From IMG/VR virus record IMGVR_UViG_3300017963_000121, positions 1 through 43,265 of that record: a stretch of 43,265 nucleotides of DNA; one strand, written 5' to 3'. Each line of letters begins with the position of its first letter. Positions within the stretch are counted from its first letter, which is position 1. The DNA is from a virus. The notes beneath the pieces are model-generated. The model did no database searches and was not told where the DNA came from. It saw nothing but the letters and a program-made list of their open reading frames with translations. Position numbers and translations under genes: made by a program. Positions 1 through 43,265 of the stretch are shown in pieces.

Positions 1-123
1 GCGCGTCTTTCCGGCGCGAAGCTGGTGCAGCTCGCCATGAGGGACGCCGAAGGCGTTCGTATATTCGAGCCAAACGAGCTGACAATTATCGCAGGACTGC
101 CGGCAAGCGATACCGAGCCGATA
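1..123. repeat. Direct terminal repeat, left copy (circular genome)
   Basis: These 123 bases recur exactly at 43143-43265. An open reading frame crosses the join without interruption. The window is therefore a circular molecule (or a circularly permuted assembly) of 43,142 unique bases, with the overlap printed twice. Confidence 0.95.
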
Positions 124-300
124 GTGGAGACGGCGCTGCGGCTTTCGGGCTACGGTGCGGGCGCGCAGGAGACGATACTAAAAAACTTAGTGAAGACCCT
201 TGGCGCCGATGGCTTGTTCGGCTTGCTCGAGAGTATAAATGTCCGGTGTCCGAACTGCTCGAAAGACATACAGGCTACGAACTCGCCGAGCAGTACATAG
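1..300 (+). CDS. Tail assembly chaperone (gpG-like), 3' part
   Basis: Continuation of the gene that starts at 42984; base 1 is the first position of codon 54. The unshifted product ends with a Cys-containing tail (RCPNCSKD) and stops at 298-300. Within it, at 180-186, lies a slippery heptamer A AAA AAC in the correct phase for -1 frameshifting into the frame that stays open to 524. A minority of ribosomes are expected to make the longer GT-like fusion. Confidence 0.75.
   Translation, partial: ARLSGAKLVQLAMRDAEGVRIFEPNELTIIAGLPASDTEPIVETALRLSGYGAGAQETILKNLVKTLGADGLFGLLESINVRCPNCSKDIQATNSPSST
180..186 (+). promoter_or_regulatory. Programmed -1 ribosomal frameshift site (A AAA AAC)
   Basis: The heptamer A-AAA-AAC lies with AAA (181-183) and AAC (184-186) as zero-frame codons, the X XXY YYZ phase required for simultaneous slippage. 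After a -1 shift the next codon begins at 186 and the frame is open to the stop at 522-524. Lambda uses GGGAAAG for the same purpose; A AAA AAC is a well known slippery sequence elsewhere. Confidence 0.8.
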
Positions 301-524
301 CAGAGCGGTTCTGGCCGGTAGGCGAGCCTGCCCGGACGAAAAGGACGATTATGGGCAGCTATATAACACGGGCGGGCATGACGGGCTCGAACGAGGACAT
401 CGCCGCCGCGAACAGGATATTAAAGGAGCTGGCCGGCGAGGCGGACCCTTCGGCGGCCGGGAATAAAGCTATGAGCGCCGGACAGATAAAGGCGGCGCTA
501 AAGAGTATTTTTAAGGAGAATTAA
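186..524 (+). CDS. Tail assembly chaperone GT extension (T domain), made by -1 frameshift
   Basis: This frame has no stop from the slippery site to 524 and encodes 112 residues, to be fused to the first 115 residues of the G-like protein (about 227 residues total). A GTG at 246 could start it alone, but the length and phase of the overlap with the upstream gene argue for frameshift expression. In lambda the T domain recruits the tail tube protein to the tape-measure/chaperone complex. The extension is rich in Ala, Gly and Lys near its end (NKAMSAGQIKAALKSIF). Confidence 0.7.
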   Translation, partial: LSEDPWRRWLVRLAREYKCPVSELLERHTGYELAEQYIAERFWPVGEPARTKRTIMGSYITRAGMTGSNEDIAAANRILKELAGEADPSAAGNKAMSAGQIKAALKSIFKEN

Positions 525-527
525 AAG

Positions 528-1040
528 ATGAGCGTTGGAACGACGAGAATTACCGGCAAGGCCGGACCGCTGATAGACCTGGCGATGTACCTGGCGACGG
601 ACCTGGCCGAGCTGAAAGGGCCGCTGAAGATAGCGGCGGCCAAGTGGACTTACGGTACGGCGGCGGGTGCGGTTAATGTAATTTACGCCGATTCGGTGAC
701 ACTGGCCGACGGGGCGAATACCACACTGGACCTGTACGCGAGCGGCTCGCTGCTGGACATATTCAAGCAGGCGCTGACTATGGAGGCCCTGAAGTTTCTT
801 TATATTAAGAACAACTCGGACGATGCGACTTTGAAGGTGTTCGGCGGGGCCTCGAACGATATCGGTATAGTGGCCGATACCTCGGACATAGTGGAGATAC
901 CGCCGGGCGGCGATCTATGCTGGTCCGATCCTTCGGCGGCCGGGCTGGACATCACTACCAATAAGAACCTGAAGCTCGAGCACGATGGCACCGGCGAATC
1001 GGACATGGTCGTCGATGTGATAGCGATGGGACTGGATTAA
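528..1040 (+). CDS. Putative virion-associated protein between chaperone and tape measure
   Basis: A 170-residue protein starting at ATG 528, four bases after the chaperone frame and behind AAGGAG. I do not recognise a family. The sequence alternates short hydrophobic strands with Gly/Asp turns (KFLYIKNNSDDATLKVFGG, DIVEIPPGGDLCWSDP), which suggests an all-beta structural domain. Its place between chaperone and tape measure, where lambda has nothing, suggests an extra tail or decoration protein. No signal peptide or membrane segment. Confidence 0.6.
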   Translation: MSVGTTRITGKAGPLIDLAMYLATDLAELKGPLKIAAAKWTYGTAAGAVNVIYADSVTLADGANTTLDLYASGSLLDIFKQALTMEALKFLYIKNNSDDATLKVFGGASNDIGIVADTSDIVEIPPGGDLCWSDPSAAGLDITTNKNLKLEHDGTGESDMVVDVIAMGLD

Positions 1041-1112
1041 TCAGGTATATTAAATATTCAAATATTCAATATTAAATATTCAAATATTCAATCTTTGCCA
1101 TAGGTATTGGAA

Positions 1113-2873
1113 ATGTCGGACCTGAAGCGAAAAATCGTTGCCGAGATATCGGCCCGGAACAAGGCATCCGGCCAGATAGCGAAGTTTCGCAGTGATATCG
1201 ATAAGACGAACCGGACGCTGGGGCGCATGGCCGGCACCGCGCTTGCAATGGCCGGTGTCGGTGGCGGGCTGTATGCACTGCAGAGAGGGCTGAGGAGCGC
1301 CGTTATGGCGGCGGCCGAGCAGGAGAAGGCAGAGAATGCACTTCATGCGGCCATCGGAAAAAATATCGGTCAATATAAGAATTATGCGGCCGCTATACAA
1401 AAGCAGACGATTTACGGGGACGAGCAGATACTATCACAGATGGCGTACGCGGCCAATTTAGGGGTGACATCGGACAAGCTCAAAGAGGCGACGAAGGCGG
1501 CGGTGGGACTGGCGGCCAGGTTCAGGATAGACCTGGCATCGGCGATGATGCTGGTTGGAAGGGCGTCACAGGGCCAGACGCAGCTATTGACCCGGTACGG
1601 TATCGTAATAGATCAGAGCCTTTCGGACCAGGACAAGTTCAATGAGCTTCTGAGGATAGGGGCCGATTCGTTTTATCTGGCCGAAGAGGCGGCGAAGGAC
1701 TCGGCGGGGACATATCAGCAGTTCAGGAATATGATGAGTGATATTGCAGAGACCATCGGCGGACCTTTAATGAAGGGCCTTACTGATATGGCGAGAGAGG
1801 TGGTAAAGAACAAGGAGGGCTGGCAGGAATTTTTCCGGGTCCAGACCGAGGGCTGGGCGGAGGTCCTTTCGGGATTCGAAAATGTAAGGGATGTAATCAA
1901 AGAGCTGCAGTCAATGAAAGAAAAGGAAGCTATTAAGCCGCTATCTCAGCAGGATTATAATATGTGGATAGCGGGAGGGCCGGCAGCTAAGCCTCCAGCC
2001 GCGTTGCCGCAGGGGATACTGGATATTCCACCGGCAAGGCAGCAGCATTTAGCCCAAATGCGGGCAAGGCTGAGGAGGATGGACCAGATTGCGGATATGT
2101 CCAAGCAATGGCTTGATATGCCGATAGGGCCGGCGAAGATTCACGTGACACCTGATGCCCCGATATCGGACGCCCGCAAGCGTATGATGGCCCTGCAGGG
2201 CCAGATGGCCATGGAGCGGGCGCTTATAGGCAGGATAGGCGAGCCGCGCCAGCATGCGAGGCTGTGGTGGCGGTTTCAGCAGGAGGCGCTAAAGGAGTAC
2301 AGCGGCGATATGGACAAGGCGAGGGCGGCGACCGAATCGTTTCGGGCGGAATTAAAACAGATAGAGGAGACCGAGAAGCTGGCACGCATAGCGGAGTCCG
2401 TGGGCGATGCGTTCGCCGATGCTTTCGAGAAGATGGCATTCGAGGCAGGCAAGGCCCGGGACGTTATTAACGCGCTCATAAAGGACATAGCCCGCTCGGT
2501 GATGAGGAACCTTGTCCTTCAGCCGATGGCGATGGGTATAAGCTCGGCGATAGGCGGGATATTCGGGCTTACTGTGCCGACTGAGCCCACGGCTGCGGTC
2601 CCGACGGCCCAGCATGGGGGCGAGGTTGTTAAGACGGGGCTGGCGGTCATTCATAAAGGCGAGAGGTATTCGGGTGTTGGAAACGGCGGGCCGGGGGCGC
2701 CGATGAATATTATATTCGAGTATAAGGGCCAGCCTCTTCAGCAGAAAGGCCAAGCGAGGTACAGCGGCCGGGACGTTATCGTCGAGCTGGAGACGGTAAT
2801 GAACGACCATATACAGCGGGGCGAGGGGCCACTGAGAAATACGATTATTAATCTGGGCTCGGGCAATTTGTAA
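1113..2873 (+). CDS. Tail tape measure protein
   Basis: A 586-residue protein (ATG 1113; a TTG at 1107 is also in frame). It starts with a helical Lys/Arg/Ala segment (KIVAEISARNKASGQIAKF), followed by a hydrophobic Gly/Ala stretch at about residues 38-60, then long helical regions, and a Gly-rich C-terminal domain. This is typical of siphophage tape measures, which set tail length and enter the host envelope at DNA ejection. At about 1.5 angstrom per residue it predicts a tail near 90 nm, shorter than lambda's. It sits directly after the chaperone region, as expected. The start is preceded by AT-rich low-complexity DNA rather than a strong ribosome site. Confidence 0.85.
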   Translation: MSDLKRKIVAEISARNKASGQIAKFRSDIDKTNRTLGRMAGTALAMAGVGGGLYALQRGLRSAVMAAAEQEKAENALHAAIGKNIGQYKNYAAAIQKQTIYGDEQILSQMAYAANLGVTSDKLKEATKAAVGLAARFRIDLASAMMLVGRASQGQTQLLTRYGIVIDQSLSDQDKFNELLRIGADSFYLAEEAAKDSAGTYQQFRNMMSDIAETIGGPLMKGLTDMAREVVKNKEGWQEFFRVQTEGWAEVLSGFENVRDVIKELQSMKEKEAIKPLSQQDYNMWIAGGPAAKPPAALPQGILDIPPARQQHLAQMRARLRRMDQIADMSKQWLDMPIGPAKIHVTPDAPISDARKRMMALQGQMAMERALIGRIGEPRQHARLWWRFQQEALKEYSGDMDKARAATESFRAELKQIEETEKLARIAESVGDAFADAFEKMAFEAGKARDVINALIKDIARSVMRNLVLQPMAMGISSAIGGIFGLTVPTEPTAAVPTAQHGGEVVKTGLAVIHKGERYSGVGNGGPGAPMNIIFEYKGQPLQQKGQARYSGRDVIVELETVMNDHIQRGEGPLRNTIINLGSGNL

Positions 2874-2886
2874 ATAATCGAGATAA

Positions 2887-2994
2887 AAAATCAAAATGCA
2901 AAATGCAAAATTAATGAGTCATCAGCCTAAGGCTGATTCCACAATTTTTATATACCTATGGCACAGGTTTAATTTTTGATATTTAATTTGAATT
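2887..2994 (+). repeat. AT-rich intergenic element with hairpin and palindromic tag (copy 1)
   Basis: The spacer holds repeated atgcaaa words, a 7-bp hairpin ATCAGCC-taa-GGCTGAT at 2920-2936, the tail acaattttta, then the word acctatggcacaggttt and more A/T text up to the next start codon. The same order of parts recurs at 28339-28471 and 31770-31860. The acctgtgcc(a/t)taggta word also occurs, in either orientation, near 1100, 27610, 31250, 40570 and 42260. Confidence 0.6.
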
Positions 2995-3744
2995 ATGGCA
3001 AAGCCGTTTCCAACAGCAGATTTATCGAGGGGCTATACACCGGGCTCGTTCAGTAAGGAGCCGGCGTTCGACCCGACCATTAAAGGGGCGTTCGATTCGG
3101 GCGATCCGTTCTCGAGGGGCAGGTTCACCTCGCTGCTCTACCGGGTGGAGGTAACTTATAATTTCCAGAGCCAGGCGGATGTGGACCTGGTCGAGGCGCA
3201 TCAGGAGCATGTGAAGGTCGGGGCCGACAGGTTCCTGTGGCGAAATAAGAACGCCAAGCTGGGCGTTGACGAGGACTGGGAGGTGCGGCTGCTCGAGCCG
3301 ATACGGTTCGCCATAGAGCCCCAGAAGGTGACCACGTATTCATATACCCTGAAAATGTACGGAAAGGTGGTATCTAAAATGAGACAGGCTGAATATTTAG
3401 TGAGCGACCTTGCGGCGGGCGCCGATCTTAGTAATGTACCGATATTCGTCAACTCGGAGGCGGTGACTATCGAGTCGATAGGGATACTTACACAGGGCGC
3501 GCCTGCGGGGGTGGACGATTCCAATACGGTGGTCATCGCGGTCAAGGACGATGCGGCCAATACGGTGGTATCGAAGACCTATAATGCGGCCACGCAGCCG
3601 CCGTCGAGCGATTACGAGGACCTGGGCACCTTATCGAACGAATCGCTGAACGCGGGCGAGCATTTGACGCTTTCGGTGACACAGGGCGCGACGGCCAATA
3701 TGCCGGCGTTTATTCTGGTGATCAAATATTATTATACGAGCTAA
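2995..3744 (+). CDS. Minor tail / distal tail-like protein
   Basis: A 249-residue protein right after the tape measure, in the slot of lambda gpM. The N-terminal half (to about residue 130) is a compact domain with RVEVTYNFQSQADVDLVEAH and a WEVRLLEPIRF...YSYTLKMYG motif, resembling small tail proteins that join tube and tip. The C-terminal half (SEAVTIESIGILTQGAPAGV onward) looks like a beta-sandwich with no family I recognise. I infer a tail-tip hub or distal tail role from position and the N-terminal pattern. Confidence 0.65.
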   Translation: MAKPFPTADLSRGYTPGSFSKEPAFDPTIKGAFDSGDPFSRGRFTSLLYRVEVTYNFQSQADVDLVEAHQEHVKVGADRFLWRNKNAKLGVDEDWEVRLLEPIRFAIEPQKVTTYSYTLKMYGKVVSKMRQAEYLVSDLAAGADLSNVPIFVNSEAVTIESIGILTQGAPAGVDDSNTVVIAVKDDAANTVVSKTYNAATQPPSSDYEDLGTLSNESLNAGEHLTLSVTQGATANMPAFILVIKYYYTS

Positions 3745-3753
3745 AAATAAAAA

Positions 3754-4377
3754 ATGTCCATTTCATTGTCGTCGACACAGAAAGGTGAAAAGAACAGGAC
3801 CTCGACCAGCTCCTGCTGGCTGTGGTTTTTACAGGTGACGCTCCTGGACTCTTCTGTCTACCGGTACGTAATGAATACCGAGGAGCTTACCTATGACGGC
3901 GATAAGTACGAGCCGGCGGGGTTCGATGTAGGCATAATAAAGAGCGATACACAGGGCACAGTGCCCCAGACCGTTCTAAAGGTCACCAATGCGGGCAGGC
4001 TCATGCAGCAGTTGCTCGAGGACAACGATGCCTGCGAGGGCGCGACGGTGGTGCTTACCCGGGTGAACTCGAAGCTGGCGGGCGAGGACCACAGCGAGCT
4101 TTCGTATACCTTCACCGTTATGGGCGCCGAGGCCGACTACGAATGGGTTTATTTAACACTCGGAAGCTTCAATCCTATTAACAGACAGTTCCCCCTGGGC
4201 AGGTACAAGGCCTATCATTGCGATCATATTTACGAAGGGGCCGAGTGCGGGTACTCGGGCGCGCTCTCTTCGTGCGATCATACGCTGGACGGTGATAACG
4301 GATGCGAGGTCCACGGCAATTCGGCCCGGTTCGGCGGTTTTCTGGGGATGAAGAACGGGGGTATAAAAATTGCCTGA
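3754..4377 (+). CDS. Tail tip protein, lambda gpL-like (Cys-rich C-terminus)
   Basis: A 207-residue protein. The body (WLWFLQVTLLDSSVYRYV, TYDGDKYEPAGFDVG) fits the gpL / minor tail L family. The last 45 residues carry several spaced Cys (HCDHIYEGAECGYSGA, CDHTLDGDNGCEVHG) followed by NSARFGGFLGM, the pattern of the gpL C-terminal domain, which in lambda binds an iron-sulphur cluster. The gene overlaps the next by eight bases, consistent with translational coupling, in the lambda order M-L-K. Confidence 0.8.
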   Translation: MSISLSSTQKGEKNRTSTSSCWLWFLQVTLLDSSVYRYVMNTEELTYDGDKYEPAGFDVGIIKSDTQGTVPQTVLKVTNAGRLMQQLLEDNDACEGATVVLTRVNSKLAGEDHSELSYTFTVMGAEADYEWVYLTLGSFNPINRQFPLGRYKAYHCDHIYEGAECGYSGALSSCDHTLDGDNGCEVHGNSARFGGFLGMKNGGIKIA

Positions 4378-4786
4378 TTATATCAGTGAGAACGATAAAA
4401 AAGAGCTTCTGGCCGCCCGTTTCAGGCAAGGGGCTCGGGGCCCGGGCCATTTCGACTGCTGGGGTATCTGCGAGGAGGTTGCCAGGAGGGCGGGTATAAG
4501 GATGATTTCTTTCAAGGAGTGGGTGACGAAGATATCGGAAAGGGACAGGATTTTCAGATCCTTCGCAGATTCCGATAAGTTCGAGCGGCTGGCCGGGCCG
4601 GAGCCGTTCTGTATAGTCGGCTTTACGAAGGCCGGCAACGGCAAGGTTAGGCATATGGGGATAGTGCTCGAAGATGGCAGGAGCTTTATGCACGCCCGGA
4701 GGAAGTTGGGGGTTTCTATAACGAAATTAAGCGATCCGCAGTACGCGGGCAGGATATACGGATATTTCAAATATGTCGGTGCCTGA
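4370..4786 (+). CDS. NlpC/P60-family tail peptidase, lambda gpK-like
   Basis: A 138-residue protein starting at TTG 4370, inside the end of the L-like gene. It has the catalytic Cys in GHFDCWGIC (Cys30), the His in RHMGIVL (His95), and a following FMHAR and GRIYGYFKY, which is the NlpC/P60 arrangement. Such tail-tip peptidoglycan hydrolases open the cell wall during DNA entry. Lambda gpK also has an N-terminal JAB domain, absent here, so this is the peptidase half only. It overlaps the start of the J-like gene by 14 bases. Confidence 0.85.
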   Translation: MPDYISENDKKELLAARFRQGARGPGHFDCWGICEEVARRAGIRMISFKEWVTKISERDRIFRSFADSDKFERLAGPEPFCIVGFTKAGNGKVRHMGIVLEDGRSFMHARRKLGVSITKLSDPQYAGRIYGYFKYVGA

Positions 4787-7700
4787 AACTAAAACTGATG
4801 TTGTCGAAGTGAGCAGGAAGCAGCCGAAAATAAAACCGGTGGTTCCCACCGGCGGCGGTCCGCATATAGTGACACTGGACTATCCTCTGGATATCGACAG
4901 CAGGAAAATCATACCGGCCGAGACAGGGATTACGTTCGCCCAGGCTGCAAGACTGCCGGCCGTGGAAAGGGCCCTGGACGGGTGCGAGGCGGTTATAAGC
5001 GTTAACGGTGATATAGTGCCCTTCGAGCAGTGGCCGTATAGAAGATTAAGGGACGACGACTGGCTTTTGATAGTTCCGAATGCGGGAGATGATGATGTCG
5101 TTAAAGTGGTTGCAATTGTCGGACTGAGCCTGATTGCCGGTCCTATCGGACAGGGAATTGCAAGTGGAATAGGTCTTACGGGGACCGCATTTGCTATTGG
5201 CTCTTTTGCCCTTACAATCGGCTTTATTGTGGGCGGGGGTATACTGATAAATTCGTTACTGCCGCCGCCATCTCCCAAGTCGGCGGAGTTTCAGTATGCC
5301 GAGGAGCTTTCGGCCTCGAAGGGCTGGTCGCCGCAGACGGTTCAGCAGCAGGGGATACCCGTACCACGGGTTTACGGTCGCATAAAAAGCTACGGCAATG
5401 TGGTTATGGCATGCCGGCGGGTGACGGGTGAGACTACGAATATTCAGGACTTGTATGCACTCATATGCCTGGGCGATAATCCGATGAGGGAGCCTGTTAT
5501 ACCGGGTACGATGAAGCTGAACGATCAGGCCATAAAGAACCTTTCGGACATATTTTACGAGGTCCGAAGCGGCGAGCTCGACCAGAAGTATATAAGCTAT
5601 TTCGAAAAGGCCATACCGGAGATCCTGGTGAACCGCAAGGTCACCAGCGTGGACGGGGCGGAGGTTTACGAGACATCGAACAGTGATTTCGACGATCTTA
5701 TAATAGTTCTTTCGTTTCCGTTCGGCCTGCACGATGCGGTGGGCGGCAACTATACGGTCAATGTCACTATCGAGGTGAAGGCGGAGAATTCTGTAGTTTG
5801 GCAGGAGCTGACGACAACTGACATTGAAGATGATACCACCGATAAGGTCATAAGAGAGTTCGAGACCGCCGGCAATATCGGTATAGAGCGTGGGTACAGG
5901 CATTCTGTGAGGGTTACGAAAAATACGGCCGACAGCGATAATATGAGTATCGCCGACGACCTTTATATAGAGAGCGTTATCGAGGTCACCGACGTTGCGT
6001 TCGAATATCCGAAGAGGAACCTGGTGGGGATTAAGGCACTCGAGACGGACAACCTTTCGGGCACGATAAGGTTTTCATGCCATAGCAGGGGCAGCTATGT
6101 GAGGGTATATAACGGGGCGTCCTGGGACATTGAGTATACGAACAATAACGCCTGGGTTGCCATCGATATTCTTACTCAGCCGGTATTTACCGGCAGCCGT
6201 TCGCCGTGGCTGGACGGTAAGCTTCTTTTGAATTTCGAGGGTTCGGACGGCGATACGGATACTTTTGACGACTCCATTACGGGCCATTCGATAACATTCG
6301 GCGGCTCGGCGGAGCTGGACACGGCGGCTTATAAGTTCGGCTCTTCGTCGCTTCTGCTGGACGGGGCGGACAGCTATCTGAAGATTAACGATGACGAGAC
6401 ATCTTTCAATATATGCGAGAATTCGGTCGAGGACTGGACCATAGATATTTTCATAAAGCACACCGACCATGCGGGTACGGAAGTATATTTGTCTCAATAC
6501 GAGGACGGCGACAACGGATGGATGTTATATCACGTTCACGGCTCGGGTCTTCGGTTTATCGTTAATTCCGAGACGGTTGCGGTCGTATCTATAGCTGTTG
6601 CGACGGAAATTGAAGATACAAGCTGGCACCATCTTGCAGTGATAAAGAAAGGAAATAAATGGGGACTGTACCTGGACGGAACACAGATAGGCTATGATGA
6701 AGGTGCGGGAACGGACATATTTGCGGGCCATTTGTATATCGGCCAGCAGGGCGACAGCTCGGACTGGTTCGACGGCAATATCGACCATGTGCGTATAATC
6801 AAATCGAACATTTTTTCTGCGGACCCGAATTCGACGCCGGACGATACGATAACGGTGCCGACGGCGGCCTATACGGACCCTGGTAACTCGTTTGCCGTTT
6901 CGCGGTACGACTGCTATGACCCGAGCCAGCTTGACCTGCCCGCGTGGGAGGACCTGGCGGACTGGTGCGATGCGGCCCAGGTAAATCCGTTTAATTACGG
7001 TATAAGCAATATAACGCAGGCGGTAAAGGCGATAGTAACTACAATATCGAAACATGAAAGGATACCGGGCGATATTGTCCTTTTCAGGGACGTTCAGACT
7101 AAGGCCGAGATGGAAATCACCGACGGAACGACGGCAACCGTATTGGCTGTTATCGATGACTATAATTTTATGATGGATTTGGACACGTCCGGCATGACCG
7201 CCTATGCTGCGGACTTGCGTTTATATCTGAAATGCGAGGGTGCGGACGGGAGCACCACTTTCGCCGATAGCTCCGGCCAGGGCCATTCGATAACGGCGGT
7301 CAGCTCCGCCGCTATTAGTACGGACGAGAAATATTTCGGAAACTCATCGGCCGAATTCCCAACGTCCAACGATTATTTGACGGCGGACGATTCTGCAGAC
7401 TGGGATTTATTTGCCAGCACCGGCTCGGACGCCACATTATGCGGCTTTTTTAATTTGAACGCATCCACTTTATGGGGCGGGCCGTTCAGTCAAAAGGAGG
7501 ATGCGGACAATTACTGGACGGTTTATATCGACCCGAACGACGATACTTTGAATTTTCAGTTAAAGATAGGCGGTGTAGTGAGGGTGGCTTTACAGTCCTC
7601 AACTACGGGGCTGTGCGATGATACATGGCATCACTGGGCGGTCATTAAAAAGGGCACCGATTACGGCCTGTATATAGACGGTGATCAGGAGGATTACGAC

Positions 7701-8786
7701 TCTTCGTCACAAACGGTAACACTCGCCGGAAATCTTTATATAGGACATTCGAACCTGGCAAACGGCTATGTTATAGGTTACATTGATGAAATGCAGATAT
7801 GGCAGAGCAATTATTTCGATGCTGCACCGAATGCCACGCCGGACGATACGATAACCGTACCGACCGCTCCGTTTACCAATCCGACGGTGGAGGAGAAGGC
7901 CCCCCGCTTTGCTTTTAACGGGATATACGATACGGCGGGCGATCCGTGGGCGGCTGCGCTTCAGGTACTGGAGCAGTGCAGGGCGACTCCTTACTGGAAG
8001 GGCTCGAAGATATCGGTTGCCATAGACAAGGCGGCCAGTCCGGTATATATGTTCGGGCCGGGCAACTGCGTAAGCGGAAGTATGAGGCATAAATACCTGA
8101 AGATGCGGGAGCGGGCTCAGGAGATCGAGGCGCATTTCAAGGACAGGCACTACGATTACGAGAGGAGGCCGATAAGCGATATAAATTCCAGTATCGGCAA
8201 TCCGGCGAACAAGGTGAGGCTCGATTATTTCGGCGTCACCGACGAATATATAGTGCAATCACTTATAAACCACAGACTCCTTAAGAATCTGCACGAGAAA
8301 CGTACGATTTCGAAAAGGGTCGAGGTCGATGCTATAGGAGTGACTATAGGGGACGTCGTTTATCATCAGGACAATCTTTCCAACTGGGGGCAGATAGGCC
8401 GGCTTAGCCAGGATTATACCGGCGGCGGACGGGTGCTGCGGGCGGCGAACGGGCCCAATGCTGTCGTTACGATAAACGGGAATATCGTATTTGTCGATGC
8501 GGACTTCGAGGGCGGCTCGACAACTTACGAGCTGCAGATAAAACTCTCAGACGATACCATAGAGACCAAAACAATCACCGCCCACGATGGAAGTATTTTC
8601 AATGCACATAAAATAACGGTTTCCGGCGCCTTTACTATCTGCCCGCGAGAGGGCGATATATGGGCGGCCGGCAAGCAGAACCTGGTAAGTAAGAAATTCC
8701 GCGTGATAGATATACAGCTGTCATCGCTGATGCAGTCGGATATTATATTGAGCCAGTATGCGGACGAGGTCTATACCGACGATTAA
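4773..8786 (+). CDS. Tail tip / host specificity protein, lambda gpJ-like with two LamG domains
   Basis: A 1337-residue protein. The N-terminal part (about 1-470) has the gpJ features: a hydrophobic Gly-rich segment at 110-160 and the motif PVPRVYGRIKSYGNVV. Two concanavalin/LamG-like domains follow, near 480-705 and 812-1032. Each runs from LLLNFEGSDG or LYLKCEGADG through WHHLAVIKKG / WHHWAVIKKG and GLYLDG / GLYIDG to a shared APNATPDDTITVPT-type end. The two are clearly related, so an internal duplication is likely. The remainder returns to tail-hub sequence. It probably recognises a surface glycan on the host. No gpI-like gene lies between K and J. Confidence 0.85.
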   Translation: MSVPETKTDVVEVSRKQPKIKPVVPTGGGPHIVTLDYPLDIDSRKIIPAETGITFAQAARLPAVERALDGCEAVISVNGDIVPFEQWPYRRLRDDDWLLIVPNAGDDDVVKVVAIVGLSLIAGPIGQGIASGIGLTGTAFAIGSFALTIGFIVGGGILINSLLPPPSPKSAEFQYAEELSASKGWSPQTVQQQGIPVPRVYGRIKSYGNVVMACRRVTGETTNIQDLYALICLGDNPMREPVIPGTMKLNDQAIKNLSDIFYEVRSGELDQKYISYFEKAIPEILVNRKVTSVDGAEVYETSNSDFDDLIIVLSFPFGLHDAVGGNYTVNVTIEVKAENSVVWQELTTTDIEDDTTDKVIREFETAGNIGIERGYRHSVRVTKNTADSDNMSIADDLYIESVIEVTDVAFEYPKRNLVGIKALETDNLSGTIRFSCHSRGSYVRVYNGASWDIEYTNNNAWVAIDILTQPVFTGSRSPWLDGKLLLNFEGSDGDTDTFDDSITGHSITFGGSAELDTAAYKFGSSSLLLDGADSYLKINDDETSFNICENSVEDWTIDIFIKHTDHAGTEVYLSQYEDGDNGWMLYHVHGSGLRFIVNSETVAVVSIAVATEIEDTSWHHLAVIKKGNKWGLYLDGTQIGYDEGAGTDIFAGHLYIGQQGDSSDWFDGNIDHVRIIKSNIFSADPNSTPDDTITVPTAAYTDPGNSFAVSRYDCYDPSQLDLPAWEDLADWCDAAQVNPFNYGISNITQAVKAIVTTISKHERIPGDIVLFRDVQTKAEMEITDGTTATVLAVIDDYNFMMDLDTSGMTAYAADLRLYLKCEGADGSTTFADSSGQGHSITAVSSAAISTDEKYFGNSSAEFPTSNDYLTADDSADWDLFASTGSDATLCGFFNLNASTLWGGPFSQKEDADNYWTVYIDPNDDTLNFQLKIGGVVRVALQSSTTGLCDDTWHHWAVIKKGTDYGLYIDGDQEDYDSSSQTVTLAGNLYIGHSNLANGYVIGYIDEMQIWQSNYFDAAPNATPDDTITVPTAPFTNPTVEEKAPRFAFNGIYDTAGDPWAAALQVLEQCRATPYWKGSKISVAIDKAASPVYMFGPGNCVSGSMRHKYLKMRERAQEIEAHFKDRHYDYERRPISDINSSIGNPANKVRLDYFGVTDEYIVQSLINHRLLKNLHEKRTISKRVEVDAIGVTIGDVVYHQDNLSNWGQIGRLSQDYTGGGRVLRAANGPNAVVTINGNIVFVDADFEGGSTTYELQIKLSDDTIETKTITAHDGSIFNAHKITVSGAFTICPREGDIWAAGKQNLVSKKFRVIDIQLSSLMQSDIILSQYADEVYTDD

Positions 8787-8799
8787 AGGAGATTAAAAA

Positions 8800-9015
8800 A
8801 TGGACGGTAAAGTATGCGATGCACACAGCGGTCTTTTATCTGATATTAAATTTTTAAAAAAAGATAACGACGAGCAGTGGACGGCGATTAATCAGCTCCG
8901 CAATCGATTACCTACCTGGGCGACTGTGGTTATTTCATTATTGACATTTCTTTTGGGGTGTTCGCTTACCTATGCAGGTCTGGCATCTAAAATGGCGCAA
9001 TCGTCGGGCGGCTGA
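8800..9015 (+). CDS. Small single-span membrane protein, XhlA/holin-like
   Basis: A 71-residue protein behind a strong AAAGGAG site. Residues 1-35 are polar and helical (SDIKFLKKDNDEQWTAINQLRNRLP), followed by one membrane span (WATVVISLLTFLLGCSLTYAGLA) and a short polar end. This resembles XhlA-type haemolysis/holin accessory proteins and other small proteins placed after the tail tip gene. Lysis function is an inference; no endolysin is visible beside it. Its stop touches the stop of the convergent lipoprotein gene. Confidence 0.55.
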   Translation: MDGKVCDAHSGLLSDIKFLKKDNDEQWTAINQLRNRLPTWATVVISLLTFLLGCSLTYAGLASKMAQSSGG

Positions 9016-9411
9016 TTAAAATATTTGGTAGCCGGCGACCTTTTCATCCCGGACGTAGATATAAATCCTTGCCGTTGTGGCGAATTCCGAATAGACCTCA
9101 CACATGCCGTGTTTGCTTATATCGGAGACGCCGTTCAAATAAAGGTTCGGCCTGGCGGCGAAGAGGGCCTTTTTGCTCATACCAACGAAAATATCGCTAT
9201 TTTCGATTGCCTGCCATTCCTTATCGGTAAAGAGGTTTCGGCTCAGCAGCTCGGACCTGATTTTCTCGACTTTGCAGGAGGCATAGGCATCGCAGAGCTG
9301 CTCATCGGGCACTTCTTTGAGCTGCTCGGGCGATTTCATCGATATGGCCATGGGCGAGCCGGCGCAGCCGGCAAAAAAGATTATTAGGATTAATGTAATA
9401 AAATGCTTCAT
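9016..9411 (-). CDS. Lipoprotein with BamE/SmpA-like motif
   Basis: A 131-residue minus-strand product with a lipoprotein signal (MKHFITLILIIFFAGC, lipobox FAGC, Cys16). The mature part includes SDIFVGMSKKALFAARP and ends with YIYVRDEKVAGYQIF, which resembles the short beta/alpha repeat of SmpA/BamE-like lipoproteins. It is transcribed against the tail operon and behind the Zn-finger gene, so it may be expressed in the lysogen and act at the envelope, for example in superinfection exclusion. That role is inference. Confidence 0.65.
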   Translation of the reverse strand: MKHFITLILIIFFAGCAGSPMAISMKSPEQLKEVPDEQLCDAYASCKVEKIRSELLSRNLFTDKEWQAIENSDIFVGMSKKALFAARPNLYLNGVSDISKHGMCEVYSEFATTARIYIYVRDEKVAGYQIF

Positions 9412-9413
9412 TT

Positions 9414-9863
9414 TTAACCTCCAAACTTATCTTCTCTTTTTTCGTACCACATCGTTTTTCTATCATCGTATTTTTCGCATTTAGCATCGTATGATTTTTC
9501 TATTTTATCGTATTGTTTTTGGAACTTTTCAAGTTTGTTTTTTGCTTTTAAATCATCAGGATTATCTTCAAGTATATCCTCTAACTCTCCAATTTGAGCG
9601 CCAAGACTATCAAGCTTTAAGTCATATCCCCTGGTAATTTCTTCCCATTTATCATCAAAGGCCTCTACTATGTTTGATTTGAAAAACACAACAGTTATTT
9701 CTGTTTTACAAAATTGACAGTTATTATGTGCGACAACACAGCCATTCTTGCGGTACTTATAATCATATTCTGTTATAATAGATGGATCTAATTTAAGAAT
9801 GTAACTAAATTTACATATGGGGCATTTAAAATCGAACTTCTTTTTTCGAAAGAAGCTGAACAT
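9414..9863 (-). CDS. Zinc-finger plus coiled-coil protein, unknown function
   Basis: A 149-residue minus-strand protein with CPIC at 14-17, Cys42 and CQFC at 49-52, a likely treble-clef or ribbon. The second half is a long charged coiled coil (GAQIGELEDILEDNPDDLKA onward). A GGAGAGG ribosome site precedes its ATG at 9863. It lies two bases upstream of the lipoprotein gene, so the two form an operon. I do not recognise the family. Confidence 0.7.
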   Translation of the reverse strand: MFSFFRKKKFDFKCPICKFSYILKLDPSIITEYDYKYRKNGCVVAHNNCQFCKTEITVVFFKSNIVEAFDDKWEEITRGYDLKLDSLGAQIGELEDILEDNPDDLKAKNKLEKFQKQYDKIEKSYDAKCEKYDDRKTMWYEKREDKFGG

Positions 9864-10055
9864 TTTTTCCTCTCCATGGAAAATTATTTGACAAATTTTA
9901 TATATAATTATACGTTACGTATTTTGATAGAGCGCCATTTCGTATTAAGATTAGACATCCTAACCATCACATACAACTTTAGAACAAGGATGTTACTATG
10001 TCGTGTGAAGAAATCAATGTTATTAATTTTTCAAAAAAGTTTAATATTGCCGAAA

Positions 10056-10475
10056 TCAGCCGGATTTTGAACGAAGAGAAGGACCCTTTTTTCGTTTCTG
10101 CTTTATTGTGTCGACTTCGGCGCCACTCACAATCTCATCAGCCTGATCGGCAATCGAACGCAATTCATCCCATAATTTTTGATCGGACGGGTGAATTTCA
10201 ATCAATATGCCCGTATCGGGGACAGCGGGCTTCTTCTTAGTTTTTTTAATGCTTTTACGCAGGGCCTGACGAAGAGTAATCGGTGATTCTTTAACTGCAT
10301 CAGCTTGTTTGCTTGCTAAAGCAACACGCCTTATTTTTTCCGTATCGCTCAATTCATCGAAATACTGAATAGCAGCAGATAGAAGACCTTTAAGACCAAA
10401 GGCAGGTGTCAGGCGGTCTTTGATTTTCTGTGCTTCTTTTGTAAATACTACTGAAGTTGTTTTTTTGCTTGGCAT
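10056..10475 (-). CDS. Small basic protein with DNA-binding-like N-terminus
   Basis: A 139-residue minus-strand protein starting MPSKKTTSVVFTKEAQ, followed by an amphipathic helical segment (GLKGLLSAAIQYFDELS) and a Lys/Arg-rich middle (RKSIKKTKKKP). The N-terminus resembles ribbon-helix-helix or small partition-type DNA binders but is not decisive. It is divergent from the RHH gene at 10667 across a 190-bp operator-like region, the layout of a phage regulatory switch. Confidence 0.55.
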   Translation of the reverse strand: MPSKKTTSVVFTKEAQKIKDRLTPAFGLKGLLSAAIQYFDELSDTEKIRRVALASKQADAVKESPITLRQALRKSIKKTKKKPAVPDTGILIEIHPSDQKLWDELRSIADQADEIVSGAEVDTIKQKRKKGPSLRSKSG

Positions 10476-10666
10476 AGTCTTAAAAAATACAAAAAATTTT
10501 TATTTCTGCAAGTCCTTTATATAACAACACTTAAAATAATATAGGTATATATAAATAACGTCCGACAATATTTTTATGTTGACAAATTAAACAAATAACC
10601 GACAATATACAGCAGTTACATAGTAGATCAGATATGAGTTTAGAATAATATCGAGGGATTAATGAA
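10476..10666. promoter_or_regulatory. Divergent regulatory region with two CCGACAATAT direct repeats
   Basis: A very AT-rich stretch between two divergent small DNA-binding-like genes. CCGACAATAT occurs at 10562-10571 and 10599-10608, 37 bases apart, and a TTGACA box lies between them at 10579-10584, though no good -10 follows at 17-18 bases. GACAATAT also overlaps the -35 box of the consensus promoter at 26160. I read this as a likely operator/promoter region for the lysogeny or early genes. Confidence 0.5.
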
Positions 10667-10891
10667 ATGAATCAATCCAATATCACATCAGAACAAGATA
10701 TTAATAGCGCAGAATTAGCGGTTCTGCGATGCGAATGTGATCCCTCACTCAAAACGGGCTTGAAAACTAAATCCGTTGAATCCGGTTTTAATTCTCAGTC
10801 CGATGCACTTAGAACCCTCGTCCGTGATTTTGTTTCGGGCAGGATTAATTATAGAGCGGGGATTTTAATCGGTCAACAGAAAATTGCATGA
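10667..10891 (+). CDS. Ribbon-helix-helix regulator-like protein
   Basis: A 74-residue protein. Residues 17-60 (AELAVLRCECDPSLKTGLKT, then SGFNSQSDALRTLVRDFVSGRI) follow the Arc/MetJ ribbon-helix-helix pattern: a strand, a helix, and a second helix with SQSDALRTLVRDF. Such dimers bind short direct repeats, fitting the repeats just upstream. It is the first gene of the rightward early region and is followed by an unusual RNA structure. Confidence 0.65.
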   Translation: MNQSNITSEQDINSAELAVLRCECDPSLKTGLKTKSVESGFNSQSDALRTLVRDFVSGRINYRAGILIGQQKIA

Positions 10892-10906
10892 ATTTAAGAA
10901 AATTAT

Positions 10907-10987
10907 GGTGCGGAGAAATCGTCATAATAATCTATTTTTCGTCTCACCGGAGATTATACGTGCCCCCTCCGCACCAACTCCGGTGAG
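10907..10987 (+). ncRNA. Interleaved double stem (pseudoknot or attenuator)
   Basis: Two perfect complementary pairs interleave: GGTGCGGAG (10907-10915) with CTCCGCACC (10967-10975), and CTCACCGGAG (10943-10952) with CTCCGGTGAG (10978-10987). The second stem is followed by TTTTATTTT, so on its own it is an intrinsic terminator. The two-base link at 10976-10977 makes simultaneous formation difficult, which suggests a switch between two folds ahead of the gene at 11015. Confidence 0.6.
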
Positions 10988-11014
10988 TTTTATTTTAAGC
11001 GGGGAAGAAAGCTA

Positions 11015-11368
11015 ATGGACTATCAGAGGCGAAAGGATTTGCGCAGGCGTATTCTTACAGCAGTAATTATCATTCATATTATTGTGATCACATCCATTAT
11101 TTTGATGAGCTGCCAGGTGCATGAGCAGGCAAAAATAATCGAAAAAGAGCCCGAGCCGGTCGTTTTCGAGATAAAAGTCCCGGAAACGCTTAAGGATGAA
11201 GATATTAAAATTATGGCCAAGGATTGCCATGCCATGCAGGTACCGGCAGGAACGCTGGTTGGTAGTATGGTAACCGTTCGTGATGGTCACTGGATAAGCA
11301 ACCGGACTGCATTAAGAATGGCGGCGGTTATGATGCTTTTCGACGGGGGGATAGATCATGCACCTTAA
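11015..11368 (+). CDS. Membrane-anchored hypothetical protein
   Basis: A 117-residue protein with a basic start (MDYQRRKDLRRR), one hydrophobic span at about residues 12-30 (ILTAVIIIHIIVITSIILMS), and a soluble C-terminal domain with no family I recognise. Its first codons lie just after the interleaved RNA structure, which may control it. It overlaps the next small membrane gene by 11 bases. Confidence 0.6.
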   Translation: MDYQRRKDLRRRILTAVIIIHIIVITSIILMSCQVHEQAKIIEKEPEPVVFEIKVPETLKDEDIKIMAKDCHAMQVPAGTLVGSMVTVRDGHWISNRTALRMAAVMMLFDGGIDHAP

Positions 11369-11525
11369 AAAAGGGCAATCGTGGCTCGGGATAATCGGGC
11401 TGTTTTTTGTATGTATTTATAAGCGGATCGAGCTTTGGTATTGGAAATGGCGAAGTTACGGATTAGATGACCGAAAACGAGAAATGTGCCGGAGAAATAT
11501 CGAGTTGTTTATGAGAAGGCCGTAA
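11358..11525 (+). CDS. Small membrane protein, 55 residues
   Basis: ATG at 11358, inside the end of the previous gene. The product has one hydrophobic span (SWLGIIGLFFVCIYKRIEL) followed by a Trp/Arg-rich end (WYWKWRSY). Overlap with both neighbours suggests coupled translation. The function is unknown; pairing with the preceding membrane protein suggests an envelope complex. Confidence 0.5.
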   Translation: MHLKKGQSWLGIIGLFFVCIYKRIELWYWKWRSYGLDDRKREMCRRNIELFMRRP

Positions 11526-11722
11526 GCGGCAAGAGCCGTTCTGCGGGCATAAAGGCGTTTTGCCTGGAGTGCTGTAACTGGGATTATAACGAGGTTGCCA
11601 AATGTACAGATACGGGCTGCCCGCTTTTCGCATACCGCCCATATAAGGCCGAAACCCCCGGCAAAAATGGGGGGGGTTTTAGACTCAGAATCAATTTTAA
11701 CTATGCCTGCGGCATAATATAG
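11486..11722 (+). CDS. Small Cys-rich zinc-binding protein
   Basis: GTG start at 11486, 78 residues. The core FCLECCNWDYNEVAKC...GCPLFAYRPY matches a common small phage protein with CxxCC and CxxxxxCPLxxYRPY that presumably binds one zinc ion; its function is not established to my knowledge. The end of the gene contains AAACCCCC...GGGGGTTTT at 11651-11685, a terminator-like hairpin inside the coding region, so the last 20 residues may be a late addition. Confidence 0.6.
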   Translation: MPEKYRVVYEKAVSGKSRSAGIKAFCLECCNWDYNEVAKCTDTGCPLFAYRPYKAETPGKNGGGFRLRINFNYACGII

Positions 11723-11794
11723 GTGCTCATTAAAAAATTCATAAATCAGCGTTGTTTTAATTTACAGGAAATTGCTTTTCATCACCCTCCTCCG

Positions 11795-11833
11795 AAGCGT
11801 TGGGTGCCGGTGATGTTACCGGCACCGGCGCTT
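11795..11833 (+). terminator. Strong 16-bp hairpin, terminator-like
   Basis: AAGCGTT (11795-11801), one bulged G, then GGTGCCGGT (11803-11811) pair with ACCGGCACC (11818-11826), GG and CGCTT (to 11833) across a six-base loop, followed by TATT. The T run is short, so this could be a terminator, a pause site or a processed RNA end. The surrounding 11723-11972 stretch has no gene I can support. Confidence 0.5.
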
Positions 11834-11972
11834 TATTAACCGGGGTGATTGGGAGACTGGATGTGCGGCGGCGTAATTAAAAGGACTTTGCAAATAATCC
11901 AACTTTTGTGCACGGAGGCTTCGGGTGAACGGCCCGGCCGCCGCTTTATTATTTATAGGAAAGGAGTCAAGT

Positions 11973-12359
11973 ATGGCAAAAAAATCAGACAAGGATTTAG
12001 TCCATAAATCAAGTGAGCCACACATACTTCCCTGCAAGATGAGTCAAAAAGAAAAATCCAATGCGGGAGTTAAGCTCGCAGCTGAATTAGAAATCCTTGA
12101 AAGTATTGAATTTGATAAAAAAACAATCGTTCAAGAATTAAGCTCAAAAATTAAGACTCACAAAAAACATATTCACGATTTATCAGACCAAATAAATAGA
12201 GGCATTGAAATGAGATCGGTTGATTGTGAGTTGCGGCTAAACGTTTCCAAATTAATCGCTACATTGGTAAGAAAAGATACCGGTGAAATTGTAAACGAGC
12301 GGCCTATGACTGAGGAAGAAAAACAGATGGACTTCAATTTCGAGGAAAAACAAAAATAA
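11973..12359 (+). CDS. Hypothetical coiled-coil protein
   Basis: ATG 11973 follows AAAGGAG, giving 128 residues, very rich in Lys, Glu and Ser. A helical middle (KKTIVQELSSKIKTHKKHIH) is followed by a small folded-looking end with VRKDTGEIVNERPMTEEEKQ. That ending is common in small phage proteins of replication regions. Function is not recognised. Confidence 0.6.
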   Translation: MAKKSDKDLVHKSSEPHILPCKMSQKEKSNAGVKLAAELEILESIEFDKKTIVQELSSKIKTHKKHIHDLSDQINRGIEMRSVDCELRLNVSKLIATLVRKDTGEIVNERPMTEEEKQMDFNFEEKQK

Positions 12360-12384
12360 TCATTAAAACGAAAGGACTCAAATT

Positions 12385-12897
12385 ATGAAAAGACTAATTT
12401 TAGCAGTTATGATTCTTGCTTTTATCGCGGCGGGAACAACAGGTTGCTTGCCGGCGACACAGACAGAGATACAAACACTAACGGACTCAGTGAAAAATCT
12501 AATGGGGGGAGTGGATGACTTGCAGGAAACTACGAAACAATTAGCTGCCGACAATTTAATAGAGGCGGAAAAATTCAAAGAAATTAATGACAATATAGAT
12601 AAAGTCCAGGAGCATACTAAAATTATAGTAAAAGATGTCGAAACGGCAGAAGACCCGGTAGAAGCGATTTCGAAGGGATGGGATGCATCGAAACCGTTCA
12701 ATCCATATTACGGATACGGAGCGGCAATAATTGCGATATTAAAGGCAGTGCAGCTCGGCCGGCAGAAAAAAGACACGGAGAATAGATACGCAGCGGCAAA
12801 AGTCGGTATGGATAAATTCAAGAACGAAAATCCCGATAAGGCAAAAGAGCTTTACGAGGATGTCGGCGAGGCACGGAAAGCCAAAAAAATTGCCTGA
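12385..12897 (+). CDS. Lipoprotein with coiled coil and second hydrophobic segment
   Basis: 170 residues. The lipoprotein signal is MKRLILAVMILAFIAAGTTGC (lipobox TTGC, Cys21), followed by a coiled coil (about 28-80) and a weakly hydrophobic segment YGYGAAIIAILKAVQLG, then a charged helical end. Outer-membrane spanin subunits are lipoproteins but usually shorter, so this may be a spanin-like lysis protein or an envelope protein of the lysogen. Confidence 0.6.
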   Translation: MKRLILAVMILAFIAAGTTGCLPATQTEIQTLTDSVKNLMGGVDDLQETTKQLAADNLIEAEKFKEINDNIDKVQEHTKIIVKDVETAEDPVEAISKGWDASKPFNPYYGYGAAIIAILKAVQLGRQKKDTENRYAAAKVGMDKFKNENPDKAKELYEDVGEARKAKKIA

Positions 12898-12920
12898 TTT
12901 GGATCCGGGCTATAAAGGAG

Positions 12921-13697
12921 TTGGCCATTAATAAAAAGACCGGGACAAAAGAGTGGGCACAGGTTAATATCAATATCCAACATGGATGCGAGCACAACTG
13001 CCGCTATTGCTATGCGAGAGATAATGCTGTAAGGCGGTTTAAGAGATGCTCAGCGGAGCAGTGGACCAGACCTGTTATTAATCAATCAAAAGTTGAGCAA
13101 TCACGCGGCAAATACAATGGCGTTGTTATGTTTCCATCAAGTCACGATATCACACCTAAAAATATTAACGAGTGTCTCTGTGTAATTCGAAAGCTTCTGG
13201 ATGCCGGTAATCAGGTTTTGATTGTGAGCAAGCCGCACTGGCCGTGTATTACCTTAATGTGCGAGAAATTTCAGGCTTATACACAGCAATTAATGTTTCG
13301 ATTTACAATAGGCTCGATGGATGATAATGTTCTTGGTTTCTGGGAGCTAAAAGCGCCGAAATTCAAGGAAAGACGAGCATGTCTGAGATATGCGTATATA
13401 AAGGGATATAGCACTTCTGTGAGCTGCGAGCCATACCTGGATGAGGGCGTTATCGATTTATTCTGTAATATCAAGACGCATCTCACGCACAGCTTCTGGA
13501 TTGGCTTATTGCGAGACTTCAAACAGAGAGTAGATTTGAGCAAAGTCACCGACGAAGAAAAAGAAAAATATGTCACACCACTTTTAAAGGCTCAAAAAAA
13601 AGAGGAGGTCATTAAATTATATAACGAGTTTAAAAACGAAAGACTTGTAATGTGGAAAGATTCGGTTCGAGAGATTGTTAAGGATGGCAAAGGCTAA
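12921..13697 (+). CDS. Radical SAM protein, SplB-like
   Basis: 258 residues. The TTG start at 12921 is favoured by AAAGGAG eight bases upstream. The radical SAM cluster is CEHNCRYC (Cys23, 27, 30) in NIQHGCEHNCRYCYAR, the CxxxCxxC that holds a 4Fe-4S cluster and generates the 5'-deoxyadenosyl radical. The YARD continuation and the short length recall the spore photoproduct lyase-like / DUF5131 group. Small phage members of this group have no settled substrate. The end overlaps the next gene by 14 bases. Confidence 0.75.
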   Translation: MAINKKTGTKEWAQVNINIQHGCEHNCRYCYARDNAVRRFKRCSAEQWTRPVINQSKVEQSRGKYNGVVMFPSSHDITPKNINECLCVIRKLLDAGNQVLIVSKPHWPCITLMCEKFQAYTQQLMFRFTIGSMDDNVLGFWELKAPKFKERRACLRYAYIKGYSTSVSCEPYLDEGVIDLFCNIKTHLTHSFWIGLLRDFKQRVDLSKVTDEEKEKYVTPLLKAQKKEEVIKLYNEFKNERLVMWKDSVREIVKDGKG

Positions 13698-14841
13698 GAA
13701 AAAAACACCTAAAAAAGTATGGCATATTAGTCGGTTCCGTGACCGTTATGAACTTGCTGAGAACATACGCTATGATCGTAAAAGCCCCTTGCTTTATACA
13801 AAGGATTTTGTGGGTTCGGGCAGTGACGATGAGTCCTGTGCATATTTCAGACAGCTTATGGCGTTAAGGTCCAAAGCAAGCTGGCTGGAATTGAGGGGGG
13901 CGTTCGCTGAGCTTAAGAATATCGCAGGTAATATGAGTAAGGCTTTCAGGGGTTATTTATTGAACAGTGATTATGAGCCGGCCACAGTAAAGGAGATCGG
14001 GCGTTGGCTGGGAACCAATGAGGACAAAGCAGAGGAAATCCTTAGAGAACTCAGTGACGTCGGGCTCATAGAAGAAATTGATGCCCCGAAGTTCGAGGTT
14101 GATGCGGAAGGTGACAATAAAACTAAGAAAAAGAAGAAAAAATCACCCAGCAAAAAGAAGAAAGTAAAAAAGAAAGCGACTTCAAAAAAAGCTGCTTCAC
14201 AGAAAAAACCTGTGCGCGCACGGGGGCGCACGGAAAATTCCGGGGGCGCACAGAACTCTTTAAAAAAGAAGACTAAGACTAAGACTAAGGCTAAGGCTAA
14301 GGCTAATGTAAAGAATAATACCAATAACGGCAACGGCAACGACAAATCTAAAGAAGAAATAAACAACGGCAATAATAAGCTTGTACATAAAGCTATAGCG
14401 CAAAAAGAAGGAGAACATGAAGCCGTAACCACCTCAACCCCGACCACCACCCCGCCGTTAGAGCCGACGAAATCCGACGAAGAGGGCACAGTTATACAAT
14501 TTCCTGTGCCCTCGGGCTCGGCTAATCATAAACCGGAAGTTCGTTATGATCAGGATGCCAAGATATTTGGAGGAGAGATCTATCAAGCACTTAATCTGCC
14601 CTGGATGCCGACAAGTGTCCGAGGAAGACGTGAGCTTGGCTGTTTTGCTTCTTGTTGGATGAGAGCAAAGGCGACAGGCCTACCGCAGCATGTATTGAAT
14701 GAACTCTGGGATCGTTCGATCCGGGAAGCGAAATCGATCGGGAAGAAAACGAAACGTGGTAAACCAGCGGCGATTTGGTGTTCAGTCTTTAATAAAATTT
14801 TAGATAAACGATGTTCTGAGAATCAATGTAAAGCTATGTAA
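13684..14841 (+). CDS. Replication initiator-like protein with Lys-rich linker
   Basis: ATG 13684 overlaps the radical SAM gene; 385 residues. The N-terminal domain (to about 140) includes a winged-helix-like segment (YEPATVKEIGRWLGTNEDKA, EEILRELSDVGLIEE). A low-complexity linker of about 130 residues (KKKKKKSPSKKKK, then alternating TK and AK repeats) joins a C-terminal helical domain. Two ordered domains with a flexible basic linker recall phage replisome organisers, but I see no decisive motif. No helicase or polymerase gene is present, so the phage must borrow the host replisome. Confidence 0.5.
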   Translation: MAKAKKKTPKKVWHISRFRDRYELAENIRYDRKSPLLYTKDFVGSGSDDESCAYFRQLMALRSKASWLELRGAFAELKNIAGNMSKAFRGYLLNSDYEPATVKEIGRWLGTNEDKAEEILRELSDVGLIEEIDAPKFEVDAEGDNKTKKKKKKSPSKKKKVKKKATSKKAASQKKPVRARGRTENSGGAQNSLKKKTKTKTKAKAKANVKNNTNNGNGNDKSKEEINNGNNKLVHKAIAQKEGEHEAVTTSTPTTTPPLEPTKSDEEGTVIQFPVPSGSANHKPEVRYDQDAKIFGGEIYQALNLPWMPTSVRGRRELGCFASCWMRAKATGLPQHVLNELWDRSIREAKSIGKKTKRGKPAAIWCSVFNKILDKRCSENQCKAM

Positions 14842-14889
14842 AGCCAATATTTTTGGATAATAATGCATTTTAAGAATCGAATTAAAACG

Positions 14890-15141
14890 ATGGATTATAA
14901 ACAAAACAAAACTCATAAACAAAGCAATATAAAGCACTTATATCGCGGGTCCTACCTGGACTTAGCGCGCTTGCGGTTAGATGCATTGCAAAAAACGGAT
15001 AGGTTTGAAATTTTTTTTTCTTGGTTTACTTACATAAGTTACTGGCGTTGCAGAATTTATGGGCGGTTTTTTGTAAGGCTTGAAAGGCTGTTTTCGCAGT
15101 TTTTGATATCGAAAACGAGGATTTTGAATGCTTGGATATGA
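14890..15141 (+). CDS. Doubtful small basic aromatic-rich protein
   Basis: An 83-residue frame from ATG 14890 (another ATG at 14863). It is basic, rich in Tyr, Trp and Phe, and has no clear ribosome site or motif (FEIFFSWFTYISYWRCRIYG could be a membrane segment). It overlaps the next Zn-ribbon gene by 14 bases. It may be non-coding. Confidence 0.25.
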   Translation: MDYKQNKTHKQSNIKHLYRGSYLDLARLRLDALQKTDRFEIFFSWFTYISYWRCRIYGRFFVRLERLFSQFLISKTRILNAWI

Positions 15142-15316
15142 ATGTAGATATTGTGGAAGAACGAAACTCGCCGATGGTGCCGGTTGTAAATGTGGCGCAA
15201 GCTGGGGGTCTTTGAGAGTTGTTAAACTTGATTCAAGGAGGAAAAGAATAGATGGATATGGACAAGAAAAAATCAGTAATCAGGCCATGGCAGGTGATGA
15301 GGATTTACGGCCATAG
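15128..15316 (+). CDS. Small zinc-ribbon protein
   Basis: 62 residues with CRYCG at 6-10 and CKCG at about 20-23, a compact zinc-ribbon knuckle pair. The end is Lys/Arg-rich and overlaps the next frame. It is one of at least six small Cys-pair proteins in this genome. Confidence 0.5.
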   Translation: MLGYECRYCGRTKLADGAGCKCGASWGSLRVVKLDSRRKRIDGYGQEKISNQAMAGDEDLRP

Positions 15317-15521
15317 AGGCGCTGTTTATTGCTGGGTTTGGTGCCGTTTCTGTGAGCAGTTTGAGCTTGAGCTTGTGTATTGGCGGTATGTTTTTCAGTG
15401 TTGCGTGGACCGGGTTGTCCACAAAATACTTCGGCTGCTGCGGCTTGGTTACTGGTCGGGATTTTGTTCTCAGGGACGAGGGCGATCATGGGACAGGAGA
15501 TCCCGATATGGCGAAAAATGA
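15252..15521 (+). CDS. Uncertain small protein before the integrase
   Basis: ATG 15252 lies ten bases after AAGGAGG, the best ribosome site here, giving 89 residues that start MDMDKKKSVIRPWQVMRIYG. The later part is Trp/Cys/Arg-rich and looks unnatural. A different frame from about 15301 reads as a smooth membrane segment (SLSLSLCIGGMFFSVAWTG). A frameshift between the two is possible, so boundaries are unreliable. Confidence 0.3.
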   Translation: MDMDKKKSVIRPWQVMRIYGHRGAVYCWVWCRFCEQFELELVYWRYVFQCCVDRVVHKILRLLRLGYWSGFCSQGRGRSWDRRSRYGEK

Positions 15522-15543
15522 AGATTTTTGCTCTTTTACAAAT

Positions 15544-16515
15544 TCATAGATTATCGAGAACGTTGGTAGCATCAGCCACATCCGCAGTGAGGATGTGAGC
15601 GTAGTGCTTTTCGATAACACGGACGCTGTTGCCCATTAATTTGGCCACTTTGGCTATAGGGACACCGTTAAGCAGCAGCTGAGTACCGAAATAGTGCCTC
15701 AGGGCGTTAGGGCCGAAGCTGGGGATATCCGCTTTTTGGGCAAGTTTACTAAACTGCTGTATGAGTGCCTTGCGGGATCCCAGCTGAACGTGGGGCAGGA
15801 TGGCCTGGACGGATTTGTTCAGCGGTATGGTCCGCCGCCGGCGGCCCTTGCCGATTATGGTAATCGAACGGCCATAGAGTGAATTAGGCATAAGTGATGC
15901 GAACTCCGATGCCCTCAATCCGGTATTGGCCAGAAAAATAATACGGTTTTTGGCCAGCGGTGGGGCGACATCAAGCAGTTTTTGGTATTCGGCTTTTGTG
16001 ATGAATCTGTTGTCGGGCGGATCTTCGGTGAGCATTTTAACTTTAGTAGCCGGATTTGCTATATTAAATTGCTCGGAATAGAACCTGCAGAACGCCTTTA
16101 TCACTGTCAGGTGCGCATTAAGTGTTCTGTTTTTCACCCTCTTGTCCTTGTAGTTGTGGCGATATATATATTCCTGTATATGGCCGTGTGTGATCTGGTG
16201 GATGCGAATTACTGATTTGTGCAGGCTTTCAGTGAAAAGCCGAATAACCATCCTGTAATGGTCCTGCGTTCTCGGTGTGTGTCGTTTGATGTGCTTATAA
16301 AAGTTTTGGACGACGACGTCAATGGATTCACTGGGGACAACCTGTCCGGATCGGACGAGTTTTTCCTGTGCTTCAATCTCAGCATAAAAATTTACGGCCT
16401 GAGATTTTTCTAAAAAAACCCGCGAACCGGCGAAAACATAGTGCGTTTTCCTGTCGGTTGCCCTCCAGCGAACCCGCCATCTTCTCAGTGCTTTAACGTA
16501 CCCTAAACTTGCCAT
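15544..16515 (-). CDS. int: Tyrosine recombinase (integrase)
   Basis: 323 residues on the minus strand. An N-terminal arm-binding region is followed by a SAM-like core-binding domain (about 60-160) and the catalytic domain. Catalytic positions: Arg201 in NTGLRASEF, Lys223 in IGKGRRRR, Arg273 in NALRHYF, Tyr305 in EKHYAHI. Two usual His positions are Asn (Asn270 in the HxxR position, Asn296 in LMGN), which is tolerated in some integrases. It integrates and excises the phage at the adjacent tRNA-derived attP. Its start codon lies against the first of several TTGACA arm-like motifs. Confidence 0.9.
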   Translation of the reverse strand: MASLGYVKALRRWRVRWRATDRKTHYVFAGSRVFLEKSQAVNFYAEIEAQEKLVRSGQVVPSESIDVVVQNFYKHIKRHTPRTQDHYRMVIRLFTESLHKSVIRIHQITHGHIQEYIYRHNYKDKRVKNRTLNAHLTVIKAFCRFYSEQFNIANPATKVKMLTEDPPDNRFITKAEYQKLLDVAPPLAKNRIIFLANTGLRASEFASLMPNSLYGRSITIIGKGRRRRTIPLNKSVQAILPHVQLGSRKALIQQFSKLAQKADIPSFGPNALRHYFGTQLLLNGVPIAKVAKLMGNSVRVIEKHYAHILTADVADATNVLDNL

Positions 16516-16772
16516 CTTGACAGTATCTTGCCAGAAATCTTGACATTTTTTTGACAGAATCAGAAGCAGGCCAGACTTTCCACGCCATAGGCAAATGCAA
16601 GTTCTTAAGTATCACCCGCTTATGACAAAAGCGGGTGATGGGAATCGAACCCACATGACCAGCTTGGAAGGCTGTTAATCTTCTGAAAAAACGTGTTTTT
16701 ACAGGCTTAAATGGGGTATTTTATTGTCAATAAGGGGCTTGTCAACATATTTTTTGACATAATCTTGACAGA
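16516..16772. other. attP: tRNA-Gly 3' fragment core flanked by TTGACA arm motifs
   Basis: Read on the minus strand, 16631-16676 is the 3' part of a tRNA-Gly(UCC): anticodon loop CTTCCAA between CAGC and GCTG, a T-arm with TTCGATT, and acceptor CACCCGC. The 5' half is absent, as expected of an attP that rebuilds the host tRNA. Copies of TCTTGACA/TTTTGACA lie on both sides (about 16514-16560 and, in both orientations, 16723-16772), resembling integrase arm sites. An 11-bp inverted repeat (16611-16621 / 16629-16639) abuts the core. Confidence 0.8.
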
Positions 16773-16864
16773 TTAAGTGATTTTTCAGTGACATCAGGCG
16801 ACAGAGGGATTAATTGGAAATCTCTTTTTTCTAAGCAGTATCTGGCGGAAAAATGCAAAGCCAC

Positions 16865-16917
16865 GGGGCGGGGACACACATATTCTCTCCTTTCCTCCAT
16901 GTCCCCGTCCTTTTTTT
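16865..16917 (+). terminator. Intrinsic terminator
   Basis: CGGGGACA and TGTCCCCG form an eight-pair stem that continues with two more GC pairs after one mismatch, closes a loop of about 25 bases, and is followed by a run of seven T. The preceding 16773-16864 has no gene I can support, so a small RNA may end here. Confidence 0.6.
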
Positions 16918-17047
16918 CAGGCCGCAATTCGAGATCCCAATAGTCAGGGGCCGGGAGTAGCTTTTAAGCAGTTAAATTGTTTAATTGGGAATATCAGCGA
17001 GGGCTGTTCACGAAATACAAAATGAGCCAGCGGCCCTATTGGTGGCA

Positions 17048-17345
17048 TGGAGATATTGAGTGGTCGGTAGATCTCCACGCACTGTTAGCGAAAGAAACAG
17101 CGGCTCCTATGAGCGGGTAGATTAGGGCGTCTTGACCAGGACGCGTAGTTAAAAGGCGTTTCCTTGAAACCGGGAGGTTTTATGGACGTGAGGTCACTAA
17201 CGAAAATGTGTGTCCGCAGACGTAAGCGAAGTGCGTGACGGCCCGGAGAGACGGGCATTTTACAAGTGAATATTTAAGGGCGGGGGGCAGTTAGGCAGCC
17301 TGCCGAAGACAACTGTCCGGGCCCAGGCTTGAGCATCTGCCCCCA
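17048..17345 (+). ncRNA. Putative structured non-coding RNA
   Basis: No convincing gene lies between the integrase and 17450, yet this part holds a chain of perfect hairpins: TGGAGAT/ATCTCCA (17048/17071), CTGTT/AACAG (17082/17096), GCTC/GAGC (17103/17111), GCGTC/GACGC (17127/17140), AAACC/GGTTT (17167/17176), GCCCG/CGGGC (17241/17252), and an outer GGGGGCAG/CTGCCCCC (17283-17290 / 17337-17344) around GGGCAGTT/AACTGTCC. The last is followed by ATTTTGTGAGTTTTT. No known RNA family is recognised. The orientation is inferred from the T-rich end. Confidence 0.4.
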
Positions 17346-17449
17346 TTTTGTGAGTTTTTCTCCTCCTTCGAGGCCGGTCCGGCTCACAGGCCGCCGGGCC
17401 GGCCGATTATTAACTGCCTTAGAGGCAGATAAATTAGGCAGTGGCAAAT

Positions 17450-17752
17450 ATGAGTGAATGTGTCAGATGCGGACAGTGCTGTATATCGGTTGGAAAAACG
17501 TTCTGGATGAACGGGGAATTTAAGGATTATCCGCAGCTCGAGGCGCTTGCGGAAAAGACCGCCGTCGTCGATGAGGGACTGCCGTGTGAGATGCTGCAAA
17601 TGAAAGATGGCGTGGCTGCCTGTAAGATCGAGGTACTTTACGGCCGAGATGCCAAACCGAAGGTATGCAGGGAATATCCGGAGCTCCAATGCCGGCATGA
17701 ATCGGATAAGATGCGGCACGGTAGAGGCATCTGTTATTTATTAAGCGGTTAA
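17450..17752 (+). CDS. YkgJ-like Cys-cluster (metal-binding) protein
   Basis: ATG 17450 (GTG 17441 is also in frame), 100 residues. It begins SECVRCGQCCISVG, the CxxCGxCC signature of the YkgJ / Fe-S or Zn cluster family, with further Cys later (LPCEML, VCREYPELQC). Small YkgJ-like proteins are frequent in phage accessory regions and their chemistry is mostly unassigned. First gene of a dense rightward operon. Confidence 0.7.
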   Translation: MSECVRCGQCCISVGKTFWMNGEFKDYPQLEALAEKTAVVDEGLPCEMLQMKDGVAACKIEVLYGRDAKPKVCREYPELQCRHESDKMRHGRGICYLLSG

Positions 17753-17767
17753 TGAAAGTGACAAATT

Positions 17768-17932
17768 ATGGATATAGCGACAGATCCGATAGCAAAGGAA
17801 TTAGTAAAACTTGCCGGTGATATTAAGGCCGGCAAATATGGTTCGGATATAAATTTCGCCGAAGAGAAATTTCTCGAAGATCTGGAAGACGAGGTCGTCA
17901 GGCCTCTTGGCGGAGAAATTATGGTTGATTGA
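17768..17932 (+). CDS. Small acidic hypothetical protein
   Basis: 54 residues from ATG 17768. It is helical and acidic (KYGSDINFAEEKFLEDLEDE), with no motif. It fits tightly between two other small genes of the same operon, which is the main support. Confidence 0.4.
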   Translation: MDIATDPIAKELVKLAGDIKAGKYGSDINFAEEKFLEDLEDEVVRPLGGEIMVD

Positions 17933-17983
17933 GGCCCCGCGGCATGTGCCCCGGGTGCGATCGAGCGGGATGGAGTGACAATT

Positions 17984-18136
17984 ATGGAAGATAAACTGGT
18001 TTGTAAATGCGGGTGGACGGGGACCGTTGATGAGCAGGAGGCGCTGGGCACCGAGTGCGGATGCTGCCCGAAATGCGGCAATGAGGACCTTATTTTTACT
18101 GATGATGATGAAATTATTGAAGAGGTCGTAAAATGA
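17984..18136 (+). CDS. Small zinc-ribbon protein
   Basis: 50 residues with CKCGW near the start and CGCCPKCGN in the middle, followed by an acidic tail (TDDDEIIEEVV). The spaced Cys pairs predict a rubredoxin-like zinc ribbon. Its stop overlaps the next start (ATGA), so translation is coupled. Confidence 0.6.
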   Translation: MEDKLVCKCGWTGTVDEQEALGTECGCCPKCGNEDLIFTDDDEIIEEVVK

Positions 18137-18294
18137 AAGATGTTAGGAAGGTGCCGTTTTTCGACTTGTACCTGGTAAGCGGCCGGCGGATCAGGAATCA
18201 GGAGCATAGAAGAGAGCTGGGCACGAAGATTATAAAAAATCTGCTCGAATCGAATACGAAATTAAGAAAGAGGCTGAAAAGGTATGAAGATTAA
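18133..18294 (+). CDS. Small basic helical protein
   Basis: 53 residues starting in the ATGA overlap with the zinc-ribbon gene. Strongly basic and helical (SNTKLRKRLKRYED). No family recognised; the overlaps at both ends support translation. Confidence 0.45.
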   Translation: MKDVRKVPFFDLYLVSGRRIRNQEHRRELGTKIIKNLLESNTKLRKRLKRYED

Positions 18295-18370
18295 AAGATT
18301 AGTTAAGGCCGTACTGTGGGCGGCGGTGTATTTGTTCTGGCCGTTCAACTGGAGCGACGATTGTAAATGA
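18284..18370 (+). CDS. Tiny membrane peptide
   Basis: 28 residues: a basic start (MKIKRLVK), one short hydrophobic span (AVLWAAVYLFWPF) and a polar end. It overlaps the genes on both sides (11 and 4 bases). Short single-span peptides are common in phages, but this one is supported only by frame and overlaps. Confidence 0.35.
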   Translation: MKIKRLVKAVLWAAVYLFWPFNWSDDCK

Positions 18371-19173
18371 TACGAGTTTTTCCGAGAATTACGAACGGCA
18401 CTCCGGTCGATGACGAGGTTTTTGTTACGGCCCCGCCGCTTATACCAATTGATGATATCGAGGACAGGGACGTTTATGTCTCTTGCACCTTTACCTGGGA
18501 CAGAAAATACGCAGAGTGGCTGGCGGATCAGTGGTCGATGCACGGTTTTAATGTAAAGCTCGGTGGTCCGGCATACGATGATCCGGGCGGCGAGTTTGTG
18601 CCGGGCAGGTTCTTAAAAAAAGGTTATACGATAACGAGCCGAGGTTGTAATAATAATTGCTGGTTCTGCTTTACTTGGAAGCGGGAGGGCAAAATTCGGG
18701 AGCTACCGATAAGAGAAGGCTGGCGAGTACTGGACAGCAATTTACTGCAATGCTCCGAGAGACATATCAGGGCGGTTTTTGCAATGCTTAAAAGGCAGGA
18801 CCCTATGCCGGTCGGTTTTTTAGGAGGATTCGAGGCAAGTCTTTTGGAGGACTGGCATGTGGATTTGCTTTTGCAATTGCATAATATATCACAAATATAT
18901 TTTGCCTACGATACCCCGGAAGATTACGAGCCGCTTGTCCGGGCGTCGAAGATGATATTTAACGCAAGCGTTGCGACGCCTGAAAGCCATAGGATTTGCT
19001 GCTACGTTTTAATCGGATATAAGGGCGATACATTTGAAAAAGCGAAATTCAGATTAAGGAGGGTTTTGGATCTGGGGCTTACGCCGTTTGCAATGCTTTA
19101 CAGGGACGAAGAAGGCAAAAGAGATCCTAAATGGATCAGCTTTCAGGCTCACTGGGCGAATCCAACGAGGTAA
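18367..19173 (+). CDS. Radical SAM protein, second copy (distinct family)
   Basis: 268 residues. The cluster motif CNNNCWFC (Cys94, 98, 101) in TITSRGCNNNCWFCFTWKREG is the CxxxCxxC of radical SAM enzymes, here in the TxRGCxxxCxFC form of methylthiotransferase and B12-associated groups. It keeps a partial TIM-barrel (VGFLGGFEASLLEDWHVDLL, CYVLIGYKGDTFEKA) but lacks a separate N-terminal B12 or C-terminal TRAM domain. The substrate is unknown. It is not closely similar to the protein at 12921. Confidence 0.75.
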   Translation: MIRVFPRITNGTPVDDEVFVTAPPLIPIDDIEDRDVYVSCTFTWDRKYAEWLADQWSMHGFNVKLGGPAYDDPGGEFVPGRFLKKGYTITSRGCNNNCWFCFTWKREGKIRELPIREGWRVLDSNLLQCSERHIRAVFAMLKRQDPMPVGFLGGFEASLLEDWHVDLLLQLHNISQIYFAYDTPEDYEPLVRASKMIFNASVATPESHRICCYVLIGYKGDTFEKAKFRLRRVLDLGLTPFAMLYRDEEGKRDPKWISFQAHWANPTR

Positions 19174-19298
19174 AACAAAAAGGCAAAAACGCATGGAACA
19201 GGACGTGCTGGATATCGCTGGGCACGTTCGAAACGGAGAACGAGGCCCTTGCCTTCCTGGAGGACAGGGCCGAGGCGGTCAGGGAATTAATGGATTAG
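19131..19298 (+). CDS. Small hypothetical protein overlapping the radical SAM gene
   Basis: 55 residues from ATG 19131 inside the end of the radical SAM gene, in another frame. The sequence NRTCWISLGTFETENEALAF looks like a small alpha/beta domain resembling an AP2-type or integrase arm-type DNA-binding module (GTFETENEALAFLEDRAEA). The same GTF(D/E)-xx-EAxAA pattern appears in the next gene. Confidence 0.45.
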   Translation: MDQLSGSLGESNEVKQKGKNAWNRTCWISLGTFETENEALAFLEDRAEAVRELMD

Positions 19299-19334
19299 AA
19301 GATTAGAGATTTGAAAATTGAAAGGACTCTTAAA

Positions 19335-19868
19335 ATGTATAAGAAGAATAAATGTGCCGTTCCGGCACCTCAATACTGGTCAATGACAGGGCATGATATC
19401 TGGCAGTTGAATAACCCTGTCTGCGAGCTGAAGAACCTTATAACCGGCGAGGTCATGCAGTTGAATGTATCTATTCCTGTCCGATTTAAGCCCGTGATAA
19501 TGCCGAAGATCAAGAAGGAACAAAAGAAAACGGCAAAGAAAAAGAAAGAGCGTAAAAAATCAGTCGAAAAAACAAAAAAAGACAAGGGCCCAACGGTAAA
19601 GAAACGCAGGAAATCATCGAAATACAGGGGAGTAACATCGGCTTCGAAAGGCAAATTTCGTGTCCAATACTGGGATCCCGTTTTGGGTAAAAACGTGGGG
19701 CTGGGGACATTCGATTCGGAGCTGTTGGCGGCCGCCGCTTATCAAAAACGTAAAGGCAATCACAAGGAGGCGACTCGTCTTCTCGACAAATACCACGAAG
19801 AGGTCGGCTGGAAGAAGGAACGACCTGTCGTTAATTCGATGATACCCGGCGATTTCGAAGGTGCATAA
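19335..19868 (+). CDS. AP2-domain DNA-binding protein
   Basis: ATG 19335 is spaced correctly from AAAGGA, giving 177 residues. A Lys-rich linker (KKTAKKKKERKKSVEKTKKD) leads to an AP2/ERF-like DNA-binding domain at about 100-150: KYRGVTSASKGKFRVQYWD, then GLGTFDSELLAAAAYQKRKG. In phages AP2 domains usually accompany HNH homing nucleases, but no HNH motif is present, so it may be a regulator or a degenerate homing protein. The N-terminus carries NNPVCELKNLITGEVM, a motif I do not place. Confidence 0.7.
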   Translation: MYKKNKCAVPAPQYWSMTGHDIWQLNNPVCELKNLITGEVMQLNVSIPVRFKPVIMPKIKKEQKKTAKKKKERKKSVEKTKKDKGPTVKKRRKSSKYRGVTSASKGKFRVQYWDPVLGKNVGLGTFDSELLAAAAYQKRKGNHKEATRLLDKYHEEVGWKKERPVVNSMIPGDFEGA

Positions 19869-19870
19869 AA

Positions 19871-20143
19871 ATGACTTTAGAAAGTAAGCCCCCGCGGCGC
19901 CTGAGCGGGGTAGACAGTGACGTACAGAAAATACTTGATGCCGCCGACCAAATGAAGGTGTCGTTTAAGGCACTCGAGGCCCGGCGGTCGCTGGAATGGG
20001 ACGAAAAAAAGGCGGTCGCCCGGGCGGCGAACCAGTTCAGGCTGTTCGAAGGCTGCCACCTGGCGGAGCTGCGGGCGGCATTTGACCCGGAGTACGCGAA
20101 AGAATTAGAGCGTATGACAAAGCAGGCTATAAAAGGAGAATGA
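19871..20143 (+). CDS. Hypothetical helical protein
   Basis: 90 residues, helical and charged (KVSFKALEARRSLEWDEKKA). No motif recognised. It lies two bases after the AP2 gene and three before the next small gene, so it is part of the same operon. Confidence 0.55.
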   Translation: MTLESKPPRRLSGVDSDVQKILDAADQMKVSFKALEARRSLEWDEKKAVARAANQFRLFEGCHLAELRAAFDPEYAKELERMTKQAIKGE

Positions 20144-20146
20144 GAA

Positions 20147-20305
20147 ATGAGCAAGACATGTAGTTGTTGTCCTAACAAAGCAAAGTATGATGTAGATGGT
20201 GAATTATGTTGTGGTAAACATTTGACTTATACTGTTGATTATGCACTAAAAATGAGTCCACATCAAGTCAAAGTAGAGAAAGTCAAAGAGCAATACGATG
20301 AATGA
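20147..20305 (+). CDS. Small Cys/His zinc-binding protein
   Basis: 52 residues from ATG 20147 behind AAAGGAG. CSCC near the start and CCGKH about 18 residues later can bind one zinc ion. A 24-residue frame (20298-20372) overlaps its end and may be a leader peptide for the next gene. It immediately precedes the CRISPR-associated gene. Confidence 0.55.
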   Translation: MSKTCSCCPNKAKYDVDGELCCGKHLTYTVDYALKMSPHQVKVEKVKEQYDE

Positions 20306-20392
20306 TAAACTTAAAATAATATTAGAATCAATCAGTCGTGAATTATTGAAGTGGATGAGAATAAACAGCTAAAGACAGGAGAAAAAGGCAGG

Positions 20393-21628
20393 ATGGAAAT
20401 GAAAAAACGCCGCTCAAAATGCAAGCAAGAAAAATGCAGAAAGGCATTTAAGTTCAGGGCTTATCCTAACAGGGAGCTGCAGAACCGGATGTTCGATATG
20501 ATGCGAGTAAATACTATTGCTTACAACGGCTGCGTGGGCGAATACGATGTAGCTTATGGCTCATTTCGACGAAAGATCGCCGAATTTAAAAAAAGCGGCG
20601 CCGGCTGGGATAGCCTGGATGAAAAGAGGAGGGAGAAGCTCGTAAAAGAGGCCATTAAATCGGTGGACTGGCCCACGAGGTCGAAATTGTACGGTAATTA
20701 CGTGAGCAAGCGTAACAATCCGCAGAATGACGGTTTTTACATAGCCGCAATTCAAAATACCATGCTGCAGGTTTTTAATGCCGTTCACGGCTACCAGTCC
20801 AAGAGGGACAAGGGCGACCCGGATGTCAGGAGGCCGAAAAAACAGGACTTTCACAGAGGTATAATATACAGGCAGTCCGGCTTCTTCCCAAAAAAGGCAG
20901 TGAAAAATAAGGTCAGGCTAAGTGGAATCGGCACGATAAAATTCAAACGCCACAGGGAGATAGAGGGCCGGATAAAGGCGGTAATTGTGAAGTTCGAACA
21001 TGGAAAATGGTACGTAATCTTTTCATGCGAGTCGCCGGTAAAGAAGAGGAAGCGGACGGGTAAGAAGGTTACGATAAAATTTTCAGACCTTTATTTTATC
21101 GAGGATTCATCGGGCAGGATTATCGAGCAGCCGGGCTATTATTTCGGGAGCCTTCCCAAAATAAGGGAGCTTTCACGGGCATACAGCAAAAAGAGCCTGC
21201 AGTATAAAGACGGCGATTATAAAAAGCTTGTGGTTGACGCGGAGAAGGACTTTAAGAAAAAAAACTTAAAAAAGGCCAAAAGGAAACTGGGCAAGTTCCA
21301 CGGGAAAATAAAGGGCAGGCGGCGCGATTTCATAAACAAGATAGTCCGCAATTACGTGATGGAATACGATATCATTACCGTTTACGAACAGCCGTTTTAT
21401 CTCAGGCAGCAGTGCCAGCTTTCGAGCAGGGACGCCATAAGGCTGGCGGACGCGGCGCCGGGAATTTTTTTGAGAATGTTAAAACATAAATGTAACGAGT
21501 ACGGTGTGAAGCTGATACTTATAAAGAACGAGCTTTTGTGGGATGCCGGCAGGCAAATAACGGCCGACAAAAAGAGCATAAAACAACAGAAACAATTTTT
21601 AAGAAATGTGAAAAGGAGAATGAAATGA
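20393..21628 (+). CDS. TnpB/Cas12-like CRISPR-associated protein, RuvC site degenerate
   Basis: 411 residues from ATG 20393, which follows AGGAG (a GTG at 20351 would add 14). The N-terminus FKFRAYPNRELQNRM and the following helical bundle are the OrfB/TnpB wedge and recognition region. From about 222 it follows TnpB's RuvC: KKVTIKFSDLYFIEDSSG, GRIIEQPGYYFGSLPKIREL, a bridge helix, LGKFHGKIKGRRRDFINKIV and YDIITVYEQPF. The canonical RuvC-I Asp (VGID) aligns with Lys229 and the RuvC-II Glu aligns with Tyr331 or shifts to Glu332. The CxxC zinc ribbon and RuvC-III Asp are absent, and the chain ends after GVKLILIKNELLW plus 30 residues. It probably binds guided targets without cutting. It is translationally coupled to the next gene and sits about 400 bp before the array. 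Confidence 0.85.
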   Translation: MEMKKRRSKCKQEKCRKAFKFRAYPNRELQNRMFDMMRVNTIAYNGCVGEYDVAYGSFRRKIAEFKKSGAGWDSLDEKRREKLVKEAIKSVDWPTRSKLYGNYVSKRNNPQNDGFYIAAIQNTMLQVFNAVHGYQSKRDKGDPDVRRPKKQDFHRGIIYRQSGFFPKKAVKNKVRLSGIGTIKFKRHREIEGRIKAVIVKFEHGKWYVIFSCESPVKKRKRTGKKVTIKFSDLYFIEDSSGRIIEQPGYYFGSLPKIRELSRAYSKKSLQYKDGDYKKLVVDAEKDFKKKNLKKAKRKLGKFHGKIKGRRRDFINKIVRNYVMEYDIITVYEQPFYLRQQCQLSSRDAIRLADAAPGIFLRMLKHKCNEYGVKLILIKNELLWDAGRQITADKKSIKQQKQFLRNVKRRMK

Positions 21629-21924
21629 GTCTATTGAAAGTTGATCAGGCAAAGGCAAAGTCGCTTCTGGACGTAGAGAAGGACGCACTTGAGATAATCA
21701 AAGAGGTCCTTCAGGGCAAGCGGGACTACGGCGACGATGCGGAGTTTGCACTTAAAGTGGCCAAGAACACAACGACGAACAGGCAGACAGAGAACAGCAA
21801 TGCAGCGCTGCTGTTTAACATAGTTTGCTCGATTACGGACGATTCGGAAGTTAAGAGAAAATTCCTCGAAGAGTATCAGCCGTCGCTGAAAAAATTGAGT
21901 CCGGGCAGGAGAAAGACGGCCTGA
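21625..21924 (+). CDS. Protein coupled to the Cas12-like gene, unknown
   Basis: 99 residues. ATG 21625 overlaps the effector stop (ATGA) and has AAAAGGAG just upstream, so the two are translated together. The product is helical with SLLDVEKDALEIIKEVLQGK and RQTENSNAALLFNIVCSITD. It is not a recognisable Cas protein (no Cas1, Cas4 or Cas2 motif). It lies between effector and array. It may be an accessory subunit, or a conserved pre-terminase phage gene next to which the effector was inserted. Confidence 0.7.
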   Translation: MSLLKVDQAKAKSLLDVEKDALEIIKEVLQGKRDYGDDAEFALKVAKNTTTNRQTENSNAALLFNIVCSITDDSEVKRKFLEEYQPSLKKLSPGRRKTA

Positions 21925-22022
21925 CCGTGAGTTTTGCTCTTTGTAAAATAAATAAACGTGGCGATGGTATTCGCCTTCCCGGGCCCGCAAATGTGGGCTG
22001 GCGGGAGAACTGCACCGAATCG
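21925..22022 (+). promoter_or_regulatory. CRISPR leader with three consecutive hairpins
   Basis: The 98 bases between the 99-residue gene and the first repeat hold GGCGA/TTCGCC-type and GCCCGC-aaat-GTGGGC hairpins, the latter enclosed by CCCG/CGGG. Next to the array, TGCACC (leader) pairs with GGTGCA, the first bases of repeat 1. The right-hand repeat of the array is truncated, which puts the leader on this side. I see no clear -35/-10 pair here. Confidence 0.5.
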
Positions 22023-22636
22023 GGTGCAAAGGACCTCGATTTGTGATGTAGATACAACTCATCCTTGATGGCCTCTGTTCAAGTCCATGGTGCAAAGGAC
22101 CTCGATTTGTGATGTAGATACAACTAGAGATATCCGGCTATATTGGTAAATTCGGTGCAAAGGACCTCGATTTGTGATGTAGATACAACTGATCTCCTGT
22201 TAATCTGAAAAATACCTTCGGTGCAAAGGACCTCGATTTGTGATGTAGATACAACACTTGCTCGATCTTGCCAATACGCAAACGGGTGCAAAGGACCTCG
22301 ATTTGTGATGTAGATACAACGCCGTTGACCTTGACGCTGGCCCCCTCGGGGTGCAAAGGACCTCGATTTGTGATGTAGATACAACTTAATTCTGATTTGC
22401 AGGCAGCCTGGGCAAGGTGCAAAGGACCTCGATTTGTGATGTAGATACAACCGATCCCCTTCAACATAGATAAATGTTGCGGTGCAAAGGACCTCGATTT
22501 GTGATGTAGATACAACGCTGTTGATATTTTTATCCGCTTTTTGTGGGTGCAAAGGACCTCGATTTGTGATGTAGATACAACAAGCTGAATATTTGAAGGT
22601 TCTAAAGCCAGGGTGCAAAGGACCTCGATTTGTGAT
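22023..22636 (+). CRISPR. CRISPR array: nine perfect 36-bp repeats plus one truncated, nine spacers
   Basis: Repeats start at 22023, 22089, 22154, 22220, 22285, 22350, 22416, 22481 and 22546, all identical over 36 bases, beginning GGTGCAAAGGACC and ending GTAGATACAAC. A tenth keeps 25 bases (22612-22636). Spacers are 29-30 bases: 22059-22088, 22125-22153, 22190-22219, 22256-22284, 22321-22349, 22386-22415, 22452-22480, 22517-22545, 22582-22611; all nine differ. The degenerate end suggests transcription left to right, the same direction as the effector. Read in reverse the repeat starts GTTGTATCTAC, a style seen in type II-C and V arrays. Confidence 0.98.
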
Positions 22637-22637
22637 A

Positions 22638-23702
22638 ATGACGAAAAAAAATAAAAAAAAGTCCCGCCGAAAGGCGGGTTCCAAAAAAAAGGCGCCGAAG
22701 GCGACTAACCGCGGAGCGAGTGACGCAGTCACGAAGCGGCGCGGGGGCCCGCGTCTTCCCTTTCCCCCCTCACTCGCCAGGAAGCTGGGCTTCGAGTGCG
22801 AGGACCTTGCTTCGGCGGACATCGCCCTTCACAATGACCGGCCGAGACTGCGGAAGGCGCTGGCGGAGTATCTCGAGAAGTACCCGGTCTTAAAAGATGC
22901 ATACGAGCGGGGCCGGCTGCTTCGCAACTTAAAAGGCTGCGCAGAGACGATGACGGTCAGCCAGGCGGCGAAGTGGCTGGGGTTCGGGAACGGATACGAG
23001 CTGCGGGCCGTACTGGACAGTGACGGCGAGGCCCGCAATATATGGGAGCAGCGGCAGCTCGATACGATAGTCACCGGCAAGCGGAACGTCCTTGGCCTGC
23101 TGGACAAGGGCGATGCCAAGGCCCTTCGACTGTTCGAGCTGTTCCTCAAAGACAATCAGCAGGTTACGGCGGCGGCGGCGGACCTCGAGCACCTCGGTAT
23201 GAACCAGGTGGCGGACCTGTTCGGGTACAGCCGGCAGGCGGTGAATGAGTGGTATACGTCGAAGGGACTGCCGAGGAACGGCGATAATACGTTCGATTTG
23301 AAGACGACAATAAAATGGTTCGAGGACTACTGTATAAGGAAGGCGGCGAGGGGCAGGGGCGCTGTAGGGCCGCTTAACCCGTTCCAGCAGGTAAAGACCG
23401 AGCGCGAGAAGCTGAAACTTGCAGAGGACCGGGGCGAGCTGCTGGACCGCGGCGCGGTCATCGGCTGGCAGGTGGCACAATTACAGAACGTTATGAACGC
23501 GTTCGATAAGATAGCCGATTACGCCAACCTGATGTACGGCCAGTCCCGCGAGCAGATAGTAGAGCAGCTTGAGGAGATAAGGGACATCGTCCTGGCCAGG
23601 CTGCAGAACGTGCCGGAGCGGCTGAAGCTCTCGGACGGGGCGGAGTCTGCCCTTATGAAACTTTACGAGGCGATTACCAAGAAGAACGAAAAGGGCAAAT
23701 GA
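22638..23702 (+). CDS. terS: Terminase small subunit (Nu1-like)
   Basis: ATG 22638 gives 354 residues; the start lies two bases after the truncated last CRISPR repeat. A basic low-complexity head (KKNKKKSRRKAGSKKKAPK) precedes the folded part. A winged-helix DNA-binding motif at about 190-230 (MNQVADLFGYSRQAVNEWYT, SKGLPRNGDNTFDLKTTIKW) is typical of Nu1, which recognises the packaging site. The C-terminal helical region would bind TerL. It is longer than lambda Nu1 (181 residues), with an extra helical domain at about 45-190. Confidence 0.8.
   Translation: MTKKNKKKSRRKAGSKKKAPKATNRGASDAVTKRRGGPRLPFPPSLARKLGFECEDLASADIALHNDRPRLRKALAEYLEKYPVLKDAYERGRLLRNLKGCAETMTVSQAAKWLGFGNGYELRAVLDSDGEARNIWEQRQLDTIVTGKRNVLGLLDKGDAKALRLFELFLKDNQQVTAAAADLEHLGMNQVADLFGYSRQAVNEWYTSKGLPRNGDNTFDLKTTIKWFEDYCIRKAARGRGAVGPLNPFQQVKTEREKLKLAEDRGELLDRGAVIGWQVAQLQNVMNAFDKIADYANLMYGQSREQIVEQLEEIRDIVLARLQNVPERLKLSDGAESALMKLYEAITKKNEKGK
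22643..22678 (-). terminator. Minus-strand intrinsic terminator at the terS start
   Basis: CCCGCC-gaaa-GGCGGG (22663-22678) followed, on the minus strand, by two T runs of about eight. It would stop any leftward transcript just before it entered the array antisense. It lies inside the Lys-rich start of terS, so the poly-A may partly reflect coding. Confidence 0.5.
22689..22712 (+). repeat. REP-like repeat, copy A (inside terS)
   Basis: A 24-base word (AAGGCGCCGAAGGCGACTAA onward) shared at 22 of 24 bases with 25754-25777, both followed within 25 bases by ACGAAGCGG. Here it is translated as part of the TerS head; the other copy is non-coding. Confidence 0.6.
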
Positions 23703-25714
23703 TAAAAACAACTGAAAATAATCAATCATCATTAATCAATAATCAATTAAAAAACTCGGTAATCGAGTTTTTTATGCCTCAGCCGATGGCCGAGGAGCAC
23801 CTGGAGGTGCTGGCGCCCCGCAGGAAGGTCCACATGCTGGACTGGATGGAGAACCATTTCATACTGCCGGCCAAGAGCTCCCGGATAAAGGGGCCGTGGT
23901 CGCTTTCGATTACCCCTTACTGGCGGCCGGTAATCGAATGGCTGTGCGATATGACGACCCGGGTGATAATCGTCTATGCGGCCACGCAGGTGGGCAAGTC
24001 GACGATAATGACCGGGTGGATGGGATACTGTATAGATGTTGACCCGGGCCCGATGAAGATAGTACTGCCGGACGAGAAGATATGCAAAAAAAGAATTAAG
24101 AGGATAAAGGCGATCTTCGACTATTCGCCGAGGGTGCTCAGGCATTTGGGCGGCGATATCCGCAACCTGAATATAGGCGAGCCGACTGACCTCGACAATA
24201 TGATGCTGACACTGGGCTGGCCGACGTCACCGGCGACCCTGGCCGATGACCCGTGCCGGTACGTCGGGGGCGATGAGGTCTGCGAGTGGGAGCAGGACAT
24301 AGCCGGCGATACGGACCCGCTTTCGAAGCTGGAGAACCGGGTCCGGACCTACGGGCCGGTCTCCAAGCAGTTCTATATAACCAGCCCCAAGAACAAGGGC
24401 GACCTGATAGACGGCCGGTTCGAGGAGGCCCTTAAGTTCGGTATATGGCTGCCCTGCCCGCACTGCGGCAGGTTCCATATAGCATCGTTCGATAACGTAA
24501 GGCTCGATAAGGGACCGGACGGCGGGTTCCTGAAGGCGGCCGAGTACAGGAGGGGCGGCCGGGCGAGGTACGTATGCCCTGAATGCGGTGCGGGCTGGAC
24601 CGAACTGGAAAGGAAGGCGGCCGTTTCCGGCTGTAAGGGCTGCCCGGAAGGATGCTCGATAGACGAAGAGGGCGGGATTACCGGAGATTATACCGATTCG
24701 CCGGTAAAGGCCGTCCGGCTGCCGGCCGTTCTGGTGGACCCGATGTTCACTACCGTCGATACCCTGGCGGGCGATTTCGCCAATGCAATGGCCCATAAAA
24801 AGGCGGGCAATATAAATCCGCTACGCAACTTCCGCAATAACCAGCAGGCGATGGCCTGGGAAGAGCGGGAGCGTCAGACGGAGATCGGCCTGCTGGCCGG
24901 CCGCAAGGGCGGCTATGCGATGGGCCGGGTGCCAGCGGGCGTTCAGATGATAACTATAGGTATCGACGTTCAGGCCGACCACGTATGGGCATCTGTAAAG
25001 GGCTACGGGTACCGCAACCAGCAATGGCTCATATGGTCCGGCCGGCTGGAGACCGGGCATACGGGCAGGCAGGACAACTGGGATATAGTCGAGTCGTTCG
25101 TATTGAGAGACTGGATATCGATGATTGATGATGAGACGAAGTTCCATGCGATAAAGGTCGGTATCGACTGCAGGTACCAGAGGGCCGAGCGGGACGAGGA
25201 GTCGACGGCGGTCTATGATTTCTGCCTGCGGTTCGGCGAGGGGTTCTGTATACCTATTATGGGCTACGGCCGGACGAGAATGAGGTACGCGCCGTACCGG
25301 GCGGTCAATGTGGCGGGCAAGGCGCTCAAGAGGTTCGACCTTAACGTGGATATGGCAAAGGACCGGCTGTGGCAGTGCCTGTACGATAAGGAAAAGGAGC
25401 CGGGCCCGGGCTATATGCACCTGTACTCGGGCATTTCGGCGGAGATACTGAGGCAGCTCGCATCGGAAGAGCAGGTCCTCAAGCGATCAAGGGCCGGTAA
25501 GGGCGTTATCGTATGGCAGAAGAAAGAGGGTGTCCGCGACAACCATACTTGGGACACGAACGTATACGCCGACTTTGCTGCGGAGTTGGCGGGTGTTTTC
25601 CACCTTCGCGATATAGATATGGCCGAATGGCTGGCCGGTCCGGTACTGAAAAGAAAGGGCCGCGTCGGCCGACGGGGCGGCGGCGGGTTCCTGGACGATC
25701 TGCCGAGACTCTGA
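23699..25714 (+). CDS. terL: Terminase large subunit (GpA family)
   Basis: 671 residues from ATG 23699 (overlapping terS stop, AAAGGG upstream) or 646 from ATG 23774, which fits the lambda gpA N-terminus better. Walker A is AATQVGKST, the acidic motif is YVGGDEVCEW, and a zinc knuckle follows (CPHCG ... CPECG). The nuclease domain starts near IGIDVQADHVWASVKGYG with the RNase H-like first Asp, then VGIDCRYQ. It packages DNA into the procapsid and cuts at cos or pac. The end GGGFLDDLPRL recurs at the start of the next gene. Confidence 0.9.
   Translation: MIKTTENNQSSLINNQLKNSVIEFFMPQPMAEEHLEVLAPRRKVHMLDWMENHFILPAKSSRIKGPWSLSITPYWRPVIEWLCDMTTRVIIVYAATQVGKSTIMTGWMGYCIDVDPGPMKIVLPDEKICKKRIKRIKAIFDYSPRVLRHLGGDIRNLNIGEPTDLDNMMLTLGWPTSPATLADDPCRYVGGDEVCEWEQDIAGDTDPLSKLENRVRTYGPVSKQFYITSPKNKGDLIDGRFEEALKFGIWLPCPHCGRFHIASFDNVRLDKGPDGGFLKAAEYRRGGRARYVCPECGAGWTELERKAAVSGCKGCPEGCSIDEEGGITGDYTDSPVKAVRLPAVLVDPMFTTVDTLAGDFANAMAHKKAGNINPLRNFRNNQQAMAWEERERQTEIGLLAGRKGGYAMGRVPAGVQMITIGIDVQADHVWASVKGYGYRNQQWLIWSGRLETGHTGRQDNWDIVESFVLRDWISMIDDETKFHAIKVGIDCRYQRAERDEESTAVYDFCLRFGEGFCIPIMGYGRTRMRYAPYRAVNVAGKALKRFDLNVDMAKDRLWQCLYDKEKEPGPGYMHLYSGISAEILRQLASEEQVLKRSRAGKGVIVWQKKEGVRDNHTWDTNVYADFAAELAGVFHLRDIDMAEWLAGPVLKRKGRVGRRGGGGFLDDLPRL
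23749..23773. terminator. Palindromic terminator-like hairpin at the terL start
   Basis: AAAAAACTCG-gtaat-CGAGTTTTTT is a perfect 10-bp hairpin ending immediately before ATG 23774. It can terminate transcription in either direction. The region between 23699 and here reads as AT-rich text rather than protein, so terL may really start at 23774. Confidence 0.6.
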
Positions 25715-25753
25715 TATTTATTATTTATTATTTATTATTGATTATTTTGAAGA

Positions 25754-25777
25754 AAGGCACCGAAGGTGACTAACCGC
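25754..25777 (+). repeat. REP-like repeat, copy B (intergenic)
   Basis: Second copy of the 24-base word found at 22689-22712. The rest of 25715-25800 is TTATTTATTA-type text followed by ACGAAGCGGAGTGAG, leading into the GTG start at 25801. Confidence 0.6.
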
Positions 25778-25800
25778 AAGGACTGAAAGGACGAAGCGGA

Positions 25801-26040
25801 GTGAGTAACGGATTTCTGGACGATCTGCCGGACCTGGGAATGCCGGCCAGGAGAAGGAAGGCGAAAGGGCGAAAGGACGTTGTTATGTACGTCCGGGTCC
25901 GGTGCCCTCGCTGCGGGGGCGATAAGTGCCCGGTAACGCATACGGACCCGCCGGTGGGCGGCAATCAGATCAGGTACCACCGGTGTGGCAAATGCGGGCA
26001 TACGTTCAAAAGTATCGAGGAAAATTACAAACCATCATAA
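25801..26040 (+). CDS. Ogr/Delta-like zinc-finger protein
   Basis: GTG start at 25801, 79 residues. CPRCGGDKC and YHRCGKCGHTF form the Cys4 finger of the Ogr/Delta family, which in P2-like phages activates late transcription. The first residues NGFLDDLPDLG copy the C-terminus of TerL (GGFLDDLPRL), and the DNA matches at 17 of 19 bases, so the gene start arose by a small duplication. It is the first gene of the cassette between terL and gpW. Confidence 0.65.
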   Translation: MSNGFLDDLPDLGMPARRRKAKGRKDVVMYVRVRCPRCGGDKCPVTHTDPPVGGNQIRYHRCGKCGHTFKSIEENYKPS

Positions 26041-26159
26041 AAAAATTAATCGGCAAATATATATCGAAAATAACCGGACATTTTTTTGCATAAAATACGG
26101 CGTTTTTAATTGAAAAAGGCGAATATTGAAAATATTTTGAAAAATTCTTAATTTTATTA

Positions 26160-26188
26160 TTGACAATATCCGATTATACTTATATAAT
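26160..26188 (+). promoter_or_regulatory. Consensus sigma-70 promoter of the Cas2 cassette
   Basis: TTGACA at 26160-26165, exactly 17 bases, then TATAAT at 26183-26188: a perfect match to the bacterial consensus. Transcription should begin near 26195, 30 bases before the next gene. GACAATAT overlaps the -35 box, the same word as in the 10562 and 10599 repeats. Confidence 0.85.
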
Positions 26189-26224
26189 TATAATAGAATT
26201 GATAATTAAATAAAGGATCAAAAA

Positions 26225-26695
26225 ATGAAACGCACAAAAATTCAAATCGAAAGACAAACAAAAAAAGCATTTCTTATTTCCGATGGAAATGGCCGTAAGG
26301 GATGGATTCAGAAAAGATGGATGGACGCCGATGGAACGGTCGCCGAAAAAACTCTCGCCAGGGCAGACGAGAATTACCGGCAGCACCAGGCCGCTTACGC
26401 CGAAGCAAAAGAGCACGCTAATTCTTATCACAAAATTATCAATCAGGTAAGAGAGACAGAAAAAGCAATTGCTGTTAAAGTGGTTTTGGAGTTTTGTGAT
26501 GTAGAAAAAATTTACTCTAAATTGATCTGGATTCCCAAGTCACTTCTAAAAGATAACACCGTGCCCGGCTGGTTCGTAAATAAAAAACTAAACGAGCTGC
26601 TCGAAGAATACCGTATGGATTTCAGCAGGTACGGCAGCGTTATAATCGACTCGGTAGGTGTGGCCGATTACGATGACAGGTGTTATATAATGTAA
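26225..26695 (+). CDS. Hypothetical protein in operon with Cas2
   Basis: 156 residues, preceded by AAAGGA. The start IQIERQTKKAFLISDGNGRKGWIQKRW and the later IWIPKSLLKDNTVPGWFVNKKLNEL look like two parts of a small phage domain (usually ExxKAxLV ... WIPKS ... WF), here separated by a helical insert (about 40-90). It ends VADYDDRCYIM. Function is not known. It is the first gene behind the consensus promoter and 17 bases before cas2. Confidence 0.65.
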   Translation: MKRTKIQIERQTKKAFLISDGNGRKGWIQKRWMDADGTVAEKTLARADENYRQHQAAYAEAKEHANSYHKIINQVRETEKAIAVKVVLEFCDVEKIYSKLIWIPKSLLKDNTVPGWFVNKKLNELLEEYRMDFSRYGSVIIDSVGVADYDDRCYIM

Positions 26696-26712
26696 TTTGA
26701 AAGGATCGAAAA

Positions 26713-27036
26713 ATGAAGGGCAAAAAGAAAAATATATTTTCTGGTTACAGTCTCAGCTGGCTGTTTGTAATGTATGATCTTCCGTACGATACGAGTGAAG
26801 CGAAAACAGCGGCGGCGAAATTCTTAAGGCATTTGAAAAAAGAGGGATATACAAAACTTGTCGACCGAGGCAAATTTATGATACGTCACTGCGGACCGGG
26901 AAATGCCGAAAAACAAATAGAAAAAATAAAAGATATATTACCTCCGGACGCGATGGTACGCATACTTCAAGTAACTGACAAACAGTTCGGGCGTATGGTA
27001 AATTTGTGGGGAAAGATGAGAAAAGGCGTATGGTAA
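26713..27036 (+). CDS. cas2: Cas2 (type II/V-like), without Cas1
   Basis: 107 residues. WLFVMYDLPYDTSEAK (Asp22) is the first strand with the conserved Asp, followed by AKFLRHLKKEGYTKL, IRHCGPGNAEKQIEKIKDIL and MVRILQVTDKQFGRM, the order and motifs of Cas2 from type II-C and V systems. In those systems Cas2 dimers bridge Cas1 dimers to insert spacers. No Cas1 or Cas4 is visible here, so it may use host Cas1 or have another role. A 35-bp tandem duplication has changed its last residues to GVW. It is 4 kb from the array but under its own promoter. Confidence 0.9.
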   Translation: MKGKKKNIFSGYSLSWLFVMYDLPYDTSEAKTAAAKFLRHLKKEGYTKLVDRGKFMIRHCGPGNAEKQIEKIKDILPPDAMVRILQVTDKQFGRMVNLWGKMRKGVW

Positions 27037-27059
27037 ATTTGTGGGGAAAGATGAGAAAA
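26990..27059 (+). repeat. 35-bp perfect tandem duplication at the cas2 end
   Basis: 26990-27024 and 27025-27059 are identical (starting GGCGTATGG). Because 35 is not a multiple of three, the second copy shifts the frame and brings in a stop at 27034-27036. Without it the protein would end KMRKTA. Confidence 0.9.
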
Positions 27060-27079
27060 ACGGCTTAGTATTTTTTGAT

Positions 27080-27119
27080 CCGGCCCCTTGGCGCGTTGCC
27101 GGGGGCCGGGTCTTTTCTT
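27080..27119 (+). terminator. Intrinsic terminator after cas2
   Basis: CCGGCCCC (27080-27087) pairs perfectly with GGGGCCGG (27102-27109), followed by GTCTTTTCTT. Together with the promoter at 26160 it makes the hypothetical gene and cas2 an independent transcription unit. Confidence 0.8.
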
Positions 27120-27126
27120 AATTATT

Positions 27127-27375
27127 ATGGGAATTTCATTTATCGACGAATGGCTTGTGGCCGAGGGCACGGATAGCGGAAGATGGTATATAATACATGC
27201 CGTCGAGCCGAGATTTATTATGGAGATGCTCGATGAAGATGATGGCGGCTATTCGTCCGGTGAGGCCTTTATAATCGATGAATGTTTAGATGCCTCTTTG
27301 ATGGCGAAGCTGGCAAGAGAAGCGGGCGAGGCTTTTGAAAAATACGACAGGGAACTTGAAGATGAGCGGGATTGA
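27127..27375 (+). CDS. Small acidic protein, unknown
   Basis: ATG 27127, 82 residues. It starts with an aromatic-rich part (FIDEWLVAEGTDSGRWYIIH) and then a strongly acidic helical part (MLDEDDGGYSSGEAF, YDRELEDERD). No family recognised. It overlaps the HTH gene by 14 bases. Confidence 0.55.
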   Translation: MGISFIDEWLVAEGTDSGRWYIIHAVEPRFIMEMLDEDDGGYSSGEAFIIDECLDASLMAKLAREAGEAFEKYDRELEDERD

Positions 27376-27553
27376 TTTCAGGAAAGAGATAAAAAAGCGG
27401 ATGAAAAATCATAAGATAAGCACGCCTGAGCTTGCAAGGCGCATAGAGCTTAACTCGCAGACTTTATATAATTTTCTTTCAGGAAAAAGCGAACTGACAT
27501 CGGCCAACCTTTCGGCTGCCCTCGATGTGCTCGGCGTAAAAAAATTAATTTGA
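27362..27553 (+). CDS. Cro/XRE-family helix-turn-helix protein
   Basis: ATG 27362, 63 residues: KNHKISTPELARRIELNSQT, LYNFLSGKSELTSANL, AALDVLGV. This is a single XRE helix-turn-helix, sufficient for a Cro-like regulator. It overlaps the acidic protein gene, suggesting a small regulatory pair. It may control the consensus promoter of this cassette. Confidence 0.7.
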   Translation: MSGIDFRKEIKKRMKNHKISTPELARRIELNSQTLYNFLSGKSELTSANLSAALDVLGVKKLI

Positions 27554-27651
27554 AGGATTTCCATGTATAATTTCCTCAATTGTTCCATATTGAAATATTC
27601 GATATAACTAAGGCACAGGTTTAATATTGTAATCGCGAATCGAGGTGACTT

Positions 27652-27906
27652 ATGGAAAAGCCTTTGAGATGTAGACTCGGCCTGCATAAATAAAACAAAA
27701 TATTTTGGACCCAGGAGCTAAATTACGCAGGCGATAGAAGGCATTATTGTGCACATTGCGGCAATTATTTTGATGTCGATGTCGATGCCGGGGATGAATA
27801 CATCAATCCTACCTGGGGCGCCATAGTTATGATTATATTTGTAGCGTTGGTTTTTATCGCTATCGGATTAATCGTAAAATATGATGTTCTTCCATCGTCT
27901 TTTTAG
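27652..27906 (+). pseudogene. Membrane Zn-knuckle protein interrupted by an in-frame TAA
   Basis: ATG 27652 follows GAGGTG. The frame reads MEKPLRCRLGLHK, a TAA at 27691-27693, then in the same frame WTQELNYAGDRRHYCAHCGNYFDVDVD and a membrane span (AIVMIIFVALVFIAIGLIV) to a stop at 27904. Both sides fit one small protein of about 84 residues, so this is a gene broken by one ochre codon. Confidence 0.6.
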
Positions 27907-27940
27907 AACCAATCAACTAAATCAACTCAATTAACTGCCT

Positions 27941-27992
27941 AAGGCACCCAAGGCACCGTTGGCACCCAAGGCACCGTTGGCACCCAAGGCAC
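27941..27992 (+). repeat. Short tandem repeat, 18-bp unit
   Basis: About 2.8 copies of an 18-bp unit with AAGGCACC and GGCACCC words. The rest of 27907-28143 contains A/T-rich text with no gene I can support. Confidence 0.7.
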
Positions 27993-28143
27993 TTAAAGCA
28001 TCTTCGATAATCAACTTTTTTTCAGATACCTTCCAGAATCTGGAAACCGCACCGTTTACACACCATGTAATCATTACCGATACTGATAATATGATTAATT
28101 AATATTGTTATTAATTTTGTTTATTCGGTAATCAGGTATTCGT

Positions 28144-28338
28144 ATGTTTGCGATTGAACAGATCGAAGAGATCGAAAAATCGGTCCAGGACCTTCAGAAG
28201 AAGATACTGTCACTTCCCAGGCCCGAAGACGGTGACTATACCGATCTGCAGATATCGGCGATGGACAACGCCCGCAAGAACCTCGAATGGTTCGCCGGCT
28301 ACAGTATCGACAGATTGAAAAGGGCGTTTAAAAATTAA
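28144..28338 (+). CDS. Small helical hypothetical protein
   Basis: 64 residues: FAIEQIEEIEKSVQDLQKKI, then PRPEDGDYTDLQISAMDNAR and FAGYSIDRLKRAF. Predicted helical hairpin. It lies just before the head-joining genes and may be a head-module accessory. No family recognised. Confidence 0.5.
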   Translation: MFAIEQIEEIEKSVQDLQKKILSLPRPEDGDYTDLQISAMDNARKNLEWFAGYSIDRLKRAFKN

Positions 28339-28471
28339 AATGCAAAGTGCAAAATTCAAAATTAAGGCAGTCACCCCCCTTCTTGTACCTAAGGTGCGGG
28401 GGGGTTTAACAATTTTTAATATACATATGTCACAGGTTTAATTTTTAATTTTTAATATTTGATTTAATTTT
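28339..28471 (+). repeat. AT-rich intergenic element (copy 2)
   Basis: Same order as at 2887: atgcaaagtgcaaaattc text, a CCCCCC...GGGGGG hairpin near 28374-28405 in place of the ATCAGCC stem, acaattttta, then tacatatgtcacaggttt and A/T text to the gpW start. Confidence 0.55.
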
Positions 28472-28666
28472 ATGGCGACACTTGCAGAACAATTAACTTC
28501 GGTCCAGTCGGCGATATCGGAAATCGAGACGAACGGCCAGACCGTTACCGACGAGGGGCAGACCCTGACCAGGGCGGACTATAATATGCTGTGCGCCCGG
28601 GAGCAGAGGCTGCTGAACCGGATCGACCGGGCCGACCGGGGCAGGATAACGGTGGCGGAGACCTAA
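28472..28666 (+). CDS. Head-tail joining protein, gpW-like
   Basis: 64 residues beginning MATLAEQLTSVQSAISEIET, then NGQTVTDEGQTLTRADYNML and a C-terminal helix, the length and pattern of lambda gpW, which stabilises the DNA-filled head and prepares it for the tail. Directly followed by the portal gene, as in lambda. Confidence 0.8.
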   Translation: MATLAEQLTSVQSAISEIETNGQTVTDEGQTLTRADYNMLCAREQRLLNRIDRADRGRITVAET

Positions 28667-30160
28667 ATGGAGCCGCGCAGGAGAAAATCCGTTAATACGA
28701 GACTGCTGAAACTCTCGGAGAAGCTGGACGATTATGCGGCTGTGATATCGCCCAGGTGGGCGTACCGCAGGCGGGCGTTCCGGTTCGGGTACGAGGTCCT
28801 CGACAGGAGCAGGCAGCGGAAGAAGCGGTCGGGGATATCGGGTACGGGCGACTCGCAACTTACGGCCGAGCGGCTGGCCAGGCTTCGTGATATATGCGAG
28901 GACCTGGCCAGGAACAATCCGCTGGTCAAGGGGATACTGAGGAGGCTGGCGACGAAGGTGGTGGGGACCTCGACGAAGATACAGGCCCGGACGGCCGACG
29001 CCGGCTGGAACGCGGAGGCCGAGCGGCTCTTTAAGGCCGAGATGGTCGAGCGGCCGTGCGATGTCACCGGCAGGTTCGGCATACAGAAGTACCTAAAGAC
29101 ATTATACCAGTCGTACGCGACGGCGGGCGATATATTCACTATATTCACCGACGACGGTCTCCAGGCGGTCGAGGGCTGCCAGGTGGGTACGCCCTACGGG
29201 AGAAAGGACGCGAAGAACTACGACCGTATAAACGGGATAGCTGTTTCCAAGAAGACAAAGAAGGTGATAGGCTACTATGTGGGCGTGCCGAACAGGTGGG
29301 GCTATATTAAGAACGAGGACGTTAAGATGTATCCGGCGGGCGCGGTGCATCATTCGTTCAGTCCGGACCGGTTCAGCTGCTCGAGGGGCGAGCCGGCCCT
29401 GGTCTCGGCGGTGGATACGATAGATAAGCTGTTCGGGTATATAGACGCCGAGCTGGTGGCGGCCAAGATCAATGCGTGCTTTCCGATGATGATAACGACC
29501 AGGGACGCCGAAGGTAAGAACCCGGCCTATACCGGCGGGATAAGCTCGACGGGAAAGGACGCCGACGACAGGACGCTCGTTAAGATAGACCCGGGCATGA
29601 TATGGGAGGGCGACCCGGGCGAGGAGGCCAAGGCGATAGGGGCGGCCAGGCCGGCCCAGGCGTTCGATAACTTCGTGCTTCGGATACTCATGCTGATAGG
29701 CAATCCGGTGAACCTGCCGCTCATGCTGGTCACCGGTGACTATTCGGGCGCGACCTTTATGAACAGCCGCGTGGCCTACCAGGAGGCCCGCGATACCTGG
29801 GCGGACGAGCAGGAGCTGGTGATAAAGCCGTTTCTTCACCGGGTCTGGCTGTGGAAGGTCTCGCAGTGGATCGCCCGGAAGAAGCTCACCGAGCGGGACG
29901 ACTGGGCCTTACACGAGATCCAGTGCAAGAGATGGCCGTATGTGGACCCGTACAAGGAGTCGATGGCCGACAAGCAGCAGCTGGCGAACGGGACGACGAC
30001 CCGGACGGACATATGTGCAAGGCAGGGCGACGATTTCAGGGACGTTACCGACCGGCGGGCGGACGAGGAGAAGTATCTCGGGGAGAAGGGGGTGACATTG
30101 ACGGCGGCAAAACAAAAATCAAATATCGAGAATAAAAATGGAAAAGAAGATGGACGATAA
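28667..30160 (+). CDS. Portal protein (lambda gpB family)
   Basis: 497 residues. YRRRAFRFGYEVLDRSRQRK, LARNNPLVKGILRRLATKVV, ATAGDIFTIFTDDG and the PLMLVTGDYSGATFMNSRVA motif are typical of lambda-family portals, which form the DNA channel and the packaging motor docking ring. The end overlaps the protease gene by 23 bases. Confidence 0.9.
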   Translation: MEPRRRKSVNTRLLKLSEKLDDYAAVISPRWAYRRRAFRFGYEVLDRSRQRKKRSGISGTGDSQLTAERLARLRDICEDLARNNPLVKGILRRLATKVVGTSTKIQARTADAGWNAEAERLFKAEMVERPCDVTGRFGIQKYLKTLYQSYATAGDIFTIFTDDGLQAVEGCQVGTPYGRKDAKNYDRINGIAVSKKTKKVIGYYVGVPNRWGYIKNEDVKMYPAGAVHHSFSPDRFSCSRGEPALVSAVDTIDKLFGYIDAELVAAKINACFPMMITTRDAEGKNPAYTGGISSTGKDADDRTLVKIDPGMIWEGDPGEEAKAIGAARPAQAFDNFVLRILMLIGNPVNLPLMLVTGDYSGATFMNSRVAYQEARDTWADEQELVIKPFLHRVWLWKVSQWIARKKLTERDDWALHEIQCKRWPYVDPYKESMADKQQLANGTTTRTDICARQGDDFRDVTDRRADEEKYLGEKGVTLTAAKQKSNIENKNGKEDGR

Positions 30161-31241
30161 TCGGCTGGATATAAAAGACGATGGGACGACGGCGCCGGTG
30201 AAGGCGTGCGTATTCGCAGAAAAGTCTGATGTGCTGTTCGCCGAGGGCGGCACTGAGGACGATAACGATAACGGGTTTCGGATAACCGGATACTCGGGCG
30301 GGATAATAAAGGACCACTGGTACTGGGGCAATCTTGCGATAGACCTCGAGGGTGCGAAGTTCGCCAAGGGCCGGATACCGGTGCTGCAGGAGCATTTTAC
30401 ATCGAGCCCTATAGGCTTTTCGACCAAACAGGAGATAACGGACAGGGTAACGGTGGAGGGCCGGTTCCTGCCGAACGACAACGCCCAGTCGCTGCGGGCG
30501 GACATGAAGGCGGGCCTGCCGATGGAGGCGAGCCTGTACTGCCCGCCGGCGGTGATAGAATATGTCAAGGAGGGCTCTTCGGTAAAGGTGAATGGCCGGA
30601 CACTTAAAGGGCCGGGCGCGGTATTCCGCAGGTCGGTCATTAAGGAGGTCTCGATGTGTGTTTTCGGGTACGATTCGGATACCCGCTCGTCGGCAATGGC
30701 CGGCAAAAGGGAAGTTAAATTCAGTTTATATCAGGAGAATAATATTATGGCTAAAGAGAAAGAAGAAAAATTGACAATAGAGAGCTTCGCCCGGGAGTAC
30801 CCCGATCTGCACGGCGAGATTACCGAAAAGGCGAAGGCCGAGGGCCTGGCGGAGGGTAAAAAGGCCGAGCAGGACAGGTTCGAGTCGCTCAGGGAGGCCT
30901 GCGGCGGCGATAATGACCTTCTTGCCGAATGCTTCGCCGGCGGACTGACCACCGCCGATGCGTTAAAGAAGAGGGCCGAAAGGCTCGCCGAGGCAAATAA
31001 GAAGCTAAGTGAAGAGAACAAAGAGCTGAAGAAGAACAACACCGATAGGGTGGACCCGGCGGCGACCGAGTTCAGCGACGAGGCGGCCGACCCGGACAAG
31101 CAGACTGCGTTCGATGAGAAGACGGCCACCGAAGAGCAGCTCAAAGAGCATTACCAGAAGACGGCCGCACTCCAGGACGAGTTCCATAGCGAGGGTGCGT
31201 ATCTGGCGTATGTAAAGAAAGAGGTCAGGAAGGCCGGATAG
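30138..31241 (+). CDS. Prohead protease fused to scaffold
   Basis: 367 residues. The N-terminal 190 residues look like a Mu gpI-type prohead protease: RIPVLQEHFTSSPIGFSTKQ, MEASLYCPPAVIEYVKEGSS, VKVNGRTLKGPGAVFRRSV, SMCVFGYDSDT. The rest is a charged coiled-coil scaffold domain (KAEGLAEGKKAEQDRFESLR) with its own start at 30747. Scaffold and protease shape and mature the prohead. Residues 145-153 (EGSSVKVNG) match the peptide encoded antisense by CRISPR spacer 5 at eight of nine positions. Confidence 0.8.
   Translation: MEKKMDDNRLDIKDDGTTAPVKACVFAEKSDVLFAEGGTEDDNDNGFRITGYSGGIIKDHWYWGNLAIDLEGAKFAKGRIPVLQEHFTSSPIGFSTKQEITDRVTVEGRFLPNDNAQSLRADMKAGLPMEASLYCPPAVIEYVKEGSSVKVNGRTLKGPGAVFRRSVIKEVSMCVFGYDSDTRSSAMAGKREVKFSLYQENNIMAKEKEEKLTIESFAREYPDLHGEITEKAKAEGLAEGKKAEQDRFESLREACGGDNDLLAECFAGGLTTADALKKRAERLAEANKKLSEENKELKKNNTDRVDPAATEFSDEAADPDKQTAFDEKTATEEQLKEHYQKTAALQDEFHSEGAYLAYVKKEVRKAG
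30747..31241 (+). CDS. Internal scaffold protein (Nu3-like, nested start)
   Basis: An in-frame ATG at 30747 lies nine bases after AGGAG (30733-30737) and would give a 164-residue scaffold (MAKEKEEKLTIESFAREYPD). Lambda Nu3 is made in the same way from within gene C. It also begins like the next gene (MAKKKEEKKTV), which suggests that gene is a duplicated scaffold. Confidence 0.65.
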   Translation: MAKEKEEKLTIESFAREYPDLHGEITEKAKAEGLAEGKKAEQDRFESLREACGGDNDLLAECFAGGLTTADALKKRAERLAEANKKLSEENKELKKNNTDRVDPAATEFSDEAADPDKQTAFDEKTATEEQLKEHYQKTAALQDEFHSEGAYLAYVKKEVRKAG

Positions 31242-31293
31242 GCAAATTGAACCTGTGCCTTAGGTATATTGAATATTAAAGATGAGGTAAATT

Positions 31294-31767
31294 ATGGCTA
31301 AGAAAAAAGAAGAAAAAAAGACCGTCGACGGGCCGAAAAAGGATATCGGTGTGCCGGAACCGGCGACTGAGACAATGACGGTCGAGCTGCTCGAGAAGGA
31401 GTATCCGGATCTTATTGCCGAGATAAGGGCACAGATAGCAGTGGAAATAAGTAATCTGTCGGCCGAGAGTATAAAGGCCGAGATGCCGGGTCTTTACCGG
31501 CGGATAGCGGCCGATTCGGCGGGCGCTTCGGCGGCCAATCTGAACGAGAAGGGATTTATGCTGTCACTGGACGACCCGTTCGCCGAGGGGACCGTTCGGA
31601 CGTTCGCGCACCTTGCGAAACGGCCGGGCCTGAAGGTGCCGTGCGTGCTGCCTTTTAAGGACCCTAATACGAAGGCCGCACTGCAGGGCTATATCATTCG
31701 GGCCGCTGGCGGCGGCGATATCGAGCGGGCGGGCAGGGCCAGAAAGGCCCTGGCAAAATGTAAATAG
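31294..31767 (+). CDS. Scaffold-paralogue / head protein
   Basis: 157 residues. It starts MAKKKEEKKTVDGPKKDIGV and has EYPDLIAEI like the nested scaffold (EYPDLHGEI), so the starts are paralogous. The rest (GFMLSLDDPFAEGTVRTFAH, LKVPCVLPFKDPNTKAALQG) is a different small domain. It may be a second scaffold or a head accessory. Confidence 0.6.
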   Translation: MAKKKEEKKTVDGPKKDIGVPEPATETMTVELLEKEYPDLIAEIRAQIAVEISNLSAESIKAEMPGLYRRIAADSAGASAANLNEKGFMLSLDDPFAEGTVRTFAHLAKRPGLKVPCVLPFKDPNTKAALQGYIIRAAGGGDIERAGRARKALAKCK

Positions 31768-31769
31768 TA

Positions 31770-31860
31770 AAGATAAAAACGCAAAATTAATGATGTCATC
31801 AGCCTTGGGCTGATTTCACAATTTTTATCTTTAATTTGAAATTTGTAAATTCAACTTATT
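31770..31860 (+). repeat. AT-rich intergenic element (copy 3)
   Basis: Contains the ATCAGCC-ttg-GGCTGAT hairpin and acaattttta of copy 1, between the scaffold-paralogue and decoration genes. The acctgtgccttaggtat word lies on the other side of the preceding gene, near 31250. Confidence 0.55.
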
Positions 31861-31875
31861 TGAAAGGATAAAAAA

Positions 31876-33045
31876 ATGGCATTAACGGCAGATACACCGC
31901 TTACGCAGATACTGGGGTCCAAGAGCGAGGCCCCGGTGGCTGCGGGCGCGACGATTTACGAAGGCTCGATGCTGGGCGACTCGTCCGGCTATGCGAGGGC
32001 CCTAACGGCCGGCGACGAGTTTATCGGCCATTCGCTCGAGTATATAGACAACTCGGCCGGCTCGGCGGGCGACCGTACGGTCGAGCACCTTACCGGGCGG
32101 TACCGGCTGAAGGTGACGATCTCCGGTGTTGCGATAACCGACCGCTGGCGGGTGGTCTACGCATCGGACGACGGGACCTATACCTTCACGGGCGGGTCCA
32201 ATAGCAGGGTCGGCGTGGTGGTCCGGTACGTAACGACCAGTACGGCGATAGTGGAGTTCCAGACGGCCGAGGCGCCCGACCTGGCGATAGCTGACTCGGC
32301 CAGGAGCAGGGCGGCGACGGCACTGCCGACGGCGGCCATATGGAACAATTTCAATCTTATCGAGATGCGGAACAATCCGTTCGCCGGCAGCCTGCTGGAT
32401 ATAGATTTTACGCACGGCGAGAACGAGCCGCCGGCTTTGTTCGCGGACTCTTCGGCGGTGATAGATGTCCGGCCGGGCACGGCGGGCGAGGGTACGCTGA
32501 TACTGTTCTCGACGGCCGATAACGAGGCGGCGGAGGTCCAGTGGCCGAGCTGCCCCGTGACATCTTCAGGCGGCCAGCCGTGGGCGATCGAGGCGAGGTT
32601 AAAGGTGTCCCTGATAACGAATACCAAGGGCGGCGCTTTTCTCGGCCTTATGGCCGGCGATACGGCCCTGGCCGGCGATCTGATAGCGGACGGCGGAACA
32701 CTGGCGGACGTGGGCGCTGTCGGCTTCCAGTGGAAGGAGGGGGACGGCGATATTATCGATCTGGTCTACGATAAGAACGGCCAGGCCCAGAACGAGCATG
32801 ATGACGATTACCATACTCTTGTTGCCGATACCTACGTTACACTAGGACTGTATTACAACGGCACGACCATACAGGGCTATATAAACGGCACGGCCACCGG
32901 TACGGCGATTTCGGCCGACGATATAGCGGCTGCGGACTTCCCGGCAGCCGATGTACTGGTCCCGACGTTCGCATTGAAGAATGCAGCAGCCGACGATGTG
33001 ACTGTTACACTGGACTGGATAAGGTGCGCCCAGCTGGCGGCCTGA
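31876..33045 (+). CDS. Capsid decoration protein with lectin-like C-terminal domain
   Basis: 389 residues behind GAAAGGA. Residues 1-140 (PVAAGATIYEGSMLGDSSGY, EFIGHSLEYIDN, VGVVVRYVTTSTAIVEFQ) resemble small DUF2190/gpD-type capsid cement proteins. The rest (about 150-389: FLGLMAGDTALAGDLIADGG, YVTLGLYYNGTTIQGYINGT) is a LamG/jelly-roll fold. A decorated head surface could bind mucins or cells. It lies between scaffold and major coat genes, as gpD does in lambda. Confidence 0.65.
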   Translation: MALTADTPLTQILGSKSEAPVAAGATIYEGSMLGDSSGYARALTAGDEFIGHSLEYIDNSAGSAGDRTVEHLTGRYRLKVTISGVAITDRWRVVYASDDGTYTFTGGSNSRVGVVVRYVTTSTAIVEFQTAEAPDLAIADSARSRAATALPTAAIWNNFNLIEMRNNPFAGSLLDIDFTHGENEPPALFADSSAVIDVRPGTAGEGTLILFSTADNEAAEVQWPSCPVTSSGGQPWAIEARLKVSLITNTKGGAFLGLMAGDTALAGDLIADGGTLADVGAVGFQWKEGDGDIIDLVYDKNGQAQNEHDDDYHTLVADTYVTLGLYYNGTTIQGYINGTATGTAISADDIAAADFPAADVLVPTFALKNAAADDVTVTLDWIRCAQLAA

Positions 33046-33148
33046 TCTGCAATTGAATAAAGTTTTTAGCTATTTGAAAATATAATCCCTTCGGGGACGG
33101 GTTCGCTTACCGGCCGGCCGGCCGGAAGGCGGGGTTAAGAACAAAAAC

Positions 33149-33186
33149 GGCAAGTTGGTGCCAACTCACCAGCTTGCCTTTTTTTG
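33149..33186 (+). terminator. Intrinsic terminator before the coat gene
   Basis: GGCAAG-t-TGGTG and CACCA-g-CTTGCC form an 11-pair stem with one T-G step, followed by seven T. It separates the decoration gene from the coat gene and may tune their ratio. A CCGGCCGGCCGGCCGG string lies 40 bases upstream. Confidence 0.75.
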
Positions 33187-33242
33187 TTGCCCGCCCGACT
33201 GGGACAAAAAATGGAAATTAATCTTTTTAAGGAGTATCAAAA

Positions 33243-34196
33243 ATGCCAAGGTATATTACGGAAAAAGGGATCCGGGGCCAGTATTACGCACGGCTCGAGC
33301 AGTTCATAAGCGCCGTTATCGACCGGATATCGATCGAGTTCTCTTCGGACGAGGAGGTCGAGGACTATGCATGGCTCGGCACACCGCCCGGGTTCGAGGA
33401 GCACAAGGGCGAAAGGCACGTGGAGAAGCTCAGGGAGTACTTCTATCAGATCCGAAATAAGGAATACGATGCGGGCCTGTCGATACCGAGAAAGCTGATC
33501 GAGCGTGACAAGACATCCCAGGTGGACTCGCTCGTGAACGATTTCGCCGTGCGGACCGGCGGACACTGGACGGAGCTGCTGTCGACGTTAATACTGGCGG
33601 GTACCGGCTCGACGCTGGGCAACTGCTACGACGGCCAGTATTACTTCGACGACGACCATTCCGAGGGCGCCAGCGGTACGCAGAAGAACCTCTTAACGGC
33701 GACCGAGGTGTCGGCCCTTAATGTCACGACGGCGACGAAGCCGACTCCGGTAGAGGCGGCCAAGGCGATACTGGGCGTTATCGGCTATATGATGGGGTAC
33801 CTGGACGACCACGGCAAGCCGATGAACTCGACGGCGATGGAGTTTCTGGTAATGACCAGCCCGGTCCTGTGGCAGTTCCTGGCGCCCGGTGCTTATAACC
33901 GGCTGGTAAGCTCGGGCGAGAGCAATCCGCTGGTCGCTGTCACCGAGTCGGAGGGTTTTAAGATAAGTATCGTGGCCAATCCCCTGCTGACTTATACGAC
34001 CCAGTTCGTGACGTTCAGGACCGATGCGCCCTTAAAGCCTCTTATCAGGCAGAACGAGGTGGACGTCGACCTTCAGGTAATCGGCGAGGGCTCTGAGCAC
34101 TGGAAGCTCCATCACGAGATGCTGGTTATGGCCTACGCCCGCAGGGCGGTGGGGTTCGGGCGGTGGCAGTATGCGGCCCATTCGACCTTGTCTTAA
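33243..34196 (+). CDS. Major capsid protein (Mu GpT-like)
   Basis: 317 residues behind AAGGAG. Typical GpT features: YYARLEQFISAVIDRIS, an IPRKLIERDKTSQVDSLVND segment, CYDGQYYFDDDHSEGAS and LPLIRQ-type ending (PLKPLIRQNEVDVDL, YARRAVGFGRWQYA). It builds the icosahedral shell with an HK97-type fold. A Mu-type coat and protease in an otherwise lambda-type head is a mosaic. Confidence 0.8.
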   Translation: MPRYITEKGIRGQYYARLEQFISAVIDRISIEFSSDEEVEDYAWLGTPPGFEEHKGERHVEKLREYFYQIRNKEYDAGLSIPRKLIERDKTSQVDSLVNDFAVRTGGHWTELLSTLILAGTGSTLGNCYDGQYYFDDDHSEGASGTQKNLLTATEVSALNVTTATKPTPVEAAKAILGVIGYMMGYLDDHGKPMNSTAMEFLVMTSPVLWQFLAPGAYNRLVSSGESNPLVAVTESEGFKISIVANPLLTYTTQFVTFRTDAPLKPLIRQNEVDVDLQVIGEGSEHWKLHHEMLVMAYARRAVGFGRWQYAAHSTLS

Positions 34197-34303
34197 TATC
34201 TTGTATTGTATGAATTGAATATTTAACGGCCTATAAGGCTGACGGCCGGCGGCGTTTTTTTTAAGGCGCCGGCGCGGCGGCCGCGTTTTTGGAAAGGTTT
34301 GTT

Positions 34304-34504
34304 ATGACAGGCTACTTCGAAGAGGGCGAAGGCAGTCAATCGGCGATGCGGATAATGTGCTTTTTGTCGCTTTTGGCGGCGATAGGGTTCGGGTTATTGA
34401 CGATTCTGCAAGAGCAGGCGGACCCGGGCGTCTATATTACGACGATGTTCGTACTGGGCGCGTTCGCCCCGAAGGCGGTCCAGAAGTTCGCAGAAAAAAG
34501 GTGA
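34304..34504 (+). CDS. Two-span membrane protein, holin-like
   Basis: ATG 34304 (a TTG at 34289 is in frame), 66 residues with spans CFLSLLAAIGFGLLTIL and VYITTMFVLGAFAPKAV. It has the size of a class II holin and the N-terminal pattern SAMRIMCF often seen in small phage membrane proteins. The lysis role is unproved. Confidence 0.5.
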   Translation: MTGYFEEGEGSQSAMRIMCFLSLLAAIGFGLLTILQEQADPGVYITTMFVLGAFAPKAVQKFAEKR

Positions 34505-34511
34505 CTTGGTT

Positions 34512-36287
34512 ATGAAGAGGGACAAACGGATATATCTTATTATCTTACTGGCGTTATATGCGGCGGCGCCGGTTACGGCCGCTACGCACTGGATAAGGCC
34601 GGCCAAGGACGGAGTTTACGGTGATAATGACGGCTCGAGCTACGATAATGCGAGGCAGCCGCAGAGCGTTCATCTATTGAGCCTGTCGCCGGGCGATACG
34701 GTCTATTTTTCAGGGGTGTGTATCTATTACGAGGAGCCCGCCGGCCAGAGCTATACTGATATAGATATTCAAAGCTCCGGCTCTGCGGGCAGCCCGATTA
34801 CTTTTAGAGGGGACGCTTCCTCCGTTAATCCGTCTTATCCGGACGGAGAAGTTCACGGCAACTATATCCTGACCGGATCGAGGGTTTCCTGGACGGACAA
34901 CGGGGACAATACGTGGAAGACCGCCATACAGGCGGACTTCGATGGTTTCAGCGGCTATTTCGTATTCGAGAATATGGGCGGCGGCTGGCGGAAGATGGCC
35001 AAGGTGGCGAGCTCGGCCGCCTGCGTGGCGACGCCCGGCTCGTATTATTCGTCGGACTATAAGAGCGGCTCGGACATATATTTTCACTGCTCGGACGACG
35101 GCGATCCGGATGGCAGGGTTTCGCTGCCGGTCGACGGGCATACCTGGGACTTTAATTATAACGACCATATACGGATAATCGACCTTGATTTTTATAATGT
35201 TCACTTTAACGGTACGATCGACCTTCATGATATAACGATAACAGGCTCGTCGGTAAACGACAGGATGAAGGTGTATTATTCACCGGCCGGCAATAACTCG
35301 CTGGCCTTTCGTGACGATTCGTACAATATTATTTTGAGCTATATCGACAGGGGCTACGGCGGTGCGGGATTTTATATCGAGGACAACAGCGGTGACGGCT
35401 ACGGAAATGCGCCCCGCGATATCTGGATTCATCACTGTTATGTCCATGATATAGGTCTGTATCAGCAGAACTCGGACGCCGAGGGCATAGGCGTGAACGG
35501 TGGCGACAACTTGACTATAGAGCATAACGAGTTTTACAACTGCGGCTCGGCCTATACCTGCTATCCCTACGACGGCCAGACGAACAGGAACCATATAATC
35601 CGGTATAATTATATCCACGATGGTCATCATCATGGCGGGGCCCGTTCGAGCGGGATCCAGTTCCAGACGGCAGAGCCCGAGACGGGAGCAAGGACAGGAT
35701 GTGAGGTTTACGGTAATATCATAAAGAATATGGAGGCGGACGATGCTCCCGACTGGAGCGACAATTCAGGCTGTTCAATATCATGGCACACTACACAGGT
35801 GGTTTTTTACAATAATACGATAGATAACTGTGATACGAGTTTTGCAATCGCCCACACTGCCGGCGGCTCGGGCGACCCCGGCTCGAATGTCATACTGAAA
35901 AACAACATTTCGACGAACCCGAACAGCTATCACATAGCAGTATATGACAATGATATTGACGAAGGCGATTTTACTATAAACTCGAACTACAACTGTTTCG
36001 ACCCGGACGGAGCTGCTTTATTTAAGATACAATACGAAGGCGGCTCTGCAACATACAACTTTTCTGGCTGGCAGGCTTTATCATTAACAAACTGCACATT
36101 CGATACTAACTCTATGCAAGACGACCCGGAGCTGGTGGACATTGCAAGGGGAAAGTTCGCGCCGGCGACGGCCGGCTCGCCCGTAATAAACGCCGGCGTC
36201 GATACGGGGATAGGGAGTGACTTTCGGGGCAATCCTATAGGAAGGACCATAGGCGCGATTAACTATACGAAGTACGGACTTTTTTGA
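34512..36287 (+). CDS. Secreted right-handed beta-helix protein
   Basis: 591 residues from ATG 34512. A Sec signal (KRIYLIILLALYAAAPVTAA, cleavage near Ala26) is followed by a parallel beta-helix of the pectate-lyase type: repeated NxxIxHxxFYN-style turns (GDNLTIEHNEFYNCG, NHIIRYNYIHDGHH, VVFYNNTIDNC). Such folds cleave or bind polysaccharide. A signal peptide is unusual for a virion tailspike, so the protein may be exported by the lysogen. A C-terminal GNPIGRTIGAINY closes it. Confidence 0.75.
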   Translation: MKRDKRIYLIILLALYAAAPVTAATHWIRPAKDGVYGDNDGSSYDNARQPQSVHLLSLSPGDTVYFSGVCIYYEEPAGQSYTDIDIQSSGSAGSPITFRGDASSVNPSYPDGEVHGNYILTGSRVSWTDNGDNTWKTAIQADFDGFSGYFVFENMGGGWRKMAKVASSAACVATPGSYYSSDYKSGSDIYFHCSDDGDPDGRVSLPVDGHTWDFNYNDHIRIIDLDFYNVHFNGTIDLHDITITGSSVNDRMKVYYSPAGNNSLAFRDDSYNIILSYIDRGYGGAGFYIEDNSGDGYGNAPRDIWIHHCYVHDIGLYQQNSDAEGIGVNGGDNLTIEHNEFYNCGSAYTCYPYDGQTNRNHIIRYNYIHDGHHHGGARSSGIQFQTAEPETGARTGCEVYGNIIKNMEADDAPDWSDNSGCSISWHTTQVVFYNNTIDNCDTSFAIAHTAGGSGDPGSNVILKNNISTNPNSYHIAVYDNDIDEGDFTINSNYNCFDPDGAALFKIQYEGGSATYNFSGWQALSLTNCTFDTNSMQDDPELVDIARGKFAPATAGSPVINAGVDTGIGSDFRGNPIGRTIGAINYTKYGLF

Positions 36288-36299
36288 AAGATTGAAAAA

Positions 36300-37097
36300 A
36301 TGAGAGCGAAACTATTGACGTTCGTATTAATCTTTATTTTCTGCACGTTGGCGGCGGCGGACCAGGGGCCGAAGATAATAGAGAACGGGGCGGTCAATCA
36401 GTCGATTTCGGTTGTTATAAAAAACGCCGACGGCGATCCCAATACCGCGGTCGATCCGGCCGACCTGAATATATATGTCCAGCTGGATGGTGCCCACCCT
36501 CAGTCGGCGGCGACGAATGTGACCGCGCATACGAACGTATACGATGCACACGCCGACTGGTACGGCGCCCATATGGGTAACGGGCTGGTGAGGCTGGATA
36601 TAGCCGACGCCAACCTGGCGGACGGCGCCGGTGAGATGCTGACTTATATTATCACCTCGGACGAGAGCGACCAGACTGCTTTTTTCAGGGTCCAGCTGGA
36701 CCCGCCGGTTAACGCCGAGCTGGTGAACGGGGCCGAGCCCTTATCGGAGCAGGACAATCAGGACGGGACCGTTCTGGTCGATACGACGATAGCATCGGTG
36801 ACGGGCCAGACGGAATTTACATTGAGCGACGGCTGGACGATAAACGATGCCCCGAACAACCATTATATAGTCGTCCAGGATGCGGACAATTCGGCCAATA
36901 AGGTGACAGGTACTATTAAGGACTACGTGGGCTCGACCAAGACGGTCATACTGTTCGAGGACCCGGGCGGCTTTACCTTCGCGGCGACGGACAAGGTTTT
37001 CGTCAGTGTGGTAAAGAACCCGTGGCCTCAGCTGGCGACGAGCTTTTCTTCGGTCGTAAATTCGTGTGCGAATTTTATTAGCAGCTTTAAGGAATAA
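36300..37097 (+). CDS. Secreted two-domain protein, paralogue of 39234 gene
   Basis: 265 residues with a signal peptide (AKLLTFVLIFIFCTLAAA). Domain 1 (about 30-140) is NQSISVVIKNADGDPN, then GNGLVRLDIADANLADGAGE. Domain 2 (about 155-250) is VLVDTTIASVTGQTEFTLSD, then KTVILFEDPGGFTF. Both are related to domains of the 39234 protein, which lacks a signal peptide. The function is not known; beta-rich binding modules are likely. Confidence 0.6.
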   Translation: MRAKLLTFVLIFIFCTLAAADQGPKIIENGAVNQSISVVIKNADGDPNTAVDPADLNIYVQLDGAHPQSAATNVTAHTNVYDAHADWYGAHMGNGLVRLDIADANLADGAGEMLTYIITSDESDQTAFFRVQLDPPVNAELVNGAEPLSEQDNQDGTVLVDTTIASVTGQTEFTLSDGWTINDAPNNHYIVVQDADNSANKVTGTIKDYVGSTKTVILFEDPGGFTFAATDKVFVSVVKNPWPQLATSFSSVVNSCANFISSFKE

Positions 37098-37112
37098 TAG
37101 AAAGGGGCGATT

Positions 37113-37733
37113 ATGGAATTAAGAAAGCCGAAAACAAATATCGTTTTGATGTGCCTTTTATGCATTTCGCTTATAGGCTATGTGATTGCGGCGACTACGA
37201 CGACGGTGGAGGGCCAGGTGCAGCCCTCGTGGCAGCTGCTGAGGGCGGAGGCGGACGAGGACGCATCGGGTATCGACCTTACTACAGGCGGCGATTATGC
37301 GAGCATGCCGGACGGTGCGATTGAGCTGCCGGGCGATGCCACGGCGGGACTTTCGAAGAAGATAAGCTTTATTACCTGCGCGGGTGCGGCGGCTGACAAG
37401 ACCTATACGGTCGCTTATTACGGGTATATGAAGGACAACGGGCCGGCCCAGAGGATAATGTCGGTCGACTATACTACCGGCACGCAGGCGGTGGTGAAGT
37501 ATCCGGACACCGCGGCGGCGGCGACTGATAAGTTCTGGTCGGACACGGCAACGGTGACATCTTACAGATCGGCTCTGGCGGGTAAGAACGACTGCGAGGG
37601 CAATAACGGGGTTGCGGAGGTCGTTATTTATTCGGGCGGCTTTAATAAGATATGGTCCGAGGTCTCGGGGGCGGACGGTGTGACGGGCGATGAGGCGGGC
37701 GATGTCAGCGTTTATTACTGTATAAGGAATTAA
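37113..37733 (+). CDS. Secreted or membrane-anchored hypothetical protein
   Basis: 206 residues. A hydrophobic start (TNIVLMCLLCISLIGYVIAA) reads as a signal peptide or anchor. The mature part is beta-rich (DKTYTVAYYGYMKDNGPAQR, GFNKIWSEVSGADG) with a few Cys. It is the third consecutive gene here with an export signal. No family recognised. Confidence 0.55.
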   Translation: MELRKPKTNIVLMCLLCISLIGYVIAATTTTVEGQVQPSWQLLRAEADEDASGIDLTTGGDYASMPDGAIELPGDATAGLSKKISFITCAGAAADKTYTVAYYGYMKDNGPAQRIMSVDYTTGTQAVVKYPDTAAAATDKFWSDTATVTSYRSALAGKNDCEGNNGVAEVVIYSGGFNKIWSEVSGADGVTGDEAGDVSVYYCIRN

Positions 37734-37737
37734 AGAG

Positions 37738-37983
37738 ATGGCCGAATGGAAAGTTGAAAGGCAGGTGGTTAATACCGAGACGCAGCTGTCGAAGGTGACC
37801 GCCGTGCGGACGGACGGCACGGAATCGAAGAGCTTTCAGGTGAAGGCGAGGCTGGGGACGTCAGAAGAGAAGAAGGACGCCTGGGACGATATCTGGCGTC
37901 AGTATCAGGACTCGGTAAAGGTGGTAACTGATACGGTGGCCGGCGAGGCCGAGAGCTATCTTGATGGGAAGGAGGGGACCTGA
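37738..37983 (+). CDS. Small hypothetical protein
   Basis: 81 residues: MAEWKVERQVVNTETQLSKV, later EEKKDAWDDIWRQYQDSV. No motif recognised. It shares its last base with the next start (TGATG overlap). Confidence 0.5.
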   Translation: MAEWKVERQVVNTETQLSKVTAVRTDGTESKSFQVKARLGTSEEKKDAWDDIWRQYQDSVKVVTDTVAGEAESYLDGKEGT

Positions 37984-38417
37984 TGTTACCGAAATACTGG
38001 CGGCTTAGAATGATTAACGAGACGGGCCAGACGATGACCTATGCCGACGGCGCGAGGATAGCGATAAGGGTCCAGCCGTGGAAGCTCGTATCGGGCGTAC
38101 TGACCTACGGTACGGTCATAACCGAGGACCTGGGGTTCGGGGCGGGCGAGACCATAGCCGACGACGGCGAGGTCGAGGGTACTGTCGTCAATAACTCATC
38201 TGATCTTTACTGGGGCGCCAACGGTACGTTCGAGATTACGCACGACCTGGACGCGGCCAGCGGGGTGTGCAGATTGTACTTCGAGGGCTCGGACAACGAC
38301 GGTAACTGGCCTTCCGATACGGACGATTTCGATATAACGGACCTGAGGCAGTTGAAGGTTCTTCCTATAGATAATTCGGGCGCGGACAAGTCAAGGAGTG
38401 TGAACTTTGTACTCTAA
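37983..38417 (+). CDS. Beta-rich hypothetical virion protein
   Basis: 144 residues with Gly/Asp-rich strands (YWRLRMINETGQTMTYADGA, LYWGANGTFEITHDLD, RLYFEGSDNDGNWP). Likely a small beta-sandwich and part of the appendage set with the flanking LamG and beta-helix genes. It overlaps the next gene by 11 bases. Confidence 0.5.
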   Translation: MLPKYWRLRMINETGQTMTYADGARIAIRVQPWKLVSGVLTYGTVITEDLGFGAGETIADDGEVEGTVVNNSSDLYWGANGTFEITHDLDAASGVCRLYFEGSDNDGNWPSDTDDFDITDLRQLKVLPIDNSGADKSRSVNFVL

Positions 38418-39237
38418 TTTACAGCCATATGTACCGGACAGAAAGCCGCCGATGGGTGCGATACTCAATCCGCACCTGGCGATAAATAGGGGGCTGGTCC
38501 TCGATATGATTATGTGGGAGGGGGCGGGTGGAAAAGTATTTGATTTGAGCGGGAACGGCATAGATTTAAGTTTTACTAATTCTCCTGTTTGGTCAAAAAG
38601 CAGTTTAGGTTCTTGTGTATTATTTGATGATGGAAGTAGTCAATATGCTGTAAGTACCAATACTTCAGTCACAGATTATCCTCTTACTATGGTTGCATGG
38701 TTCATATCAGATGATGATACGGCAACACAGACAGTCATGTCGATTTCTGATGCGGCAGATAACGACCATCAGGATGCACTATTGTTATGGGGAAGTGTTG
38801 CAGGTGACTATGTAGGAGCAGAGACAAGGGCAGGTGGTGCATGGGTAGGGCCGAAAACAACAGTTCCTTTTGTTGCTAACCAGTTACATTGCATAGCAGG
38901 AGTATTCAGGTCAACTACGAGCAGAGAAGTTTATTTGGATGGTGGCAATAAAGTAACGGACACAGGCGAGGCCATACCAACTGCAAGAACCCGTATTGGA
39001 ATTGGTGCTTTAACTGATATAAATCCATCTGCTTATATGTCGGGCAAAGTAGTTTTTGCTTTACTTTACAATCGTGCCCTCTCAGCTTCCGAAATAGCCC
39101 AACTCTACCGAGAGCCGTTCTGCGGGTTCCGCTGGCCGAATATCGTCGAGCTTGCCGCTTATGTGGCGGCGGGCGGAATGAATATGCCTTTATTAATGCA
39201 GCAGATGGGCCAGTTCGATGGGGGTATGGCGGCATGA
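38407..39237 (+). CDS. LamG-domain receptor-binding-like protein
   Basis: 276 residues from TTG 38407 (or ATG 38452). The LamG fold is marked by LVLDMIMWEGAGGKVFDLSG, LTMVAWFISDDDTATQTVMS, REVYLDGGNKV and YNRALSASEIAQLYREPF. The DNA of about 38560-39060 is far more AT-rich than the flanks, as if the binding domain had been exchanged from another source. It probably binds a host surface sugar. Start choice is uncertain. Confidence 0.6.
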   Translation: MYSNLQPYVPDRKPPMGAILNPHLAINRGLVLDMIMWEGAGGKVFDLSGNGIDLSFTNSPVWSKSSLGSCVLFDDGSSQYAVSTNTSVTDYPLTMVAWFISDDDTATQTVMSISDAADNDHQDALLLWGSVAGDYVGAETRAGGAWVGPKTTVPFVANQLHCIAGVFRSTTSREVYLDGGNKVTDTGEAIPTARTRIGIGALTDINPSAYMSGKVVFALLYNRALSASEIAQLYREPFCGFRWPNIVELAAYVAAGGMNMPLLMQQMGQFDGGMAA

Positions 39238-40562
39238 GCATGAGACCAGTAAAGAAAGGCTCGACGGACCAGTCTGTTGTTATCCGGATTATCGACAGCT
39301 CCGACGGGACACCGGAACCGGCGGTCGAGCACAATACGGCCGGTATAGACCTCTGGTACAGGAAAGAGGGCGCGACGAAGACGAGTATAACGGAGGCGGC
39401 CCTTGCGGCCCTTGATTCGGCCCACAGCGACGGAGGTATAGAGCATATAGGAGACGGATACTATCGGCTGGACCTGCCGGACGCCGCCTTTGCTGCGGGC
39501 GCCGACGGCGTTATGGTCGGCGGAACGGTTACGGGAATGATAGTAATAGGCTGCTACGTTCCACTCGTCGATTACGATCCTTACGATTCCGTCAGGGCGG
39601 GCCTGACGGCAATGCCGAACGCGGCGGCCGACGCCGCCGGCGGCCTGCCGGTAAGCGATGCGGGCGGGCTCGACCTGGATACACTGCTTTCACGGCTGAC
39701 CGCTAATGTGGCGACTGAGGCCAAGCAGGACACCATCGATACGGTGGTCGATGCGATCAAGGCAAAGACGGACAATCTGCCTGCTGACCCGGCGGACGAT
39801 TCGGATATCGATACTCAGCTTGCGGCGATCAGCTCGGCCATATCGGGTCTGAATGACCTGTCCGCGGCCGATGTGAACGCCGAGGTGGATACGGCGCTTC
39901 AGGAAATACACCTGGACCACTTGCTTGCCGCCGATTACGACCCTGCCTCGAAGCCGGGTATTGCGACTGCCCTGCTGAACGAGCTTGTCGAGAACGACGG
40001 CGGGGTTTCGAGGTTTACACAGAACGCTTTAGAGCAGTCGCCGTCCGGGGGGACCAATCCGAACGTGCTTGTGACTACTACGATTGCATCGGTGACGAGC
40101 CAGACGGAATTCGTACTGACGGCCGGCTCGAACGATGATGATGCCTATAAGGACCAGGCGGTCGTTCTTTACGATGCATCGGACAGTGATTATCCGAGTA
40201 TAAGAAAGGCGACGGCATATACCGGAGGCTCGAAGACCCTGACGATAGATTCTGCGCCTGACTTTACTATTGTCGGCGGGGACGGTGTGAAGATATTCGT
40301 GACGGCGCCCGGCACGACGGCGCCGACTACGTCGGAGATAGTCAGTGCGTGGCTGGCGGCGACCGGGGTGACTGTAGGCGGTACGTGGACGATGGCCGAC
40401 TGGCTGAAGATGCAGATCGCCCTGGCGGGCGGTAATTTCAGGGACAAGTCCGGCAGCTCCGGCGTGTACGAGATACTTGACCCGGACGACGGCTCGACGG
40501 TGATAGCGGAGGCGGCGGTATCAGAGACTACGCCGTACTGGCAGCTTACGAAGAAAATTTAG
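39234..40562 (+). CDS. Two-module virion protein, paralogue of 36300 gene
   Basis: 442 residues. The start KKGSTDQSVVIRIIDSSDGT and GDGYYRLDLPDAAFAAGADG match domain 1 of the 36300 protein, and VLVTTTIASVTSQTEFVLTA with VFKIFVTAP-like end matches its domain 2. Between them lies a helical linker (LSRLTANVATEAKQDTIDTV). BppU-like and lower-baseplate proteins of other siphophages use such N-terminal modules. It lacks a signal peptide. Confidence 0.6.
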   Translation: MSMRPVKKGSTDQSVVIRIIDSSDGTPEPAVEHNTAGIDLWYRKEGATKTSITEAALAALDSAHSDGGIEHIGDGYYRLDLPDAAFAAGADGVMVGGTVTGMIVIGCYVPLVDYDPYDSVRAGLTAMPNAAADAAGGLPVSDAGGLDLDTLLSRLTANVATEAKQDTIDTVVDAIKAKTDNLPADPADDSDIDTQLAAISSAISGLNDLSAADVNAEVDTALQEIHLDHLLAADYDPASKPGIATALLNELVENDGGVSRFTQNALEQSPSGGTNPNVLVTTTIASVTSQTEFVLTAGSNDDDAYKDQAVVLYDASDSDYPSIRKATAYTGGSKTLTIDSAPDFTIVGGDGVKIFVTAPGTTAPTTSEIVSAWLAATGVTVGGTWTMADWLKMQIALAGGNFRDKSGSSGVYEILDPDDGSTVIAEAAVSETTPYWQLTKKI

Positions 40563-40609
40563 AATTTAGAACCTGTGCCATAGGTATTAAGAATTGAGAA
40601 TTAGGGATT

Positions 40610-41038
40610 GTGACATTATACGGTAATAATCCGGGCGCTCTGGCCACCAGGGGCAGGCTGATATCGATACCCCACCCGGGGACCGAGACGACCGAGGGCG
40701 ACAACGATTTCGATACGGCGGCGATAGGCGCACGCTCGGCCCTGCTCGATGCGTTCGGGGTTTCGGCAACGTACCGGCCGGGCGTATTGAACCGCTCGAT
40801 TACCGTTATCGTTCGCCACGTAACCGATGCCGGGCAAGTGGCGACGGGTTCGAGGAAGCGGAGCCCTGTAGTCCATATAAAGGCGGCGAACGATTCGGCG
40901 ATAGGGATATCGGCCGAAGAGTTCGAGCAGGGCCAGCTTATAGATGCGCCGCCGCGCAAGGGTGCGGAAAGCCGGACCTTCCGGCTGGCTTCGATAGTGA
41001 AGCAGTCGGCGGCGTTCGTTACGTACGAGTGTCATTAA
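40610..41038 (+). CDS. Head-tail connector (lambda FII-like)
   Basis: GTG start at 40610, 142 residues: FGVSATYRPGVLNRSITVIV, then AEEFEQGQLIDAPPRKGAES. This is the small beta-barrel pattern of FII-type stoppers/adaptors that cap the portal. The position, before Z and U, agrees with lambda order. Confidence 0.65.
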   Translation: MTLYGNNPGALATRGRLISIPHPGTETTEGDNDFDTAAIGARSALLDAFGVSATYRPGVLNRSITVIVRHVTDAGQVATGSRKRSPVVHIKAANDSAIGISAEEFEQGQLIDAPPRKGAESRTFRLASIVKQSAAFVTYECH

Positions 41039-41085
41039 AGGAATTCAAATATTCAAATATTAAATATTCAAATATTAAATCTGAC

Positions 41086-41649
41086 ATGCTGGCGGTAAAG
41101 ATTGAAATAACAAAGGGCAGCCTGAAAGAGGCATCGCACGTCCTTCGTGCGATACCGCGGGCGATGCCGCGTGTGATGAGAAGGGCGATTAATCGGACGG
41201 TAGATTCGGCGGGCACCGACCTTAAGCGGAGGGTGGGCAAGGAGATTACCGCAAAAAAATCGGAGATAGCAAAAGGGATAAGCAAGCGGAAGGCGTCACT
41301 GTCGAGACTTCTCGGTACTATAAGGGCGAGGTTTTACCGGCCGGGACTGCTCGGCTTCGCAGGCACCAAGCAGACCAAGCGCGGAGTGACGTACCGGATA
41401 AGCAGGAGAGGGGGCAGGAAAAGGATCGAGCACGGCTTTATTACGAGGATGCAGACCGGGCACCGCGGTGTGTTCGTTCGTAAGGGCGCCGAGCGGCTTC
41501 CTATAGCAGAGGCCAGAGGGCCTTCTATATGGCAGGTGATTACCGATACGGCGGGCCTGCTTAAAAATGTAACGGATACGGCGGGCGATAAGCTCGGAAA
41601 GCATATAAACGATCAGATAGGCGTCGAGCTTCGCCGCTGGCGTGCCTGA
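41086..41649 (+). CDS. Minor tail protein Z-like
   Basis: ATG 41086, 187 residues, strongly basic: LRAIPRAMPRVMRRAINRTV, KRRVGKEITAKKSEIAKGIS, GFITRMQTGHRGVFVRKG. This is the GPZ / prophage minor tail Z pattern. It acts in tail completion at the head-proximal end. A longer reading frame from 41029 covers AT-rich repeat text and is not favoured. Confidence 0.75.
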   Translation: MLAVKIEITKGSLKEASHVLRAIPRAMPRVMRRAINRTVDSAGTDLKRRVGKEITAKKSEIAKGISKRKASLSRLLGTIRARFYRPGLLGFAGTKQTKRGVTYRISRRGGRKRIEHGFITRMQTGHRGVFVRKGAERLPIAEARGPSIWQVITDTAGLLKNVTDTAGDKLGKHINDQIGVELRRWRA

Positions 41650-41778
41650 CAGGCACATTAATTTTAGGATGCGTTATTTTGCTTATATGAATTTAGAAGG
41701 GATACGAAGCACAAATAAGAATTAGTCCGCGGAGCGGCTCATATTATTTTAGCCGCCGCGGCGATTGAGCGGAATAAC

Positions 41779-42246
41779 ATGAGTGAGCCGATAGTAGAGC
41801 AGATTTCCGACTGGATAAACGATGCGATCCAGGGCGTTCAGGACCCGGACAAGACGCTTACGCTCAAAGCGGTGCGCCCGACTATCCTAGACTGGGACGT
41901 CGGCAACTATGCGCACGGCGATGTGATTATCGAGATAAGCTCGGTGGATACCGAGAAAAAGTCCACTACCGGCTCGCGGTACGAGACGGGTATATGGTCG
42001 CTCTACGGGATAATAACGACCCTGCCTGCGAATACGGCGGTCGATACGGTGCTCAGCCGCATGGCCGAGACTATCAGGAGGACCTTACTGGCGGGCAATG
42101 CTGGCGGTCAGGCGTGCGGAGGGCTGGCACTGGGTATAGACTGCCCGGAGGTCAATTACGCTGCGGGCCCGGGCTGCGCGGTGGTGGAGGTAGGTGTTGC
42201 GGTAGACTATCCGACCGGATTGTATGACGGTTATGCGGCGCCGTAG
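41779..42246 (+). CDS. Tail terminator, gpU-like
   Basis: 155 residues beginning MSEPIVEQISDWINDAIQGV. The mixed alpha/beta composition, length and position before the tail tube gene fit the gpU tail terminator, which stops tube growth and binds the head. No single decisive motif is seen. Upstream, 41650-41778 is AT-rich followed by CCGCGGAGCGG text. Confidence 0.65.
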   Translation: MSEPIVEQISDWINDAIQGVQDPDKTLTLKAVRPTILDWDVGNYAHGDVIIEISSVDTEKKSTTGSRYETGIWSLYGIITTLPANTAVDTVLSRMAETIRRTLLAGNAGGQACGGLALGIDCPEVNYAAGPGCAVVEVGVAVDYPTGLYDGYAAP

Positions 42247-42310
42247 ATATTTAGAATTTAGAACCTGTGCCATAGGTATTGAGAATGCTTAATTTGAAAG
42301 GATAAAAAAA

Positions 42311-42721
42311 ATGACAACGAATGCGATAAAGCTGGCCGGTGCAGTGCTGACGTTTAACGGTAATACCATCGGCGAGATCCAGAGCCTGAGCGGGACGAGG
42401 ACGCGGACTATTATTCCGATCCACTCGTGCGACAGCGTGGACAATGCGGTCGAGAAGATAGCGGGCGCGCTCGACGAGGGCGAGGTGACTTTCCACTGCG
42501 TTTACGACGGCTCTTCGGGCGGGGTCTATAACGACCTTAATACCGATTTCCAGGCGGGAACGAAGGGGACCTGCCTTATCACTTACAGCGACACCTCGAG
42601 CCATTCGTGTGACGGTATTATATCCAGTCTCGGCCTGCCTTCGGGAGAATCGGACGGCGAGGTCGGGGTCGATGTGACTATAGCGTTCAGCGGTAAGGCG
42701 ACCTATACGGACGTGGCGTAG
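42311..42721 (+). CDS. Major tail (tube) protein, gpV-like
   Basis: 136 residues behind GAAAGGA: LAGAVLTFNGNTIGEIQSLS, ALDEGEVTFHCVYDGSSGGV, GEVGVDVTIAFSGKATYTDV. This is the typical short beta-barrel tube subunit that stacks in hexamers. It is preceded by the acctgtgccataggtat word at about 42262. Confidence 0.75.
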   Translation: MTTNAIKLAGAVLTFNGNTIGEIQSLSGTRTRTIIPIHSCDSVDNAVEKIAGALDEGEVTFHCVYDGSSGGVYNDLNTDFQAGTKGTCLITYSDTSSHSCDGIISSLGLPSGESDGEVGVDVTIAFSGKATYTDVA

Positions 42722-42775
42722 GCGGCGGCGAGCCGGCTTTCGAGTGCTTTGTGCGGTTTTGCGAAAGGATTGGCC

Positions 42776-43069
42776 ATGTTAAATAATGGTGACATAATCG
42801 AGTACATAAGGGACGTATCGGAGCCGGCCAGCCAGAAAGGATCGGCGGGCCAGATAAAGACCGTAGGGCGCGGGATGACCAGATTCCATGCCAGGCTGTT
42901 ATTAAAGGGCGGTTATATAAGGCCGTACGATCCGGACAATCCGCTGGTTATCGAGGCCGAAGAAGAAAACGAAAGGAGCTCTAATGCCGGAAAAGAAGCA
43001 GATCAAGAAGGCGATAATGGACCTTCGGGAGCAGATCCCGAAGGAGGAGATGACGATAGCGGGCTGTAA
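42776..43069 (+). CDS. Small tail-region protein with acidic tail
   Basis: ATG 42776, 97 residues: NNGDIIEYIRDVSEPASQKG, MTRFHARLLLKGGYIRPYDP and an acidic low-complexity end (GADPEGGDDDSGL). It lies between tube and chaperone genes and overlaps the chaperone by 86 bases in another frame. No family recognised. Confidence 0.55.
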   Translation: MLNNGDIIEYIRDVSEPASQKGSAGQIKTVGRGMTRFHARLLLKGGYIRPYDPDNPLVIEAEEENERSSNAGKEADQEGDNGPSGADPEGGDDDSGL

Positions 43070-43265
43070 GGTTTGGGTGCACGGACTTACCGGCTATCAG
43101 ATGGAGGAGTGGCGGCTGATGCGGAACAGTGACGGCGCCGATGCGCGTCTTTCCGGCGCGAAGCTGGTGCAGCTCGCCATGAGGGACGCCGAAGGCGTTC
43201 GTATATTCGAGCCAAACGAGCTGACAATTATCGCAGGACTGCCGGCAAGCGATACCGAGCCGATA
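42984..43265 (+). CDS. Tail assembly chaperone (gpG-like), 5' part; continues at base 1
   Basis: ATG at 42984 follows a good AGGAG and opens a frame that runs off the window end and continues at base 1 to the stop at 298-300, giving 152 residues in all. Its place between the tail tube gene and the tape measure, plus a downstream overlapping -1 frame, is the classic lambda G/GT arrangement. Such proteins coat the tape measure during tail assembly and are absent from the finished virion. The residues do not give a family match by eye, so the call rests on synteny and frameshift architecture. It overlaps the end of the 97-residue gene before it. Confidence 0.75.
   Translation, partial: MPEKKQIKKAIMDLREQIPKEEMTIAGCKVWVHGLTGYQMEEWRLMRNSDGADARLSGAKLVQLAMRDAEGVRIFEPNELTIIAGLPASDTEPI
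43143..43265. repeat. Direct terminal repeat, right copy
   Basis: Exact copy of bases 1-123. An overlap of this length is usual when an assembler closes a circular contig. A physical short terminal repeat is possible but not needed to explain it. Confidence 0.95.

Follow-up and report, generated by a model that had tools for sequence, protein, structure and literature searches.

We find that a phage genome of 43,265 bases (the whole virus record, here called the window) carries a conserved Cas2 homologue that has neither a Cas1 gene nor the C-terminal tail by which Cas1 would be docked, and that this gene occupies the exchangeable slot of a small operon between terL and gpW. Such a Cas2 probably now serves another purpose. 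Our preferred reading, to which we give a probability of roughly 0.4, is that it is an anti-adaptation decoy against the host, held in a slot of the acr/aca kind; a part in the phage's own RNA-guided system and a stand-alone nuclease, both unlikely, come next, and help in adaptation through a host Cas1 comes last. The window genome looks complete, given its exact end repeat of 123 nt. Its relatives are metagenome contigs, several of them fragmentary, and the phages bearing Cas2 number two, the window and the 4.9-kb contig L001.

That the gene at 26713 to 27036 (plus strand, 107 amino acids) is a real Cas2 homologue, as had been predicted, is borne out by several searches. The best profile match was the PADLOC Cas2_II model (E = 8.5e-22), and the protein scored above the cut-offs of both Pfam PF09827 (31.1 bits against 23.8) and TIGR01573 of NCBIfam (30 bits against 24.5); a phmmer search of the PDB matched it to Cas2 chains of type II-A (E = 3e-8). 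Foldseek with an AlphaFold model also returned type II-A Cas2 first (E = 6e-5, TM 0.66/0.78), an assignment of fold that is weak because the mean pLDDT of the model is only 53. The top match, S. pyogenes Cas2 (5zyf), is a chain of only 92 residues and is thus itself tail-less.

Cas2 and VapD share one fold, and nuclease activity has been reported for both (PMC11980593). One can picture the phage protein as a stand-alone nuclease or toxin of this fold that acts on nucleic acid of the host or of competitors and has nothing to do with CRISPR, and the exchange of its slot among unrelated genes, as with morons generally, would suit such a role. We give this reading a low probability, since the matches are to type II Cas2 and not to VapD, no antitoxin was recognised, and the preceding gene of the operon, ORF156, is retained in other phages that have no Cas2. 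Identity with VapD itself we reject: the protein is like VapD in belonging to the Cas2-like ferredoxin fold family, but no VapD profile matched it, VapD is absent among the Foldseek matches listed, the family matches are all Cas2, and no vapX/W/Y antitoxin was found. The original prediction had named Cas2 relatives confined to array-free phages and grouping with VapD as the result that would speak against it; what we see instead is type II Cas2 in two phages that both have an array.

A full set of Cas2 motifs had also been claimed. DLP, IRHC and TDKQ are indeed kept, but SVY, an invariant arginine and the C-terminal tail are gone. The comparison is with 28 Cas2 homologues from 27 genomes, recovered from a sample of 299 Pseudomonadota genomes and so from a single phylum; 25 of the 28 fetched stretches also encode Cas1. 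All 28 cellular proteins extend 11 to 25 residues beyond the point where the phage Cas2 ends, nearly all of these tails finishing in approximately Q[LIMY]xLF, whereas neither of the two phage proteins does so. Both phage proteins are changed at R38, Q52, S54, V55, Y56 and G80, positions that are 93 to 100% constant in the cellular set (96 to 100% when V55 is set aside). The SVY motif is lost through S54K, V55F and Y56M, and a basic stretch, RGKFMIRH, has replaced it. Both have kept D22, L23, P24, F37, L41, G45, R58, P77, T88 and Q91, with the first-strand aspartate in the form D22-L-P. In a tree, the two make up one clade (100/100) on a long branch (1.39), adjoining a cellular subgroup that shares IRHC (92/80); the nearest cellular example from the scan, L007, is about 34% identical.

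In type II-A systems, the C-terminus of Cas2 (residues 92 to 113 in S. pyogenes, beta6) is essential for Cas1 binding, the beta6 strand joining the N-terminal sheet of Cas1 (PMC12216489, PMC6620040). By homology, the tail missing from the phage Cas2 corresponds to this docking strand, and we infer that a II-C-like tail may have the same role. An assembly artefact can be rejected as the source of the missing tail, since the separate contig L001 is tail-less too. At its 3′ end, the cas2 of the window does have a 35-nt stretch duplicated exactly in tandem (26990 to 27059, plus strand), a change that alters the last residues only (..KMRKGVW in the window, ..AMRKTG in L001). L001 has one copy, and the duplication is therefore not the cause of tail loss; it reflects a recent mutation or an assembly effect in the window.

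Loss of the tail has not been accompanied by decay of the gene. The L001 protein lies at the same genomic position and is 75% identical to that of the window, and the dN/dS of about 0.07 (dN 0.16, with a dS of about 2.2 that is near saturation) is the lowest among the genes compared. Judged from this pair of sequences, the phage cas2 gene is under strong purifying selection. A gene conserved while its tail and SVY are lost points to a repurposed Cas2 core rather than a normal Cas1 partner, and a core that is conserved but cannot dock Cas1 by the known route probably does not serve simply to help adaptation. The proposal that it adds spacers with host Cas1 is disfavored for this reason, the docking tail being absent from two of two phage proteins and present in 28 of 28 cellular ones.

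No match to the Cas1 family PF01867 was found in the window, in agreement with the Cas1 absence first claimed, or in six relatives, several of them fragments. Scans of viral contigs with single-sequence and two-row Cas2 queries recovered L001 only. Two records labeled as Listeria phage also contain Cas2, and the one that was examined contains a cas1-cas2 locus of bacterial type; a long ORF precedes it, and its Cas2 has the tail. This record, L065 (OR848241.1), is probably host DNA, and we rejected it as a case of phage Cas2. An orphan or phage Cas2 was not found by exact phrase in the open-access literature, which speaks weakly for novelty.

The cassette is much as it had been described: it lies between terL and gpW and is AT-rich, with a GC content of 40.4% where the genome as a whole has 50.8% (values as low occur in 6% of 960-nt windows). 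The perfect consensus promoter and strong terminator claimed for it are both there. The sigma-70 promoter (TTGACA-17-TATAAT, 26160 to 26188, plus strand) matches the consensus at 12 of 12 positions and is the sole such match in the window, where chance would give 0.02; its position is kept in L001 and more loosely in L017 and L018. The intrinsic terminator 3′ of cas2 (27077 to 27119, plus strand; stem 27077 to 27112, -31 kcal/mol, z = -4.9) has comparable hairpins in L001, L017 and L018. Cas2 was thought to stand alone between these signals; the promoter and terminator of its own hold up, but a second gene, ORF156 (26225 to 26695, plus strand), precedes it. For this first resident gene, profile searches gave no curated family above cut-off, and its AlphaFold model is of low confidence for the most part. 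Its identity is 72 to 74% in L001 and L017 and 47% in L018, and a widened alignment picked up homologues in L026 and L027. Beyond the terminator lie ORF82 (27127 to 27375, plus strand), with homologues in L001, L018 and L026, and, at the end of the block in an Aca-like position, an HTH_26 Cro/C1-type regulator (27362 to 27553, plus strand; PF13443, 31.4 bits against a cut-off of 22). The regulator gene is kept in L001, L016/L017, L026 and L027 and was not detected in L018. Separately, an intergenic motif around CCTGTGCCATAGGTAT recurs at many gene junctions of the window in either orientation (1013, 1077, 2945, 27597, 28414, 31237, 40557 and 42249).

The order of promoter, ORF156, slot gene, terminator, ORF82 and HTH gene is conserved among related phages, and what changes is the slot. 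L001 reads as two related-array repeats, terL, a Zn-ribbon ORF, promoter, ORF155, Cas2, terminator, ORF82 homologue, HTH gene and gpW. Unrelated genes fill the slot elsewhere, making five contents in all: a 206-residue protein unrelated to Cas2 in L017 (8412 to 9032 of that contig; L016/L017), one of 174 residues in L018 (8894 to 9418), two other genes in L026 (1274 to 2151) and a 186-residue protein in L027 (3476 to 4033). L016 and L017, which agree in ORF156 and HTH scores and in spacing, may be one phage. The shared operon with differing slot genes indicates that the unit is resident and that its second gene is what gets exchanged. No family above cut-off was found for the slot genes of L017, L018, L026 and L027, which are candidates for other anti-host functions. 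The view of the cassette as a moron is thus supported, given its own promoter and terminator within the late region, the varying slot gene and a tyrosine-recombinase-like protein encoded by the phage (15544 to 16251, minus strand; recognized by motif only).

The window also encodes an RNA-guided module. A TnpB/Cas12f-like effector with a degenerate RuvC-I motif (20393 to 21628, plus strand) and a guide-RNA (tracr-like) scaffold (21940 to 22022, plus strand; z = -4.6) stand upstream of a CRISPR array (22023 to 22637, plus strand) of ten 36-nt repeats, the last degenerate, and nine spacers of 29 to 30 nt. The array ends at the start codon of a terS-like gene and has the effector on its other side. 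The same layout is found in L004 and L005, in which RuvC-I is degraded as well; the pre-array stretch is well folded in each of them and in the window (z = -4.4 to -6.1) and holds an anti-repeat against the first repeat, and between L004 and L005 four of seven pairs of this pairing differ on both sides. As a single-sequence query the effector found nothing; a three-row effector alignment brought in L004 and L005, along with array-less TnpB-like proteins at a greater distance. Relaxing the repeat pattern led to no further array, only to seven isolated matches attributable to chance, and an Rfam search gave sub-threshold matches only.

One spacer gives a hint of its source. The reverse complement of spacer 5 (22321 to 22349, plus strand) encodes EGASVKVNG, close to EGSSVKVNG at 30570 to 30596 in the phage's own head-region ORF (30138 to 31241, next after the portal gene); the BLOSUM score of 41 was reached by none of 84 shuffled spacers. 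At the DNA level, spacer 5 had no match in the window phage within 7 mismatches, no spacer matched the fetched loci with fewer than 7, and nothing credible matched in the collections of phages and plasmids. Spacer 5 would fit an origin in a related phage, the source itself not being found among the collections and loci searched, and the resemblance suggests that relatives have probably contributed material to the array.

How far Cas2 goes with the array can be judged from few genomes. The link that had been suggested holds insofar as Cas2 is present in two of two phages with both operon and array and absent from both phages, L017 and L018, that have the operon and are array-free (L017 has neither array nor effector in the 4.4 kb upstream of terS, and L018 no array in its readable terminase region); the contigs of L026 and L027 stop short of the array position and were excluded from these counts. 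It is weakened by there being just two cases of Cas2, and with two phages on either side the joint occurrence is no more than suggestive. Effector and array are present in L004 without a Cas2 within its 14.7 kb, and so the array does not require Cas2.

These observations bear on the idea that the phage Cas2 joins a host Cas1 to add spacers to the phage's own array. Besides the joint occurrence, the idea can draw on the regularity of repeats and spacers, which is that of a Cas1-Cas2 ruler, on spacer 5, and on the divergence of terL. This gene, which lies between array and Cas2, is closest to the window in L017 (74% identity) and only 38% identical in L001, in contrast to the 72 to 76% of Cas2 and ORF156, implying that an exchange took place without separating array from Cas2. 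We nevertheless rank this reading lowest and think it quite improbable, with docking tail and SVY absent in both phages, L004 managing without Cas2 over the length of its contig, and Cas1 not found in any record searched.

The same co-occurrence could mean that Cas2 serves the RNA-guided system without Cas1, as a nuclease or nucleic-acid binder that makes or uses TnpB/Cas12f-like guides. RNase or DNase activity is known for some Cas2 proteins (PMC11980593), the aspartate at the catalytic position, Asp22, is retained, and the basic stretch in place of SVY would be in keeping with such a role. We regard this as the main rival to the decoy, although an unlikely one; the effector and array of L004 come without Cas2, the operon is present and the array absent in L017 and L018, and no physical or operon link joins the two modules.

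We put the decoy first on account of the acr-aca-like slot, the precedent of AcrVA5 and the conserved core that would be unable to dock Cas1 as type II Cas2 does. We imagine that the Cas2 core, driven by its own promoter in the moron operon, would join the host's type II-like Cas2, or occupy prespacer DNA, while being unable to recruit Cas1, so that spacer acquisition would be blocked in the infected cell or lysogen. We infer alike that Cas1 binding is lost, that a heterodimer forms and that adaptation is affected. Of the two roles originally proposed, poisoning host adaptation would fit better than adding spacers with host Cas1. Several points tell against the decoy: both Cas2 phages have arrays, for which a decoy aimed at the host has no need; with identity to L007 at about 34%, a heterodimer cannot be taken for granted; a terminator separates the slot gene from the HTH gene; and the cellular comparison comes from Pseudomonadota only, and the structural one from a model of such low mean pLDDT. 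More tentatively, Cas2 may have shed its docking tail to become a dominant-negative subunit of the host integrase, the phage keeping its own array aimed at related phages. If the decoy is real, a phage has made Cas2 itself an inhibitor of CRISPR adaptation, and one may ask whether phages use pieces of Cas2 to stop hosts from recording infections. In any case, a conserved orphan Cas2 near a phage array, without the part that holds Cas1, makes a Cas1-free function of Cas2 directly testable.

Phage CRISPR systems are typically without adaptation genes. Those of huge phages resemble the present one in having a short array, a TnpB/Cas14-like effector and no Cas1, but they nearly always lack Cas2 as well, whereas this 43-kb genome has kept Cas2 alone, in a separate operon (PMC7162821). 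The effector likewise recalls the TldR proteins, nuclease-dead TnpB-like repressors of temperate phages, in being TnpB-derived, with a degraded RuvC, in a temperate phage; TldR has a single gRNA cassette, however, and the effector here precedes a multi-spacer array (PMC13418256). The Cas2 is like that of type II (II-A/II-C) in core sequence, predicted fold, and the DLP and TDKQ motifs, with IRHC as in one cellular subgroup, and unlike it in lacking the docking tail, SVY, Arg38 and a Cas1 gene and in sitting in a phage moron slot. The acr genes lie in shuffled clusters next to a fixed HTH aca gene (PMC7648647), and here also exchangeable small genes stand beside a conserved small HTH gene. In the phage operon a terminator hairpin stands between slot gene and ORF82/HTH, and slot gene and HTH may therefore not share one transcript as acr and aca would. 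AcrVA5 acts on Cas2 and blocks protospacer integration (PMC11021501). Spacer integration is also the step at which we propose that the phage Cas2 would act, and both are phage-type genes from a variable slot; AcrVA5, however, is an unrelated protein that acetylates Cas2, whereas the candidate inhibitor here is a Cas2 homologue.
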